From Lutibacter oricola (GTDB lineage: Bacteria; Bacteroidota; Bacteroidia; Flavobacteriales; Flavobacteriaceae): a stretch of 64,000 nt of DNA. The stretch's first letter is position 1, and each line of letters starts with the position of its first letter. The DNA lies in assembly GCF_900106565.1 (NCBI RefSeq), contig NZ_FNNJ01000005.1, positions 62,001 through 126,000 on the forward strand, given 5' to 3'. Shown one piece after another: positions 1 through 64,000 of this stretch. The notes under the pieces were generated by a model. It was not told where the DNA came from and did no database searches. It was given only the letters and a program-made list of their open reading frames with translations. Both the position numbers and the translations under genes were made by a program.

Positions 1-2
1 AT

Positions 3-440
3 TTAATCTACTCTCTCAAATACACTACCCATACCGTTTTCAAAATCTTGATTAATAAATAACGAATTAGAATAATTATAAACGTTAATTATACCCTCTA
101 ATACTACAATACTTTTACTTTCTTCAGAAATTGTAGTTATTGAAATAAACTGTTCTGTTTCTTCAGTTAAGATTGATTTTTTATTTATTATTGAGTACGT
201 TCCAGAAATAGATTCTTTGTTATTTAATAATATCGTGTACTCAAAATCAGGCTTCAAATCTAAATGAATAATTTTGTCTGTATTTTGAGGAGTTTTATAA
301 ATCCGACCAGCTTCTCCTCCATTTGTTGATTTCCATTCCCATTTTCCAACCATGTCATTAGAATAAACCTCAACACTATCATCTTGATTACAAGACAATA
401 AAACAACAAATAACACTAATAAATAACCTATATTTTTCAT
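3..440 (-). CDS. Small lipoprotein, lipocalin-like, unknown function
   Basis: A 145-residue protein with an N-terminal signal peptide ending in a lipobox (LLSC, Cys17), so it is probably anchored in an envelope membrane. After the Cys comes an acidic linker and then a 'GKWEWKS' stretch followed by alternating short beta strands, the general look of the lipocalin-like lipoproteins common in flavobacteria. It has no catalytic motif that I can see. It lies 160 bp downstream of norD on the same strand, but with a long AT-rich gap, so it need not be co-transcribed. The stop codon is at the very edge of the window and the gene is complete. The family assignment is an inference. Confidence 0.6.
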   Translation of the reverse strand: MKNIGYLLVLFVVLLSCNQDDSVEVYSNDMVGKWEWKSTNGGEAGRIYKTPQNTDKIIHLDLKPDFEYTILLNNKESISGTYSIINKKSILTEETEQFISITTISEESKSIVVLEGIINVYNYSNSLFINQDFENGMGSVFERVD

Positions 441-602
441 AATTATGCTTTTAATAAAAAAAACAATAATTATCTAAAAAGCAGTAAAATTAAAGTCAGC
501 AATACATTAATTATTGGTTAAAAAAAGAATTGAAATCACTTTAAATCAATATTAGCTTAATATAAATTTAATTTTGAAAAATATTTTAGCGTTCTAATTA
601 AA

Positions 603-2372
603 CTAACCTTGATGCTTTATTTTTTCGTACAATTGAACAAGAGATTGCAACATCTCTACAGGTGTTGTTAAAATTTGATAATGATTTTGCCCAAACATTT
701 GAGGTAAGTAATATTTTGCTTGTGCTTCAATAGCCAAAGCGTATGAATTTATATTGCGTTCGTTTAATTCTCGTAAAGCTTGTTTCACATCATTAACTCC
801 GTACTTACCTTCGTACTTATCGTAGTCGTTTGGTTTTCCGTCTGAAATTAAAATAACCCATTTATTCTTGGTATCTCGCTTATCTAACATTGCTCCTGAA
901 TGACGCAATGCAGCCCCAATTCTTGTATAACCACTTGGCTCTACAGCTCCAACTTTAAATTTTGATTTGTTCCAATCTTCATCAAAATCTTTAATGGTAA
1001 TATATGAAGAATGATTACGTGTTTTTGAGTAAAAACAATCTATTGAAAAATCGATATTAAACTCTTCTAAAATTTCCCCAAATAATATTGAAACTTGCTT
1101 TTCAACATCAATTACTCTATTTCCTGCAGCATATCCATCGCTTGATAAACTAATATCTAGTAATAATAAAATAGATAGGTCTTTTTCCTTTTTACGCTTA
1201 GATACATATATTTTTTCTGAAGGTGTATGTCCAGATTTTACATCAACAAATAAATCTGTTATGGCATCAATATCAAATTCCTCTCCTTGTGTTTGTCTAC
1301 GTTGTTGTTGGTATTTATTATTTACCGTAGTTAACATTTTACGCAAACCATTTAAGGTTGAACGGTTTTCGTTCAATGTTTTTTTGTAATACGGAACATC
1401 TGTTTTTAATATTGATTTTGGGTACACTTTACAAAAATCCGGTTTATAACCTCGCTTTGTATAATCCCACTCATCATATTTTATATGATAGCCTTTCGCA
1501 TCTATTTCTGAACTTTCAGAAACTGTTGTATTCTCAATAAAATCTGCTTGATATACAGAATGCGCTGTATCATCAACACGTACCGTATATTTCATATTAA
1601 TATCTTCCAACGCGTTGGAATGATCTTCTAACTCATCTTCACCATCAAAATCTCTAAAGTTGCCACCAAATTCTTCAGCTGTTTCTACTTTTTCAAATTG
1701 ATGTTGCAAAACTGCATCTTCTTGCTGTTTAATATCAACCTGAACCGAAATTATTTCTTCAACTGCATTTGATTTTAAAATAGTTTTTGGTTTCTCTTCG
1801 CTTGCCTTTTTAACCTTATCTGTAATATTTTTTAATTTTTCTTCGGAAGTATCTTCAAGATTGTTTCGCATCCATTTTCCGTAGATAAAAGAGAAATCTT
1901 TAGCAGTGTTATTTTTTTGTTTTTCTGAATAAAATTGAACGAATTTGTTGTGATATTTCTCAGTTACAGGAAATTGTTCAAACAATGAAGCTAATACTTT
2001 ATTCGAGTTTTCTTCTGCTTTTTGCTGACTTTCTGTAAGCTCGTGTTCTAGGTTATCATTCCAATTTAACTCTAAATTCTTTTGAACAGACAAGTATAAA
2101 ATTCTGAATAAATAAAAAGAAATATTCTCTTCTGCTGAAGTAAATTCAACAAAACGGCCTGGAAGAAAAAAGTTATTGTTTTTATATCCTCCTTCTCTTT
2201 CAGCCTCATAAATTTCAATAGATTGCCCAGTAATTGCACGAGCCAAAATAGTTAAACGAGGTTTTAGGTCGCTTAAATTTACAGCGTGTAAAATATCTGC
2301 CTGCCGCTTTTTACTTTTACGTTTAAAGTAATAAGCAAGTTTTGTAAAAAGATATTCATCTGGTTCGAACAT
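603..2372 (-). CDS. norD: NorD: VWA-domain nitric oxide reductase activation protein
   Basis: A 589-residue cytoplasmic protein, the usual partner of the MoxR ATPase NorQ. NorQ/NorD pairs are thought to insert the non-heme iron (FeB) or otherwise activate the NorCB nitric oxide reductase. Residues about 397-585 form a von Willebrand A domain with a MIDAS site: DISLS at 406-410, the conserved Thr at about 483 (YTRIGAAL) and SDGKPND at 510-516. The N-terminal 200 residues are helical, followed by a very acidic middle segment (GEDELED) typical of NorD/CbbO proteins. It lies downstream of norQ in the same direction, separated by about 200 bp of repeat-rich DNA. The family assignment is firm and the activation role comes from the family. 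Confidence 0.88.
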   Translation of the reverse strand: MFEPDEYLFTKLAYYFKRKSKKRQADILHAVNLSDLKPRLTILARAITGQSIEIYEAEREGGYKNNNFFLPGRFVEFTSAEENISFYLFRILYLSVQKNLELNWNDNLEHELTESQQKAEENSNKVLASLFEQFPVTEKYHNKFVQFYSEKQKNNTAKDFSFIYGKWMRNNLEDTSEEKLKNITDKVKKASEEKPKTILKSNAVEEIISVQVDIKQQEDAVLQHQFEKVETAEEFGGNFRDFDGEDELEDHSNALEDINMKYTVRVDDTAHSVYQADFIENTTVSESSEIDAKGYHIKYDEWDYTKRGYKPDFCKVYPKSILKTDVPYYKKTLNENRSTLNGLRKMLTTVNNKYQQQRRQTQGEEFDIDAITDLFVDVKSGHTPSEKIYVSKRKKEKDLSILLLLDISLSSDGYAAGNRVIDVEKQVSILFGEILEEFNIDFSIDCFYSKTRNHSSYITIKDFDEDWNKSKFKVGAVEPSGYTRIGAALRHSGAMLDKRDTKNKWVILISDGKPNDYDKYEGKYGVNDVKQALRELNERNINSYALAIEAQAKYYLPQMFGQNHYQILTTPVEMLQSLVQLYEKIKHQG

Positions 2373-2428
2373 TACTATTGGTTGTTGGGTTTTAGTTTTT
2401 GGCTAATGGTATTTGTTGTTTGCTATTT

Positions 2429-2577
2429 GGCTTCGACTCTGGTCGGTTATTTTATTTTTTGACTTGATGTGATCCTGAATCAAGTTCAGGATGACGTGAC
2501 GAACTTATTAATAATGGCTTCGACTCTGCTCAGCCACCTTCAACTTCAATCTTCTGTCTTCTGTCTTCTGTCTTCTA
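2429..2577. repeat. Cluster of short intergenic repeats between norQ and norD
   Basis: This holds three kinds of repeat. Two copies of ggcttcgactctg lie at 2429-2441 and 2516-2528. Between them is a perfect inverted repeat, atcctgaa-tcaag-ttcaggat, at 2472-2492. At the right end is a 7-bp tandem array (cttctgt three times, then cttcta) at 2551-2577, and its last unit supplies the norQ stop codon at 2575-2577. The first two resemble repeats seen between genes in many Bacteroidota genomes. A related inverted-repeat core occurs at 41029-41044. No ORF is seen in the gap. Confidence 0.75.
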
Positions 2578-3354
2578 AATCATTAAATTGCATAAATCCT
2601 TTAGAGCTTCAACTACATCTAAATCATCTGTTAATGGTTCAACAATAGCAACTTCAACAGATAAACGTTTTGGTAAACCGCTATAAATTAATTTTGCCGC
2701 ATCCACTAACAAACGTGTTGATACAGTTTCTGCCAAACCAAGCTCTGTTAGATTTCTAATTTTAGTTGCAATATTTACTAATTTCTTAGCTATATCTTTA
2801 TCTACATTGGTTTCATTCACTAAAATATCAGCTTCAATTTTAGGTTCAGGATAAGCAAATGCAGTTGCAATAAAACGTTGACGTGTAGATGGTTTTAACT
2901 CTTTAAATCCTTTTTGATAACCTGGATTAAAAGAAGCTACCAACATAAAATCTTCATGTGCTTTTACCGTTTCACCTAACTTATCTATAAACAACTCACG
3001 TCTATGATCTGTTAATGAATGAATGGCAACAATAACATCAGGTCTTGCTTCAGCAATTTCATCTAAATAAATAATTGCGCCTTGTTTTAAAGCGGTTGTT
3101 AAAGGTCCGTCAGACCAAATAGTTTCTGCTCCTTTTATAATATATCTTCCAACTAAATCTGTTGAAGATGTTTCTTCGTGACAAGAAATGGTTATCAGTT
3201 TTTTATCTAATTTATGAGCCATATACTCAATAAATCTAGATTTTCCAGTACCAGTTGGCCCTTTTAATAAAAACGGAATTTTGTTTTTATAAGCGTGTTC
3301 AAACACTTCTACTTCTTTACCTACTTGATGATAATATGGTAATTGATTTTTCAT
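2575..3354 (-). CDS. norQ: NorQ: MoxR-family AAA+ ATPase for NO reductase
   Basis: A 259-residue AAA+ ATPase of the MoxR/CbbQ/NirQ/NorQ group. The Walker A motif GPTGTGKS is at residues 32-39 and the Walker B motif YLDEI at 96-100. A sensor-like segment (VASFNPGYQ) and the conserved arginines of STRQRF follow. The length is normal for NorQ. Family members work as rings with a VWA protein (here NorD) to remodel or metallate a target enzyme, here presumably NorCB. The neighbours norB upstream and norD downstream fix the assignment. A hairpin terminator at 3367-3434 lies between norB and this gene, so expression may depend on read-through. The stop codon is inside a 7-bp tandem repeat. Confidence 0.9.
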   Translation of the reverse strand: MKNQLPYYHQVGKEVEVFEHAYKNKIPFLLKGPTGTGKSRFIEYMAHKLDKKLITISCHEETSSTDLVGRYIIKGAETIWSDGPLTTALKQGAIIYLDEIAEARPDVIVAIHSLTDHRRELFIDKLGETVKAHEDFMLVASFNPGYQKGFKELKPSTRQRFIATAFAYPEPKIEADILVNETNVDKDIAKKLVNIATKIRNLTELGLAETVSTRLLVDAAKLIYSGLPKRLSVEVAIVEPLTDDLDVVEALKDLCNLMI

Positions 3355-3366
3355 AATAAATTGAAT

Positions 3367-3434
3367 AAAAAACCAGAGCTATTTAAAATTTATAATTTAA
3401 GTATGGAATAATTATAAAAAATTTCTAGCTCTGG
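3367..3434 (-). terminator. Long hairpin terminator between norB and norQ
   Basis: Read on the minus strand, CCAGAGCTA (from 3434) pairs with TAGCTCTGG (ending at 3373), followed at once by six T residues (3372-3367). Inside the loop a second AT-rich inverted repeat (TTTATAATT / AATTATAAA) extends the stem. The whole looks like an intrinsic terminator just after norB, before norQD. Confidence 0.7.
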
Positions 3435-3456
3435 AGTAAATCTAAAATCACTATTT

Positions 3457-4794
3457 TTAATTTGTTACTTCCAAAGCTTCATCGGTTGGTTTACCGTGCT
3501 TGTAGAAATCTACAATGTATAAAACTATTCCTGCAGTAAACATAGTTGCACATAAAACCAATACTACAAAGTGAATACTAATTTCGTTTTGTACTGCCAT
3601 AAAATCCATTTTCATTTTACGCTCTAAATATACTTGCGCTACACCAGCAACACCAAAAGCAACTGTCATACCAACCATACCTATATTAGATAGCCAAAAA
3701 GCTGCTCTACCTCTAGATGTTTCGTATAATTTTCTACCAGTCATATTAGGTAAACTATAACTAATAATAGCCAAAACTATCATTGCATACGCCCCCCAAA
3801 ATGCTAAATGTCCGTGCATTGCTGTTACTAAAGTTCCGTGTGTGTACAAGTTTGTTTGTGGTAATGTGTGAGCAAAACCTAATAAGCCTGCTCCAACAAA
3901 AGATACAATTGCTGAACCTAATGTCCAATACAACGCCAATTTATTTGGATGTTTTTTCTCTCCTTTTCTGTACATATTAACAGCAAATAATGCCATTGCT
4001 AAAAACGCTAAAGGTTCTAAAGCAGAGAAAATTCCACCAACAACTAACCAAATTTTATTTACACCAATGTAATAGTAATGATGACCTGTACCCAACACTC
4101 CAGATAAGAATGTTAAACCTACAATTACATATAACCATTTTTCAATAACTTCTCTATCTACACCAGTTAATTTAATTAATAAGAACGATAAAATACCCCC
4201 CATAATTAATTCCCAAACACCTTCTACCCATAGGTGAACAACCCACCAACGGAAAAATGAATCTGTAACTTGACTATCGAATGGTAGCATTCCAGGTAAG
4301 TATAAAAGTGCCGCAAATAAAAGTCCCATTGATAAAACCAACGCAGTTGTGGTTTTTCTTTTTCCTTTGAAAAGTGTTAATAGAATAATTCCTAAAAACA
4401 GTAATACATTTACTACTACTAAATAATCTAATGGTCTTGGAATTTCTAAAAACTTTCGCCCTTCCCACATATTAAAGTGAAAACCGACAACAGCAACTAC
4501 ACCAACAACAGCTAAACTAATTAATTGTACGTAAGCTAATTTTACACTTACTAGTTCTCTTTGAGATTCTTCAGGAATAATATAATATGCTGCTCCCATA
4601 AAACCAGATAATAACCAAACTACTAATAAGTTTATATGTACGGCTCTTGCAGTGTTAAAAGGAATAAATTCGTGTAAATTATCGAACCCTATGCGGGCAA
4701 ACCCCATAATAAAACCATAGGTAATTTGTAATATTAACAATAACATTGATAATGCAAAAAACCAATACGCTACTTTTTGTGATTTATATTTCAT
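3457..4794 (-). CDS. norB: NorB: nitric oxide reductase catalytic subunit
   Basis: A 445-residue, roughly 12-helix heme-copper-superfamily protein that reduces 2 NO to N2O at the inner membrane. The metal ligands expected for a cytochrome c-dependent NOR are all visible: His53 and His329 for the low-spin heme b, His327 for heme b3, and His187, His238 and His239 for non-heme FeB. The NOR-specific glutamates Glu191 and Glu195 (HLWVEGVWE) separate it from cbb3 oxidases. It has no long quinol-oxidase N-terminal extension, so it belongs with the short cNorB form. It lies 9 bp downstream of norC on the same strand and is surely co-transcribed with it. Confidence 0.95.
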   Translation of the reverse strand: MKYKSQKVAYWFFALSMLLLILQITYGFIMGFARIGFDNLHEFIPFNTARAVHINLLVVWLLSGFMGAAYYIIPEESQRELVSVKLAYVQLISLAVVGVVAVVGFHFNMWEGRKFLEIPRPLDYLVVVNVLLFLGIILLTLFKGKRKTTTALVLSMGLLFAALLYLPGMLPFDSQVTDSFFRWWVVHLWVEGVWELIMGGILSFLLIKLTGVDREVIEKWLYVIVGLTFLSGVLGTGHHYYYIGVNKIWLVVGGIFSALEPLAFLAMALFAVNMYRKGEKKHPNKLALYWTLGSAIVSFVGAGLLGFAHTLPQTNLYTHGTLVTAMHGHLAFWGAYAMIVLAIISYSLPNMTGRKLYETSRGRAAFWLSNIGMVGMTVAFGVAGVAQVYLERKMKMDFMAVQNEISIHFVVLVLCATMFTAGIVLYIVDFYKHGKPTDEALEVTN

Positions 4795-4803
4795 AATGTT
4801 TTA

Positions 4804-5283
4804 TTAGTTGTTAAGTTTTTCTTTTGCTAATGGAGATATTTTTCTATCAACACCAACAACTTCTCCAAATCCGTTTAAATCAATTTCTCCAATCCACTTG
4901 AAAAAAGCAACTACATCAGAAGCCTCTTGATCTGTCATACCGTAAGCCACCATTTTTCTACCGTTTGGTTGCCAAGGTCCTTCAGACATTAAAATACTTT
5001 TGATTACCGCTTCTCCTTGACCGTTGTATTTTTGGTTTAAACGGTCAATAACTTTTGTTAATTCCGGTGCATAATAACCTCCTTCACCCAAAATAGTATG
5101 GCATCCCATACAGTTGTTAGTTTCCCAAATTTCTTTTCCTCTTACTACTTCTGGAGTAATATTCTCGTGGTTTGTTTGATCAACATCTTTTGAAAGAGAA
5201 AAAATAGTAAGCCCTATAAAAATTAGGAATGTTACTAATGTTCCACCTAAAAAGAATGCCCTTGCTTGTTTTTTAGATAACAT
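4804..5283 (-). CDS. norC: NorC: cytochrome c subunit of nitric oxide reductase
   Basis: A 159-residue membrane-anchored cytochrome c. One N-terminal transmembrane helix (about 11-31) is followed by a periplasmic domain with one heme c site, Cys58-Met-Gly-Cys61-His62. A Met-containing segment further on (VAYGMTDQE) is a candidate for the sixth ligand. It passes electrons to NorB and is the first gene of the norCB unit. Heme attachment would need the cytochrome c maturation system, for which CcsBA is encoded at 7650-10769. Upstream are a -7 box TACTTTTG (5353-5360, minus strand) and a palindrome at 5387-5406. Confidence 0.95.
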   Translation of the reverse strand: MLSKKQARAFFLGGTLVTFLIFIGLTIFSLSKDVDQTNHENITPEVVRGKEIWETNNCMGCHTILGEGGYYAPELTKVIDRLNQKYNGQGEAVIKSILMSEGPWQPNGRKMVAYGMTDQEASDVVAFFKWIGEIDLNGFGEVVGVDRKISPLAKEKLNN

Positions 5284-5352
5284 TTGTTTGTTTGTTTGTT
5301 TAATTGATAATTTCTTAATTAATATATTAAGACCTTTTTATCTTTTATACTG

Positions 5353-5360
5353 CAAAAGTA
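5353..5360 (-). promoter_or_regulatory. Probable norC promoter -7 box
   Basis: TACTTTTG on the minus strand matches the Bacteroidota consensus TAnnTTTG. It lies 70 bp upstream of the norC ATG. The -33 element is weak: TTATG, 19 bases upstream, instead of a clear TTG. Such a weak -33 would fit a regulated promoter. Confidence 0.55.
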
Positions 5361-5386
5361 ATTATTTATTTTTAATTTGCATAAGA

Positions 5387-5406
5387 TTTATATTTTAAAA
5401 TGTAAA
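5387..5406. promoter_or_regulatory. Candidate Rrf2-family operator upstream of norC
   Basis: A 20-bp dyad, tttatatttt followed by aaaatgtaaa, with 9 of 10 positions symmetric around TTTTAAAA. It lies just upstream of the norC -7/-33 region and next to the end of the rrf2 gene. NsrR-type sites in other bacteria are also AT-rich dyads with a central TTAAA-like core. Binding by the adjacent regulator is an inference. Confidence 0.4.
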
Positions 5407-5409
5407 AGC

Positions 5410-5871
5410 CTACTGCTTTTTAGGTGTAGTTAAGTCTTTTAGTGTTAACACTCTACCGTTTGAAGATATTTCTTCAGCAAACTCAGTTATTGTTTTATCT
5501 CTGAATTTACCCATAATATTATTTTTAAAAGGTTCAACAATAAAATGAACAGGACAAGGGTTTGAACCATCACACTCATTTAAACCTAAAAAGCATTCAT
5601 TAATTTTTTCTAAACCATCAATATTTTCAATAATATCAATAACTGCTTTTTTACGATTTCTTTTGGTTAAATAGAATCCTCCATTAGGTCCTTTTGTTGA
5701 AGAAATTATTTTGCCTCTAACAAGTTGTTGAAACAGCTTAGCCAAAAAAGGGCTAGGCACATCAATACTATTGGCAATTTCCTTTACACTTATTTTTCTA
5801 GTTTCACTTGAATGTTCTGCTAAAAATAACGTTGATAAAATCGCATACTTACTTGCTCTAGATAACATCAT
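5410..5871 (-). CDS. Rrf2-family regulator, probable NO-responsive (NsrR-like)
   Basis: A 153-residue winged-helix regulator of the Rrf2 family (IscR, NsrR, RsrR). The N-terminal DNA-binding domain includes SRASKYAILSTLFLA and the wing GPNGGFYL (61-68). Three cysteines at 93, 100 and 106 (NECFLGLNEC...NPC) lie where the Fe-S ligands of IscR/NsrR are found, so an Fe-S cluster sensing NO or redox state is likely. The gene lies directly upstream of norC on the same strand. A TAATTTTG -7 box is at 5900-5907. Two ATGs in tandem (5871 and 5868) make the start ambiguous by one codon. NsrR function rests on gene context. Confidence 0.85.
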   Translation of the reverse strand: MMLSRASKYAILSTLFLAEHSSETRKISVKEIANSIDVPSPFLAKLFQQLVRGKIISSTKGPNGGFYLTKRNRKKAVIDIIENIDGLEKINECFLGLNECDGSNPCPVHFIVEPFKNNIMGKFRDKTITEFAEEISSNGRVLTLKDLTTPKKQ

Positions 5872-5928
5872 AATCTATTATATTTTTTCCTTTTCGTTAC
5901 AAAATTAACAAAAAAGGAGTAATAAGTA

Positions 5929-7305
5929 TTATATTTTATCAAATTTAACTGTAAAGTGTCTCATAATTGGGGCTTCATCTGTTATTATATAACCATTTTT
6001 TGCTTTATTTCTAGAATCATAAATATTTTTTAAAGATGCTGCAATATAATCCATATGATTATTTGTATAAGTTCTTCTTGGTATTGCCAACCTAACTAAT
6101 TCTAATTCTGGATATCTATTTTCACGAGTTACGGGATCTCTATCTGCTAATACGGTTCCAATTTCTACACCTCTAATTCCACCTACAACATATAATTCTA
6201 CTGCTAAAGCTTGAGCTCTAAATTCTTCTCTAGGTATAGTTGGTACAAATTTATTTGCATCTAAAAAAATTGCATGCCCCCCAAAAGGTTGTTGTACTGG
6301 CACACCATAATCAACTAGCTTTTGCCCTAAATAAGCAACCTGCTCTACTCTACTTTCTAAATAATTAAACTCAGTACTTTCATTTAAACCAACTGCTAAG
6401 GCTCCCATATCACGACCATTCATTCCTCCATAGGTAATAAACCCCTCGAACATAATATTAAAAACGGTTGCTTGTTTAAAAACCTTTTTATTATTTAAAG
6501 CAATAAAACCACCCATATTAACCAATCCATCCTTTTTGGCACTAATAGTCATTCCGTCTCCATAAGAAAATACTTCTTTTACAATTTGCTTAATGGTTTT
6601 ATCTTCATAACCTTTTTCTCTTTTTTTTATGAAATATGCATTTTCTGCAAAACGTGCAGCATCGAAATATAATGGTATTTCATATTGTTTACATAATAAA
6701 GAAACCTCTTTAATATTTTTTATTGAAACAGGTTGACCGCCTGCGCTATTACAAGTTATGGTTAAAACTACAAAAGGTATTTTCTCTTTTGGGTGTTGCT
6801 TAAAAACATTTTCAAGCTTATCAATATCAACATTTCCTTTAAAAGGATGAATTATTGAAGTATCAAAAGCTTCATCAATTGTACAATCTACAGCAGTAGC
6901 TTTTCTAAATTCAATATGCCCTTTAGTAGTATCAAAATGAGAATTACCAGGAACAATATCTCCTTCCTTTATTAAGGCTGAAAATAATACGTTTTCAGCA
7001 GCTCTACCTTGATGTGTTGGTAAAAAATACTTATAACCGGTTATTTTTTTTACTACTTTTTTTAATTTCAAAAAAGAAGATGAACCGGCATAACTCTCAT
7101 CTCCTATCATCATTTCTGCCCATTGTTTATCGCTCATTGCCCCAGTTCCAGAGTCTGTCAACAAATCAATAAATACATTTTCTGAAGATAAATTAAACAA
7201 ATTATAATTTGCTTTTATAATCCATTTTAATCGTTGATTTTTTGTTGAACGTTTAATTGATTCAACCATTTTTATTTTATACGGTTCTGCATATGGTAAT
7301 TCCAT
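5929..7305 (-). CDS. tnaA: Tryptophanase (PLP-dependent beta-eliminating lyase)
   Basis: A 458-residue PLP enzyme of the tryptophanase/tyrosine phenol-lyase family. It splits L-tryptophan to indole, pyruvate and ammonia. It aligns over its full length with both enzymes: FIDLLTDSGTGAMSDKQW near the N-terminus, PTHQGR at 96-101 and the PLP lysine in SAKKD (Lys258). The discriminating positions favour tryptophanase. Asp125 in HFDTTKGH replaces the Thr of tyrosine phenol-lyases, and GVEIG replaces their SMERG. It has its own 340-bp upstream region shared with ccsBA. The gene lies upstream of rrf2 on the same strand, with a promoter-bearing gap between them, so the two are probably independent. 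Confidence 0.9.
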   Translation of the reverse strand: MELPYAEPYKIKMVESIKRSTKNQRLKWIIKANYNLFNLSSENVFIDLLTDSGTGAMSDKQWAEMMIGDESYAGSSSFLKLKKVVKKITGYKYFLPTHQGRAAENVLFSALIKEGDIVPGNSHFDTTKGHIEFRKATAVDCTIDEAFDTSIIHPFKGNVDIDKLENVFKQHPKEKIPFVVLTITCNSAGGQPVSIKNIKEVSLLCKQYEIPLYFDAARFAENAYFIKKREKGYEDKTIKQIVKEVFSYGDGMTISAKKDGLVNMGGFIALNNKKVFKQATVFNIMFEGFITYGGMNGRDMGALAVGLNESTEFNYLESRVEQVAYLGQKLVDYGVPVQQPFGGHAIFLDANKFVPTIPREEFRAQALAVELYVVGGIRGVEIGTVLADRDPVTRENRYPELELVRLAIPRRTYTNNHMDYIAASLKNIYDSRNKAKNGYIITDEAPIMRHFTVKFDKI

Positions 7306-7649
7306 AAGTCTAGTTTTAATGTGAAAAAAATTGTTGTAGTTATTGCTAAAAAGTAGAAACTAAAAGATAAAACACTCCGGACGTTTAATATTTAAAAAAA
7401 TATTAATTGCTAATCTATATGTGCTTTTATAGTTCATTTTTAATTGAATACTCAAACTTACAAAATTTTAAACATATTTATAGTTAATTAGATTGAATAA
7501 AAATAAGTGACAATAATCATTTTAAGTGACAAAAGTTACAAGTATCTTTGCCAGGCAATTAATCAAAAAATAATTTTGTTAAAATTAGGTATTTACAGTT
7601 AGTTATGACAAATATCATTATTTTTGCAAAATCTTAATATTCTATAGAA
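7306..7649. other. Divergent intergenic region between tnaA and ccsBA
   Basis: A 344-bp AT-rich gap. Minus strand: a TAAGTTTG box at 7453-7460 could drive tnaA with a leader of about 140 nt, which holds an AT-rich hairpin at 7385-7406. Plus strand: TAnnTTTG boxes at 7543-7550 (TATCTTTG) and 7619-7626 (TATTTTTG) precede ccsBA. A 10-bp direct repeat, taagtgacaa, occurs at 7504-7513 and 7523-7532. No convincing gene was seen apart from a 25-codon ORF discussed among the rejected items. Confidence 0.5.
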
Positions 7650-10600
7650 ATGAACAAAATATTAGCTCAATTATATTCAACTCGTTTAATGGCTGTTTTA
7701 TTTATTGTATTTGCTGCTGCAATGGGTGTAGCAACATTTATTGAAAACGACCATGGAACTGAAACTGCAAAAGCCTTAGTATACAATGCTTGGTGGTTCG
7801 AACTTATTATGGTTATGTTTGCTATTAACTTTTTTGGAAACATATTTAAATACAAACTTTTAAGAAAAGAGAAGTTAGTAGTACTTGCCTTTCACCTTGC
7901 TTTTTTATTAATAATTATTGGTGCTGGTATTACAAGGTATGTAAGTTTTGAAGGTACAATGCCTATAAAAGAAGGTCAGGTAACCAATAAGTTTTTATCT
8001 CACGAAAACTACATAAGTATAGTAGTTAACGATGGTAACGAACAAAAAACACCTTTTCATAAACCAATTTTACTTTCTGCAATTAGCGACAATAACTTTA
8101 AATATTCTTCAAAATTTAGAGAAACACCAATTTCTGTAGAGCTTACAAACTATATTCCGAACGCTGTAGAATCTTTCGAAGAAAGTGAAACCGGTAAAGA
8201 GTATTTATTATTTGTAGAGTCTGGTGGTGGCGGAAGACATAACCATTACCTCGAAAGAGGAACATCGCAACTTGTACATGGTGTTTTAGTTGGTTTTGAC
8301 TCTAAAAATAAAAATACAATTGATTTAAGAACTAGCGGAGATAAAATTACTATTGAATCTACTGTTCCAGGAAATTTCTTTAGAATGAAAGACAGTTTTG
8401 AAGGAACTATTGCCAAAGATTCTGTTCAAGAATTTTCTTTATTAGCCGTTCATAATATTGCAGGTTTACAATTTGTAATACCTAAAAAAGCAATAAAAGG
8501 AAGTTATAAAACTACTTCTGGAGATAAAGAACAAGCCTCATTAGCTCAATTAGAATTTGATGTTACTGTAGGTGAAGAAACTAAACAAATAAAACTTAAA
8601 GGTGCAAATTTAGCCATTCAGCCACCAACTCAATTTACTGTTGGAAATTTAAATTTTAGAATGAATTACGGTTCACTTCAAAAAGAATTACCATTTAGCA
8701 TTAAATTAAACGATTTTCAACTGGATAAATATCCTGGTTCAAACAGTCCAATGTCTTTTGCAAGTGAGGTTACAGTTATTGACCCTAGCGAAACTTTTGA
8801 TTTTAGAATTTTTATGAATAATATTTTAAATTATCGAGGGTACAAATTTTTTCAATCTAGTTATTCAATAACAGAACAATATGAGGAAACTCATTTAAGC
8901 GTAAACCACGATTTTTGGGGTACGCTAATTACATATATTGGTTACTTTTTATTATACGCCGGGTTAGTTTTAATTTTATTTATGAAAGGAACGCGCTTTA
9001 GTTTTTTAAGAAAAAGCTTAAAGAAAATTAGAGATAAAAAAGTTACTACTATTTTAGTGCTAGCAATTCTAATGTCTGGAGTTTCTTTTGCGCAAAAACA
9101 CAACCATAGTTTAAACGAAACACAAATAGATTCTGCACTTGTTAGTAATGAAATAAGCAAAGAACACTCTGAAAAATTCTCAAGATTAATTATTCAGGAT
9201 GCTGGTGGTAGAATGAAACCTGTTCACACATATGCATCTGAATTATTAAGAAAAGTAAGCAAAAGCGATACTTTTAACGAAATGAATGCAACTCAGGTTT
9301 TGTTATCTATTCAACAAAACCCACGTTTATGGTTTCAAATCCCTGTAATATATATTGAAAAAGGGAATTCAAAATTAAGAGATATTATTGGAATAAAACA
9401 CGATGATAAGTACGCTACTTTAGCCAACTTTTTTGACGCTCAAGGAATGTATAAAATTTCTGAACTTCAACAAAAAGCTCATAAAAGCAATATAAAAAGT
9501 AAGTTCGAAAAAGATGTTATTAATGTAGACCGAAGAGTTAATTTATTGTACTCTGCTATTATGGGAGAAGTTCTTAGAATTTTCCCTGTTTTAGATGATC
9601 CAAACAATACTTGGGTTGCAAATCAAGATTTAAGTAAAGCAAATTACAAGGGAAGAGATTCAATTTTTGTAAAGCAAATTTTGCCAATTTATATTCAAAC
9701 GTTGGCAAAATCTAAATCTACAAACAATTACAAACAATCAGATGAATTATTAGATGGAATTATTAAATTTCAACAAAAATTTGGTAGTGCTGTTTATCCA
9801 GATGAAAATAAAATTGATTTAGAGATTGCATATAATAAGTATGATATTTTTAAAAAACTCTATAGTTACTATATGTACATTGGAACTCTTATGTTCTTAA
9901 TTGTAATATTTCAAATATTTAACAATAGTAAACTTGTAAACACATTAATTAAAATTTGCGCAACCATTATTATTGGTCTATTTTTAATGCATACTGGAGG
10001 TTTAATTGCTCGTTGGATTGTTAGTGGGCACGCGCCTTGGAGTAACGCCTACGAATCAATGATATACGTTGGTTGGGCAACAATGTTGTTTGGTCTAATC
10101 TTCGGAAGAAAATCTTCAATGACAATTGCTGCTACAGCATTTTTAACTGCTTTTATTTTAATGGTTGCACATTGGAATTGGATGGACCCAGAAATTGCCA
10201 ATCTTCAACCTGTACTTAACTCATATTGGCTAATGATTCACGTTGCAGTAATTGTTGCTAGTTATGGACCATTTGCTTTAGGTATGATTTTAGGTTTAAT
10301 TTCATTAATTCTAATGATTTTAACAACATCAAAAAACAAAGCCAAAATTAGTCCAATGATTAAAGAACTAACAATTATTAACGAAATGTCTTTAACTGTT
10401 GGTTTAACGCTTTTAACTATTGGTAACTTTTTAGGAGGTCAATGGGCAAACGAAAGTTGGGGACGTTATTGGGGTTGGGATCCAAAAGAAACTTGGGCGT
10501 TAATTAGTATTATGATTTATGCCTTTGTACTTCATTTACGTTTAGTACCTGGTTTAAGAAGTAAATTTACATTTAATTTAGCTTCAATTGCAGCATTTGC

Positions 10601-10769
10601 ATCTATATTAATGACATATTTTGGGGTTAACTTTTACTTATCTGGATTACACTCTTATGCTAGTGGAGATAAAGTAATAACACCAACCTTTGTATACTAT
10701 TCAATTGCAATTGTTGGGGTAATAGCTGTTTTCGCTTTATTTAAATTTAAAAAACACTACAAAAAATAA
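7650..10769 (+). CDS. ccsBA: CcsBA: fused cytochrome c heme-export and attachment synthetase (System II)
   Basis: A 1039-residue fusion of ResB/CcsB and CcsA. The N-terminal part (about 1-440) has several transmembrane helices and a large periplasmic domain. A further periplasmic stretch follows, and the C-terminal part (about 740-1039) is a polytopic CcsA domain. The WWD-type heme-binding motif GRYWGWDPKETW is near residues 938-949, and external histidines include the one in SGHAPWSNAYESM. The protein exports heme and attaches it to CxxCH apocytochromes in the periplasm. It is the only cytochrome c maturation gene in the window and could serve NorC. The -7 box TATTTTTG is at 7619-7626, 23 bp before the ATG. 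Confidence 0.93.
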   Translation: MNKILAQLYSTRLMAVLFIVFAAAMGVATFIENDHGTETAKALVYNAWWFELIMVMFAINFFGNIFKYKLLRKEKLVVLAFHLAFLLIIIGAGITRYVSFEGTMPIKEGQVTNKFLSHENYISIVVNDGNEQKTPFHKPILLSAISDNNFKYSSKFRETPISVELTNYIPNAVESFEESETGKEYLLFVESGGGGRHNHYLERGTSQLVHGVLVGFDSKNKNTIDLRTSGDKITIESTVPGNFFRMKDSFEGTIAKDSVQEFSLLAVHNIAGLQFVIPKKAIKGSYKTTSGDKEQASLAQLEFDVTVGEETKQIKLKGANLAIQPPTQFTVGNLNFRMNYGSLQKELPFSIKLNDFQLDKYPGSNSPMSFASEVTVIDPSETFDFRIFMNNILNYRGYKFFQSSYSITEQYEETHLSVNHDFWGTLITYIGYFLLYAGLVLILFMKGTRFSFLRKSLKKIRDKKVTTILVLAILMSGVSFAQKHNHSLNETQIDSALVSNEISKEHSEKFSRLIIQDAGGRMKPVHTYASELLRKVSKSDTFNEMNATQVLLSIQQNPRLWFQIPVIYIEKGNSKLRDIIGIKHDDKYATLANFFDAQGMYKISELQQKAHKSNIKSKFEKDVINVDRRVNLLYSAIMGEVLRIFPVLDDPNNTWVANQDLSKANYKGRDSIFVKQILPIYIQTLAKSKSTNNYKQSDELLDGIIKFQQKFGSAVYPDENKIDLEIAYNKYDIFKKLYSYYMYIGTLMFLIVIFQIFNNSKLVNTLIKICATIIIGLFLMHTGGLIARWIVSGHAPWSNAYESMIYVGWATMLFGLIFGRKSSMTIAATAFLTAFILMVAHWNWMDPEIANLQPVLNSYWLMIHVAVIVASYGPFALGMILGLISLILMILTTSKNKAKISPMIKELTIINEMSLTVGLTLLTIGNFLGGQWANESWGRYWGWDPKETWALISIMIYAFVLHLRLVPGLRSKFTFNLASIAAFASILMTYFGVNFYLSGLHSYASGDKVITPTFVYYSIAIVGVIAVFALFKFKKHYKK

Positions 10770-10820
10770 TTATTAGCTTTTAAAAAAATGTAAATTTGCA
10801 TTTCATTAAAATTAAAAAAC

Positions 10821-11336
10821 ATGTTTAATAAATATATAAAATTAGTAATAGCAGGTGCAATTGTAGTATGGTCGGTATTTCAATTTGTTGATGGAAATAT
10901 TATGAATGGTATTTCATTAATACTTTTGGCCGGTATTTTTGTATTCTTTTACTTTAAAAATGAGTTTATTTTATTAGCCTTTCTTCAACTTAGAAAACAA
11001 AATTTTGCAGGCGCTAGTAAATGGTTAACATATATTAAAAACCCTAGTTCTGCTTTAATTAAAAAGCAAGAAGGTTATTACAACTTTTTACAAGGTATTA
11101 TGGTTTCTCAAACAAACTTAACACAAGCTGAAAAATTCTTTAAAAAAGCTTTAAGCTTAGGTTTAAATATGAAACATGATGAAGCTATGGCTAAGTTACA
11201 ATTAGGTGGTATTGCAATGTCTAAAAGACGTAAACGTGAAGCAACTACGCTAATTAACGAGGCTAAAAAATTAGATTCACAAGGAGTTTTAAACGACCAA
11301 ATAAAAATGATGAAACAACAATTGAAAAAAATCTAA
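10821..11336 (+). CDS. Small membrane protein with TPR-like tail, unknown function
   Basis: A 171-residue protein with two N-terminal transmembrane helices (about 7-26 and 28-52). A cytoplasmic helical region follows with two helix-turn-helix repeats like tetratricopeptide units (EGYYNFLQGIM, LTQAEKFFKKALSLG). The positively charged end (KMMKQQLKKI) is typical of such proteins. It follows ccsBA by 51 bp on the same strand and may be co-transcribed with it, though the functions need not be linked. I do not recognise a characterised homologue. Transcription ends at the symmetric hairpin 11354-11384. Confidence 0.75.
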   Translation: MFNKYIKLVIAGAIVVWSVFQFVDGNIMNGISLILLAGIFVFFYFKNEFILLAFLQLRKQNFAGASKWLTYIKNPSSALIKKQEGYYNFLQGIMVSQTNLTQAEKFFKKALSLGLNMKHDEAMAKLQLGGIAMSKRRKREATTLINEAKKLDSQGVLNDQIKMMKQQLKKI

Positions 11337-11353
11337 TTTTCAATTTCAATCAT

Positions 11354-11384
11354 AAAAAAAGCGAAACAATTGTTGCGCTTTTTT
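11354..11384. terminator. Bidirectional terminator
   Basis: A near-perfect dyad, aaaaaaagcgaaacaa / ttgttgcgcttttttt, with A and T tracts on both sides. It lies between two convergent genes, so it can stop transcription from either strand. Confidence 0.85.
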
Positions 11385-11400
11385 ATATCTATTCTTTAAG

Positions 11401-13146
11401 TTATTCTAAAACTACAGGGCTTAACTCTTTATTGTATTGAATTAAATGCACACCATTGTTTTCGAAAGCTCCTAATATTTTTTTATCGAATCTAAACATA
11501 GAAGTTAGTCTTCTAGATTCACCAGCTTTTAAACCTTCTTCTAGGCTATCAAAAGATACTAACCTCATAACAGCATCATATGTAATATCAAATCCTTTTA
11601 AAGCATATTTTGTTGGTACAGAAGAATTCTTACTTCTGTATTTATTATAAAAAGATTTTACAGCCGTATTCTCTAAACTTAAAAAGTCTACAGAAGGATA
11701 TGTAAAATTTAAATTCCCCAATAAAACATTGTCAATTTTATCGAAATTTCTCCCTTTATTAAAAGCAAATAATTTAATAGTATGCTTCTCAGATTCGAAT
11801 GTTTTTAAACTATTAATAGCCGATGCTGTAGTTTCGTTCTCGTCACTAACCAAAATAATCCAGTTATTAGCCTTATCACTAAACTTTTCAATAAGTTTAG
11901 CATTATTAATAACTAAATTTTGCTTTTTATCTTTACGTTGTAATGGTTTTACTACAGAAATTGTTTGGATAGAATCGAATTTTTTAAATTCATTTACCGT
12001 TCTCCAAAGCCTTGTTTGCGAAGCCTTTTTACCATCGTTAATTACTATAACATTTTCACCTTTATAATTTTCCTTTAAGTAAGCAATTAAATGCTCATCT
12101 ACATGGTCTTTATCTGGTGCCGATTTTATTAAATTAGAATGTTTTAACGTATTTTGCTTGCTTGAATACATTGGCGCAATAACTGGTGCTTTTACATTTT
12201 TAGCTACCCAGAGTGCATTTTTATAAAACAATGGCCCAATTACAACATCTACATTATCAAAATTATTGTTTGAAACAATTGACTGTAATTTATAAGGTGA
12301 ATTTTCTGTATCAAAATAATCTAAATGCACATTTACACCCCTAGATTTTAATGAATCTATAGCCATTTGAGCTCCTAAATGAAAATCTGTTGAAATATTA
12401 ACCAATGAATTTGACCTATTAAAGCTATTACGCGATAAAGAATCTTTCATTTTATTAATTTGATACGGTAACATTAAAACAACATTTATTGTTTTTGAAG
12501 CATCAATATTTTCTACAAACAATTTAGGTACATCACTATTTATAGAGTCTAACTCAACATCATCTTGATTTGTAAGTGGTTTAATTCTTAAAACCATTCC
12601 CAATTTTAAACCTTCACTTAATGTTGGGTTTAATTTTAGAAGTTCAGCTTCTGTAACAGCATATCGTTTTGTTAAATTGTAAATAGTATCATCTTTAACT
12701 ACGGCGTGTACTTGGTATTTAGAATTATCTACAGCAATCTGAATAGGTTTTGGTATTGTTAAATGCATACCAGGTTTTAAACCTTCAACCAAACCATTGT
12801 TTGCTTTTTTTAATTCTTCAATAGAAATACCATATTGTTTGGAAATACCGTAAAAAGTTTCTTTTGCTTTTACAACATGTACACCTTCTGCAACCTTAAC
12901 AGGTTTTACATCAATTACTTTTTTACCATAATTTTTATTTGGTACAATAATAACTGTATTTGCACGTGGCTTTCTACTAACATCAGGATTTAATCTTAAT
13001 AAATCTTTAGTAGACATATTATAATCCTTGGCAATAGCCTTTATAGTTTCTCCTTTTTTAACAGTATAAGAAATGTACTTTTTTTGTTGAGCACAGCTAA
13101 TACTACTTATTAATAAAACTACTATTATAAATCTAATTCTATTCAT
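11401..13146 (-). CDS. Secreted LysM protein with receptor-like ligand-binding domain
   Basis: About 581 residues from the ATG at 13146; a TTG two codons upstream is the less likely start. The signal peptide ends in ISSISCAQ, so it could be a lipoprotein. Three LysM modules (about residues 23-71, 88-135 and 145-192) bind peptidoglycan. The remaining 370 residues look like a type I periplasmic-binding-protein fold (INVVLMLPYQINKM, VDVVIGPLFYKNA, APVIAPMYSSKQ), as in branched-chain amino acid receptors or LpoA. It lies 27 bp downstream of guaA on the same strand. It may be a cell-wall-bound regulator of envelope synthesis, but no function is proven by the sequence. Confidence 0.8.
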   Translation of the reverse strand: MNRIRFIIVVLLISSISCAQQKKYISYTVKKGETIKAIAKDYNMSTKDLLRLNPDVSRKPRANTVIIVPNKNYGKKVIDVKPVKVAEGVHVVKAKETFYGISKQYGISIEELKKANNGLVEGLKPGMHLTIPKPIQIAVDNSKYQVHAVVKDDTIYNLTKRYAVTEAELLKLNPTLSEGLKLGMVLRIKPLTNQDDVELDSINSDVPKLFVENIDASKTINVVLMLPYQINKMKDSLSRNSFNRSNSLVNISTDFHLGAQMAIDSLKSRGVNVHLDYFDTENSPYKLQSIVSNNNFDNVDVVIGPLFYKNALWVAKNVKAPVIAPMYSSKQNTLKHSNLIKSAPDKDHVDEHLIAYLKENYKGENVIVINDGKKASQTRLWRTVNEFKKFDSIQTISVVKPLQRKDKKQNLVINNAKLIEKFSDKANNWIILVSDENETTASAINSLKTFESEKHTIKLFAFNKGRNFDKIDNVLLGNLNFTYPSVDFLSLENTAVKSFYNKYRSKNSSVPTKYALKGFDITYDAVMRLVSFDSLEEGLKAGESRRLTSMFRFDKKILGAFENNGVHLIQYNKELSPVVLE

Positions 13147-13173
13147 ATACAATTGATTGATTTTAAGCTTAGT

Positions 13174-14706
13174 TTATTCCCACTCTATAGTTGCAGGTGG
13201 TTTAGAACTAATATCATACACTACTCTATTAACGCCTTTAACGTTATTTATTATTTTATTCGATGTTTTTTGTAAAAACTCGTAAGGTAAATTCACCCAA
13301 TCTGCAGTCATACCATCTGTAGATTCTACAGCTCTTAGTACTACAGCTTTTTCGTAAGTTCTTTCATCTCCCATTACACCTACTGAATTAACTGGTAACA
13401 ACATTGCTCCTGCTTGCCATACATCATTATATAAACCATCTTCTTTTAAACCTTGAATAAAAATATGATCTACTTCTTGTAACATTCTAACTTTATCGGC
13501 AGTAATATCACCTAAAATACGAATACCTAAACCTGGTCCAGGAAATGGATGACGACCTAACAATTCTGGATCTATCCCCATAGATTTTCCAACACGTCTT
13601 ACTTCATCTTTAAATATTTTATTTAAAGGTTCTACAATTTTCAACTTCATAAAATCTGGCAATCCTCCAACATTATGATGCGATTTAATTGTTGCTGAAG
13701 GTCCTCCTGTTGCAGAAACTGATTCTATAACATCTGGATAAATGGTTCCTTGTGCTAACCAACTAACATCTTGAATTTCGTGAGCTTCATCATCAAAAAC
13801 TTCAATAAAAACACGCCCTATAATTTTACGTTTTCCTTCAGGATCCGATTCTCCTTTCAATTCTTTCAAAAAACGTGCCGAAGCATCAACACCTTTTACA
13901 TTTAGACCCATATCTTTATACTGATCTAAAACACTTTCAAATTCATTTTTACGTAACAATCCGTTGTTTACAAAAATGCAATACAAGTTTTTACCAATTG
14001 CTTTTGAAATTAATACAGCTGCTACAGTAGAATCTACACCTCCAGATAAACCTAACACAACTTTATCGTTTCCAATTTTTTCTTTCAATTCGGCAACAGT
14101 AGTTTCAACAAAACACTCTGGTGTCCAAGTTTGCTCTAAACCAGCAATGTTTACTAAAAAGTTTTTTAGAATTGTTAAACCATCTTTTGAATGGTAAACT
14201 TCTGGGTGAAATTGAATTCCGTATGTAGCTTCTTCTTTAATTTTAAAAGCTGCATTCTTAACATCATGCGTACTGGCAATTAATTCATAAGATTCTGGTA
14301 AATCTAAAATAGTATCACTATGACTCATCCAAACTTGACTTCCTTCTGAAACTTCTTCAAAAAAGATTTCGCTTTCTTTTATAAAAGAAAGGTTTGCTCT
14401 ACCATATTCTCTTGTATTCGATGCACCAACTTCACCACCAAAATTGTGTGCTAAATATTGGGCTCCAAAACAAACTCCTAACAGAGGGAGTTTTCCTTTT
14501 ATTGAAGATAAATCTGGTTGTGGAGCATCTTCTGCTCTAACCGAAAATGGACTTCCAGAAAGGATTACCGCTTTGTAATCTTCTACATTAAAACTTTTAC
14601 TATTGTAAGGGAAAATTTCACAAAAAATGTTTAATTCTCTAACTCTTCGAGCAATCAACTGCGTGTATTGCGAACCGAAATCTAAAATAAGTACCTGATG
14701 TTGCAT
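13174..14706 (-). CDS. guaA: GMP synthase (glutamine-hydrolysing)
   Basis: A 510-residue enzyme converting XMP, glutamine and ATP to GMP. The class I glutaminase domain has catalytic Cys79 (GVCFGAQY) with His167 and Glu169 (FHPEV). The ATP-pyrophosphatase domain has the PP-loop SGGVDS at 221-226, and the dimerisation domain ends in the conserved PPATIEWE. I chose the ATG at 14706 ([13 protein letters not shown]), which matches the family's start, over a TTG two codons upstream. The -7 box TATTTTTG at 14710-14717 ends only three bases before this ATG, so the mRNA may be leaderless. The LysM-protein gene follows in the same direction. Confidence 0.96.
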
Positions 14707-16958
<2,252 letters not shown>

Positions 16959-16980
16959 AACATAAATTTATTATATTTTT

Positions 16981-17014
16981 AAAAGGCTGTTTCAATTGAA
17001 ACAGCCTTTTTTTT
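16981..17014 (+). terminator. Terminator after gyrB
   Basis: A perfect 15-bp inverted repeat, aaaaggctgtttcaa / ttgaaacagcctttt, followed by further T residues, 23 bp after the gyrB stop codon. Confidence 0.92.
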
Positions 17015-17057
17015 GATTACATTTTATTATATTTACATAATTTAAAACCCCAAAACA

Positions 17058-18068
17058 ATGAGAAAATTATCCCTATTCCTACTAGGGCTGCTATTCAGCA
17101 TGTCCGTTAAAGCACAAGAATTTGAATTATTACTATTAGCAAATGATGATGCAAGCTTACTAATGAAAAACTACATGACTCCTGTAATGGAAGGAATGCA
17201 ATCCGGAATGAATAATGGATGGTACCACACCGCCAAAACGCATAAAAAGCTTGGTTTCGACATCACCATTTTAGCAAATGCTGCTATGGTACCTACTTCA
17301 TCTCAATCTTTTGAATTTAATTCTGCAGATTATAAATATTTATCTAGCTCAAGCTCTACTATAAATACCATTATGGGAGGTGAAAATAATAGCACTATTG
17401 ACATTAGAATTCCCGAAGCTGGTAATTACAAAATTGCTAGTTTTACAATGCCAGATGGTATTAAGGATGATGTTCCATTAAGTGCAGTTCCATCCCCAAT
17501 GATACAAGCAAGCTTAGGTGTATTTAAAGGAACCGATTTATCAGTAAGATATTTACCTGAAATTAAAACTGACGACGTTGAAGGTAATTTAATTGGTTTA
17601 GGTGTTAAACATGACATTATGCAATATCTTGGTCCTTTAGATAAACTACCATTAAATATTGCTGTATTTGGCGGCTTTACTAAAATGGACGCCACCTATC
17701 TAATAGGAGACATTAATGGATTACAAGGCAGCAATCAAGAAGCTACTTTTGAATTAACAACTTATACAGCTCAAGCAATTGCATCGTTAGATTTCCCTGT
17801 TATTACTCTTTATGGAGGAATTGGTTACGAAAAAGGCACTTCAACCTTAAAATTAAACGGTACCTACGAGCTAGATTATACAATTGAAGGCACTAATACA
17901 ACAATTACAGAATCTGTAACCGACCCAATTAATATGGATTTTGACACTGATGGAATTAGCGCAAAAATTGGAGCAAGATTAAACATTGGTTTCTTCAAAA
18001 TATTTGGAGATTATTCAATTAAAAACTACAATACAGCAACAGCAGGTATTGCATTCAGCTTTAGATAA
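17058..18068 (+). CDS. DUF6588-like outer membrane protein
   Basis: A 336-residue protein with a cleavable signal peptide (SMSVKAQ|EF). The N-terminal region resembles flavobacterial proteins of the DUF6588 family (helical start, then GFDITILANAAMVP). The C-terminal two thirds alternate in beta strands (IGLGVKHDIMQYLG, LNIAVFGGFT, ISAKIGARLNIGFFKIFGDYS) and end in an aromatic residue plus Arg (AFSFR), as in outer-membrane beta barrels. It lies between gyrB and mdh on the same strand but is separated from each by a terminator or a gap of over 150 bp. The biological role is unknown and the family name is from memory. Confidence 0.72.
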   Translation: MRKLSLFLLGLLFSMSVKAQEFELLLLANDDASLLMKNYMTPVMEGMQSGMNNGWYHTAKTHKKLGFDITILANAAMVPTSSQSFEFNSADYKYLSSSSSTINTIMGGENNSTIDIRIPEAGNYKIASFTMPDGIKDDVPLSAVPSPMIQASLGVFKGTDLSVRYLPEIKTDDVEGNLIGLGVKHDIMQYLGPLDKLPLNIAVFGGFTKMDATYLIGDINGLQGSNQEATFELTTYTAQAIASLDFPVITLYGGIGYEKGTSTLKLNGTYELDYTIEGTNTTITESVTDPINMDFDTDGISAKIGARLNIGFFKIFGDYSIKNYNTATAGIAFSFR

Positions 18069-18231
18069 TTAAAACTTAATATTTTAGTCTATTATTGCTC
18101 TTTTAAGGTCTAAAAAATATGATAAAAATCAGCAATATCGATTTCGTAATTAGCTAAAAATGTATTGATAAATTAATTTAAAAATTAGTACTTTTATACC
18201 TCTTAAAAACAACAATATAAAATAATAAAAT

Positions 18232-19155
18232 ATGAAAGTTACAGTAGTAGGAGCTGGTGCAGTAGGTGCAAGTTGTGCTGAATACATCGCTATTAAAGAT
18301 TTCGCTGCAGAAGTAGTGTTAGTTGACATTAAAGAAGGTTTTGCTGAAGGTAAAGCTATGGACTTAATGCAGTGTGCTTCTTTAAACGGATTTGACACTC
18401 AAATCTCAGGAGCAACAAACGATTACTCTAAAACTGCAGGAAGTGATGTTGCAGTAATTACAAGTGGTATTCCAAGAAAACCAGGAATGACTCGTGAAGA
18501 ATTAATTGGTATTAACGCTGGAATCGTTAAAACAGTTTCTGAAAACTTAATTAAGTATTCTCCTGAAGTTATTATCATTGTGGTTTCTAACCCAATGGAT
18601 ACTATGGCTTACTTAGCTCACAAAGCAACTGGATTACCTAAAAACAGAGTAATTGGTATGGGTGGAGCTTTAGATAGCGCACGTTTCAAATTCAGATTAG
18701 CTGAAGCTTTAGAATGCCCTGCATCAGATGTTGATGGTATGGTAATTGGAGGTCACAGTGATACAGGTATGGTTCCATTAATTGGAAAAGCTGCCCGTAA
18801 CAGTGTAAAAGTTTCTGAATTCTTATCTGAAGAAAGAATGCAAGAAGTTGTAGAAGCTACTAAAGTTGGTGGTGCTACATTAACTAAATTATTAGGAACT
18901 AGTGCTTGGTACGCTCCAGGTGCTGCAGTATCTGAAATGGTTAAAGCTATTGCTTTAGATTCTAAAAAAATATTCCCTTGTTCAGCATTATTAGATGGTG
19001 AGTATGGTTTATCTGATTTATCAATTGGTGTACCATGTATTATTGGTAAAAACGGTATTGAGCAAATTGTTGAAGTTGAATTAACTGATGCAGAAAAAGA
19101 AAAATTACAAGCTAGTGCAGTTGGTGTAAAAGCAACTAATGCTTTATTAGACTAA
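18232..19155 (+). CDS. mdh: Malate dehydrogenase
   Basis: A 307-residue LDH-like malate dehydrogenase that oxidises L-malate to oxaloacetate with NAD in the TCA cycle. The Rossmann nucleotide loop GAGAVGAS is at residues 7-14, followed by Asp in VLVDIKEG for NAD specificity. The substrate loop has the IPRKPGMTREEL arginines (typical of MDH rather than LDH), and the catalytic His lies in GGHSDTGMVP. The length is that of the bacterial LDH-like MDH group. The gene is monocistronic and ends at a perfect hairpin (19180-19214). Confidence 0.96.
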   Translation: MKVTVVGAGAVGASCAEYIAIKDFAAEVVLVDIKEGFAEGKAMDLMQCASLNGFDTQISGATNDYSKTAGSDVAVITSGIPRKPGMTREELIGINAGIVKTVSENLIKYSPEVIIIVVSNPMDTMAYLAHKATGLPKNRVIGMGGALDSARFKFRLAEALECPASDVDGMVIGGHSDTGMVPLIGKAARNSVKVSEFLSEERMQEVVEATKVGGATLTKLLGTSAWYAPGAAVSEMVKAIALDSKKIFPCSALLDGEYGLSDLSIGVPCIIGKNGIEQIVEVELTDAEKEKLQASAVGVKATNALLD

Positions 19156-19179
19156 TTATAGTTTATAATAAATTATTTA

Positions 19180-19214
19180 AAAAGCTCCTCAAATATTAAT
19201 TTGAGGAGCTTTTA
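19180..19214. terminator. Terminator between mdh and VOC gene
   Basis: Inverted repeat aaaagctcctcaaat / atttgaggagctttt with A and T tracts on either side, between convergent genes and likely to act in both directions. Confidence 0.9.
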
Positions 19215-19236
19215 TTTTTCAAAAAAATCAATTAAT

Positions 19237-19575
19237 TTAATTATCAGACCAAACAGCTAATTCATTCCCTGAAGGATCTAAAAAATGAAATCTTCTTCCC
19301 CCTGGAAAAGAAAATATTTCTTTTGAAATAATTCCATTAAACGATACTATTTTATCTTTAACTTTTTGAAGATTTTTATGGTACAACACAATTAATGCTC
19401 CATTTACAATTTCGCTTCCAGAATACTCAAAACCACCCTCCAAACCACTTTCTGAAAAAGAGGTATAATTTGGACCGTAATCTTTAAATTTCCAATCAAA
19501 ACAATTAGAATAAAAACTTTTTATTTCTTTAATATTCTTAGTTTTAAATTCAATATAATTTATATGGTTTTCCAT
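19237..19575 (-). CDS. VOC-superfamily (glyoxalase-like) protein
   Basis: A 112-residue protein with the vicinal-oxygen-chelate fold: HINYIEFKTKNIKEIKSFYSNCFDWKF at the start, and a closing strand with GRRFHFLDPSGNELAVW. These are the paired beta-alpha-beta-beta-beta modules of glyoxalase, bleomycin-resistance and dioxygenase proteins. Candidate metal ligands are His3, Glu7 and Glu107. The substrate cannot be told from sequence. It lies 12 bp downstream of fhs on the same strand and is probably co-transcribed with it. Confidence 0.8.
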   Translation of the reverse strand: MENHINYIEFKTKNIKEIKSFYSNCFDWKFKDYGPNYTSFSESGLEGGFEYSGSEIVNGALIVLYHKNLQKVKDKIVSFNGIISKEIFSFPGGRRFHFLDPSGNELAVWSDN

Positions 19576-19587
19576 AATAATTTAAGT

Positions 19588-21264
19588 TTAAGACAATCCA
19601 GAAATAACACCGTTTTTATCAATATGCATCGCTTCGGAAGCTGGTGCGGCTGGTAAACCTGGCATACGCATCATTTGTCCTAAAATAGGAATTATAAATC
19701 CTGCTCCTGCAGCAATCTCAATTTCACGAACTGTAACTACAAAATTCTCTGGTCTACCTCTTAAAAACTCATTATCTGTAAAAGACTTTTGTGTTTTAGC
19801 CATACAGACTGCAAAATTGTTAAATCCTAGTCGTTCAATACGTTTTAAATTAAGTTTTGCTTTTTTATCATAATCAACAGCAGATGCTCCATAAATTTCT
19901 TTTGCAATTTTTTCTATTTTCTCTTTAACTGGCATATCCCAATTGTAAATTGGTGTAAATTTTTCTGTAGTATCGTCAACTATATCAACAACTGCATTCG
20001 CTAGTGACATAGCTCCTTCTCCACCTTTAGCCCAACTTTCCATAACAACTGCCTGAACACCAATTTTATTACATTTTTTTATAACATAATCAATTTCTTC
20101 TGGCAAATCGTTTACAAAAGCATTTATTGCCACTACAGGTTTAATATTGTATTTATTAATATTCTCTATATGCTTTACTAAATTACAGATTCCTTTTTTA
20201 ACCAACCCCAAATTTGGTTCGTTAATTTGGTCTTTTGCTGCACCTCCATGATGACGTAAAGCCTTAATTGTAGCAACAAGCACAACAGCTTTAGGACTTA
20301 ACCCTGCAGCTTGACATTTTATATTTAGAAATTTTTCAGCACCTAAATCTGCTCCAAAACCAGCTTCAGTTACTACGTAATTAGACAGGCTTAAGCCAAC
20401 TTTTGTTGCTATAATTGTATTTGTTCCTTGTGCAATATTGGCAAATGGCCCTCCGTGAATAATTGCAGGATTCTCTTCTAAAGTTTGTACTAAATTAGGT
20501 TTTATAGCATCCTTCAATAAAATTGCCATAGCATCTTCTGCTTTTAAATCACGTGCAAAAATTGGTTTCTTATCAAAAGTAAACCCAACAAATATATTTC
20601 CTAACCTTGTTTTTAAATTTTCAAAACTTGTAGCCATACAAAGTATAGCCATAACTTCAGATGCTGGGGTAATATTAAAGCCATCTTCTCTTGGTATACC
20701 GTTAGCTGTTCCGCCTAAACCAATTGTAATTTTACGCAATGATCTATCATTCATATCAATTACACGTTTCCATAAAATGGTTCTTGGATCTAAATTTAAA
20801 CTACAACATTTACTTTGCAAGTTATTATCAATTAATGCAGAAAGTAAATTATTTGCTTTTTCTACTGCATTAAAATCACCAGTAAAATGCAAGTTAATAT
20901 CTTCCATCGGCACTACTTGAGAATATCCACCACCAGCAGCACCTCCTTTAATACCAAAAACTGGCCCTAAAGAAGGCTCTCGTAATACAACTGTAGCTTG
21001 TTTTCCAACTTTATTCAACCCTTCAGTTAAACCAATAGAAACCATAGTTTTACCTTCACCAGAAGGTGTAGGAGTCATTGCTGTAACTAAAACAAGATTA
21101 TTTTTAGCTATTTCTTCTTCATTTATTAAATTTAAGGGCAATTTAGCTTTGTATTTACCATACATTTCTAAATCATCTTCTTCAATAGATAATTTTTTAG
21201 CAATATTTTTTATATGTTTTAACTCTTTATTTTGAGCTATTTCGATATCTGATAAAAATTTCAT
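19588..21264 (-). CDS. fhs: Formate-tetrahydrofolate ligase
   Basis: A 558-residue enzyme that makes 10-formyl-THF from formate, THF and ATP in one-carbon metabolism. The P-loop PTPSGEGKT is at residues 65-73. Other family signatures include LREPSLGPVFGIKGGAAGGGY, the FNIT(P)ASE segment, HGGPFANIAQG and GFGADLGAEKF. The length fits the homotetrameric bacterial form. It is transcribed divergently from secDF, and the VOC gene follows it closely. Nothing unusual is seen in the sequence. Confidence 0.96.
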   Translation of the reverse strand: MKFLSDIEIAQNKELKHIKNIAKKLSIEEDDLEMYGKYKAKLPLNLINEEEIAKNNLVLVTAMTPTPSGEGKTMVSIGLTEGLNKVGKQATVVLREPSLGPVFGIKGGAAGGGYSQVVPMEDINLHFTGDFNAVEKANNLLSALIDNNLQSKCCSLNLDPRTILWKRVIDMNDRSLRKITIGLGGTANGIPREDGFNITPASEVMAILCMATSFENLKTRLGNIFVGFTFDKKPIFARDLKAEDAMAILLKDAIKPNLVQTLEENPAIIHGGPFANIAQGTNTIIATKVGLSLSNYVVTEAGFGADLGAEKFLNIKCQAAGLSPKAVVLVATIKALRHHGGAAKDQINEPNLGLVKKGICNLVKHIENINKYNIKPVVAINAFVNDLPEEIDYVIKKCNKIGVQAVVMESWAKGGEGAMSLANAVVDIVDDTTEKFTPIYNWDMPVKEKIEKIAKEIYGASAVDYDKKAKLNLKRIERLGFNNFAVCMAKTQKSFTDNEFLRGRPENFVVTVREIEIAAGAGFIIPILGQMMRMPGLPAAPASEAMHIDKNGVISGLS

Positions 21265-21362
21265 TTCAAAAATATTTTGGTACCCAAATATATAAAATTA
21301 GAAGCTTAAAAACGTGTTATTTTGATTCCCAACAAAATATAGTGATAAAAAGCAAAAAAGTA

Positions 21363-21393
21363 TTGTTAAATACTGTTTGAAATTATATATTTG
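21363..21393 (+). promoter_or_regulatory. secDF promoter
   Basis: TTG at 21363-21365, a 20-bp spacer and TATATTTG at 21386-21393, an excellent match to the Bacteroidota housekeeping promoter. The start codon is 44 bp downstream of the -7 box. Confidence 0.78.
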
Positions 21394-21436
21394 CACGTTT
21401 ATAATAAACGAAATTTTATACTTAAAATAACTTATA

Positions 21437-24421
21437 ATGCAAAACAAAGGACTTGTAAAATTATTCGCTATTCTATTCGGATTAGTAAGTTTATATCAAT
21501 TATCATTTACATGGTTTACTAAAAGTGTTGAAAAAGATGCACGTACGTATGCTCAAACCAAATCAGATGACGGTAGAGAGGTTGCAAAATTAGAAAGGGT
21601 TTACTTAGACTCTGTTGCAAACAAATCTGTTATTAATTTAGGTTTTGCTGAGTTTAGTTACTCAGACATTAAAGATAAAGAGTTAAACTTAGGATTAGAC
21701 CTTAAAGGTGGTATTAACGCAATACTACAAGTATCTGTAAAAGATATCTTAATTGGTTTATCTAATGAATCTAAGAATCCAGTGTTTAATGAAGCTATTG
21801 CTAAAGCTTCTGAAAGACAAAAAAGTAGCGATGATACATTTTTAGAATTATTTTTAGAAGAATTCAAAAGTGTTAGCAACGGAACAGTAAAATTAAGTGA
21901 TCCAAGTATTTTTGGAACTAGAGCTTTACGTGAAAAAATTAACTTCAACAAAAGCGAAGATGAAGTAATTCAAGCTATTGAAGATGAAGTTACAGGTTCT
22001 GTAAACACTGCATTTGAAGTATTAAGAAGTCGTATTGATAAATTTGGTGTTACACAACCAAACATTCAGCGTATTGGTAACTCTGGTAGAATTTTAATTG
22101 AATTACCAGGAGCTAAAGATATTGATCGTGTAAAAAAATTATTACAAAGTACTGCTGAGTTACAATTTTGGGAAGTTTACTCTAACCAAGAAGTTGCCAA
22201 CTTTATGTTTCAAGCAAATAGTGTTGTTGAAAACCTATTAAAAAGTGAAACTGTTGAAGATACAACTAAAGTAAATGTAGATGATTTATTAGGTGAAGTA
22301 TCTGATTCTTTAGCTACAAAAACTATTAACAATTTATTTACTGTATTACAACCAAGTATTCCACAAAGCCAAAACCAAGTATCATCTATAGTTGGTAATG
22401 CTAAACTTGCAGATACTGCAAAAGTGAATAACTATTTAGCTATGAAAGAAGTTAGAGCTTTATTGCCTAACGAAATGAAATACACTAAATTTTTATGGGA
22501 TGCAACTCCTTATAAAGCTACAGTAACTGCTACTGGTGAAGAACAAGAAAGAATTAACTTATTTGCTATAAAATCTAATAGAGAAGATGTTGCTCCTATT
22601 GAAGGTGATGTAATTGATGATGCTAGTCAAGAGTTTGGTCAAACTAACAAACCTGAAGTTAGTATGACAATGAATGCTTCTGGAACAAGACAATGGGCAA
22701 AAATGACAACTGATAACTTAGGAAAATTTGTTGCTGTTGTTTTAGATGATTATGTATATACTGCTCCTTCTGTTAACACACCTATTACAGGTGGTAGAAC
22801 TTCAATTTCTGGTGGATCTATGACAGTTAGTGAAGCGCAAGATATTGCAAACGTATTAAAAGCCGGTAAATTACCTGCTGCTGCACATATTATTCAATCT
22901 GAAGTTGTTGGACCATCATTAGGTCAAAAAGCAATTAATAGTAGTATGATTTCTTTTGGAATTGCATTACTACTTGTTTTACTTTGGATGATTTTCTATT
23001 ACGGAAAAGCTGGAGCATTTGCTGATGTTGCATTAGCCGTAAACATTTTATTTATCTTCGGTATTTTAACTGCATTTGGAGCCGTACTTACGTTACCTGG
23101 TATTGCTGGTATTATCTTAACAATAGGTATGTCGGTAGATGCGAACGTAATTATTTTCGAGCGTATTAAAGAAGAATTAAATAAAGGAAAAGCTTTAAAA
23201 GCTGCTATTGCACACGGGTTTAGTTTTAAAGGAGCTTTATCTGCAATTATAGATGCTAACATTACAACAATGTTAACTGGTATTATATTATATGTGTTTG
23301 GAACTGGACCAGTTAAAGGTTTTGCTTATACATTAATGGTAGGTATTGTTACTTCATTATTTACAGCAGTATTTATTACTCGTTTATTAATTGACTGGTA
23401 TGCTAACAAAGGGAAAAAATTCACATTTAATACTAACATTACTAAAAACTGGTTTAAAAGTATTACAATTGAATTCTTAAGAAAACGTAAAATAGCATAC
23501 ATAGCTTCAGGTATTTTTATTATTGTTGGTATAGGATCTCTATTTACAAATAGCTTAAACTATGGTGTAGATTTTGTTGGAGGTAGAAACTTTATTGTAA
23601 AGTTTGATAAAGTAACCAACTCTAGTGATGTTGCTAATACATTAAAAGATGTATTTGGAAGTTCTCCAGAGGTTAAATCTTACGGTAATTCTAGCCAATT
23701 AAAAATTACAACTAAATATAAAATTGATCAAGAAGGAAACCATATTGATGATGAAGTACAAGGTTTATTATTCTCTGGTTTAAAAAGTTACTTACCTGAA
23801 GGATTATCTATGGAAGAATTCAAACCTGGATTCGACGGAGATAAAAAAGCCGGTATAATGAGTTCTATTAAAGTTGAACCAACTATTGCAGATGATATTA
23901 AAACAGCTGCAGGATGGGCAATTATTGGATCATTATTAGTTGTATTCTTATACATTTTATTCCGTTTTAGAAAATGGCAATACAGTTTAGGTGCTGTAGC
24001 TGCAGTTTTTCATGATGTTTTAATTGTATTAGCTATATTCTCTTTATTCTGGAAAGTATTACCTTTTGATATGGAAATTGGACAATCATTTATTGCTGCA
24101 ATACTAACTGTAGTTGGTTATTCACTAAATGATACCGTGGTAATTTTCGATAGAATTCGTGAATTTAATGGTATACACTCTTCTTGGAAATTCAACAAAA
24201 TTGTTGATGTAGCATTAAGTAGTACTTTGGGTAGAACTATAAACACGTCATTAACAACATTGGTAGTATTATTTGCTATCTTCTTATTTGGTGGAGATTC
24301 AATTAAAGGATTTATGTTCGCATTAATTGTTGGGGTTGTAGTTGGTACATACTCATCATTATTTATTGCATCACCAATTATGTATGATGCAACTAAGAAA
24401 TTAACAAAAGATAAAAAATAA
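21437..24421 (+). CDS. secDF: SecDF: fused protein-export membrane protein
   Basis: A 994-residue fusion of SecD and SecF, an RND-type membrane protein that uses the proton gradient to pull translocating proteins through SecYEG. The SecD half has an N-terminal helix, a large periplasmic domain with LGLDLKGGI and FEVLRSRIDKFGVTQPNIQRIG, and helices with SVDANVIIFERIKEE. The SecF half begins at about residue 675, with NYGVDFVGGRNF and helices containing VGYSLNDTVVIFDRIRE. The fused form is usual in Bacteroidota. It would export the substrates of the type IX system encoded at 53443-57987. A strong terminator follows at 24444-24476. Confidence 0.96.
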   Translation: MQNKGLVKLFAILFGLVSLYQLSFTWFTKSVEKDARTYAQTKSDDGREVAKLERVYLDSVANKSVINLGFAEFSYSDIKDKELNLGLDLKGGINAILQVSVKDILIGLSNESKNPVFNEAIAKASERQKSSDDTFLELFLEEFKSVSNGTVKLSDPSIFGTRALREKINFNKSEDEVIQAIEDEVTGSVNTAFEVLRSRIDKFGVTQPNIQRIGNSGRILIELPGAKDIDRVKKLLQSTAELQFWEVYSNQEVANFMFQANSVVENLLKSETVEDTTKVNVDDLLGEVSDSLATKTINNLFTVLQPSIPQSQNQVSSIVGNAKLADTAKVNNYLAMKEVRALLPNEMKYTKFLWDATPYKATVTATGEEQERINLFAIKSNREDVAPIEGDVIDDASQEFGQTNKPEVSMTMNASGTRQWAKMTTDNLGKFVAVVLDDYVYTAPSVNTPITGGRTSISGGSMTVSEAQDIANVLKAGKLPAAAHIIQSEVVGPSLGQKAINSSMISFGIALLLVLLWMIFYYGKAGAFADVALAVNILFIFGILTAFGAVLTLPGIAGIILTIGMSVDANVIIFERIKEELNKGKALKAAIAHGFSFKGALSAIIDANITTMLTGIILYVFGTGPVKGFAYTLMVGIVTSLFTAVFITRLLIDWYANKGKKFTFNTNITKNWFKSITIEFLRKRKIAYIASGIFIIVGIGSLFTNSLNYGVDFVGGRNFIVKFDKVTNSSDVANTLKDVFGSSPEVKSYGNSSQLKITTKYKIDQEGNHIDDEVQGLLFSGLKSYLPEGLSMEEFKPGFDGDKKAGIMSSIKVEPTIADDIKTAAGWAIIGSLLVVFLYILFRFRKWQYSLGAVAAVFHDVLIVLAIFSLFWKVLPFDMEIGQSFIAAILTVVGYSLNDTVVIFDRIREFNGIHSSWKFNKIVDVALSSTLGRTINTSLTTLVVLFAIFLFGGDSIKGFMFALIVGVVVGTYSSLFIASPIMYDATKKLTKDKK

Positions 24422-24443
24422 TTAAGGTATTAAGCCTAAATAT

Positions 24444-24476
24444 AAAAACCGTTTTGAACATTCAAAACGGTTTTTT
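24444..24476 (+). terminator. Terminator after secDF
   Basis: aaaaaccgttttga / tcaaaacggttttt with a 4-base loop and a T tract. Confidence 0.9.
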
Positions 24477-24555
24477 CTATTTCAAACTAACAAATAAGTT
24501 AATTAAATATTTAATATTAACTTATTGATTATTAAATTTGTAACAAAGCAACACA

Positions 24556-25674
24556 ATGAGTATTATTAAGCTACACGACAAATATTTTAAATCTTATATA
24601 TCTGCTGAAAAGATTGAAGAAGCAGTACAAACTATGGTTAACCAAGTTTCTGGAGATTTAGACAATGATGAAAAACCATTATTTATAGGAATATTAAACG
24701 GTTCATTTATGCTAGTGGCCGATTTTATTAGAAAATACAAAGCAGATTGCGAAGTGTCTTTTGTAAAATTAGCTTCTTACGAAGGAACTAGCTCAACAGG
24801 TAAAATCAAACAACTTGTTGGTGTTAATGAAAACCTTGAAGGTAGAACGGTAATAATTTTAGAAGACATTATTGATACTGGTAATACACTTCAAGAAATC
24901 TATGAAATATTTAAAGATAAAAAAGTAAAACAGCTTAAAATAGCTACTTTATTTTTTAAACCAGATGTATTCAAAAAAGAATTAGCAATTGACTATATCG
25001 GAATTTCAATTCCAGATAAATTTATTGTTGGTTACGGATTAGATTACGATGGTATTGGAAGAAATTTAAACGAAATATATCAACTTACAACACAACCTAC
25101 TATGACAAACATTGTATTATTTGGCCCTCCAGGTGCAGGTAAAGGAACACAAGCAGAATTATTAAGAGACAAGTATGAATTATTACATATATCTACTGGT
25201 GAAGTTTTCCGTTACAATATTAAAAACGAAACTGAATTAGGAAAATTAGCTAAATCTTATATGGATGATGGTAACCTAGTTCCTGATGAAGTAACAATTG
25301 AAATGTTAAAAGCTGAAGTTGAAAAAACTCCAGATGCTAACGGATTTATTTTTGATGGTTTCCCTAGAACTGAATCTCAAGCAGCAGCTTTAGATGCTTT
25401 TTTAGAAGAAAAAGGTGAAAGAATTAGCGGAATGGTTGCTCTAGAAGTATCTGAAGATTTATTGGTTGAACGTTTATTAGAGCGTGGTAAAACAAGCGGA
25501 AGAAGCGATGACCAAGACGAAAGTAAGATTAGAAATAGATTTGTTGAGTACAACTCAAAAACAGCTATTTTAAAAGATTATTACCAAGCACAAAACAAAT
25601 ATTTTGGTGCAGATGGTGTAGGTTCTATTCCAGAAATTACAGAGCGTTTATGTACTATATTTGATAAATTATAA
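24556..25674 (+). CDS. adk: Fused hypoxanthine phosphoribosyltransferase-adenylate kinase
   Basis: A 372-residue in-frame fusion of two purine enzymes. Residues 1 to about 178 are a type I phosphoribosyltransferase with the PRPP loop EDIIDTGNT at 103-111, as in hypoxanthine/guanine PRTases. A five-residue linker leads to Met183, where a complete short-form adenylate kinase starts: GPPGAGKGT at 190-198, DGFPRTESQ and a short LID (GRSDDQDESKIRNRF) without zinc cysteines. The fusion would join base salvage to the first phosphorylation of AMP. A -7 box TAAATTTG is at 24533-24540. The gene ends at a hairpin (25698-25727). Confidence 0.93.
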   Translation: MSIIKLHDKYFKSYISAEKIEEAVQTMVNQVSGDLDNDEKPLFIGILNGSFMLVADFIRKYKADCEVSFVKLASYEGTSSTGKIKQLVGVNENLEGRTVIILEDIIDTGNTLQEIYEIFKDKKVKQLKIATLFFKPDVFKKELAIDYIGISIPDKFIVGYGLDYDGIGRNLNEIYQLTTQPTMTNIVLFGPPGAGKGTQAELLRDKYELLHISTGEVFRYNIKNETELGKLAKSYMDDGNLVPDEVTIEMLKAEVEKTPDANGFIFDGFPRTESQAAALDAFLEEKGERISGMVALEVSEDLLVERLLERGKTSGRSDDQDESKIRNRFVEYNSKTAILKDYYQAQNKYFGADGVGSIPEITERLCTIFDKL

Positions 25675-25697
25675 GATAATAGTCACACATTAATTAA

Positions 25698-25727
25698 ATA
25701 AAGGGCTTGTTTAAGCCCTTTATTTTT
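25698..25727 (+). terminator. Terminator after hpt-adk
   Basis: Perfect 11-bp inverted repeat ataaagggctt / aagccctttat followed by T residues. Confidence 0.88.
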
Positions 25728-25745
25728 AACATAAAATATATTTAA

Positions 25746-26738
25746 ATGACTGAAGGAAATTTTGTTGATTATATAAAAGTGTTTGCTAGCTCAGGTAAAG
25801 GTGGAGGTGGATCTGTACACTTACATAGAGAAAAATATATTACTAAAGGTGGGCCAGATGGTGGAGATGGTGGCCGAGGTGGACACATAATTGTTCGTGC
25901 CAACCCTAACCTATGGACACTTTACAGTTTAAAATTTAAAAAACACTTTAGAGCAGATCACGGTGGACACGGTTCTAAATCTAGAAGTACCGGAAAAGAT
26001 GGTGAAGATGTGTATATAGATGTGCCTCTAGGTACTATTATTAGAGATGGCGAAACCCAAGAAATACTTTTTGAAATAACAAAAGAAAATACTGAGCAAA
26101 TATTATTGCCAGGAGGAAAAGGTGGACTTGGTAACTGGAATTTTAAATCTTCAACAAACCAAACACCACGTTATGCTCAACCAGGTATAGATGGTCAAGA
26201 AGGCTGGTTTCAAATAGAATTAAAACTATTGGCTGATGTTGGTCTAGTCGGTTTTCCAAATGCTGGAAAATCTACATTATTGTCTGTTTTAACTTCTGCA
26301 AAACCAAAAATTGCAGATTATGCCTTTACAACTCTAAAACCTAACTTAGGAATTGTTGAATACAGAGATTTTCAATCTTTTGTAATCGCAGATATTCCAG
26401 GTATAATTGAAGGTGCAGCAGAAGGTAAAGGTTTAGGACACCGATTTTTAAGACATATTGAGCGTAACTCCACACTATTATTTTTAATACCCGCAGATGC
26501 AGATGATATTAAAAAAGAATATCAAATATTGTTAAACGAATTAAAGCAACACAATCCAGAATTACTAGATAAAGACAGATTGTTAGCTATTTCTAAATGC
26601 GATATGCTAGATGATGAATTAAAAGAAGAAATTAAAAACGAATTACCTGAAGGTATCAAAACACTATTTATATCATCAGTAGCTCACCAAGGTTTAACTG
26701 AATTGAAGGATACACTTTGGAAAATGCTTAACAACTAA
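25746..26738 (+). CDS. obgE: Obg/CgtA GTPase
   Basis: A 330-residue ribosome-associated GTPase involved in 50S assembly and stress control. The glycine-rich Obg domain (about 1-158) has [15 protein letters not shown] and [10 protein letters not shown]. The G domain has G1 GFPNAGKS at about 167-174, G3 DIPGIIEGA and G4 SKCD. The protein stops after the G domain, so it lacks the C-terminal OCT domain found in some Gram-positive versions, which is normal for this phylum. It lies 18 bp past the hpt-adk terminator. Its stop codon overlaps by 4 bp the end of the convergent lipoprotein gene. Confidence 0.95.
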
Positions 26739-27208
26739 TTTGTTAAAATTATAGGTAAAATAAACTCTGTACTTACAGGCATATTTCTTTTAATTGCTGG
26801 CTCTAGAGTTGGCAATTTTTGAATACTAACTTCAAGTATACTATCAAACTCTGGTAGAAGCTGTTTTGTTTGTGCAGAAATTTTTAAATTAGTTAAGGTA
26901 GTTTCTCCATTAGAGTTTACTTTTAATTTTACTAGAACGGTATCGCTAACTTCGTCTACAGCATTTAAACTATACTTTTTTAAACTAGCGTAAATATGTT
27001 GAGACATTTCTAACTGAAAACAAACTTGCTGTTTTTCTCTAGAAGGAATTGACTTACAATTTGGAAACAGTGGAAAAGCATCTACACTACTAAAATCTAC
27101 AATAGTATCAACCACTTTAATAGGTTCTTTTTTATAAGCCTGTTCAAAATAAGAACAAGAAACTAGTATAAAACTGCAAAAAAATAAACTAAAAAATTGC
27201 TTTTTCAT
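26735..27208 (-). CDS. Lipoprotein with TonB C-terminal-like domain
   Basis: A 157-residue predicted lipoprotein (lipobox FILVSC, Cys18) with a domain like the TonB C-terminus: [28 protein letters not shown], then [21 protein letters not shown] and an ending FILPIIL. The same layout occurs inside the adjacent M56 protein (PVFPGCENSKDKKQCIQEAI). It lacks the transmembrane helix and proline-rich linker of a true energy-transducing TonB, so it is unlikely to energise receptors itself. It is on the same strand as the M56/BlaI pair, 71 bp downstream of it, and probably shares a role. The function is unknown. Confidence 0.75.
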
Positions 27209-27279
27209 TGATATTTAATTCAATATGTGAAAATACAACTTTTTAGTTTACTCAACAATTTCAATTTTTAAAATCGAAT

Positions 27280-28965
27280 TTATTTTTTCAATACAATTTC
27301 AACTACTCCATTTTTACCTTTTTCTCCATATTTTTCAATGGCTTTATTTCCTTTTAAAACATCAATTCTTTCTATAGAATCTGGATTTATTTTATCAACC
27401 ACACTTTTAGTAGTTTCTTTTCCATTTAGAATATATAAAGCTTGTTCAAACTCTTTATTTAAATCTTTTGAAGCATCATCACCTTCAACAACAAAAGCAA
27501 TTGGCAAGCTATATTTAACGCTTACATTATTCCCTTTGTGTTTACCTGGAATCATATTAGGTATTGTTTTAATCACTCTAATTGCTTCTTCTTGTAATAT
27601 TTTATGAGGCGCTCTTGCCTTTACATCAGAAACTTCTCCATTTTTGTTAATAGTAAACATTACAAAAATTCTTTTAGTGCCAGCTTCTAAATCAAGATCA
27701 TCAGCCAACTTACTATTAAACTCATTATTCACATGTTTTGTTATAGCTTCTTGAATACATTGTTTTTTATCTTTTGAATTTTCACAACCTGGAAAAACAG
27801 GAACATTGTCTATTGTAGCAAATGGAACACTACCATCATCTTTTTTACTTATTGGTGGAGTTGGCACTTTTAAAAATAAAACTCTATCTCCTTTATCATC
27901 AATTACAACTGAAAACGGAATGTTTTTAACGTTTTTTGATTGAAACTTTTCCAACAACTCTTTTTCACTTGTAGTGTAATCTTCTAATGGAATTATTTCT
28001 CCATTTAAATGACTTCCAATAAACATAATTACATTTCCACTATCTAAATATTTCCCTTCATTTGGAATTGGTTCAGCCAAGGCTTTTTCAACTTCTTCAA
28101 AACTTACACTAGAATCATTAGCGCATGAACTATACACTAACATACCTACTAACGCAGGAATTAACATTAAATATTTTAATTGGTTTACTTTTTGAGATTT
28201 GTTTTTTGCAATCATAGCAATACGTTTTTTAATTAATGAATGTTTATAAAATTGGTTAGTAAATGATATATTTTCAACATCAAATGTTTCGGCTAATAAT
28301 TTATTGAAATATGCTTTTTTATTGGATTTTTTCACTACCTCAGCATCAGATATGTATTCGTGGAGTACGGTTATTCTTTTTTGAAAAATATAAACCATTG
28401 GGTTAAACCACATTGCAATTTTTAACACTTCAAAAAATAATAAATCTAATGTGTGCCTTTGTTTACAATGAACCATTTCGTGTTCAATAATTTCTAGCTC
28501 CTTATTTTCTAATAAGCGCTTATTTATAAATATAAAATTGAAAAAAGAAAAAGCAGATTGCTTCGTTTTTAAAATAACAATCTTATAAAGTCCTTTTTTT
28601 ATAATAGTATTCTTATTTATTATACTAATTATTTTAAATAGCTTCACAAAAAATAGTATTGAAAACAGAATTACACCTACTAAAAACAGTTCATTTAAAT
28701 AATAATTTGTTGAAGCTGTAGCTGTAGAATTAAAAAGAATACTTTCCGGATTAATAATAACCTCTGGTAACCTAACAATTTGTTCTTGCACACTAGTTTT
28801 TTGAAAAATATCGAATTTTAACCAAGGAATTATAAACGAAGCTATTGGAGCAACAATTAAATAAACTCTATTCCATTTAAAAAAAGTTTCTTTCTGCAAA
28901 AAGAAATCGTAAACCGCTAAAAATATAGCCTGAAAAAGTACCACTTGAATTATATAATTAATCAT
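27280..28965 (-). CDS. M56 (BlaR1-type) membrane metalloprotease fused to TonB-like and plug-like domains
   Basis: A 561-residue membrane protein. Residues 1 to about 280 hold four transmembrane helices and a cytoplasmic zinc-protease domain with HEMVH, as in BlaR1/MecR1. In those proteins the protease relieves repression by BlaI/MecI. The outside part carries a TonB C-terminal-like domain (about 385-490) and then a short segment like a TonB-receptor plug (LYILNGKE...INPDSIERIDVLKG...GVVEIVLKK), typical of flavobacterial M56 proteins. There is no penicillin-binding sensor domain, so beta-lactam sensing is not indicated. The start codon overlaps the blaI stop codon (ATGA), showing translational coupling. 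Confidence 0.88.
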   Translation of the reverse strand: MINYIIQVVLFQAIFLAVYDFFLQKETFFKWNRVYLIVAPIASFIIPWLKFDIFQKTSVQEQIVRLPEVIINPESILFNSTATASTNYYLNELFLVGVILFSILFFVKLFKIISIINKNTIIKKGLYKIVILKTKQSAFSFFNFIFINKRLLENKELEIIEHEMVHCKQRHTLDLLFFEVLKIAMWFNPMVYIFQKRITVLHEYISDAEVVKKSNKKAYFNKLLAETFDVENISFTNQFYKHSLIKKRIAMIAKNKSQKVNQLKYLMLIPALVGMLVYSSCANDSSVSFEEVEKALAEPIPNEGKYLDSGNVIMFIGSHLNGEIIPLEDYTTSEKELLEKFQSKNVKNIPFSVVIDDKGDRVLFLKVPTPPISKKDDGSVPFATIDNVPVFPGCENSKDKKQCIQEAITKHVNNEFNSKLADDLDLEAGTKRIFVMFTINKNGEVSDVKARAPHKILQEEAIRVIKTIPNMIPGKHKGNNVSVKYSLPIAFVVEGDDASKDLNKEFEQALYILNGKETTKSVVDKINPDSIERIDVLKGNKAIEKYGEKGKNGVVEIVLKK

Positions 28966-29333
28966 TCCTCTGTCGTTTTGTCATTAATATTCTTTAAAAT
29001 AGACTCAAGTTCATTAATATCAACATCATTCTTTTTTACAAAAAACGATACCATATTTTTAAATGAACCTCCAAAGTAGCCATCCATAATTTTTTGCAAA
29101 CTTTGGTTACTATAAGCTGTTTTATCTATTATAGGAAAATAAATATGACCTCTCCCCTTTGCCCTATGACCTACAAATTTTTTAGTTTCTAAAATTCTAA
29201 TTATCGTAGAAACCGTATTATAGGCTGGCTTTGGAACCGGAAGCTTCTCTATAATTTCTTTTACAGACGCTTCTTTTAAATCCCACAAAACTTGCATTAA
29301 TTGCTCTTCTGCTTTTGTTAATTGTTTACTCAT
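28962..29333 (-). CDS. BlaI/MecI-family repressor
   Basis: A 123-residue winged-helix repressor: LTKAEEQLMQVLWDLKEASVKEII, the recognition helix region KPAYNTVSTIIRILETKKFVGH and a C-terminal dimerisation helix (ELESILKNI). In BlaI/MecI the repressor is removed by a protease switched on by the M56 partner, and here that partner's gene overlaps this one by 4 bp. Upstream are a -7 box (29363-29370) and three 16-bp dyads AACTAA-N4-TTAGTT, the likely operators. The target genes are probably this pair and perhaps the divergent DUF456 gene. Confidence 0.9.
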   Translation of the reverse strand: MSKQLTKAEEQLMQVLWDLKEASVKEIIEKLPVPKPAYNTVSTIIRILETKKFVGHRAKGRGHIYFPIIDKTAYSNQSLQKIMDGYFGGSFKNMVSFFVKKNDVDINELESILKNINDKTTEE

Positions 29334-29338
29334 TTTTC

Positions 29339-29403
29339 AACTAAGTTTTTAGTTCAACAATACAAATATAACTAAAAAATTAGTTTAAACTAATTTTTTA
29401 GTT
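29339..29403. promoter_or_regulatory. Operator array and promoter of the blaI-M56 operon
   Basis: Three copies of AACTAA-N4-TTAGTT lie at 29339-29354, 29370-29385 and 29388-29403. The last two together form a perfect 34-bp palindrome. The minus-strand -7 box TATATTTG is at 29363-29370, between copy 1 and copy 2. Repressor bound there would cover both the -33 region and the start site. The symmetry is seen directly; binding by the adjacent BlaI is an inference. Confidence 0.8.
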
Positions 29404-29464
29404 GAAAAAATTTGCATACTTTTTGCAATACATTAATTACATAACTCTAAAAACAAAAAATTAT

Positions 29465-29971
29465 ATGGACATATTTTTACTAATAGTTGGCTTTTCATTA
29501 ACCATTTTAGGCATAATTGGTGCATTTTTACCCGTTTTACCAGGGCCACTTACAAGTTGGTTTGGTTTATTACTTCTTCATTTAACAGATACTGTTCCTT
29601 TAAATTGGACTTTTTTAGGAATTACGTTAGGTGTTGCCATAGCCATATGGATTATTGATTATTTTATACCAGCGCTTGGAACTAAAAAGTTTGGAGGTAC
29701 AAGATTTGGGGTTATTGGTACAATGATAGGTTTAATTGTGGGTATCTTATTTTTAGGCCCTTTTGGAATAATTATTGGACCCTTTGCTGGTGCATTTATT
29801 GGTGAAATGATTAAAGACAGTAAAGATACTAGCAGAGCATTAAAAGCTGGATTTGGGTCATTTTTAGGGTTTTTAACCTCCGTATTTTTGAAATTTACTG
29901 CTGCAATAATTTTTACAGCTTTTTACGTCTCAATATTCTGGGAGTATAAAGAAGCCTTTTTCAACTTCTAA
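29465..29971 (+). CDS. DUF456 family membrane protein
   Basis: A 168-residue polytopic membrane protein, about five transmembrane helices, with the glycine-rich helices typical of DUF456 (GIIGAFLPVLPGPLTSWFGL, GTMIGLIVGILFLGPFGIIIGPFAGAFIGEM). The function is unknown. I start it at the ATG at 29465. The longer ORF from the TTG at 29402 would start inside the operator array and adds 21 residues that do not look like part of the family. It is divergent from blaI and could share its repression. Confidence 0.82.
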   Translation: MDIFLLIVGFSLTILGIIGAFLPVLPGPLTSWFGLLLLHLTDTVPLNWTFLGITLGVAIAIWIIDYFIPALGTKKFGGTRFGVIGTMIGLIVGILFLGPFGIIIGPFAGAFIGEMIKDSKDTSRALKAGFGSFLGFLTSVFLKFTAAIIFTAFYVSIFWEYKEAFFNF

Positions 29972-29997
29972 TTACCATTTACAAAGTGTTATAAAAC

Positions 29998-30095
29998 AAA
30001 AAAAGCGTCCCGGTTTTTCGGGAAGCTTTCCATTGGTTTTAAAAACCTATTGACGTTTTCACGTCAAAACAACACAACTAATCTGCTCTAAGCAG
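29998..30095 (-). ncRNA. Probable small structured RNA upstream of lysS, antisense direction
   Basis: On the minus strand, a -7 box TATATTTG (30100-30107) is followed by about 95 nt with four hairpins. In order these are CTGCT-TAG-AGCAG (30095-30083), TGACGT-GAAA-ACGTCA with a GNRA tetraloop (30066-30051), GGTTT-TTA-AAACC (near 30046-30034), and a GC-rich terminator stem GCTTCCCG / CGGGACGC (30025-30005) ending in seven T residues. No ORF of note is present. The promoter, stems and terminator agree only on the minus strand, which supports a transcribed RNA. Its family is unknown to me, though Bacteroidota RNA motifs such as Flavo-1 should be compared. Confidence 0.55.
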
Positions 30096-30155
30096 GCAAC
30101 AAATATATACATTTTTTATTACGAAAACGTATTCTTTACACTTTTTCTTTTGAAA

Positions 30156-30187
30156 TTGTTAATTTATATGAATTGGTTGTATCTTTG
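30156..30187 (+). promoter_or_regulatory. lysS promoter
   Basis: TTG at 30156-30158, a 21-bp spacer and TATCTTTG at 30180-30187. The ATG of lysS is 38 bp downstream. Confidence 0.75.
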
Positions 30188-30225
30188 CAAACTGAAAATA
30201 AAAGTAATTATATAAAATACGCTAC

Positions 30226-31926
30226 ATGCAATTATCACCACTTGAATTAGTTAGAAGAGAATCTCTACAAAAATTACGAGATTTAGGTATTAACCCATAC
30301 CCAGCTGAAGAGTTTAAAACAACCGCTACAGTTAACGACATACTTAATAAATTTAACGATTTTGAAGGTAAAGAGGTTATACTTGCCGGTAGAATGATGA
30401 GCCGAAGAATTATGGGAAAGGCTTCTTTTGCTGAATTGAAAGATGCGAGTGGAAGAATGCAAATTTATATTAGCCGCGACGAAATTTCTTCTGAAGAAGA
30501 CCCAACAATGTATAATACTGTATTCAAAAAATTATTGGATATGGGAGACATTATTGGTATTAAAGGTGAAGTTTTTAAAACTAAAGTTGGTGAAGCTTCT
30601 GTAAAAGTAAAAGAACTTACAGTACTTTCTAAAAGTTTAAAACCATTACCTGTTGTTAAAACAGATGCAGATGGTAAAGTACACGATGCTTTTTCTGATG
30701 CTGAACAACGCTACCGTCAACGTTATGTAGATTTAATTGTAAATGATGATGTAAAAGATACTTTTATTAAAAGAACAAAAATTACCACTTCAATGCGTAA
30801 TTTCTTTAATGAACGTGGATATTTAGAAGTTGAAACTCCAATTTTACAACCAATTCCTGGTGGTGCTGCTGCACGTCCGTTTATGACACATCACAATGCA
30901 TTAGATATGCCTTTGTATTTACGTATTGCTAACGAATTATATTTAAAACGTTTAATTGTTGGTGGTTTTGATGCTGTTTACGAGTTTGCAAAAGACTTTA
31001 GAAATGAAGGAATGGACAGAACTCACAATCCAGAATTTACTGTAATGGAATTGTATGTTGCATACAAAGATTACAACTGGATGATGAATATGACCGAAGA
31101 GTTATTAGAAAAAATAGCTATTGATACCAACGGAACTAGTGAAGTTACTATTGGAGAAAATAAAGTAAGTTTTAAAGCTCCTTATGCTAGAGTTCCAATT
31201 TTAGAAGCAATTAAAACGCATACTGGTTACGATGTTGCTGGAATGGACGAAGTTGAATTACGAGAGGTTTGTACCAAAGTTGGCTTAGAAGTAGATGAAA
31301 CTATGGGAGTTGGAAAACTGATTGATGAATTATTTGGTGAAAAATGTGAACACCTATATATTCAACCAACATTTATTACAGATTACCCTAAAGAAATGAG
31401 TCCGTTAACAAAGGAACATAGAGATAATCCTGCATTAACTGAGCGTTTTGAATTAATGGTTAATGGTAAAGAATTAGCAAATGCTTATTCTGAGTTAAAT
31501 GATCCAATTGACCAAAAAGAACGTTTTGAAGATCAATTATCTTTATCTGAAAAAGGTGATGACGAGGCAATGTTTATCGATCAAGATTTTATTAGAGCTT
31601 TAGAATACGGTATGCCTCCAACTTCAGGTATTGGAATTGGTATAGACCGTTTGGTAATGTTTATGACTAACAATGCATCAATTCAAGAAGTATTGTTCTT
31701 CCCTCAAATGAAACCAGAGAAAAAAGCTCCTGCAGTTGAATTAAACGACGATGAAAAAGCAGTTTATGAATTGTTGAAGAAAGCTGAAAAAATTCTTTTA
31801 CCAGAATTAAAAACTCAAAGTGGTTTAAGCAATAAAAAATGGGATAAAACCATTAAAGGTTTAACTAAAAACAACATTGCCAAAGTTAATAATACAGACG
31901 ATGGTTTATTTGTTGAATTAATTTAA
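30226..31926 (+). CDS. lysS: Lysyl-tRNA synthetase (class II)
   Basis: A 566-residue class II aminoacyl-tRNA synthetase that charges tRNA-Lys. The N-terminal anticodon-binding OB fold (about 55-150, LAGRMMSRRIMGKASFAELKD) precedes the catalytic core. That core has motif 2 FRNEGMDRTHNPEFT and motif 3 GIGIGIDRLVM. It is longer than the roughly 500-residue E. coli enzyme because of a C-terminal extension (about 505-566, helical, KKAEKILLPELKTQSGLSNKKWDKT) often seen in Bacteroidota LysS. It is monocistronic between a strong promoter and the terminator at 31988-32023. Confidence 0.96.
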   Translation: MQLSPLELVRRESLQKLRDLGINPYPAEEFKTTATVNDILNKFNDFEGKEVILAGRMMSRRIMGKASFAELKDASGRMQIYISRDEISSEEDPTMYNTVFKKLLDMGDIIGIKGEVFKTKVGEASVKVKELTVLSKSLKPLPVVKTDADGKVHDAFSDAEQRYRQRYVDLIVNDDVKDTFIKRTKITTSMRNFFNERGYLEVETPILQPIPGGAAARPFMTHHNALDMPLYLRIANELYLKRLIVGGFDAVYEFAKDFRNEGMDRTHNPEFTVMELYVAYKDYNWMMNMTEELLEKIAIDTNGTSEVTIGENKVSFKAPYARVPILEAIKTHTGYDVAGMDEVELREVCTKVGLEVDETMGVGKLIDELFGEKCEHLYIQPTFITDYPKEMSPLTKEHRDNPALTERFELMVNGKELANAYSELNDPIDQKERFEDQLSLSEKGDDEAMFIDQDFIRALEYGMPPTSGIGIGIDRLVMFMTNNASIQEVLFFPQMKPEKKAPAVELNDDEKAVYELLKKAEKILLPELKTQSGLSNKKWDKTIKGLTKNNIAKVNNTDDGLFVELI

Positions 31927-31938
31927 CTAATACAAAAC

Positions 31939-31969
31939 TGTCATTCTGAGCGATAGCGAAGAATCTCAC
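31939..31969. repeat. Short dispersed intergenic repeat
   Basis: tgtcattctgagcgatagcg followed by aagaatctcac lies 13 bp after the lysS stop codon. It looks like the 'GTCATTCTGAGC...GAAGAATCT' element scattered between genes in many Bacteroidota and other genomes. That comparison is from memory. Confidence 0.6.
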
Positions 31970-31987
31970 CTTACTATATATAATATT

Positions 31988-32023
31988 AAAAAAAGGAATT
32001 ACATAATTGTAGTTCCTTTTTTT
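31988..32023 (+). terminator. Terminator after lysS
   Basis: aaggaattac / gtagttcctt, allowing one G-T pair, with A and T tracts of seven on each side. Confidence 0.85.
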
Positions 32024-32140
32024 CGTTTAAAATTTCAACCAACAAGCAATTTAGTACTATAAATAGCTAACATTATTTTAAAAGAAACCAAGGTAAATTA
32101 GTATCTTGTCGACTTCATTAAAAAATTAAACAAACTACAC

Positions 32141-33523
32141 ATGTTTCAAAAATTAAAAGGTTTTTCTCGCGCATTTTGGACAGCGAATATTGTTGAGCTT
32201 CTAGAAAGAGGTGCTTACTACGGAGTATTTATTGTTATTACCTTATACTTATCTAGAATTTTAGGGTTCTCAGATATGGAAGCAGCAATGATTTCTGGTT
32301 TATTTTCTGGAGGTTTATACCTTTTACCAACATTTACAGGTGCTTTAGCAGATAAAATTGGATTTAAATCTTCACTAATAATAGCTTTTGCCTTATTAAG
32401 TATTGGTTATTTTGGATTAGGTGTACTGCCTACTATGTTAGAATCTATTGGTTTAGTTGATTATTCTGACGGTATAAAATTTACAGGTTTATTAGAATCT
32501 AGCCAACGCTGGGCAATTGCTCCAATAATGATTATAATAATGATTGGTGGTTCATTCATAAAATCAGTAATTACAGGTACTGTTGCAAAAGAAACTACGG
32601 AAGCAAATAGAGCTCAAGGTTTTTCTATTTTTTATATGATGGTAAACATTGGAGCCTTTTCAGGAAAAACCATTGTAAAACCTTTACGTGCTTCTATGGG
32701 AGATATGGGATTGGTTTACTTAAACTATTTTTCTACTGCAATGACGGTTATTGCGTTATTAATGATTATTTTCTTTTACAAAAGTGCTAAACAAGACGGA
32801 CAAGGAAAAACACTAAAAGAAATTTGGGATGCTTTAATTAGAGTAATTACCAATGGTAGGTTAATTACATTAATTTTAATTGTTACAGGGTTTTGGATGG
32901 TACAACACCAATTATATGCAACAATGCCTAAATACGTGTTAAGATTGGCTGGTGAAGGTGCTTCTCCTTCTTGGTATGCCAATGTAAATCCTTTTGTTGT
33001 TGTTTTAACAGTAACTTTTGTAACTAGAATTATGGCAAGCAAATCTCCCCTATTTTCTATGACTGTTGGTATGTTTATTATGCCACTTTCCGCACTTGCA
33101 ATGGCATCTGGAAACTGGTTTAGTGGCGAAGAAATAAACCTTGGATTTATGAGTATGCACCCTATTGCATTAATGATGATTTTTGGTATTGTGCTACAAG
33201 CCTTAGCAGAATCATTTATTTCTCCTCGTTTCTTAGAGTTTTTCTCTTTACAAGCACCTAAAGGTGAAGAAGGATTGTATTTAGGTTTTAGCCACTTACA
33301 TTCATTTATTTCTTCAATTGTTGGTTTTGGTTTATCTGGATATTTATTATCTAAATATTGTCCAGACCCAAGATTATTTGACAATCACGATGCTTGGAAA
33401 GTAGCTGCTGCAGATGCACATTATATCTGGTATTACTTTGGTGCAATTGCTTTAGTATCTGCAATATCATTAATTATTTATGGTAAAGTAATTGAAAAAT
33501 TAGACGGAAAAAAAGCTGAGTAA
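32141..33523 (+). CDS. POT-family proton-dependent oligopeptide transporter
   Basis: A 460-residue MFS transporter of the POT/PTR2 family that imports di- and tripeptides with protons. The helix-1 signature ERGAYYGVFIVITLYL corresponds to the ExxERFxYY motif, with Gly-Ala in place of Arg-Phe. About 12-13 transmembrane segments follow, with the usual loop after helix 2 (GALADKIGFKSSLI). The gene stands alone between two terminators, directly before a secreted M3 peptidase, which fits uptake of peptides released outside. Substrate range cannot be told from sequence. Confidence 0.87.
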   Translation: MFQKLKGFSRAFWTANIVELLERGAYYGVFIVITLYLSRILGFSDMEAAMISGLFSGGLYLLPTFTGALADKIGFKSSLIIAFALLSIGYFGLGVLPTMLESIGLVDYSDGIKFTGLLESSQRWAIAPIMIIIMIGGSFIKSVITGTVAKETTEANRAQGFSIFYMMVNIGAFSGKTIVKPLRASMGDMGLVYLNYFSTAMTVIALLMIIFFYKSAKQDGQGKTLKEIWDALIRVITNGRLITLILIVTGFWMVQHQLYATMPKYVLRLAGEGASPSWYANVNPFVVVLTVTFVTRIMASKSPLFSMTVGMFIMPLSALAMASGNWFSGEEINLGFMSMHPIALMMIFGIVLQALAESFISPRFLEFFSLQAPKGEEGLYLGFSHLHSFISSIVGFGLSGYLLSKYCPDPRLFDNHDAWKVAAADAHYIWYYFGAIALVSAISLIIYGKVIEKLDGKKAE

Positions 33524-33550
33524 TTTTGGCTTACTATAATTTACATATTC

Positions 33551-33583
33551 AAAAAGGAATTACTTCAACAGTAATTCCTTTTT
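33551..33583 (+). terminator. Terminator after the POT transporter gene
   Basis: Perfect 13-bp inverted repeat aaaaaggaattac / gtaattccttttt with a 7-base loop. Confidence 0.9.
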
Positions 33584-33629
33584 AGTTATTATTAATTAAC
33601 TTTGAAACAATTCAATCAAATTATTATTT

Positions 33630-35762
33630 ATGAAAAATACATTTAAAGTTTTTGCTACTTTTTGCTGCTTAGCAATTATTAGTTGTAACCAACCAAAAGA
33701 AAAAGAAGCTGTTCTCGCTGACAACTTACTACTTGAAGAATGGACTGGTCCTTATGGAGGAGTTCCGGCGTTTGATAAAATGAATCTTAATGATTTAAAA
33801 ACAGCCCTAGAAAAAGGAATGGAATTAAATCTAAAAGATATTGATGCCATTGCTGCAAGTACAGATGCACCCACTTTTGAAAACACTATTGTACCAATGG
33901 AAAAAGCTGGTGCAGAACTAAATCGAATTTTTAAATACTACGGTATTTGGAGTGCTAACGTTTCTTCGCCTGAGTTTAGAAAAATTCAAACTGAAATGTC
34001 TCCAAAACTTTCTGAATTTCGTTCTAAAATTTCTCAAAACGAAGCTTTATTCAAAAGAATAAAAACAGTATACGATAATTCATTAAAAACACCTTTAGAA
34101 GCAGATCAACAACGAGTAATTTTACTTACCTATGAAGGTTTTGCTATGAATGGTGCTGAATTAGATGCTGAAAAGAAAAAACGTTATGCTGCAATTGATA
34201 AAGAATTATCTTCATTGTACACAAAATTTGGAAACAATGTTTTAGCAGATGAAGAAAACTACAAAGTTTACATAAACAAAGACCAATTAGGTGGTTTAAG
34301 TGAAGGAATGACAAAATCTATGGCAAAAATTGCTGCAGATAATGGAAAAGAAGGAATGTATGCGATTCCTAATACGCGTTCTTATATGGATCCGTTTTTA
34401 ACCTATTCTACAGAAAGAGGATTACGTAAAAAAGTTTGGGAAAACTATTACTCTCGTGGAGATAATAACGATGAATTTGACAATAAAAAAATTATTGCTC
34501 AAATTTTAAAACTACGTAAAGAACGTGTTGGTTTATTAGGTTATAAAACTTATGGAGACTGGCGTTTACAAAACCGTATGGCTAAAACTCCAGAAAATGC
34601 AATGAAATTAATGGATGCTGTTTGGCCTGCTGCCATTGCAAGAGTTAAAGAAGAAGTTGCCGATATGCAAGCTGTAGCAACTAAAAATGGTGATAAAATT
34701 ACCATTGAGCCTTGGGATTACCGTTTTTATGCTGAAAAAGTTAGAAAAGCTAAATACGATTTAGATTCTGATGAAGTAAAACAATACTTACAATTAGATA
34801 AATTAACTGATGCTTTGTTCTTTGTAGCTAGCGAAGTTTTCAACTATAAATTTACTCCTGTTAAAGAAGGTTCTGTTCCAGTTTTTCACGAAGATGTAAA
34901 AGTTTGGGAAGTAACAGATCAAACTTCAGGTGAACATATTGGTTTATGGTATTTAGATCCATTTGCACGCCCTGGTAAACGTTCAGGTGCTTGGGCAACA
35001 ACTTATAGAAGTCATTCTACTTTTGATGGTAAAAAGAACGTATTGGCTTCAAACAACTCTAACTTTGTAAAACCTGCTCCTGGTGAAGCTTTACTAGTTT
35101 CTTGGGACGATGCAACTACATTTTTACACGAATTTGGACACGCATTACACTTCTTCTCTTCTGAAGTGCGTTATCCAACATTAAATGGTGGTGTTAGAGA
35201 TTATACAGAGTTCCAATCACAAGTTTTAGAACGTTGGTTAGGTACAGATAAACTAATTAACCAATTTATGGTACATTATAAAACTGGAAAAGTTATTCCG
35301 AAGGAATTAGTAGCTAAGATTAAAAAATCTGCTAAATTCAATCAAGGTTTCTCAACTACAGAATATTTAGCTTCTGCTATTATGGATATGAAATTACATA
35401 TGGCTGATCCAACAAATATTGATATTGCAAAATTTGAAAAGGAAACTTTAGCTGAAATGAATATGCCTAAAGAATTACCAATGCGCCATAGAACTCCGCA
35501 TTTTGGACACGTATTTTCTGGTGAAGGCTATGCTACTGCATATTATGGTTATATGTGGGCAGATGTTTTAACAGCAGATGCTTCGGAAGCGTTTTCTGAA
35601 GCTCCAGGTGGTTTTTACGATAAAGAATTATCTAAAAAAATGGTGAAGCACTTATTTGCACCAAGAAATGCAATGGACCCTGCTGAGGCTTATAGAATAT
35701 TTAGAGGTAGAGATGCTAATATTGAAGCATTAATGAGAGACAGAGGATTTCCTGTAAAATAA
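33630..35762 (+). CDS. M3 family metallopeptidase (peptidyl-dipeptidase Dcp-like lipoprotein)
   Basis: A 710-residue predicted lipoprotein (lipobox IISC, Cys19) of the thimet oligopeptidase/Dcp family, which splits short peptides. The zinc site HEFGH is near residues 500-504. The third ligand is expected in the downstream TEFQSQVLERW segment. The conserved C-terminal HFGHVFSGEGYATAYYGYMWA carries the substrate-binding tyrosines of M3 enzymes. The length is normal. Because it is lipid-anchored it probably works in the periplasm or on an outer membrane face. It lies next to a peptide transporter gene, each with its own terminator. Confidence 0.92.
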   Translation: MKNTFKVFATFCCLAIISCNQPKEKEAVLADNLLLEEWTGPYGGVPAFDKMNLNDLKTALEKGMELNLKDIDAIAASTDAPTFENTIVPMEKAGAELNRIFKYYGIWSANVSSPEFRKIQTEMSPKLSEFRSKISQNEALFKRIKTVYDNSLKTPLEADQQRVILLTYEGFAMNGAELDAEKKKRYAAIDKELSSLYTKFGNNVLADEENYKVYINKDQLGGLSEGMTKSMAKIAADNGKEGMYAIPNTRSYMDPFLTYSTERGLRKKVWENYYSRGDNNDEFDNKKIIAQILKLRKERVGLLGYKTYGDWRLQNRMAKTPENAMKLMDAVWPAAIARVKEEVADMQAVATKNGDKITIEPWDYRFYAEKVRKAKYDLDSDEVKQYLQLDKLTDALFFVASEVFNYKFTPVKEGSVPVFHEDVKVWEVTDQTSGEHIGLWYLDPFARPGKRSGAWATTYRSHSTFDGKKNVLASNNSNFVKPAPGEALLVSWDDATTFLHEFGHALHFFSSEVRYPTLNGGVRDYTEFQSQVLERWLGTDKLINQFMVHYKTGKVIPKELVAKIKKSAKFNQGFSTTEYLASAIMDMKLHMADPTNIDIAKFEKETLAEMNMPKELPMRHRTPHFGHVFSGEGYATAYYGYMWADVLTADASEAFSEAPGGFYDKELSKKMVKHLFAPRNAMDPAEAYRIFRGRDANIEALMRDRGFPVK

Positions 35763-35779
35763 AAAAATGAAAATTCAAG

Positions 35780-35812
35780 AAAAGGGATTGTTAAAAGCAA
35801 TCCCTTTTTTTT
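35780..35812 (+). terminator. Terminator after the M3 peptidase gene
   Basis: aaaagggattg-ttaaaag-caatccctttt followed by more T residues. Confidence 0.9.
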
Positions 35813-35871
35813 ATATCTCATTATAATTTAATAACTTGTATAGTCAAACCAATACCTTAAACAACAAAGCC

Positions 35872-37161
35872 ATGGTACAAAAAAAGCAACTTCATTCAAC
35901 AAAAAAATTGGCTATTAACACATTAACTGTTCTACTGTTTTTTTTATTTAACACTACCTACTCGTCTAATATAGTTGAGGTTGATACTGTTGGGTTTAAA
36001 CAGTACAAAGGTGTTGTAATAGATAGTAAAACTAAAAAGCCATTAATTTTTGCAACACTTGCTGTAAATAACTCTAATATTAGTACAGTCACAAATACAC
36101 ACGGAGAATATTTATTAAAAGTACCGCAGCATTTAACAAGTAATTCTATAACCATAACATTTTTAGGCTATACTAGTAAGGTTATTAAGTTGAATGATTT
36201 AGAAGAAAAAAAGAATGTAATTAAGTTAAATACTCATATTGAAGAACTTTCTGAAATTGAAATTTCTACTAAAGATGCCCAAGCTTTAGTTGAAGAAGTT
36301 TTTAGGCGAAAAGATAAAAACTACTTTAATAACTACACTAAAATGACTGCTTTTTACAGAGAAACCATTCAAAAAAGAAAAACATATGTTTCTTTATCTG
36401 AAGCTGTTGTAGATATTAACAAGCAACCTTATGATAACGACCGAAGAGATATTTTACAGTTGTTTAAAACTCGAAAAAGTACAGATTATAATAAACTTGA
36501 CACTGTAGCATTTAAATTAAGAGGAGGACCATTTAGCACACTTCATTTAGATGTAATGAAATACGATTTATTTCAAGAAGATTTTACTGAGTTATATGAA
36601 TTTCACTATACCAAATCTACAAAAATTGACAACAAACCTATTTATGTAGTAAACTTTAAACAACGTAGCAGCATTAAAGATCCTCTATATTATGGTAAAC
36701 TATTTATAGATGCTAAAACATTAGCTTTAACTAGCGCTACATTTCAATTAAATTTGGAGAACATATACGAAGCTAGAAAATTGTTTATTCTAAAAAAACC
36801 TAAAAAAGCTTTAGTAACACCAATACAAACCAAGTATCACGTAAATTATAGACAAAAAAACGGCAAATGGTATTTTGGATATAGTAGAATACAACTTAGT
36901 TTTAAAGTAAATTGGGACAAACGCTGGTTTAATACTATTTACAACTCTACTATGGAAATGGCTATTACCGATTGGAAAAAATTAGAAAGCAAACCATCTA
37001 TAAAATATAGAGACCGATTAAAAACATCTATAATTATGAGTGATGAAGCTTCAGGTTTCTCTGACCCAGATTTTTGGGGAGAATACAATGTAATAGAACC
37101 TGAAAAGCCAATTGAAAGCGCCATTAAAAAAATTAAAAAACAATTAAAACGAAAGAAATAA
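35872..37161 (+). CDS. Secreted protein with carboxypeptidase-regulatory-like domain
   Basis: About 429 residues from the ATG at 35872; a TTG 36 bp upstream gives a longer but unlikely form. After a signal segment (LTVLLFFLFNTTYSS) there is a CarboxypepD_reg-like beta-sandwich (about 43-120: YKGVVIDSKTKKPLIFATLAV...NTHGEYLLKVP...FLGYTSKVI), as at the N-terminus of TonB-dependent receptors. No barrel follows. The rest (about 150-429) is a conserved flavobacterial domain of unknown function (AFYRETIQKRKTYVSLSEAVVDI). The C-terminus is strongly basic (IKKIKKQLKRKK). It is probably periplasmic or outer-membrane-associated. Confidence 0.75.
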   Translation: MVQKKQLHSTKKLAINTLTVLLFFLFNTTYSSNIVEVDTVGFKQYKGVVIDSKTKKPLIFATLAVNNSNISTVTNTHGEYLLKVPQHLTSNSITITFLGYTSKVIKLNDLEEKKNVIKLNTHIEELSEIEISTKDAQALVEEVFRRKDKNYFNNYTKMTAFYRETIQKRKTYVSLSEAVVDINKQPYDNDRRDILQLFKTRKSTDYNKLDTVAFKLRGGPFSTLHLDVMKYDLFQEDFTELYEFHYTKSTKIDNKPIYVVNFKQRSSIKDPLYYGKLFIDAKTLALTSATFQLNLENIYEARKLFILKKPKKALVTPIQTKYHVNYRQKNGKWYFGYSRIQLSFKVNWDKRWFNTIYNSTMEMAITDWKKLESKPSIKYRDRLKTSIIMSDEASGFSDPDFWGEYNVIEPEKPIESAIKKIKKQLKRKK

Positions 37162-37190
37162 CTATTGTTTTTCATAACAAAATTAAGACC

Positions 37191-37213
37191 AACCCGCCTA
37201 TTGGCGGGTTTTC
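37191..37213 (+). terminator. GC-rich terminator
   Basis: aacccgcc-tatt-ggcgggtt then ttc, 29 bp after the preceding stop codon. The stem is unusually GC-rich for this region. Confidence 0.82.
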
Positions 37214-37296
37214 TTTAACAAATAATTAAGAAAAATTTCTTCTTTCTTTAATACTTTCGAAAACAAATTCAATTTATAACCTAACTTTAAATTTTT

Positions 37297-39795
37297 ATGT
37301 CTAAAAAAATACTTACACTGTTATTTTCTTTAGCAGTTATTATTGGTTTCTCAACCGATTCTTATTCTCAAAGAAAAAATAAAAAAAATAAAAAAAGTAA
37401 AACTGAAACTCCTAAACCTCCAGCAAAGCCTAAAAAAGGAGCTATTGAACCATACGCTAAAGTAATTACTAAAGATGCTAAAACGGATGATGGTTTATTT
37501 AAAGTTCACTTTATTGATGATAAATATTTATTTGAAATTCCTGATTCGCTGTTAGAAAGAGAAATGTTAATGGTAACTAGAATTGCTAAAAACACTTCGA
37601 ACAATAGAAGTTTTGGTGGTCAAAAAGCAAATACTCAAGTATTAAGATGGCAAAAAAAGGATAAAAAAATATTATTACGTGTAGTTTCTCATAATGTAGT
37701 AGCTAACGATAGCTTACCTGTTAGTGAAGCTGTTGCAAATTCTAATTTTGAGCCTGTTTTGTACATGTTCCCGATTAAAGCTTTTGGTGAAGACAAAACT
37801 TCAACAGTTATAGATGCTACAGAATTGTTTTCTACAGATGTAAAAGCCTTAGGTTTACCTAGCTATGTTAGAAAATCATACAAAGTAACTCGTTTAGACA
37901 CTAAAAAATCTTTTATTGATAGTATTAAAAGTTACCCTCTAAATATTGAAACTCGTCATGTAAAAACGTATGCTGCAAGTGCAGCTCCATCAAACTCTTC
38001 AACAGGAACAGTTTCTGTAGAAATGAGTAACTCTATGATTTTACTTCCTAAAGAACCAATGAAACGTAGATATTTTGATGAACGTGTTGGTTGGTTTACT
38101 TCTTCTCAAACAGATTATGGAGATGAAGCACAAAAAAGTAAGAAAGTAACTTACTTAGACCGTTGGAGATTAGAAGTTAAAGATGAAGATATTGAGAAAT
38201 TTAAACGTGGTGAATTAGTAGAACCTAAAAAACAAATTGTTTATTATATAGATAGAGCAACTCCAAAAAAATGGAGAAAAGTTATAAAAGATGGTATAGA
38301 AGATTGGCAAGTTGCATTTGAAGCTGCTGGATTTAAAAATGCAATTATTGCAAAAGATCCACCAACAAAAGAAGAAGACCCAGATTGGAGTCCTGAAGAT
38401 ATACGTTATTCTGTAGTTAGATATTTAGCTTCTCCAATTCCAAATGCAAATGGACCACACGTTAGTGATCCTCGTTCTGGAGAAATTTTAGAATCTGACA
38501 TTAACTGGTACCACAATGTTATGAGTTTATTACAAGGTTGGTTTTTTGTACAAACTGCAGCAATAAACCCAGATGCACAAGGTGCAGAATTTAAAGACGA
38601 AGTTATGGGTAGATTAATTCGTTTTGTTTCTTCTCACGAAGTTGGGCATACCTTAGGATTACCACATAATATGGCAAGTAGTAACGCATATCCGGTAGAC
38701 TCTTTACGTTCTGCTACCTTCACCAAAAAACATAGTACAGCACCTTCTATTATGGATTATGCTCGTTTTAACTATGTTGCGCAACCAGAAGACAAAGGCG
38801 TTGCTTTAATGCCAAATATTGGTGTGTATGATAAATATGCCATCAACTGGGCTTACCGCCCAATTTTAGATAAAACTGCTAAAGAAGAAAAACCAATTTT
38901 AGATAGTTGGATTCTTAAACACGCCGGAGATAAATTATATAGATTTGGACACCAACAAGCAGGTGGAGTTGTTGACCCTAGTTCGCAAACTGAAGATTTA
39001 GGTGATGATGCCATTAAAGCAAGTGAATACGGAATTGCTAACCTTAAACGTATTGTTCCTAATTTAATTAAATGGACTGCTGAAGATGGTAAAAACTATG
39101 ATGATTTAAAAGCTATGTATGGTCATGTTATTTCTCAATACAACCGCTATATGGGACACGTATCTTCAAATTTAGGTGGTGTATATGAGCATTATAAAAC
39201 ATACGATCAAGAAGGATTGGTTTATACACATGTAGATAAAGCACATCAAAAAAACTGTTTAAAATTTATTAATAAACAATTGTTCGAAACACCAACTTGG
39301 TTAATTGATAAAGAAATTATTGGTCGTACAGAATACTCTGGAATCACGGAGAGAATTAGAGCTATACAAGTTAGATCGTTAAATAATATTCTTAGTTTGG
39401 GAAGAATGCAACGTATGGTAGAAAATGAAACTTTAAATGGTTCTAAAGCATACACTCTTGTTTCTATGATGAGCGATTTACGTTCAGGGATTTGGAGCGA
39501 ATTACGTTACAACAAAAAAATTAGCACTTATAGAAGAAATTTACAAAGAGCACATATTGAAAGACTGGCTAGTTTAATGATTGCAAAAGATGTTAGACCT
39601 AAAAGTTCTTCTAGATATGTTAAAACTACTTCGGTAACTGTAAAACAATCTGATATTATTCCTGTTGTTAGAGGAGAGTTAAATAGAATTAAACGCGATG
39701 CTCAAAGAGCTTCAACAGCGGCACCTAACACCATTACAAGATATCATTTACAAGATATTGTAAAACGTATTGATGGTATTTTGGATCCTAAATAA
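37297..39795 (+). CDS. Large secreted zinc-dependent metalloprotease (DUF5117/DUF4953-type)
   Basis: An 832-residue protein with a signal peptide (to about 24) and a lysine-rich linker. It has an N-terminal DUF5118/DUF5117-like region (YLFEIPDSLLEREMLMVTRIA) and a metzincin domain with HEVGHTLGLPHN near 447-458. The extended HExxHxxGxxH zinc motif is complete, and a Met-turn candidate SIMDYARFNYV follows. The C-terminal part resembles DUF4953. Such proteases are common in Bacteroidota and are thought to act on proteins in the periplasm or outside. No T9SS C-terminal sorting domain is seen. The gene is flanked by terminators on both sides. Confidence 0.88.
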   Translation: MSKKILTLLFSLAVIIGFSTDSYSQRKNKKNKKSKTETPKPPAKPKKGAIEPYAKVITKDAKTDDGLFKVHFIDDKYLFEIPDSLLEREMLMVTRIAKNTSNNRSFGGQKANTQVLRWQKKDKKILLRVVSHNVVANDSLPVSEAVANSNFEPVLYMFPIKAFGEDKTSTVIDATELFSTDVKALGLPSYVRKSYKVTRLDTKKSFIDSIKSYPLNIETRHVKTYAASAAPSNSSTGTVSVEMSNSMILLPKEPMKRRYFDERVGWFTSSQTDYGDEAQKSKKVTYLDRWRLEVKDEDIEKFKRGELVEPKKQIVYYIDRATPKKWRKVIKDGIEDWQVAFEAAGFKNAIIAKDPPTKEEDPDWSPEDIRYSVVRYLASPIPNANGPHVSDPRSGEILESDINWYHNVMSLLQGWFFVQTAAINPDAQGAEFKDEVMGRLIRFVSSHEVGHTLGLPHNMASSNAYPVDSLRSATFTKKHSTAPSIMDYARFNYVAQPEDKGVALMPNIGVYDKYAINWAYRPILDKTAKEEKPILDSWILKHAGDKLYRFGHQQAGGVVDPSSQTEDLGDDAIKASEYGIANLKRIVPNLIKWTAEDGKNYDDLKAMYGHVISQYNRYMGHVSSNLGGVYEHYKTYDQEGLVYTHVDKAHQKNCLKFINKQLFETPTWLIDKEIIGRTEYSGITERIRAIQVRSLNNILSLGRMQRMVENETLNGSKAYTLVSMMSDLRSGIWSELRYNKKISTYRRNLQRAHIERLASLMIAKDVRPKSSSRYVKTTSVTVKQSDIIPVVRGELNRIKRDAQRASTAAPNTITRYHLQDIVKRIDGILDPK

Positions 39796-39814
39796 ATTTA
39801 AAATATAAATTATT

Positions 39815-39847
39815 AAAAACCGATGTTTTCTAGCATCGGTTTTTTTA
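39815..39847 (+). terminator. Terminator after the metalloprotease gene
   Basis: aaaaaccgatg-ttttctag-catcggttttttt, 20 bp after the stop codon. Confidence 0.88.
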
Positions 39848-39865
39848 TTTCCATAAATTTATAAT

Positions 39866-41002
39866 ATGAAACACGCTTTCCTCTTATTTTTTATCTTCAT
39901 TCTATTTTCTTGTAAAGACAATTCGGAAGTTGATACTTCTGTTATTGAAGAACCAAATTTAACAACAAGTTTTTATTATGGTGCCGATTTATCTTATGTA
40001 AATGAAATGCTTGATTGCGGAGCTGTATACTATAATTCAAATGGAGTTCAAAAAAATCCGTATACAATTTTTAAAGAAGAAGGTGCTAATTTAGTTCGCC
40101 TACGTTTATGGTATAATCCAACTTGGACCAATTATTCAAATTTTGAAGATGTAAAAAAGGCTATTCAAAAAGCTAAAAATGAAGGAATAAAAGTATTGTT
40201 AGATTTTCATTATTCCGACACTTGGGCAGATCCAGATAAACAAGAAATTCCTGAAGCTTGGGAAAGTGAAATCAATAATAAAGAAACTTTAGGTGAATTA
40301 CTTTACAATTACACCTTTGAAACTTTAGATAAATTGAACAATCAAAATTTACTTCCAGAAATGGTACAAATTGGTAATGAAATTAATGGTATGATTCTTC
40401 AAAAAGGTGAACTTATTTGGCCTATTGATTGGGATAGAAATTCATATCTAATTAACAATGGAATTAAAGCAGTTAGAGATTTTTCTTCAGAAAAAAACAA
40501 AGAAATTGAAATAATGTTACACATTGCTCAACCAGAGAATGCATTATGGTGGTTTGAACAAGCTACAGCTAATGATGTAACAGATTTTGATTGGATAGCG
40601 CTTTCTTATTACCCACTTTGGTCTGAATACAAATTAAATACTCTTGAAGCCGCACTAAAAACACTTATAAACACCTATAATAAAAAATTAATGATTGTTG
40701 AAACTGCTTATCCTTTTACGCTTGAAAATAATGATGAGGCAAACAACATTTTAGGTAGTGATGCTTTAATTAGCGGTTATCCAGCAACTCAACAAGGACA
40801 ATTAGATTACTTAAAAAAACTTACCGAAATTGTAAAACAATCTGGAGGAGAAGGAATTATTTATTGGGAACCCGCTTGGGTTTCTACAAACTGTAGTACA
40901 CTTTGGGGAACTGGTTCGCATTGGGATAATGCAACTTTATTTGATCACAACAACAAAGCCAATTTAGGTATGCAATTTTATAATATGGCTTTAGATAAGT
41001 AA
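39866..41002 (+). CDS. GH53 endo-beta-1,4-galactanase lipoprotein
   Basis: A 378-residue lipoprotein (lipobox LFSC, Cys16) of glycoside hydrolase family 53, which cleaves beta-1,4-galactan in arabinogalactan type I and pectin side chains. The TIM-barrel signatures are present: GADLSYVNEM, LVRLRLW, the acid/base Glu172 in QIGNEINGM and the nucleophile Glu near 278 in MIVETAYPF. LLDFHYSDTWADP and GIIYWEPAW also match the family. No SusC/SusD pair or other glycosidase is nearby, so it is not part of a visible polysaccharide utilisation locus. It begins 18 bp after a terminator. Confidence 0.93.
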   Translation: MKHAFLLFFIFILFSCKDNSEVDTSVIEEPNLTTSFYYGADLSYVNEMLDCGAVYYNSNGVQKNPYTIFKEEGANLVRLRLWYNPTWTNYSNFEDVKKAIQKAKNEGIKVLLDFHYSDTWADPDKQEIPEAWESEINNKETLGELLYNYTFETLDKLNNQNLLPEMVQIGNEINGMILQKGELIWPIDWDRNSYLINNGIKAVRDFSSEKNKEIEIMLHIAQPENALWWFEQATANDVTDFDWIALSYYPLWSEYKLNTLEAALKTLINTYNKKLMIVETAYPFTLENNDEANNILGSDALISGYPATQQGQLDYLKKLTEIVKQSGGEGIIYWEPAWVSTNCSTLWGTGSHWDNATLFDHNNKANLGMQFYNMALDK

Positions 41003-41028
41003 ATGTTTTCTTTTAGGCACAGCTTATT

Positions 41029-41044
41029 CTGAACTTGATTCAGG
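41029..41044. repeat. Short dispersed repeat, inverted
   Basis: ctgaa-cttga-ttcag plus one g. This 16-bp core is the reverse complement of the core of the inverted repeat at 2472-2492, so the two are copies of one element family in opposite orientation. Confidence 0.55.
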
Positions 41045-41114
41045 TTAAAGGCCCTAATTTCATCAATAAAATACTAACAACTAATCATTCTATTTTATGT
41101 GACATTTAACTAAA

Positions 41115-41141
41115 TAGCGTGTCTTATTTTAAAACACGCTA
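41115..41141 (+). terminator. Hairpin before the small ORF
   Basis: Perfect 8-bp inverted repeat tagcgtgt / acacgcta. It has only A/T-rich flanks and no strong T tract, so it may be a weak terminator, or a 5' structure of the small ORF that starts 6 bp later. Confidence 0.4.
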
Positions 41142-41146
41142 TCATT

Positions 41147-41296
41147 ATGAATACTAATAAGTCTATTGATTTATATACCAAAACAAAATACAAAGAAAAG
41201 TATAGAGTTTACTTAAAACAATATGCAATAAACGGCTGGAAGCCATCCGCTACTAACATTGAAGAATTTGTTAAAAAAGTTACTTCGAAAAATTAA
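41147..41296 (+). CDS. Small ORF, 49 codons, unknown function
   Basis: An ATG-started ORF encoding 49 residues that begins MNTNKSIDLYTKTKYKEKY. It is basic, with predicted helices and a central NGWKPSATNIEEF. It is too short for ordinary gene calling. The amino acid composition is protein-like (few rare residues, amphipathic pattern), and the Trp-Lys-Pro region suggests a compact fold. Its TAA overlaps by 3 bp the stop codon of the convergent ppk2 gene. I do not recognise the family. It could be a real small protein or a chance ORF. Confidence 0.45.
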   Translation: MNTNKSIDLYTKTKYKEKYRVYLKQYAINGWKPSATNIEEFVKKVTSKN

Positions 41297-42093
41297 TACT
41301 TATCAGGCACAAATGTTTGGTAATCCATTGGAGGCCTAACATAACCAACATTTTCAGGTAACGAAGGTAATTCAATTGGCTCCAAATTCATTTTTTCATA
41401 AGGAATTTTACTTAAAATATGGCTAATACAATTTAGCCTTGCTTTTTTCTTATTATCAGCATCAACAACATACCAAGGAACTTGCTTAGTATCGGTATGA
41501 GCAAACATAGCATCTTTTGCTTTTGAATATTCCATCCATCTAGAACGAGATTCTAAATCCATTGGGCTAAATTTCCAACGTTTTAACGGATTTTCAATTC
41601 TACTTTTAAATCGTTTCTCTTGCTCTTCATCACTAACAGAGAACCAGTATTTCAATACAATAATTCCTGAGCGCACTAGCATTCTTTCAAACTCTGGGCA
41701 CGAACGTAAAAACTCGTTATACTCATCTTCTGTGCAAAAGCCCATTACTTTTTCAACACCAGCTCTATTGTACCAACTTCTATCAAAAACTACAATTTCT
41801 CCTGCTGCCGGCAAATACGGTACGTAACGTTGAAAATACCATTGCGATTTCTCTTTTTCGGTAGGAACACCCAATGCAACAATTTTACACACTCGTGGAT
41901 TTAAAGGCTCTGTAAACCTCTTAATTGTTCCTCCTTTTCCTGAAGCATCTCTACCTTCAAAAACAATAACAACTTTTAATCCTTCATTTTTCACCCATTC
42001 TTGAAGATGCACTAATTCTTTATGCAAAGTTTCAAGTTCGGCTTCGTAATTTAACTTTTTCTTTTTTTCAGTCTTAATGTTTGATTCTGCCAT
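41293..42093 (-). CDS. ppk2: Polyphosphate kinase 2 (PPK2)
   Basis: A 266-residue PPK2-family enzyme that transfers phosphate between polyphosphate and nucleotides. The Walker A motif GRDASGKGG is at residues 47-55, the lid region has GVPTEKEKSQWYFQRY, and the Walker B segment IVVFDRSWYNRAGVE is at about 101-115. The single short PPK2 domain of about 260 residues fits class I, which usually prefers nucleoside diphosphates. The actual substrate preference cannot be read with certainty. It stands alone downstream of the terminator at 42106-42135. Confidence 0.93.
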   Translation of the reverse strand: MAESNIKTEKKKKLNYEAELETLHKELVHLQEWVKNEGLKVVIVFEGRDASGKGGTIKRFTEPLNPRVCKIVALGVPTEKEKSQWYFQRYVPYLPAAGEIVVFDRSWYNRAGVEKVMGFCTEDEYNEFLRSCPEFERMLVRSGIIVLKYWFSVSDEEQEKRFKSRIENPLKRWKFSPMDLESRSRWMEYSKAKDAMFAHTDTKQVPWYVVDADNKKKARLNCISHILSKIPYEKMNLEPIELPSLPENVGYVRPPMDYQTFVPDKY

Positions 42094-42105
42094 ACGCTAA
42101 TGTAA

Positions 42106-42135
42106 CAAAAAACATAAAAAAAGCCTCCAAATTAG
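42106..42135 (-). terminator. Terminator between the M49-like peptidase gene and ppk2
   Basis: aaaaagcctcc-aaatta-ggaggcttttt, with A/T tracts on both ends. On the minus strand it follows the peptidase stop codon at 42164. Confidence 0.9.
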
Positions 42136-42163
42136 GAGGCTTTTTAACGCTATGTAATATTAT

Positions 42164-43816
42164 TTACAATCCTAAAGCTTTAACTCCTTGTTCAAAAATA
42201 ACATCAACAGGAATATTTTGTTCACTTAATTTATCTAAATCAGCCTGTAAATCAGCAGGAATAATACCTTTTTCTTGAACTAATTTAAGTACACCATCGT
42301 AATCTCCATTACCTTGTAAAGTTAAAATTACACTTGAAAGATCTTTCATTGCAACTTCCATTTTATCGTAATTTACTTTGTAAGTTCCATCTTCATTTTT
42401 AGAGAAAGCACCTTTTTCTTTAAAAAAGTTAAAACGAATCATATTTGCTTTACCGTGCGCACTTGAAGCCCCAAAACGTACAGAACGGAAAATACCAGCC
42501 ATAAAAGTGGTCATATAATCTTTCATATCTCCTTCAATTTCACCTTTTTTGTGTAATTGTTGCACCATATACAACCCTAAAATATCTGCTTTCCCTTCTT
42601 CTAATGCTGAAGCTAATTCTTTTAATGAAGCTCTTACCATTCCTTTACCATTAATAGTTTTTTTAATTCCTAATCCGTGAGCAACTTCGTGAAACATTGT
42701 ATTTGCAAAAAACGCATCAAAGGTTACATGCTTACGCTGACCTTCTTCAATTAATTTACCCGTAATTGGAATTAATATTTTATCGAATTTAGCGCGCATT
42801 GCATTTTTTAATTGCAAACGTCTCGATCCATTTTTTAACTGAACTTCTTCATCATTAGGTAAATTAATAGCAATTGTTTTACTTCCAGAGTTACAATCTC
42901 CAGCATAATATACAACGTCATAGGCATTTAATTCAGAATCTGTTCCTGGTTTCTCTTGTTTATACTTTTCATCAACCGGTAAACCTACTTGTAATTCTGG
43001 TAAAAACTGAGCAAATTTTTCTAATTTTTTGCTCCATTCCATATCCTTAATTAAAACATACCCTTCGTGTGCAGCTTTGTTACCAAACAATTGATCTTCG
43101 TACGTTTCAATTGGACCAATTACAACATCTAAACGATTTGTTTTCATCTCCATCCAAGCAAAATCACTTGGTTGATAATCATCTGTTAAAAATGCTTGAG
43201 AACGTAATTCTAAATATTTTTTTAACCCTGCATCTTCAGCTAATTTTGAAGCTTCTAATAACAATGCCGAAACTTCTTTTACTTGCGCTTCAAACTGAAC
43301 TTTATATGGAATAGTTTTTAAACTTCCATCTTCATTTCTTCTAACAAAAGTGTATAAGCTTGATTTGCTTTCGTCTGTAAAAGCATCAAACTCTTCTTTT
43401 GTCATATCTGCAGGATAATAGTTGGCACCTAATGGTTTTGCACCTATTCCTTCAACAAATGAAGTGTTACCGTTTAATCTATCCCAAGGACCATAATTTA
43501 TTTTAACATACTTTTTAGTGTCTTCATCAGAAATACCTTTTAATAACTCCGCTTTATTTCCGTAAGATTCATACCAAAACAACTCATTCATTTTATGAGC
43601 TGCTTTAATTAGAATTGGCAACATTTTGCGTTCATTTTCAGACAAAACACTTACATCTGAAGTTAACTTAAAAGGAACATATTTACTTAAATTTTGTTGC
43701 ATTGCTGTTAGTTCACCTTCTTCTACAGTAACTTGTTTTATAGGTTTCCTTGCCTTATCGCCTTCTTTACAAGAAAACAACACGGCAAAAACCATTATTG
43801 CTAAAACTTTTTTCAT
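42164..43816 (-). CDS. M49-like (dipeptidyl-peptidase III-related) lipoprotein with HEVAH zinc motif
   Basis: A 550-residue predicted lipoprotein (lipobox VLFSC, Cys16) related to dipeptidyl-peptidase III. The zinc site reads HEVAH (His376, Glu377, His380), followed 26 residues on by EEGKAD (406-411), the counterpart of the EECRAE/EExxAD motif that gives the third ligand. Classical DPP III has a six-residue HELLGH motif. Here it is a five-residue HExxH, as I recall for the Caldithrix enzyme. It also has YGPWDRLNG and GANYYPADMTKEEFD, typical of bacterial M49 proteins. It probably removes dipeptides in the periplasm. It lies 5 bp downstream of the MscS gene. Confidence 0.82.
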   Translation of the reverse strand: MKKVLAIMVFAVLFSCKEGDKARKPIKQVTVEEGELTAMQQNLSKYVPFKLTSDVSVLSENERKMLPILIKAAHKMNELFWYESYGNKAELLKGISDEDTKKYVKINYGPWDRLNGNTSFVEGIGAKPLGANYYPADMTKEEFDAFTDESKSSLYTFVRRNEDGSLKTIPYKVQFEAQVKEVSALLLEASKLAEDAGLKKYLELRSQAFLTDDYQPSDFAWMEMKTNRLDVVIGPIETYEDQLFGNKAAHEGYVLIKDMEWSKKLEKFAQFLPELQVGLPVDEKYKQEKPGTDSELNAYDVVYYAGDCNSGSKTIAINLPNDEEVQLKNGSRRLQLKNAMRAKFDKILIPITGKLIEEGQRKHVTFDAFFANTMFHEVAHGLGIKKTINGKGMVRASLKELASALEEGKADILGLYMVQQLHKKGEIEGDMKDYMTTFMAGIFRSVRFGASSAHGKANMIRFNFFKEKGAFSKNEDGTYKVNYDKMEVAMKDLSSVILTLQGNGDYDGVLKLVQEKGIIPADLQADLDKLSEQNIPVDVIFEQGVKALGL

Positions 43817-43821
43817 TGTTT

Positions 43822-45420
43822 TTATTTTTGATTAATGTTATTTATAATTTCTTTAATTCTATTTTCGTCTGTACTATAAGGCATTTCCAATCCTTTTTTT
43901 TCTGGAAATTGCTCTATCATAACAGTTGTTGAAGGGAACGCAAAGTCTACACCTAATTCTTTGGCTAATTTTAATATTGCAATATGCAAACTGTGCTTAG
44001 AAGCTTGTTCTTTATTCCAATCTAATTCAGTAAAATATACATTCATTAAAATTAATAATGAAGAATCTCCAAACCCAGAAAATTCTACATTAAAAGCTTC
44101 GTCTCTTGTTGCTGGGTGCAACTCAATAATTTTTCGAACACCATTTACAAAAGCATCAATTAATTCTGGAGGCGTATCATAACGTAAACCTAAATTAGTT
44201 GTATAACGTCTATACGCACGTAAACCTTTATTATTTACCACCATTTCAGACAATGTGCTATTTGGTATTTGATATACCGAAGTATCTGCAGCACGAACTG
44301 TAGTGGATCTAAAACCAACTGTTTCTACTGTACCAATCACTTCACCGGCTTCAATCCAATCTCCAATATGAAAAGGTTTGTCGATAAATATCATTACGGT
44401 ACCAATCAAGTTTTTTACGGTGTCTTGTGATGCTAATGCAACCGCAATACCACCAATAGACGCTCCTGCAATTACTGTAACAGGTTTAATACCAAATAAG
44501 GTTAGCATTTTTAAAAAACCAACAAAAATTACAATTCCTGTTAAGAAATTATGTAAAATTGGAACTAATTGATCATCTAATTTATTGTGTGTAGATTCAG
44601 CAAATTCTTCATAAACACTCATTACAACTTGTACTAATTTTAGGAAAACGTAAATCCAAAAAACAGTTACCATAATATTTAACACCAAAAATAGAATAGT
44701 ATTTACATCTAAATCTAATAATAACGATGGTAGCAATGTTTTTAAAAACCAAATAACAATTAACAATACAATTGGTCTGGTTAATTTTTTTAAAGCCGTA
44801 TCAATTCTTTCATTTGATTTATGAACAACCCATAATTGAATTTTACGCAATATGTAGTATACAATTTTCTTAAAAATAAAGAAGATGAAAAAACTTATTA
44901 TTGTTAACACAACAAGTCCTAAATATTGCCATAATTCTATTTTAAATATTTTTTTATGTCCAAACGCAGGAATTAATTGTTGCAATTTTTCGGTATGCCA
45001 AGGATAAATACTCTCGTACAATTCATTTACTTGACTAGTAGTTTCAGAAGAGTAATACCAATTTCCTCCAACTCTTTCTACGTAAATTTCAGGCATTTGG
45101 TATGGAAACAAAACATATCTATTTCCAATTTTATATCCAGTAGTATCTGAATACATTTTATTAGTTGGTACTTTGCTAAAATCTACTTTTAACCCTTTAC
45201 CATCTAATATTTTTTTAAGTTTAATTGCAACTTCTTCAGCTTCTTTACCTTGAAAACCATAAATGGTTGTTGCTGCTTTTGCAGGCTCGTAAGAATCTGA
45301 TTGCAAAAAATATAAATGCGTATAAATTGCTGAATTTGGGTTACTTAAATCTACTTTAACCTCATTTTGAGCAACTAAAGATGATGTAAGCAACAAAAAA
45401 AATAAGATTATTTTCTTCAT
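43822..45420 (-). CDS. Mechanosensitive ion channel (MscS family) with signal peptide
   Basis: A 532-residue membrane protein. It has a signal peptide (to about 18), a periplasmic N-terminal domain (about 20-170) and several transmembrane helices (from about 175). The MscS core has the pore-lining helix GASIGGIAVALASQDTVKNLIGT and the beta domain IDKPFHIGDWIEAGEVIGTVETVGFRST. The cytoplasmic vestibule domain follows to the end. Such channels release solutes on hypo-osmotic shock. The extra periplasmic domain makes it larger than E. coli MscS (286 residues). It lies upstream of the M49-like peptidase gene with a 5-bp gap, so they form an operon. Confidence 0.9.
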   Translation of the reverse strand: MKKIILFFLLLTSSLVAQNEVKVDLSNPNSAIYTHLYFLQSDSYEPAKAATTIYGFQGKEAEEVAIKLKKILDGKGLKVDFSKVPTNKMYSDTTGYKIGNRYVLFPYQMPEIYVERVGGNWYYSSETTSQVNELYESIYPWHTEKLQQLIPAFGHKKIFKIELWQYLGLVVLTIISFFIFFIFKKIVYYILRKIQLWVVHKSNERIDTALKKLTRPIVLLIVIWFLKTLLPSLLLDLDVNTILFLVLNIMVTVFWIYVFLKLVQVVMSVYEEFAESTHNKLDDQLVPILHNFLTGIVIFVGFLKMLTLFGIKPVTVIAGASIGGIAVALASQDTVKNLIGTVMIFIDKPFHIGDWIEAGEVIGTVETVGFRSTTVRAADTSVYQIPNSTLSEMVVNNKGLRAYRRYTTNLGLRYDTPPELIDAFVNGVRKIIELHPATRDEAFNVEFSGFGDSSLLILMNVYFTELDWNKEQASKHSLHIAILKLAKELGVDFAFPSTTVMIEQFPEKKGLEMPYSTDENRIKEIINNINQK

Positions 45421-45475
45421 TCTAAATAATTGTTAAATACAATTTCAAATTTAAGATATTAATGTGTAGAAATTA

Positions 45476-47416
45476 TTACCTTTTTGTCCTTTTCTTATAT
45501 TTATTTTTTCTTCGTGGAGATTTAGTAATCGTATCGTCAAAAGTATCTTTTGCCCTACCAGGTTTATTTTTTCTCCAAGAATTTCCTTGCGGAATTAACT
45601 TTTCTAATAAGTCTTTTCTACCAACATTTGTTAATATATTTTTAATCCAATCTTGGTTCTCTTTTTTGTACCAAAAGAAAAATTTATGTTGATCGTCTCG
45701 CTCCTTTTTGGTTTTAGGAGTTTTCATTGGTTTTAGAGTATACGGATGATATCCAGAATAATAAATTACAGTAGCAACCGTCATTGGCGTTGGAGTAAAA
45801 CCTTGAACTTGTTCTAACTGAAAGCCCATATCTTTAGTTTCAGCAGCCAAATTTGCCATATCTTGTAATTCTGAAGCTGGATGACTTGAAATGAAATACG
45901 GTATTAATTGTAAGTTTAATTTTTTTCGAACATTAATTTTATCAAAACGCTCTTTAAACTTATGGAAATATGCAAACGAAGGTTTACGCATTAACTTTAA
46001 CACAGGATCTGAAGTATGTTCTGGCGCAACTTTTAATCTACCAGAAACGTGATTGGTCATTACTTCCTCTGTATAAGCATCTAACTCTTTTGGATCTGCT
46101 TTTTTGTTGAATTCTGGCACCAACATATCGTGTCTAATTCCACTACCAATAAAAGATTTTTTCACTTTTGGATGCTTATCTACAGCTTTATATAAATCGG
46201 TTAATGGTTTATGTGAAGTATCTAAATTATGACAAACTACCGGAGAAATACAAGAAGGCGCCACACATTTATCGCATATCTTCTGAACCTTTCCTTTCAT
46301 TTGATACATATTTGCTGAAGGCCCACCAATATCAGACAAATAACCTTTAAAATCTGGCATTTCAGCAACCTTATCAACTTCTTTTAAAATAGATTCTTGA
46401 CTTCTACTTGCTATAAACTTACCTTGATGTGCAGAAATTGTACAAAAACTACAACCTCCAAAACAACCTCTATGTATGTTTATAGAAAACTTAATCATTT
46501 CAAACGCAGGAATTGGACCACGCTTGTTATATTTTGGATGTGGTAAACGCGTAAACGGCAAATCGAATGAAGCATCTATTTCTTCTTCCGTCATAGTTTC
46601 GTATGGCGGATTTATTACCAATGTATTATCTCCTACATTCTGAAAAATTCGATCTGCATGTAATTTATTAGACTCTTGCTCTATAGTTTTAAAGTTTGCT
46701 GCAAACTTTTTCTTATTCAATAAACAAACCTCATGAGAATTGATTCTAACATCTTCCCAATTTTTATTTTTAGGAATATTCTGATCTCTTGGGTGTAAAA
46801 AAGCAGTTTGCTTTACAGTAGTTAAACTAGAAAACGGCACTCCCTTTTGCAACAAGTTCACAATTTCTCGCAAAGGTTGTTCTCCCATTCCATACACCAA
46901 TAAATCAGCTTTAGAATCTTCTAAAATTGTTGGTTTTAATTGATCGCTCCAATAATCGTAATGTGTAACTCTTCTTAAAGAAGCTTCAATTCCACCAATT
47001 AAAACCGGAATATCTGGAAATTTTTCTTTTAATATTTTTGAATAAACTGAAGTTGCATAGTCTGGTCTAAACCCTTTATCTCCATTTGGAGTATATGCAT
47101 CTTTATCTCTTCGTTTTTTACTTGCAGTATAATTACTAACCATTGGATCCATACAACCACCAGTTACTGCAAAAAACATTTTTGGTGTTCCCATTTTGGT
47201 AAAATCCTGTAAATTATCGTTTACACTTGGTTGTGGCACAATAGCTACTCGTAATCCATAACTTTCTAAAATTCGTCCAATTACTGCTGGTCCAAAAGCA
47301 GGATGATCTACATAGGCATCTCCACTAAACAAAATTACATCCAATTCTTCCCAGCCTCTAAGCTTTACTTCTTTGTTTGTAGTTGGTAACCAATCTGAAA
47401 GTTTATTCATTCTCAT
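45476..47416 (-). CDS. YgiQ-family radical SAM protein
   Basis: About 646 residues of the UPF0313/YgiQ family. The N-terminal B12-binding-like domain (ELDVILFSGDAYVDHPAFG, GTPKMFFAVTGGCMDPMVSNY) is followed by a radical SAM core with the three cysteines of RGCFGGCSFC (Cys-x3-Cys-x2-Cys). The C-terminus is very basic (KSPRRKNKYKKRTKR) and may touch nucleic acid. The biochemical role of the family is not established. I start at ATG 47416 (or 47410); a TTG at 47425 lies inside the -7 box TATTTTTG (47423-47430). That box is only six bases before the ATG, so the mRNA may be leaderless. Confidence 0.9.
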   Translation of the reverse strand: MRMNKLSDWLPTTNKEVKLRGWEELDVILFSGDAYVDHPAFGPAVIGRILESYGLRVAIVPQPSVNDNLQDFTKMGTPKMFFAVTGGCMDPMVSNYTASKKRRDKDAYTPNGDKGFRPDYATSVYSKILKEKFPDIPVLIGGIEASLRRVTHYDYWSDQLKPTILEDSKADLLVYGMGEQPLREIVNLLQKGVPFSSLTTVKQTAFLHPRDQNIPKNKNWEDVRINSHEVCLLNKKKFAANFKTIEQESNKLHADRIFQNVGDNTLVINPPYETMTEEEIDASFDLPFTRLPHPKYNKRGPIPAFEMIKFSINIHRGCFGGCSFCTISAHQGKFIASRSQESILKEVDKVAEMPDFKGYLSDIGGPSANMYQMKGKVQKICDKCVAPSCISPVVCHNLDTSHKPLTDLYKAVDKHPKVKKSFIGSGIRHDMLVPEFNKKADPKELDAYTEEVMTNHVSGRLKVAPEHTSDPVLKLMRKPSFAYFHKFKERFDKINVRKKLNLQLIPYFISSHPASELQDMANLAAETKDMGFQLEQVQGFTPTPMTVATVIYYSGYHPYTLKPMKTPKTKKERDDQHKFFFWYKKENQDWIKNILTNVGRKDLLEKLIPQGNSWRKNKPGRAKDTFDDTITKSPRRKNKYKKRTKR

Positions 47417-47470
47417 ATTTTGCAAAAATACATTAAATAAAACAATTCTAAATAACTGTGTTTTTCCTAA

Positions 47471-47530
47471 CTAAAGTTAAGTAGTGTTAACGAGTGTTAA
47501 TAGATTAAACCTTTTTAAAATAGCATAGTC
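47471..47530 (+). promoter_or_regulatory. Phased GTTAA repeats upstream of the Spy-like gene
   Basis: Three consecutive 10-mers each end in GTTAA: ctaaagttaa, gtagtgttaa and cgagtgttaa (47471-47500). The repeat is in exact helical phase, as for a regulator that binds direct repeats. No TAnnTTTG box lies downstream. Instead AAACC (47507-47511), 16 bp and GTC (47528-47530) are spaced like an ECF-sigma promoter. Both readings are inference. Confidence 0.35.
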
Positions 47531-47578
47531 ATAATACCAAACAAGAATTAATAATAACAATTTTAAAAACATAAAAAA

Positions 47579-48058
47579 ATGAAAAAAGTAATTGGAATTT
47601 TAGCACTAGTATTAGTATTTTCTTTATCTGCAAATGCTCAAAAACAAAGACAAGGTCAAAGAATGGGACAAAAAACACAGTTTACTCCTGAACAAATGGC
47701 AACACTTCAAACTAAAAAAATGCAATTGCATTTAGATTTAAATGGAACGCAACAAGTTGAAGTTTACAATTTATTAAAAGAAAAAGCTATTGAGCGCAAA
47801 GCAAATATGGAAGAAATGAAAGCTAGAAAAGAAAAAGGTGAAAAACCTTCTGATGAAGAAAAATTTAAGTTTATGGAAGCTCGCATAGATAAGCAAATTG
47901 CTCATAAAGCTGAAATGAAGAAAATTTTAAATAATGATCAATTCGAAAAATGGGAGAAATTTCAAGCTTTAAACAACCGCAATGGAAAAAAAGGTGGTAA
48001 AACGGCAATGAAAGGGAAAAGAGGAAAAAGAGGTCAATTCAAAAAACAACAAAGTTAG
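47579..48058 (+). CDS. Periplasmic Spy/CpxP-like helical protein
   Basis: A 159-residue secreted protein (signal peptide ending ANAQ|K). The mature part is rich in Gln, Lys and Glu and is helical (LNGTQQVEVYNLLKEKAIERKANMEEMKARKEKG), like the LTxxQ chaperone-type proteins Spy and CpxP. It includes the FTPEQMATLQ motif close to the start. The C-terminal tail is strongly basic (GKKGGKTAMKGKRGKRG). It may act as a periplasmic holdase or stress protein. It has unusual upstream repeats and no canonical -7 box, so its regulation is probably special. The gene ends at a bidirectional terminator. Confidence 0.68.
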   Translation: MKKVIGILALVLVFSLSANAQKQRQGQRMGQKTQFTPEQMATLQTKKMQLHLDLNGTQQVEVYNLLKEKAIERKANMEEMKARKEKGEKPSDEEKFKFMEARIDKQIAHKAEMKKILNNDQFEKWEKFQALNNRNGKKGGKTAMKGKRGKRGQFKKQQS

Positions 48059-48101
48059 AAATAGTTGATATAAACTTTTGAATAAAGTTTAAGTTTGGTT
48101 C

Positions 48102-48134
48102 AAAAAAGCTCTGCAAAAATGCAGAGCTTTTTTT
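48102..48134. terminator. Bidirectional terminator
   Basis: aaaaaagctctgc-aaaaat-gcagagctttttt with long A/T tracts, between the convergent Spy-like and glucosaminidase genes. Confidence 0.9.
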
Positions 48135-48183
48135 ATGATGTATTTTTTATAAAAAAAAGTTTTCAAAAAACTCCTTAGGAATA

Positions 48184-48987
48184 TTATTTTTTTATTCGCA
48201 AAATTTGACCAATCGCAATACCATTAGAACTTAATCCATTTAAATTTTTAAGTTCAGCAACAGTTAAACCGTGTTTTCTAGAAATTGAATACAACGTATC
48301 ACCTTTTATAACCTTATATTCTGTTACCGAATTTACCTTTCTTTTTTTACGCTTAAATTCTTTTCCTAAAACTTGAGTATCGTATTGATGCAAATCATAC
48401 TTTTCGATCAAAGCAATTAGTTTTGCTGGGTATCTTCTATCTGTTGCGTAGCCAGCCTTACTCAATCCTTTTGCCCAACCAACATAATCTCCTTCATTTA
48501 ATTTAAATAAACTTGCATAACGCGAACGGCCAACCAAAAATAAAGAATGATCTTTAAACGATTTTGCTGGATCTTTATACTTTCTAAAACATTCTCCTTT
48601 GGCATCATCATCGTGGTACACTTTTCCACCTGTCCAACCCTTATGGCATTTAATTCCAAAATGATTATTTGAACGCTGTGTTAATTGACTATGACCACTT
48701 CCTGATTCTAAAATTCCTTGTGCCAATGTTATACTTGCAGGAATTTTATAGGTTCGCATTTCATCCATTGCAGTTTTTTTAAACTGATTAATGTATGCAA
48801 CAGTTCTGTTTTGAATTGGTGTAGTTTTGGTTGTCTTTTTTACAACAACTTTTGGTTGTTCAGTTGTTTTCTTTACAACCACAATTTTTTTATGCTTTGT
48901 GGTTTTTTGAGCAACCTTTCTTTTAGATTTGCAACTAGCTAATAAACCTATTATTGCAAAACTATATAGTATATATTTTATTTTCAT
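48184..48987 (-). CDS. GH73 N-acetylglucosaminidase lipoprotein with LysM domain
   Basis: A 267-residue predicted lipoprotein (lipobox LLASC, Cys19). After a Lys/Thr-rich linker comes a GH73 glucosaminidase domain (about 65-210) with ITLAQGILESGSG (catalytic Glu in LESG) and NNHFGIKCHKGW. One C-terminal LysM (about 221-266: YKVIKGDTLYSISRKHGLTVAELKNLNGL...GQILRIKK) binds peptidoglycan. It probably cuts glycan strands in the cell wall. It starts 1 bp after the PLP-enzyme gene, at the end of an operon with the ABC-F gene, though a common function is not obvious. Confidence 0.92.
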   Translation of the reverse strand: MKIKYILYSFAIIGLLASCKSKRKVAQKTTKHKKIVVVKKTTEQPKVVVKKTTKTTPIQNRTVAYINQFKKTAMDEMRTYKIPASITLAQGILESGSGHSQLTQRSNNHFGIKCHKGWTGGKVYHDDDAKGECFRKYKDPAKSFKDHSLFLVGRSRYASLFKLNEGDYVGWAKGLSKAGYATDRRYPAKLIALIEKYDLHQYDTQVLGKEFKRKKRKVNSVTEYKVIKGDTLYSISRKHGLTVAELKNLNGLSSNGIAIGQILRIKK

Positions 48988-48988
48988 T

Positions 48989-49921
48989 TTAATCTATTTG
49001 GGGTAAATTTTTCTTTTTCAAAATTGTATTCATACCATCAATGCCTTGTAAACCACCGGTATGAATAGCTAAAATTTTAGTTCCTTTAGCAAAATAATCT
49101 TTTTTTATTAAATCAACAATTCCAAACAGCATTTTACCCGTATAAATTGGATCTAGCGGAATTTTTATTTCAGCTTTAAACTTATTTATAAAATTTATTA
49201 ATTCTTCTGATACTTTACCATAACCTCCGAAACTATAATTAGTATCTAAACTCCAATTTTTAGTAGTTATTACATATTTTTTTATTTCATTTTGAAGAAA
49301 ATCTCCTTTTAAAGCTGGAAACCCTATAACTTTTTGATGAGGAGCTAACGAGTTTATCAAGCCAGAAATTGTTCCTCCAGTTCCAATTGAAGAACAAACA
49401 ACATCGTATTTTAAATCTTCTTCAATTAAAATTTCTTCACAACCTTTTACAGCTAAATTATTAGTTCCACCTTCTGGAACTAAATAAAAATCACCAAATT
49501 TATCTTTTAATTTTTGAATAAATGCTGAAGTAGTTTTTGTTCTATAATCGCTACGTGAAACAAATTCAAACTTCATTTTATGTTCTGCAGCAAATTTTAA
49601 TGTTGGATTCGTAGCTAATACTTCATCTAACTTATTCGCTAATTCATCTCCTCGAATAACGCCAATTACATTAAAACCAAATTCAAAACCTGCAGCGGCA
49701 GCAGCAGCAATATGATTAGAAAAAGCACCTCCAAACGTTAATAATGTATGATGTTTTAAACGTTTAGCTTCTTCTAAATTGTATTTAAGTTTTCGATATT
49801 TATTACCCGAAATAAAATGATGTAATTCATCTTCACGTTTTACAAAAAGTTGAACATCCTTACCTTCTATTTCTGAAAAATAAACTTCTTGAATTCTACT
49901 ATGTTTATTCTTTAAGAACAA
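48989..49921 (-). CDS. PLP-dependent D-cysteine desulfhydrase / ACC deaminase family enzyme
   Basis: A 310-residue fold-type II PLP enzyme of the ACC deaminase/D-cysteine desulfhydrase group. The PLP lysine is in SGNKYRKLKYNL (about 38-49), with FGGAFSNHIAAAAAAG and the phosphate-binding SSIGTGGTISGL. D-cysteine desulfhydrases and ACC deaminases cannot be told apart safely here. The first usable codon is a TTG at 49921 that overlaps the end of the ABC-F gene by 10 bp, and no ATG exists for over 100 codons. Translation is therefore probably coupled to the upstream gene. Confidence 0.82.
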   Translation of the reverse strand: MFLKNKHSRIQEVYFSEIEGKDVQLFVKREDELHHFISGNKYRKLKYNLEEAKRLKHHTLLTFGGAFSNHIAAAAAAGFEFGFNVIGVIRGDELANKLDEVLATNPTLKFAAEHKMKFEFVSRSDYRTKTTSAFIQKLKDKFGDFYLVPEGGTNNLAVKGCEEILIEEDLKYDVVCSSIGTGGTISGLINSLAPHQKVIGFPALKGDFLQNEIKKYVITTKNWSLDTNYSFGGYGKVSEELINFINKFKAEIKIPLDPIYTGKMLFGIVDLIKKDYFAKGTKILAIHTGGLQGIDGMNTILKKKNLPQID

Positions 49922-51831
49922 TTCGCTACTTTTTCTTCAATTTCAGACCATTCTTCCATCAACTCTTCTACCTTGTTTTTCTTTTGCTTGTAATTTTCAA
50001 AAAAATCGGGTTCTGCTGAAGTTTTTTCATAATCTTCAGCTAAAGCTGCGTCCATTTCTAAAATTTCTTTTTCAACAGCATCTATTTGATTCTCTATTTT
50101 CGAAAGCTGATTTTTCAATCGTTTTAATTGCTTTTCTTCTTCTCTAGAAAGTTTATGAGCCTCTTTTTTAGCATTATCTGGCTTTTTTTCAACAACAGTT
50201 CTTTTTTCTGCTTCTCTTAAATTTTCAATTTTGTGCTGTTCTAAAAAATAATCAATATCTCCTAAATACTCCTTTATAACTTTATCTTTAAAACCATAAA
50301 CTGTAGTAGATAAGCCTTGTAAAAAATCTCTATCGTGCGAAACCAAAATAAGTGTACCATTAAACTTCTTTAACGCTTCTTTTAATACATTTTTCGAAGC
50401 TATATCTAAGTGGTTTGTTGGCTCATCCATAATTAGCACGTTAAAAGGCGATAATAAAAGTTTACACAATGCCAATCTATTTCGTTCCCCTCCAGAAAGT
50501 ACTTTTGCTTTTTTATCAACTGCTTCACCACTAAATAAAAATGCTCCCAACATATCTCTAACTCTAGCACGGTTTGAGTCTGTTGCTGCTTCTTCCATAA
50601 TTTCCAAAACTGTTTGTTCTGGTTCTAGATATTCCGATTGATTTTGAGCAAAATACCCAATTTCAACATTATGCCCTAGCTTTAAATGACCACCATACTC
50701 AATTTCACCAACTAAAATTTTAGCTAACGTAGATTTTCCTTGACCGTTTTGACCTACAAACGCAATTTTACTATTTCTTTCAATTAATAAATCAACATTT
50801 TCAAGTACGTGTTTATCTCCATAACTTTTAGATAAATCTTCAGCTTCAACAACAATTTTACCTGGCTCTTTAGAAATTTGAAAACGAACATTCATTACAG
50901 CATTGTCATCGTTATCAACCTCTATTCGTTCAACCTTATCTAGCTTTTTAATTAAAGATTGAGCCATTGATGCTTTATTGGCCTTTGCTCTAAACTTATC
51001 TATTAATTGTTGCGTTGCCTTTATTTCTTTTTCTTGATTTTTTTGAGCTTGTAATTGCTTTTCCTTTATTTCTCCACGCAATAATAAAAACTGCGAATAC
51101 GGTTTTTTGTAATCGTAAATTTGACCTAATGAAATTTCAATAGTTCTGTTAGTTACATTATCTAAAAACATTTTATCGTGAGAAACTAATACAACTGCAC
51201 CTGAATAATTTTTTAAGAAATTCTCTAACCAAATAATAGATTCAATGTCTAAGTGATTGGTAGGCTCATCTAATAATAAAATATCGTTATTTTGAAGTAA
51301 CAATTTTGCTAATTCAATTCGCATTCTCCAACCTCCAGAAAATGTATCGGTTAATTTTCCAAAATCTTCTCTTTGAAAACCAAGACCTTGAAGAATTTTC
51401 TCAGTGTTTCCTTTATAATTATAACCTCCTAATAACTCGTACCTATGCGTAACTTCATTAACCGCCACCATTAAATCGTGGTAGTATTCACTTTCATAAT
51501 CTGTTCTTTCGGCTAATTCGGCATTAATTTCATCTAGCTTAACTTCTAGCTTTTTAATTTCATCAAAAGCTTGATAAGCTTCTTCTAAAATTGTTCTTCC
51601 AGCAACAAAATCAATATCCTGTCGTAAAAAGCCAATACGAATATCTTTATCAAATGCCATAGTTCCACCAGAACTTTCAATATCTTTTGAAATAACTTTT
51701 AAAAGTGTAGATTTTCCTGCTCCATTTTTTCCTATCAACCCTATTCTATCACCTTTATTTAATTTAAAAGTAATTCCTGAAAACAAATCAGATCCGGCAA
51801 ATGAAACCGTTAAATTGTGTACGTTAAGCAT
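49912..51831 (-). CDS. ABC-F family ATPase
   Basis: A 639-residue cytoplasmic protein with two ABC ATPase domains and no membrane part, so it is an ABC-F translation factor rather than a transporter. Walker A motifs are GKNGAGKST (about 35-43) and GQNGQGKST (about 363-371). Signature motifs are TFSGGWRMR and LSGGERNR, and both Walker B segments carry MDEPTNHLDI-type sequence. A charged interdomain linker (about 240-310) and a C-terminal coiled coil (about 545-639, REEEKQLKRLKNQLSKIENQI) fit the Uup/YdiF group. The resistance type (ARE) is not indicated. It is the first gene of a three-gene operon. Confidence 0.93.
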   Translation of the reverse strand: MLNVHNLTVSFAGSDLFSGITFKLNKGDRIGLIGKNGAGKSTLLKVISKDIESSGGTMAFDKDIRIGFLRQDIDFVAGRTILEEAYQAFDEIKKLEVKLDEINAELAERTDYESEYYHDLMVAVNEVTHRYELLGGYNYKGNTEKILQGLGFQREDFGKLTDTFSGGWRMRIELAKLLLQNNDILLLDEPTNHLDIESIIWLENFLKNYSGAVVLVSHDKMFLDNVTNRTIEISLGQIYDYKKPYSQFLLLRGEIKEKQLQAQKNQEKEIKATQQLIDKFRAKANKASMAQSLIKKLDKVERIEVDNDDNAVMNVRFQISKEPGKIVVEAEDLSKSYGDKHVLENVDLLIERNSKIAFVGQNGQGKSTLAKILVGEIEYGGHLKLGHNVEIGYFAQNQSEYLEPEQTVLEIMEEAATDSNRARVRDMLGAFLFSGEAVDKKAKVLSGGERNRLALCKLLLSPFNVLIMDEPTNHLDIASKNVLKEALKKFNGTLILVSHDRDFLQGLSTTVYGFKDKVIKEYLGDIDYFLEQHKIENLREAEKRTVVEKKPDNAKKEAHKLSREEEKQLKRLKNQLSKIENQIDAVEKEILEMDAALAEDYEKTSAEPDFFENYKQKKNKVEELMEEWSEIEEKVANCS

Positions 51832-51951
51832 TTAAGTTTAATTTTATGTAATTTTGTGTTTTTCGCAAAATTCTTGCAAATTTACTATAATTTTAGTTGG
51901 TACTCAATTAAAGTTTTTAAATTGAACTTTCTAAATAATCAATAGCTAGCA

Positions 51952-52335
51952 ATGATAAAAAAAGGAACAAAACTTTATAGTGTTTTATTTAACAAATGTC
52001 CTCAATGCCATGAAGGTGATTTTATGGTTGAAAAAAATATGTTCAACTTAAAAAAAGCTTTTAAAATGAATGAAACTTGTAGCCACTGTAATTTAAAATA
52101 TACTATGGAACCTTCGTTTTTTTATGGAGCTATGTATGTAAATTATGGTTTAACTGTTGGTGTTAGCATTATTACCTTTATAATTTCGACTATGGTTTTT
52201 AATCTTAACCTGTTAGAAAGTTTTATTCCAATTGTAATTATGCTACTTTTAACTGCCCCAATTTCTATTAGACTTTCTCGTATTATTTGGATTAACATTT
52301 TTGTTAGCTACAATCCAAAATTTAAAAAAGTTTAG
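51952..52335 (+). CDS. DUF983 family membrane protein
   Basis: A 127-residue protein with a small zinc ribbon (NKCPQCHEG at about 13-21 and CSHCNLKY at about 43-50) and two C-terminal transmembrane helices (YGLTVGVSIITFIIS, SFIPIVIMLLLTAPISI). This is the DUF983 pattern, often found near cytochrome oxidase genes, though none is nearby here. The role is unknown. It is convergent with the FAD oxidoreductase gene and overlaps its end by 14 bp. Confidence 0.85.
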   Translation: MIKKGTKLYSVLFNKCPQCHEGDFMVEKNMFNLKKAFKMNETCSHCNLKYTMEPSFFYGAMYVNYGLTVGVSIITFIISTMVFNLNLLESFIPIVIMLLLTAPISIRLSRIIWINIFVSYNPKFKKV

Positions 52336-53371
52336 CAAAACGATTTATTGAAACATCACTAGTAATCTCTGCATTAAATTCTAAATGATTATAAAGCATA
52401 TTAGCCATTGTTGGTGCAATTATTACACCTCGCGTACCTAAACCGTTTAAAACAGCTAAATTGGTATGTAATGGATGTTTTCCTATTATCGGTCTTCTGT
52501 CATTTATAGTTGGTCTAATTCCAGCTAAATGATCTACAATTTTATAAGGCACATTTATAAAAGTATCTAATTTAGATACCAATTCAAACTTTCCTTCTTT
52601 AGTTGGGACTTTGGTTTTATCTTTCCAATTAAACGTGGCACCAACTTTATATAAATTATCTCCCAGAGGCATAACAAAAACAGCTGCTTTAACTAAAAAA
52701 TCTACATTTAAATTTGGAGCGTAAATAGTTAATAATTCACCTTTTGCTTCTTGCATTGGTAACTTATTAAAAAACGGATTTTGTTTTAATCCAAAACCTT
52801 CGCAGAAAACTATTTTTTTTGCTGAAATAGATTCGTAAATAATACCATCTTCCTTTTGCTCTATGGCATTATGCTTAAATTCTTGCTTAATTAATAAGTT
52901 GTTTTCTAACAAATAATTTCTGTAATCTTTAATTAATTGGTTCGAATCTATTCGCCCTGTATTTACCAATTTACCAAAACCATATTCAGATTCTATGCCT
53001 TTGTATTTTTTTTGAATAAGATCTACTGACATATATGGTGATAGCTTTGGTTTATCGCTCGCTACAAACCAGTTGTTTTGCTCTTCAATAGATTTAAATA
53101 TTCTATAAATGTCTACTTTGTAATGATATTTTTTTTTGAATTGTTTCTCTAACTCTGCATAAAAAGGCAACGCAGTTTCAATCTGTTCAATACCATTCCA
53201 AACTGGCGTAAACCTTTTTAAAATTACTGGATTGTACATTCCTCCAGCAACCAAAGATGAGTTTTGAGACTCATTTTCAAAAACAACAAAGGTTTTTTTA
53301 TTTTTTTCTAACTCTTTAACAAACGCCAAACCAGCTAATCCTAAACCAACAATAATATAATCTACATTCAT
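52322..53371 (-). CDS. FAD-dependent oxidoreductase (DAO family)
   Basis: About 349 residues, from the ATG at 53371 (MNVDYIIVGLGLAGLA). An ATG two codons upstream is possible. A longer TTG reading would run into the gldN terminator (53391-53422) and is rejected. The Rossmann dinucleotide motif GLGLAGLA is near the start, and FAD-contact segments such as SLVAGGMYNPV, IVFCEGFGLKQNP and the closing HPLHTNLAVLNGLGTRGVIIAP follow. The family includes D-amino acid and glycine oxidases and the MnmC C-terminal domain. The substrate cannot be told. Confidence 0.83.
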   Translation of the reverse strand: MNVDYIIVGLGLAGLAFVKELEKNKKTFVVFENESQNSSLVAGGMYNPVILKRFTPVWNGIEQIETALPFYAELEKQFKKKYHYKVDIYRIFKSIEEQNNWFVASDKPKLSPYMSVDLIQKKYKGIESEYGFGKLVNTGRIDSNQLIKDYRNYLLENNLLIKQEFKHNAIEQKEDGIIYESISAKKIVFCEGFGLKQNPFFNKLPMQEAKGELLTIYAPNLNVDFLVKAAVFVMPLGDNLYKVGATFNWKDKTKVPTKEGKFELVSKLDTFINVPYKIVDHLAGIRPTINDRRPIIGKHPLHTNLAVLNGLGTRGVIIAPTMANMLYNHLEFNAEITSDVSINRFAKLF

Positions 53372-53390
53372 AAACATTCTTATTTGAAAC

Positions 53391-53422
53391 AAAAAACTCC
53401 TACCAAAAGGTAAGAGTTTTTT
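53391..53422 (-). terminator. Terminator of the gldKLMN operon
   Basis: aaaaaactcctacc / ggtaagagtttttt (13 of 14 pairs) with a 4-base loop. It lies 21 bp after the gldN stop codon and before the start of the FAD oxidoreductase gene. Confidence 0.88.
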
Positions 53423-53442
53423 GTTTTATATACTTAGAATTA

Positions 53443-54342
53443 CTAGTAATTCCACATATCTAATTCTTTGTTTCTTATTTCGTCTTTAATCTTATTCGAT
53501 TCAAGAACTTGGAATAAAGCATTACCTTTTACATAATGAGCAACATCTCTATCTCCGTAAATATTTTCTTCTCTATAAATAATTGAATTAAATCTACGAG
53601 CGTTTAATAAATGATCATAAGAAATTGGATATGCAGAATTCTTTTGGTTGAATACTTTCATATTGTGCATAATTTTTCTTGTTGAAGGATACCAAACCCA
53701 AAACAATGCTAATTGTTCACTTATATCCATATCATCTCTACCCATAGTTTGCACATCTGGTGCAACTGGAGCTAGAGCTAACAATCTATACTTTAACTCA
53801 CCTTGACGTTTATCAAAATACCAAAGCCCTTTAACTTTAAAACCTTCGATATCTTGAGATGTTAAGTTAATTCTATCAATATATTCATCAATATTAGTGT
53901 TCCCAGCATTTAATTCATCAAAACCAGCATCAGTAGTATCCACTCTTTGAAGTTTCACAGCAATTTCTGCTTTTGTCATTTTTGCTGTAAAATAAGAATC
54001 ATCATAAATTTCTGTTATCTCACCTGCTTTGATTCCTCTTAATAAAGTGTCAAATAATGAACGTCTATTCATTGAAACATTTGTAGTGTCAACTGGGTAA
54101 TACAGTGGTAAATTTATTCTTTCATTTAAATCAATATACTCCCAAACTACTTTAGACCATAAAATATCTCTATCATCAATATAGCCATAATCTAATGGTT
54201 TATCATTATCATATGCCAATTGACCAGCTGATTTTTTACCTATTTCAGAAGGATTTTTAGCATTCAATAAATTTGATTGCGCCATAGTAACTTGACACAA
54301 CATTAATGCTAAAATAAATATCCCAATGCTTTTCTTGTTCAT
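53443..54342 (-). CDS. gldN: GldN: gliding motility / type IX secretion periplasmic protein
   Basis: A 299-residue secreted protein (signal peptide to about AMAQ|S; ATG at 54342, with a GTG one codon earlier not preferred). It matches GldN/PorN, which forms the periplasmic ring of the type IX secretion system together with GldK. The characteristic region is VDTTNVSMNRRSLFDTLLRG, followed by GEITEIYDDSYF and LWVWYPSTRKIMHNM-like sequence (FWVWYPSTRKIMHNMKVF). It is the last gene of gldK-gldL-gldM-gldN, 15 bp after gldM. Loss of GldN in Flavobacterium abolishes gliding and chitinase secretion. Confidence 0.95.
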   Translation of the reverse strand: MNKKSIGIFILALMLCQVTMAQSNLLNAKNPSEIGKKSAGQLAYDNDKPLDYGYIDDRDILWSKVVWEYIDLNERINLPLYYPVDTTNVSMNRRSLFDTLLRGIKAGEITEIYDDSYFTAKMTKAEIAVKLQRVDTTDAGFDELNAGNTNIDEYIDRINLTSQDIEGFKVKGLWYFDKRQGELKYRLLALAPVAPDVQTMGRDDMDISEQLALFWVWYPSTRKIMHNMKVFNQKNSAYPISYDHLLNARRFNSIIYREENIYGDRDVAHYVKGNALFQVLESNKIKDEIRNKELDMWNY

Positions 54343-54357
54343 CACTTTGAATTTTTA

Positions 54358-55893
54358 TTATTGAATTTCTACACTTACAGGAGAAGCTGGTTTAATTCTA
54401 TAACCAGAGTTTCCTGAAATAGTTGATTTTATATCAAAAAGAGTTACAACATCACCTCTTTTGGCTTTGCTAATAGCTTTTTGAGCTTGTACATTCATTC
54501 TGCTTCCTCTAACAACTACAGCAGATTGACCTGGTACTTTTACAGTAAAACCAGTTGTACTTAATTTTAAATCGAAATCAAAATCTGCCAATTCTACACC
54601 CACTGTTGCCTTACCTAAGCTTGTTTTAGGCATTTTAATATGACCACTTTGTTTTCTTATAGTTCCTCTTGGAGAAGGAATATCTTTAATTCTAAATTTT
54701 TGAGATGAGCTAACTTTTTGTCCATTAGGTAAAGTTCCTGAAACATTAATTGTAACCTCTCTACCAGAACTAGGTGTCATAATATATTTACCAGAACCAC
54801 TTCCTTTTCTTAAACCAGAACCAGTTGCAGTAACTTTATTATCTGGAATACCAGGAATTGAAATAGTCATAGGGTTTACAACACCTCTATAAACTACATT
54901 CATTTTATCTGCTGAAATAACAGCACTGTTAGGTTTTGGGATTACGGCATAAGAACTGTTAATCTCAATTTCAACAGGCTCTCCGTTCTCTATAAAAACA
55001 AACTTTCCTTTTATATCTCTTTCTCCTACACTTCCAGCTGGAAACTCTAAAATAGCACCACCATCTTCAATTTTAGTAACTTTTCGTCCGTTTACTACAA
55101 CTTCAGAAGGTTTTAAAGAGGCATCGTATCTACCCAATACAATTTTACCCTTAAAATTCTCTCCTTGGAAAAAGGCTGATTTTTCTGGAATTAAAATTGT
55201 TTTATAGTTAGACATTGAAACATCACTCTCTAACTGACCACCTAATAGGTTACTAAAAATCTCAGATTGAGTTGTTTTAATATCAGTTTGCATGGCAGTT
55301 AAATTGGTTACTGTAGAAATTAAAGGAAAACCTTCATATCTATTGTTTAACCATGGTTGTAGTTTAATACCATCTTTTATTTCTTGATCTGATGTATCGA
55401 ATCTTTTATTAATTGAAGCCTTTAATGGACTTTTATCTCCTAATAACTCAATTATAGAATTTCTATAACCATTAATGTTATCTAAAAACTTTTGACCTTC
55501 ATCTGTAGGTTTATTATTTTTAAAGAAATACTCATCAACTAAGTTAGATTGATCCATTGTCTCATAATCTGTCTTATCTTCTTTTCCTTCTAAAAAGAAA
55601 GTTTTTTGAGATTCTAAATAAGTATTAAAATCGTTAGACAGTGTATTTACTTTTGAAGCAATTTCATATAAACTTTTATATTTTTCTGGTTGCTCAGAAG
55701 CTTTAGTTGCTAAATTATCAAGTACATCTTGATTTTTAGTTGTTGCTGTTATATTGTTTTCAATTAATTTTTCATTCATATAACCAAATGCAGACAAAAC
55801 TTCCTTAGACATATTCATTGCTAACATAGCAATAAAAACTAAGTACATTAAGTTAATCATTTTCTGCCTTGGTGATAATTTACCTGAAGCCAT
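54358..55893 (-). CDS. gldM: GldM: type IX secretion motor stator protein
   Basis: A 511-residue protein with one N-terminal transmembrane helix (about 12-30, INLMYLVFIAMLAMNMSKEVL) and a long periplasmic part made of several beta-rich domains. It matches GldM/PorM, which with GldL forms the proton-driven rotary motor for gliding and type IX secretion. The N-terminal helix with SPRQKMINLMYLVFIAMLA is the family signature. It follows gldL by 46 bp. The length agrees with known GldM proteins (about 510-520 residues). Confidence 0.96.
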   Translation of the reverse strand: MASGKLSPRQKMINLMYLVFIAMLAMNMSKEVLSAFGYMNEKLIENNITATTKNQDVLDNLATKASEQPEKYKSLYEIASKVNTLSNDFNTYLESQKTFFLEGKEDKTDYETMDQSNLVDEYFFKNNKPTDEGQKFLDNINGYRNSIIELLGDKSPLKASINKRFDTSDQEIKDGIKLQPWLNNRYEGFPLISTVTNLTAMQTDIKTTQSEIFSNLLGGQLESDVSMSNYKTILIPEKSAFFQGENFKGKIVLGRYDASLKPSEVVVNGRKVTKIEDGGAILEFPAGSVGERDIKGKFVFIENGEPVEIEINSSYAVIPKPNSAVISADKMNVVYRGVVNPMTISIPGIPDNKVTATGSGLRKGSGSGKYIMTPSSGREVTINVSGTLPNGQKVSSSQKFRIKDIPSPRGTIRKQSGHIKMPKTSLGKATVGVELADFDFDLKLSTTGFTVKVPGQSAVVVRGSRMNVQAQKAISKAKRGDVVTLFDIKSTISGNSGYRIKPASPVSVEIQ

Positions 55894-55939
55894 ATTTAAT
55901 TAGTTTTAGTGGTTAATAATATATTTGACATTAAACTAA

Positions 55940-56590
55940 TTAATTGTTTTTAGGTGCCATAGCAGAAAGCATACCTCCATAAACTCCGTTTAAAGAAGAT
56001 AAATTTGAAGTTAAAGATTCCATTTGCTCTTTTAGTTTACCAGCATTTTCGGCAACTTGTTCGTTTACCTCAGCTTGTCTACTTGTACTTTCTAACTGAA
56101 CTTTATATAAACTATTTAAAGATTCCATTTGTGCAGCAGCCATTGATAGTTGCTCGCTATATTTATTTGTTGCTGCTATAGAGTCAACTGCTGGGGCTAT
56201 ATTATCAGCTGCTCCTTTAAAATTTTGGATGCTTTCTCCTAAGCTCTCCATTAAACCAGCATCAAGCTTAGCCTCTTTTAACATATCGTCTAATTTTTGA
56301 GACAACATACTTTGAGCTTCACCAGCCTCTTTCATTTCTTTATTTTTTCTCATTCCACCAGCTAATTCAGGGTAAACAAGAGACCAATCTAAGTCATCTT
56401 CTACTGGTTCAAATGCTGATATTGCAAATATAATAGCTTCAGTAATTAAACCAATTGCTAACATTACTCCTCCTGTTAAAGGTCCAATACTAAAGTGAGT
56501 AAGTTTAAACAGTGCTCCAATAATTACAATTGATGCTCCAAGCCCATAGGCCATATTAAACATTTTTTTAGTAGATTTAGACTGTGCCAT
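55940..56590 (-). CDS. gldL: GldL: type IX secretion motor proton channel subunit
   Basis: A 216-residue inner-membrane protein with two N-terminal transmembrane helices (about 10-31 and 37-60). The second ends in GLITEAIIFAISAFEP, which carries the conserved glutamate needed for proton flow. The C-terminal two thirds are helical and cytoplasmic. It matches GldL/PorL, which surrounds GldM in a 5:2 ring. It lies 38 bp downstream of gldK and is co-transcribed with it. Confidence 0.96.
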   Translation of the reverse strand: MAQSKSTKKMFNMAYGLGASIVIIGALFKLTHFSIGPLTGGVMLAIGLITEAIIFAISAFEPVEDDLDWSLVYPELAGGMRKNKEMKEAGEAQSMLSQKLDDMLKEAKLDAGLMESLGESIQNFKGAADNIAPAVDSIAATNKYSEQLSMAAAQMESLNSLYKVQLESTSRQAEVNEQVAENAGKLKEQMESLTSNLSSLNGVYGGMLSAMAPKNN

Positions 56591-56628
56591 AATAATTTTT
56601 ATTTTAAAGTTTTAGGTTGATTTTGTTT

Positions 56629-57987
56629 TTATTGTCCAGTAATTGTTGTCCCTAAGAAGTCTTGAACTGTTCTAAATCCAATATAACTTCTAGCTGAATC
56701 AGCATATTCATAATCTCTTGTACTTACTTGTAAAAAGTAAGCAACATCTTTCCAGGATCCTCCTCTAATTACTTTTCTTCTATTATCGTTTATTTCAACA
56801 TTTGGGTTCATTGTAGAACCAATATAGTATGATGCTTCGCTATACGCAGTGTTTGTCCATTCAGAAACGTTACCTGCCATATTATATAATCCATAATCGT
56901 TTGCATTGTACGATTTTGCTTCCATAGTGTATAACGCACCATCTACAGCATAATCTCCTCTACTAGGTTTAAAGTTTGCTAAAAAGCAACCTCTATCACT
57001 TGTTGTATAAGGACCACCCCAAGGGTAAGTTGCAAATTCTAGGCCTCCACGAGCGGCATACTCCCACTCAGCTTCTGTAGCTAATCTAAAGTAAGGAACT
57101 GAACTAGGGTTCTTTTTAGATTTTAAGTAGTCATTTTTCTTTTTAGTTCTCCAACTACAAAAAGCTTTTGCTTGTCCCCAAGAAACACCTACTACAGGAT
57201 AATCATTATAAGCTTGGTGATAAAAATAATCTTGGTGCATTGGATCATTATACGAGTAGTTAAAATCTTTTACCCAAACTGTTGTATCTGGATATACTTC
57301 AACAACTTCACTTTTTATAAAGTCTTTTCTTTCTCCATTACTTCTTGCAGCAGCTTCTTGATCTAACCAAGAGTGTCTGAATTTTAATTTTTTAGTATCT
57401 AAAATTCTAGTTCCATCAAAACTATCTCCAATTGGGATATACATAGAATCCATTACTTCAGAATAATATACATCTGGAAATTCATTTGTTTCCCAAATTA
57501 AATCCTCTTCCCAGCTTAAAGCTCTTCCTTGTAAAGGAGAATTTACATCACCTAAGCTACCATAATTATCCATCATGTATTTTTCATATGGACTCATATT
57601 GGCTGTATCTTGATTTTTAAATTGATAATCTGGCAAAATTATATTAGCATCATCAGACATTAATTCTGAAAACAAAGCTAGTTCAGTTCTTACAATTGAA
57701 TCACGAACCCAGACAACAAATTCTTTATATTCAGAATTTGTTATTTCTGTTTCATCCATATAATATGGACGAACGGTTACTGTTCTTGTAGGTGAGTTTA
57801 ATGCTCCTGCAATATCCTCATCTTCTTTACCCATGGTAAATGAACCACCTGGAATAAGAGTCATTCCTACTGGTTTTTGTGAATGCCATTTGGTTTTTGA
57901 TCTAACACCCATTAATTCTCCTTGGTCGTTAGAACCGCAGCTATACACTAGTAATGCTAATAAAATATACAATGATATTTTCTTCAT
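56629..57987 (-). CDS. gldK: GldK: outer-membrane lipoprotein of type IX secretion system
   Basis: A 452-residue lipoprotein (lipobox VYSC, Cys17) with a formylglycine-generating-enzyme (sulfatase-modifying) fold. The FGE-like core has MTLIPGGSFTMG, MDETEITNSEYKEFV, YPVVGVSWGQAKAFCSWR and the ending GNVSEWTNTAY...VIRGGSWKD. In GldK/PorK this fold is structural and builds the periplasmic ring with GldN. It is first in gldKLMN, with a strong promoter at 58013-58043. The arginase-like and topA genes lie upstream on the same strand. Confidence 0.96.
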   Translation of the reverse strand: MKKISLYILLALLVYSCGSNDQGELMGVRSKTKWHSQKPVGMTLIPGGSFTMGKEDEDIAGALNSPTRTVTVRPYYMDETEITNSEYKEFVVWVRDSIVRTELALFSELMSDDANIILPDYQFKNQDTANMSPYEKYMMDNYGSLGDVNSPLQGRALSWEEDLIWETNEFPDVYYSEVMDSMYIPIGDSFDGTRILDTKKLKFRHSWLDQEAAARSNGERKDFIKSEVVEVYPDTTVWVKDFNYSYNDPMHQDYFYHQAYNDYPVVGVSWGQAKAFCSWRTKKKNDYLKSKKNPSSVPYFRLATEAEWEYAARGGLEFATYPWGGPYTTSDRGCFLANFKPSRGDYAVDGALYTMEAKSYNANDYGLYNMAGNVSEWTNTAYSEASYYIGSTMNPNVEINDNRRKVIRGGSWKDVAYFLQVSTRDYEYADSARSYIGFRTVQDFLGTTITGQ

Positions 57988-58012
57988 AATAATTTTCTTA
58001 TTTCTAGATAGG

Positions 58013-58043
58013 CAAACCTATTACTATTTATTTTAAAAAACAA
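58013..58043 (-). promoter_or_regulatory. gldK promoter
   Basis: On the minus strand, TTG (58043-58041), a 20-bp spacer and TAGGTTTG (58020-58013), a full match to the Bacteroidota consensus. The gldK ATG is 25 bp downstream, so gldKLMN can be transcribed independently of topA. Confidence 0.8.
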
Positions 58044-58107
58044 TATTTTCTTTTAATCTGTTAAAACTATAAAAATCTTAGTTAAGTATTAAATAATTAC
58101 TAAATAA

Positions 58108-59268
58108 CTAAACTAATTTTTTCAATGTTCTTATCCATCGATCAGGTATTTCTTGGTTTGTTGCACTAATATAATCTTGGTATGTACAAGGTATTAACGC
58201 ATGTCTTTTAAATTTATTATTCTCATTTAAACTAATTTCCATCCACCATCTTCCACTCTTATTACTTTTATGAAAATTCAATACTTGATCGTCTATTGGA
58301 ACAATATATTTTTTATAATTATCCTTTGTTCCAAACGGATAATCATTTGCTCTATAATTAACACCTTCAATAAAATACCAAATAATTTGCGCTATTAATT
58401 GAGCTGTTTGAGTTTTAGCATCTAACTTTTTATTATACTCATATATTCCAAACGAAGATACTTTATCGCTTATTCCTGCATACCTTGCAATCGCACACAT
58501 ATCTGCTCCACTTAAACCATTTGGAGTTCCGTTATTATTTGCTGGTGCTTCCACATTTTTAATGGCAGAAAGGTCTAAGCTTACAATATCTGCATCTCTT
58601 AGAACTGGTTCAACAATTTTTATATCGTTAAATACTTCTCCTAATCTATAAGTGTCGAAAAACAAATTATCAAGTAAAGCTATTTCGTCTTGAGAATTAA
58701 AGTATGTTTGATAACCAATATTTGTAAAGTTGAATAAATTATTAGGCTCATTCATTACAATTTTACTTAAATATGAATTAGAGTTTAATTCTTCTTCAAT
58801 AGATCCTAAATTAAATTTATTATCAATAGAAACTAAATTTACTGTTTGCTCTAATTTATCGTAAGCTCTATAATTGGCGTATGTTAAGTCTTGACCACCA
58901 CCAATAATAATAGGTATAATTTTATTTCTTATTAAATATGAAATTATTTCACCTAAAGCAAAGTAAGTGTCTTCAATAGTATTTCCTTGAGGAATATCTC
59001 CTAAATCGGCAACTTGAATTGGCCAATTTCCAGGATATAATTTATAAAGTTCTTTTCTAATTTCATCTAAATTATCTCCCGTTCCGTAATTACCAACAGC
59101 TGCTCTACCTTCATTAACACCTACAATTGCTATTTTTTTATTTGATAATTCTGGGAAACCAGAAGACATAGAGTTAATTTCAATACATTTCCCAAATGTT
59201 TGATTTGATTGCATTTTAGCATGTGCTAAAAGTGCCTCATCTACAGGTTTTAAGTATTCGAAATTCAT
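58108..59268 (-). CDS. Arginase/formimidoylglutamase-fold protein, probably catalytically inactive
   Basis: A 386-residue protein of the ureohydrolase (arginase, agmatinase, formimidoylglutamase) fold. The usual metal motifs are degenerate. GGGHD is GGGQD (Gln126). DAHxD is DNKFN (Asp149 kept, His and second Asp replaced by Lys151 and Asn153). The DxD motif is DLS (Asp232 kept, Ser234). Four of six Mn ligands are therefore lost, and arginase-type hydrolysis is unlikely. It lies between topA (49 bp upstream) and gldK (120 bp downstream) on the same strand. It may be a structural or regulatory protein. Databases may call it formimidoylglutamase. Confidence 0.8.
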   Translation of the reverse strand: MNFEYLKPVDEALLAHAKMQSNQTFGKCIEINSMSSGFPELSNKKIAIVGVNEGRAAVGNYGTGDNLDEIRKELYKLYPGNWPIQVADLGDIPQGNTIEDTYFALGEIISYLIRNKIIPIIIGGGQDLTYANYRAYDKLEQTVNLVSIDNKFNLGSIEEELNSNSYLSKIVMNEPNNLFNFTNIGYQTYFNSQDEIALLDNLFFDTYRLGEVFNDIKIVEPVLRDADIVSLDLSAIKNVEAPANNNGTPNGLSGADMCAIARYAGISDKVSSFGIYEYNKKLDAKTQTAQLIAQIIWYFIEGVNYRANDYPFGTKDNYKKYIVPIDDQVLNFHKSNKSGRWWMEISLNENNKFKRHALIPCTYQDYISATNQEIPDRWIRTLKKLV

Positions 59269-59317
59269 TAATAGGGGTTACTTTTTTCTCTTTCGGGTTG
59301 CCAAGTTACTAAAAAAA

Positions 59318-61801
59318 TTATTTTTTCTTCGTTTTTCTCTTAGCTGGTTTTTTCTTTTTTGTGTTTTTTTCGATAATTCCTTTAACTTCTTCCAAAGTTA
59401 ATTTAGCTGCATCAACAGTTTTTGGTAATTCAATTTTGGTTTTTCCTTTTAAAATATTTGAGCGTCCCCAACGTGCTTTTTCTACACGAATACCTTCTTC
59501 TTCCCAATTATGAATTACTTTTTCTATTTCTTTTCGTTTTTTATCTTCAATTAATTCAACAATATTATCGAAAGTTAAATTATCGAAATCGTATTTTTTG
59601 TTTACATTAATAAACATACTATTCCATTTTATAAATGGACCAAATCTACCAACTCCTTTTTGAACTGGTAAATTTTCGTATTCTGCAACAGGAGCATCAG
59701 CTTCACGTTTTTCTTCAATCAATTCAATAGATCTATCCAAATCAATTGTCATTGGGTTTTCTCCTCTTGGAATTGACACATACATAGTATCAAACTTTAC
59801 ATAAGGTCCAAATCTACCATTTGCTACAATTACATCTATATCTTCATAAGTACCAATTGTTTTAGGTAACTTAAATAGTTCTAATGCTTCTTCGTAAGTA
59901 ATTGAAGTTAATGTTTGCTCTCCTTGTAAACTTGCAAAACGTGGCTTTTCTTCATCTGTTGCCTCGCCAATTTGAACCATAGCTCCAAATCTACCCAACC
60001 TAGCATATACGTTTTTACCACTTTCTGGATCTACACCTAATAAACGTTCTCCTGTAGCTCTACTTGCATTTTGAGAAACATCTTCAACCAATGGGTTAAA
60101 AGTTCCATAAAACTCTTTTATCATTGAAATCCAATCTTCTTTACCTGCTGCAATTTCATCAAACTCATTTTCTACTTTGGCTGTAAAACCAAAATCTAAT
60201 ACTCCTGAAAAGTTTGCTACTAAAAAGTCGTTTACAATATTTCCAATATCTGTTGGCACTAACTTTCCTTTATCCGCACCTACTTTTTCTGTTAACGTTT
60301 TATCTTCAACAATACCATTAGATAATTCTAATTGGCAATAATTTCTTTCAACGCCTTCAACAGTTCCTTTTACAATATACTCTCTACGCTGAATTGTTGA
60401 AATTGTTGGTGCATATGTAGATGGACGTCCAATACCTAATTCTTCTAATTGCTTTACTAAAGAAGCCTCTGTAAATCTATAAGGTGCTTTTGTATAACGT
60501 TCTGTTGCTGTAATAAAGTTATCGGTTACTGTTTCTCCTATTTTTAAGTTAGGCAGCATTCCTGCCTGCTCTTCATCTTCATTATCGTTTCCTTCTAAAT
60601 ATACTTTTAAAAACCCTTCAAACTTTATCATTTCACCATTTGCTGTAAAAATCTTTTTATTGTTTGAATTTGAAACTCTTACGTTTGTACGCTCCAATTG
60701 AGCATCACTCATTTGAGATGCTACTGTTCTTTTCCAAATTAAATCGTACAACCTATCTTGGTCATAATCTACCGAAACAGTATGTGTACTCATATTTGTA
60801 GGTCTAATGGCTTCGTGGGCTTCTTGCGCTCCTTTAGATTTTGTACTAAAGTTTCTTGGATGGCTATACTCCTCTCCATATGAAGAAATAATTTCTTCTT
60901 GCGCATTGTTTTTAGCATCGTCAGATAAGTTTACACTATCTGTTCTCATATAAGTAATTAAACCAGCTTCATATAAACGTTGCGCCATCATCATGGTTTT
61001 GGCTACCGGAAAATATAATTTTCTAGCTGCTTCTTGTTGCAATGTTGAAGTTGTAAAAGGTGCTGCTGGAGATTTTTTTGCAGGTTTTTTTTGTAAATCT
61101 GCAATTTTAAAATCTGCATCTATGCAAGAATTTAAAAAATCTGATGCTTCTTTTTTAGTTTTAAAATTTGAAGGTAATGTAGCTCTAAACTTTTTACCAT
61201 CTTCTGAAAGAAATTCAGCGACTACCTTATAAGATTCTACTGGTTTAAAAGCTTCAATAGATCTTTCTCTTTCTACAATTAACCTAACTGCAACCGATTG
61301 CACTCTACCTGCAGATAAACCTCCTTTTACTTTTCTCCAAAGTACTGGCGACAATTTATAACCAACTAACCTATCTAAAACTCTACGAGCTTGCTGTGCG
61401 TTAACTAAGTTATAATCAATTGCTCTAGGATTTTCTACTGCTTTTAAAATTGCTTTTTTAGTAATTTCATGAAAAACAATTCTTTTAGTAGCATCATCTT
61501 TCAACTTTAATTGCTCAAATAAATGCCAAGCAATTGCTTCTCCTTCACGATCCTCATCAGATGCTAACCAAACAGTATCGGCTTTTTTTGCTAAAGATTT
61601 TAATTTTTTTACTACTGCTTTTTTATCTGTTGAAACTTCATAATTTGGTAAAAAATCACCATCTACATTTATCCCAATTTCATTTGAAGGCAAGTCCGCA
61701 ATATGTCCAAAACTAGACTCAACTTGATAATCTTTTCCTAAAAACTTCTCAATTGTTTTTGCTTTTGCTGGTGACTCTACTATAACTAAATTCTTCGCCA
61801 T
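59318..61801 (-). CDS. topA: DNA topoisomerase I
   Basis: An 827-residue type IA topoisomerase that relaxes negative supercoils. The TOPRIM domain starts NLVIVESPAKAKTIEKFLG with DEDREGEAIAWHL. The active-site tyrosine (about 284) is in GLITYMRTDSVNLS. Zinc-finger cysteines of the E. coli type are absent. The C-terminus instead has three GRFG repeats (LGRFGAMVQIG, NGRFGPYVKFD, VGRFGPFIKWN) and a lysine-rich tail. Its promoter, TTG-21 bp-TACTTTTG, is at 61875-61906. The arginase-like gene follows by 49 bp. Confidence 0.96.
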   Translation of the reverse strand: MAKNLVIVESPAKAKTIEKFLGKDYQVESSFGHIADLPSNEIGINVDGDFLPNYEVSTDKKAVVKKLKSLAKKADTVWLASDEDREGEAIAWHLFEQLKLKDDATKRIVFHEITKKAILKAVENPRAIDYNLVNAQQARRVLDRLVGYKLSPVLWRKVKGGLSAGRVQSVAVRLIVERERSIEAFKPVESYKVVAEFLSEDGKKFRATLPSNFKTKKEASDFLNSCIDADFKIADLQKKPAKKSPAAPFTTSTLQQEAARKLYFPVAKTMMMAQRLYEAGLITYMRTDSVNLSDDAKNNAQEEIISSYGEEYSHPRNFSTKSKGAQEAHEAIRPTNMSTHTVSVDYDQDRLYDLIWKRTVASQMSDAQLERTNVRVSNSNNKKIFTANGEMIKFEGFLKVYLEGNDNEDEEQAGMLPNLKIGETVTDNFITATERYTKAPYRFTEASLVKQLEELGIGRPSTYAPTISTIQRREYIVKGTVEGVERNYCQLELSNGIVEDKTLTEKVGADKGKLVPTDIGNIVNDFLVANFSGVLDFGFTAKVENEFDEIAAGKEDWISMIKEFYGTFNPLVEDVSQNASRATGERLLGVDPESGKNVYARLGRFGAMVQIGEATDEEKPRFASLQGEQTLTSITYEEALELFKLPKTIGTYEDIDVIVANGRFGPYVKFDTMYVSIPRGENPMTIDLDRSIELIEEKREADAPVAEYENLPVQKGVGRFGPFIKWNSMFINVNKKYDFDNLTFDNIVELIEDKKRKEIEKVIHNWEEEGIRVEKARWGRSNILKGKTKIELPKTVDAAKLTLEEVKGIIEKNTKKKKPAKRKTKKK

Positions 61802-61874
61802 AAATACTATATTTCAACAAGTTACCCTTTTAAAACGCCTATTATAAAAGGTTTTTTCCTTAGATTTTTGATTG

Positions 61875-61906
61875 CAAAAGTATGTAGATTTTTTTTAACT
61901 TTACAA
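61875..61906 (-). promoter_or_regulatory. topA promoter
   Basis: Minus strand: TTG at 61906-61904, a 21-bp spacer and TACTTTTG at 61882-61875. This is a near-ideal Bacteroidota promoter, 73 bp before the topA ATG. Confidence 0.75.
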
Positions 61907-61992
61907 AATAATATGTACCTGACAAGAAAAAATTTCTAAAAAAAGAAAAAATTCCACCTCACATTTCAACCAATAAAAAAGCTAAAATAAGT

Positions 61993-63216
61993 TTAGTTTA
62001 GATTAAATGTACTTAATAAGTTTAAACCTGATTCTTGATAAGAATATTGATATAAAACTCCATCTCCTATCATTAATAAATTTGAAGCTAACGGAATTAC
62101 ATCGTACGTATTGATGTTTTCAAAATGATTCAACAGTTTTAAATCTTGAACATTACTCTTATCATATACTTTTAAACCAGAATCACCATCGCAAATAAAA
62201 ACTTTTTCATCTTTAACACCTAAACCGTAAGGACTATCCATTAAATAGGATTTTTCTAATACCGGATTTTTTAAATCTTCAATATTTACAATTTGTAAAC
62301 TGCTATCAAAAGCACCACATAAATTACCCGCTCTTAAAGTAATATAAGCATATTTATCATCTACCACTACAGGATCGCAGGCAGTACCGTGTTGAAATTC
62401 AGAAATAAAAGTTGGTGTACTTGGGTTCGAAATATTGTAGATATACATTCCAGACATGCTACCTATAAATAAATGATCGTCTTTATTAAAAATAGTTTCA
62501 ATGTCAAATCCCGCATGAACACTTTCTAACTTTTTAGGTTCATCTAAATTTTGAATACCAAACACATTTATATTGTGACTATCTACAACATATAAATAAT
62601 CTTCAACAATTTTAAATCGAGCCAATGACCCACCAGTTCCAACATTAGAAGCTTCTGCTGTTGCAAAAACCATATCATCGATATAATAACTGGTTTCGTT
62701 TTTTAACCTTTTCTCTTTTGTAATTACCCAATCTACCGGCAAACTTTCTTGAGTATTAAATGAAGACCAATCTACATCATCTGCTCCTTCAGGAATATTG
62801 TAGTAATAATAAAATACATCTTTTAAAATATTTACCTGTTTAATATTGTCAATATTCGAAATATCAAACACAACTAAATCAACCAAACTATTTGCATACA
62901 ATTTATTGTCTTTTACAGAAATATCTACATTACCAGGAATATTTAAAAACCCAATCTTTTTAGGATTTTCTGGATTTCTATTATCTATAATATGCACACC
63001 TTTATTTGCATCATTTACAAAAACATAATAATTATAGGTGTAAATTTTACCAGACTCTTCAATTTCTCTTGGAGGTAACAAATTGAATGAAGCTCTAATT
63101 TCACTCAAATCCATTAAAACAGGAGTAGCTAAGTTATAATATTCATATTCTTCATTTTCATCACAAGAAACCAGCACCAAAAAATAGAACACAACTAAAA
63201 AGTAAAGCTTTTTCAT
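61993..63216 (-). CDS. LVIVD-repeat lipoprotein
   Basis: A 407-residue predicted lipoprotein (lipobox LVSC, Cys18). The mature part is made of beta-propeller-like repeats with the LVIVD pattern: GVHIIDNRNPENPKKIGF, LVVFDISNIDNIKQVN, INVFGIQNLDEPKKLE, GMYIYNISNPSTPTFI, LQIVNIEDLKNPVLEK and LKVYDKSNVQDLKLLN. Such proteins are probably surface or periplasmic and are thought to bind partners rather than catalyse a reaction. The gene stands alone, divergent from miaB. Confidence 0.82.
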   Translation of the reverse strand: MKKLYFLVVFYFLVLVSCDENEEYEYYNLATPVLMDLSEIRASFNLLPPREIEESGKIYTYNYYVFVNDANKGVHIIDNRNPENPKKIGFLNIPGNVDISVKDNKLYANSLVDLVVFDISNIDNIKQVNILKDVFYYYYNIPEGADDVDWSSFNTQESLPVDWVITKEKRLKNETSYYIDDMVFATAEASNVGTGGSLARFKIVEDYLYVVDSHNINVFGIQNLDEPKKLESVHAGFDIETIFNKDDHLFIGSMSGMYIYNISNPSTPTFISEFQHGTACDPVVVDDKYAYITLRAGNLCGAFDSSLQIVNIEDLKNPVLEKSYLMDSPYGLGVKDEKVFICDGDSGLKVYDKSNVQDLKLLNHFENINTYDVIPLASNLLMIGDGVLYQYSYQESGLNLLSTFNLN

Positions 63217-63338
63217 AATATTATTTTAAATTAAAATACATAAAGGCTTAAAAATACGCATTTTATTTAATCTACTTGCTTTAAATTCTGATCTTGTTAA
63301 AATTCTGCCAATATGTCATATTTATCATTTTTTGGTTA

Positions 63339-63346
63339 TATCTTTG
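63339..63346 (+). promoter_or_regulatory. miaB promoter -7 box
   Basis: TATCTTTG, 17 bp before the ATG. No clear TTG stands at the expected -33 position, so the call rests on the -7 box alone. Confidence 0.5.
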
Positions 63347-63363
63347 CAATCCAACAAAATAAT

Positions 63364-64000
63364 ATGGGTAACGAAAAAGTTATAATAGAAAAAAATCAAG
63401 GTCAAGCATTATTAACCGAGAAAAAAGAAGGCAACGCAAAAAAGGTTTACCTTGAAAGTTATGGTTGCTCAATGAATTTAAATGATAGTGAGATTGTTGC
63501 TTCAATTCTTTCTGAAGAAGGCTACAACACTACACATTTAATGGAGGAAGCTGATTTGGTATTAGTTAATACCTGCTCTATTAGAGAAAAGGCAGAACAA
63601 ACTGTTAGAAAACGTTTAGAAAAATATAACGCTGTAAAAAGAATTAATCCAACTATGAAAGTTGGAGTTTTAGGTTGTATGGCCGAACGTTTAAAAGCTA
63701 AGTTTTTAGAAGAAGAAAAAATTGTTGATTTAGTTGTTGGGCCAGATGCTTATAGAGATTTACCTAACCTTTTAGCAGAAGTTGATTCTGGTAGAGATGC
63801 TGTTAATGTTATTCTTTCCAAAGAAGAAACCTACGGAGATGTATCACCTGTTAGACTTAACAGTAACGGTGTATCTGCTTTTGTATCCATAACTCGTGGT
63901 TGCGATAATATGTGTACATTTTGCGTTGTGCCATTTACAAGAGGACGAGAACGAAGTAGAGATCCAAAGAGCATTATTGAAGAAATTAGAGATTTAGTAA
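63364..64000 (+). CDS. miaB: MiaB, tRNA-2-methylthio-N6-isopentenyladenosine synthase (5' part)
   Basis: The first 212 residues of MiaB; the gene runs off the right edge of the window. This enzyme adds the methylthio group at A37 of tRNAs that read UNN codons. The N-terminal UPF0004 domain has its three iron-sulfur cysteines: Cys35 (ESYGCSMN), Cys71 (NTCSIREKA) and Cys105 (LGCMAE). The radical SAM motif CDNMCTFC is at 180-187 (Cys180, Cys184, Cys187). The absence of the downstream domain is due only to the window edge. It is divergent from the LVIVD lipoprotein gene. Confidence 0.95.

Follow-up and report, generated by a model that had tools for sequence, protein, structure and literature searches.

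The gene directly upstream of gldKLMN in Lutibacter oricola encodes, judging from its sequence, a pseudoenzyme with the arginase fold. It represents Lutibacter in a class-wide family of such proteins that forms a single clade. The pseudoenzyme status of the protein and its family is near certain. Across an entire bacterial class, most of the genomes sampled retain the family, and its gene often lies close to those of the rotary secretion motor. In view of linkage and co-occurrence, a role as partner of the type IX secretion system (T9SS) and gliding machinery, or as its regulator, is the best single reading. The protein may thus be a cytoplasmic adaptor or regulator that is no longer a ureohydrolase and is tied to this machinery, a reading about which we are evenly divided.

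The window (the whole stretch of 64,000 nucleotides of L. oricola DNA that was analyzed) carries topA upstream of the pseudoenzyme gene and the four gld genes downstream of it, all on the minus strand:

59318..61801, minus strand: topA, 49 bp upstream of the pseudoenzyme gene (TIGR01051, 702.9 bits, cut-off 456.4)
58108..59268, minus strand: arginase-fold pseudoenzyme gene, 386 aa, ATG start (open reading frame, PF00491, AF2 model, fold matches, hydropathy)
56629..57987, minus strand: gldK, ring lipoprotein with the FGE fold (TIGR03525, 587.4 bits, cut-off 350; PF03781)
55940..56590, minus strand: gldL, motor subunit (TIGR03513, over cut-off)
54358..55893, minus strand: gldM, motor subunit (TIGR03517, over cut-off)
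53443..54345, minus strand: gldN, ring subunit (TIGR03523, over cut-off)

The profile matches of these neighbours bear out the originally predicted position between topA and gldKLMN on one strand. The 16 closest named loci of the pseudoenzyme gene are from Lutibacter (74-81% identity). The reading frame upstream of topA (61993-63216, minus strand) has a weak match to the LVIVD repeat and no NCBIfam match at E 1e-10.

Fold, metal-binding site and C-terminal module

By its fold the window protein belongs to the ureohydrolase (arginase) superfamily. Pfam family PF00491 (Arginase) matches residues 45-299 with 59.5 bits (cut-off 22), the AF2 model has a mean pLDDT of 91.1, and the best solved-structure matches are formiminoglutamases, with Z 36 over 278 residues. 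The fold is common to the window protein and HutG of B. subtilis (3m1r) and T. cruzi (4mxr, 2a0m) over about residues 20-308 (Z 34-36, 17-18% identity). Unlike HutG, the window protein stays below the hutG cut-off, has lost metal ligands and carries an extra C-terminal module of 82 residues. The hutG model is nevertheless its best NCBIfam match (82.2 bits, cut-off 229.15), and the agmatinase model reaches 29.9 bits, below its cut-off of 174.3; seven relatives that were scanned likewise stay under cut-off. Similarity would label the pseudoenzyme as a formimidoylglutamase or agmatinase, which may explain why it has been overlooked.

The six ligand positions are listed below with the residue counts in 128 sequences. 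These are the distinct Flavobacteriaceae members, that of the window included, with identical sequences merged and four intact paralogues set apart.

58891..58893, minus strand: Gln126 codon, where the first His ligand is expected (Q 122, H 5 of 128; His in intact relatives)
58822..58824, minus strand: Asp149 codon, ligand retained (128 of 128)
58816..58818, minus strand: Lys151 codon, where the second His ligand is expected (K 78, R 33, H 1 of 128)
58810..58812, minus strand: Asn153 codon, where an Asp ligand is expected; minority state (D 116, N 12 of 128)
58573..58575, minus strand: Asp232 codon, ligand retained (126 of 128)
58567..58569, minus strand: Ser234 codon, where an Asp ligand is expected (D in 2 of 128)

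None of the 128 sequences has the complete six-ligand set, the maximum retained being four, and residue 234 is N, G, S or T in 105 of them. Among 66 distinct sequences from 44 other families, six ligands occur in none, three in 45 and four in five; this set includes two sequences that are cut short (L172 and L211) and some that align poorly at the ligands (L199-L202). Some of the 66 retain one ligand or none (EGKNDG in family f37, PGQHES in f3, ATRPNG in f28), and five families (f3, f28, f34, f37 and f52) have at most two ligands left and retain the remaining family signature. All four intact Flavobacteriaceae relatives in the alignment read HDHDDD at the six positions. The same holds for 22 of the 28 rows of outside relatives, the departures being Asn for the first His (two rows), Asn for Asp153 (one row) and Cys for Asp232 (three rows, two distinct). 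The six-ligand binuclear metal site of catalytic arginase, agmatinase or formimidoylglutamase is thus complete in no member of either set. The absence of orthologs with intact ligands from these sets, together with the Pfam match and the fold model, upholds the original prediction of an arginase-fold pseudoenzyme.

The same prediction had four of the six ligands replaced. This is correct for the window protein (Gln126, Lys151, Asn153 and Ser234) but had to be rejected as a statement about the family. Since Asp153 is retained in most members, the family-wide losses number three (His126, His151 and Asp234). With both metal-binding His residues and Asp234 lost, canonical ureohydrolysis by the pseudoenzyme appears very unlikely, a conclusion that we hold with little doubt.

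It might be argued that the protein is still an enzyme, either with one metal on Asp149, Asp153 and Asp232 or with a metal-free activity. These three residues are indeed widely kept, as the counts above indicate, and their columns are among the less variable ones (9th to 14th percentile of column entropy). However, the window protein itself has Asn153, and the five families with two or fewer ligands keep the rest of the signature intact. Moreover, the variability of columns 126, 151 and 234 (42nd, 73rd and 53rd percentile) is close to or above the column average. As far as sequence conservation can tell, residual catalysis seems quite improbable.

The region beyond the shared fold forms a module of its own:

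58111..58356, minus strand: C-terminal module, residues 305-386, predicted to have four strands and two helices; F332, RWW340-342, C361, DY365-366

Among the matches listed, solved structures align no further than residue 312 of the window protein, and the module is missing from the aligned intact relatives. Its predicted structure has a pLDDT of 77.5. It has no Pfam match over cut-off in three members and no Foldseek match at E 0.001, and the best structural Z for the module alone is 3.8. The residues invariant in a 45-sequence alignment (E220, R224, G251, G265, W297, F332, W341 and C361) include no metal ligand; in an alignment of 44 members, too, residues other than the ligands are invariant. 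In the other-family sequences WW (341-342) is found in 64 of 66 and YAG (263-265) in 54 of 66. Strong conservation of residues other than the ligands, combined with the new module, argues for a binding role. In a quick maximum-likelihood tree of 72 proteins a single branch (SH-aLRT 100, length 1.2) separates all 45 pseudoenzymes from the other proteins. The window protein has no hydrophobic N-terminal stretch (the best 19-residue mean there is 0.03), and its highest hydropathy, 1.36 at residue 104, lies within the fold. The lack of such a stretch points to a cytoplasmic location.

Occurrence across genomes

The gene is present as an open frame in 97 of 100 same-family (Flavobacteriaceae) genomes, which excludes a chance reading frame or a pseudogene. 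GldK is found in the same 97, and the three genomes without either are 88% complete. At the class level (296 genomes; thresholds E 1e-15 for the pseudoenzyme and 1e-50 for GldK) the pseudoenzyme occurs in 280 genomes and GldK in 285: both are present in 275, the gene only in five, GldK only in ten and neither in six. Most of the motor-bearing relatives sampled thus keep the gene, which makes a binding or regulatory job probable.

All ten GldK-only genomes have GldM. A wider profile revealed no family-type match in them: there was nothing in eight, a near-intact enzyme in one (G384, HDHDCD) and a marginal match with stops in another (G373). Given ten T9SS genomes without it, the pseudoenzyme is not an obligate part of the T9SS. 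Among the gene-only genomes, two have GldM matches (G241 and G324) and two are fragmented and lack GldM (G155 and G366). The fifth (G325), which is 99% complete, has the pseudoenzyme and no match to GldK, GldL or GldM. Two of the six double-negative genomes are reduced (0.5 and 1.2 Mb) and three come from family f32, two GldK-bearing members of which likewise lack the pseudoenzyme. As reduced genomes and f32 make up most of the double negatives, co-absence is weak evidence; independent losses are few in the 296-genome sample. Fisher values were computed as well, but they take no account of descent and do not count as proof here.

Among 148 genomes of the phylum, the full-length gene (reaching at least profile position 382) is found in 37 of 37 in-class genomes and in none of the 111 from other classes. 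Of the latter, 45 match at E 1e-10, none of them beyond profile position 317. GldK over cut-off is likewise present in 37 of 37 and 0 of 111, with weaker matches in 8 of the 111. The full-length gene is therefore not equally common where gldKLMN is lacking, in a comparison in which class membership and T9SS presence are confounded.

Gene order and transcription

Within Flavobacteriaceae the gene order is strongly conserved. In all 80 named loci gldK lies directly downstream, at about 83-274 bp, and topA lies upstream in 77 of the 78 with enough flanking sequence; when positions in the 100 genomes were compared by eye, the pseudoenzyme and GldK genes were found far apart in one (G023). Linkage extends across families, the two genes lying within 6 kb in the same orientation in 86 of 99 class genomes, a set that has both positions among the matches listed, favours better scores and excludes the window. 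In two of the 13 unlinked cases (G106 and G391) the contig breaks off right after porP or the pseudoenzyme gene. Yet among more divergent families linkage is rare. We examined 44 hand-picked genomes, mainly one per weaker-scoring family, of which 31 have a pseudoenzyme match; the gene is linked to gldK in four of these and unlinked in 27. The gene order on which the original prediction drew thus holds in nearly all the named Flavobacteriaceae loci but not in many divergent families. We rejected the possibility of a mere operon passenger, as the gene persists in families where it is unlinked.

The starts of the two genes are 2.3-3.6 kb apart (median 2.4) in the 76 linked genomes outside Flavobacteriaceae, which leaves space for one gene between them. 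This gene is PorP_SprF in all three linked loci scanned. topA is present in 18 of 19 linked loci (L203-L221, chosen because linked), and the commonest order outside Flavobacteriaceae is topA-pseudoarginase-porP-gldK. From its spread, rather than from a reconstruction, we infer that this order is ancestral and that porP later left this spot in Flavobacteriaceae.

topA adjoins the pseudoenzyme gene at least as tightly as gldK does. Rank correlations of distances for the pseudoenzyme versus GldK (0.44) and GldL (0.53), set beside that versus topA (0.49), indicate no special tie to T9SS genes. The pseudoenzyme might belong to the topA transcription unit and serve DNA topology or chromosome or expression control, its proximity to porP-gldKLMN being a matter of old gene order. 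In 17 loci from other families the pseudoenzyme start lies -4 to 161 nt from the topA stop, with two overlaps. topA also stays beside the gene where gldK is 190 kb away (G226) or on another contig (G245). In two f2 genomes with gldK elsewhere, topA is adjacent in one and within 2.6 kb in the other. The positions of promoter motifs agree with such a unit:

58013..58043, minus strand: Bacteroidota-type promoter motif (TTG, spacer, TAnnTTTG) downstream of the pseudoenzyme gene and ahead of gldK

A second copy of this motif, which we take to be the Bacteroidota-type promoter, precedes topA at 61906 (minus strand). Over the whole window the motif occurs 17 times versus about 13 in shuffles. Of the 80 Flavobacteriaceae loci, 18 have it in the 260 nt that follow the pseudoenzyme gene (2.15 in shuffles) and two in the 150 nt that precede the gene. 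Scans for sigma-70 promoters and terminators gave chance level only. Given the motif positions, transcription of gldKLMN may start from a separate promoter, and that of the pseudoenzyme may proceed mainly together with topA.

Other loci do not fit a role in the topA unit. One f20 genome has the gene by porP-gldK without topA, and two f61 genera have it by a GldJ-like locus. Furthermore, most of 42 loci, nearly all from genomes in which the gene is unlinked to gldK, have neither topA nor gldK beside it. As topA is a housekeeping gene, such a role also does not predict the absence of the full-length gene from the 111 other-class genomes. Overall, we consider it unlikely that the pseudoenzyme acts as part of the topA unit.

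Where gldK is elsewhere, an extended SDR recurs as a second neighbour. It is found in the vicinity of the gene in 15 of the 42 loci (L224, L227, L229, L235, L238, L240, L242, L320-L322, L324, L327, L329, L330 and L333), 13 of them divergent and directly adjacent. Its identity comes from Pfam in five loci and from NCBIfam in two, where the nearest model is HpnA, under cut-off. In the two f61 genera a much diverged pseudoenzyme gene adjoins a murF-type gene and a GldJ-like lipoprotein gene (L232:3-4284, L233:2652-6538). The murF assignment was confirmed in L232, the same cluster is present in L233, and a PorP-family gene precedes in L232; the GldJ-like matches score 410 and 404 bits, short of the 458-bit cut-off. 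In another genome the GldK domain is the end of a 2885-codon open frame (L308, G254:C1:2263400-2270000), and within the 2200 residues scanned Pfam recognised only the FGE domain.

Possible role and relation to known systems

The original prediction pointed to GldK as another protein that reuses an enzyme fold, and the PF03781 match agrees with this. GldK/PorK, encoded at the same locus as the pseudoenzyme, reportedly employs the FGE enzyme fold for structure (PMC12421860). Unlike the pseudoenzyme, it is a ring lipoprotein on the outer-membrane side and thus differs in both fold and compartment. Gene order and co-occurrence are consistent with the proposed involvement in gliding or secretion; the ten T9SS genomes without the gene, G325, the unlinked genes (27 of 31 and 13 of 99) and the tightness of topA speak against it.

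Under the preferred reading of a cytoplasmic adaptor or regulator, the pseudoenzyme would no longer hydrolyse guanidino compounds and would retain the arginase fold as a scaffold for protein binding or small-ligand sensing. Binding would probably take place through the YAG region and the RWW module at the C-terminus. The protein would serve the type IX secretion/gliding machinery as an accessory or as a regulator. Of the possible cytoplasmic targets, the tail of the motor protein GldL would be the most exposed. Cytoplasmic motor partners do exist, since PorX, according to a passage in PMC5005315, binds the PorL cytoplasmic domain. PorX is a cytoplasmic CheY-like response regulator and is likened to the pseudoenzyme by reported role only. 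By analogy, the pseudoenzyme might contact the GldL tail, where PorX reportedly binds in another species, a guess that is rather unlikely to be right. More broadly, the family could form an as yet unrecognised part of the T9SS/gliding motor, or its regulator, in the cytoplasm throughout the class: a dead ureohydrolase with a new C-terminal binding module would contact the GldL tail and set motor assembly or activity. We offer this as tentative and doubtful.

The usual GldL ending is YGNMLxAM, and deviating tails were seen in L286, L289, L293, L296, L297 and L302. In families f55, f32 and f65, where the gene is absent, the tail reads Y-x-x-x-x-x-A-M-T-x-N-M and continues beyond, in f55 into Gln/Pro-rich stretches. 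The gene is likewise absent in f66, f19 and f72, and there the end motif is not the deviating one. The relation between GldL tails and gene absence is mixed and confounded by descent.

Ureohydrolase-superfamily pseudoenzymes with a known role are few, according to a passage in PMC11271267, which describes MetCb as a metal-free, non-catalytic partner subunit with the ureohydrolase fold in metformin hydrolase. Metformin hydrolase chains match our model at Z about 32-33 (the inactive and the active chain not being distinguished). By this precedent, the pseudoenzyme could be a non-catalytic subunit whose partner is an intact ureohydrolase from the same cell, on the model of MetCb and MetCa, and the source genome does hold one further PF00491 match with all six ligands present (HDHDDD). 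However, a second match occurs in only 10 of the 37 in-class genomes (at E 1e-10, which misses more distant arginases); four of the ten were examined and all are intact. Unlike for MetCb, no paired intact subunit is encoded in the 42 loci, none of which has a second family or ureohydrolase match. MetCb is also catabolic, with its intact partner encoded alongside, whereas the pseudoenzyme is class-wide and lies beside topA, porP and gldKLMN. Such pairing strikes us as very doubtful.

None of the papers listed in our literature searches, which reach few subscription journals and preprints, describes the pseudoenzyme gene. The word 'arginase' is absent from the main texts of PMC12635249, PMC8754138, PMC12239597, PMC8986121, PMC5879114 and PMC7712824, as are 'formimidoylglutamase' and 'agmatinase' from that of PMC7440613. 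In P. gingivalis the gene numbered next to porP is PGN_1678/PG0286. A passage in PMC6994654 lists PGN_1678 as a hypothetical protein whose change in a ppGpp-null mutant had the same direction as that of porPKLMN, and PG_0286 appears as uncharacterized in a proteomics table of PMC12119571.
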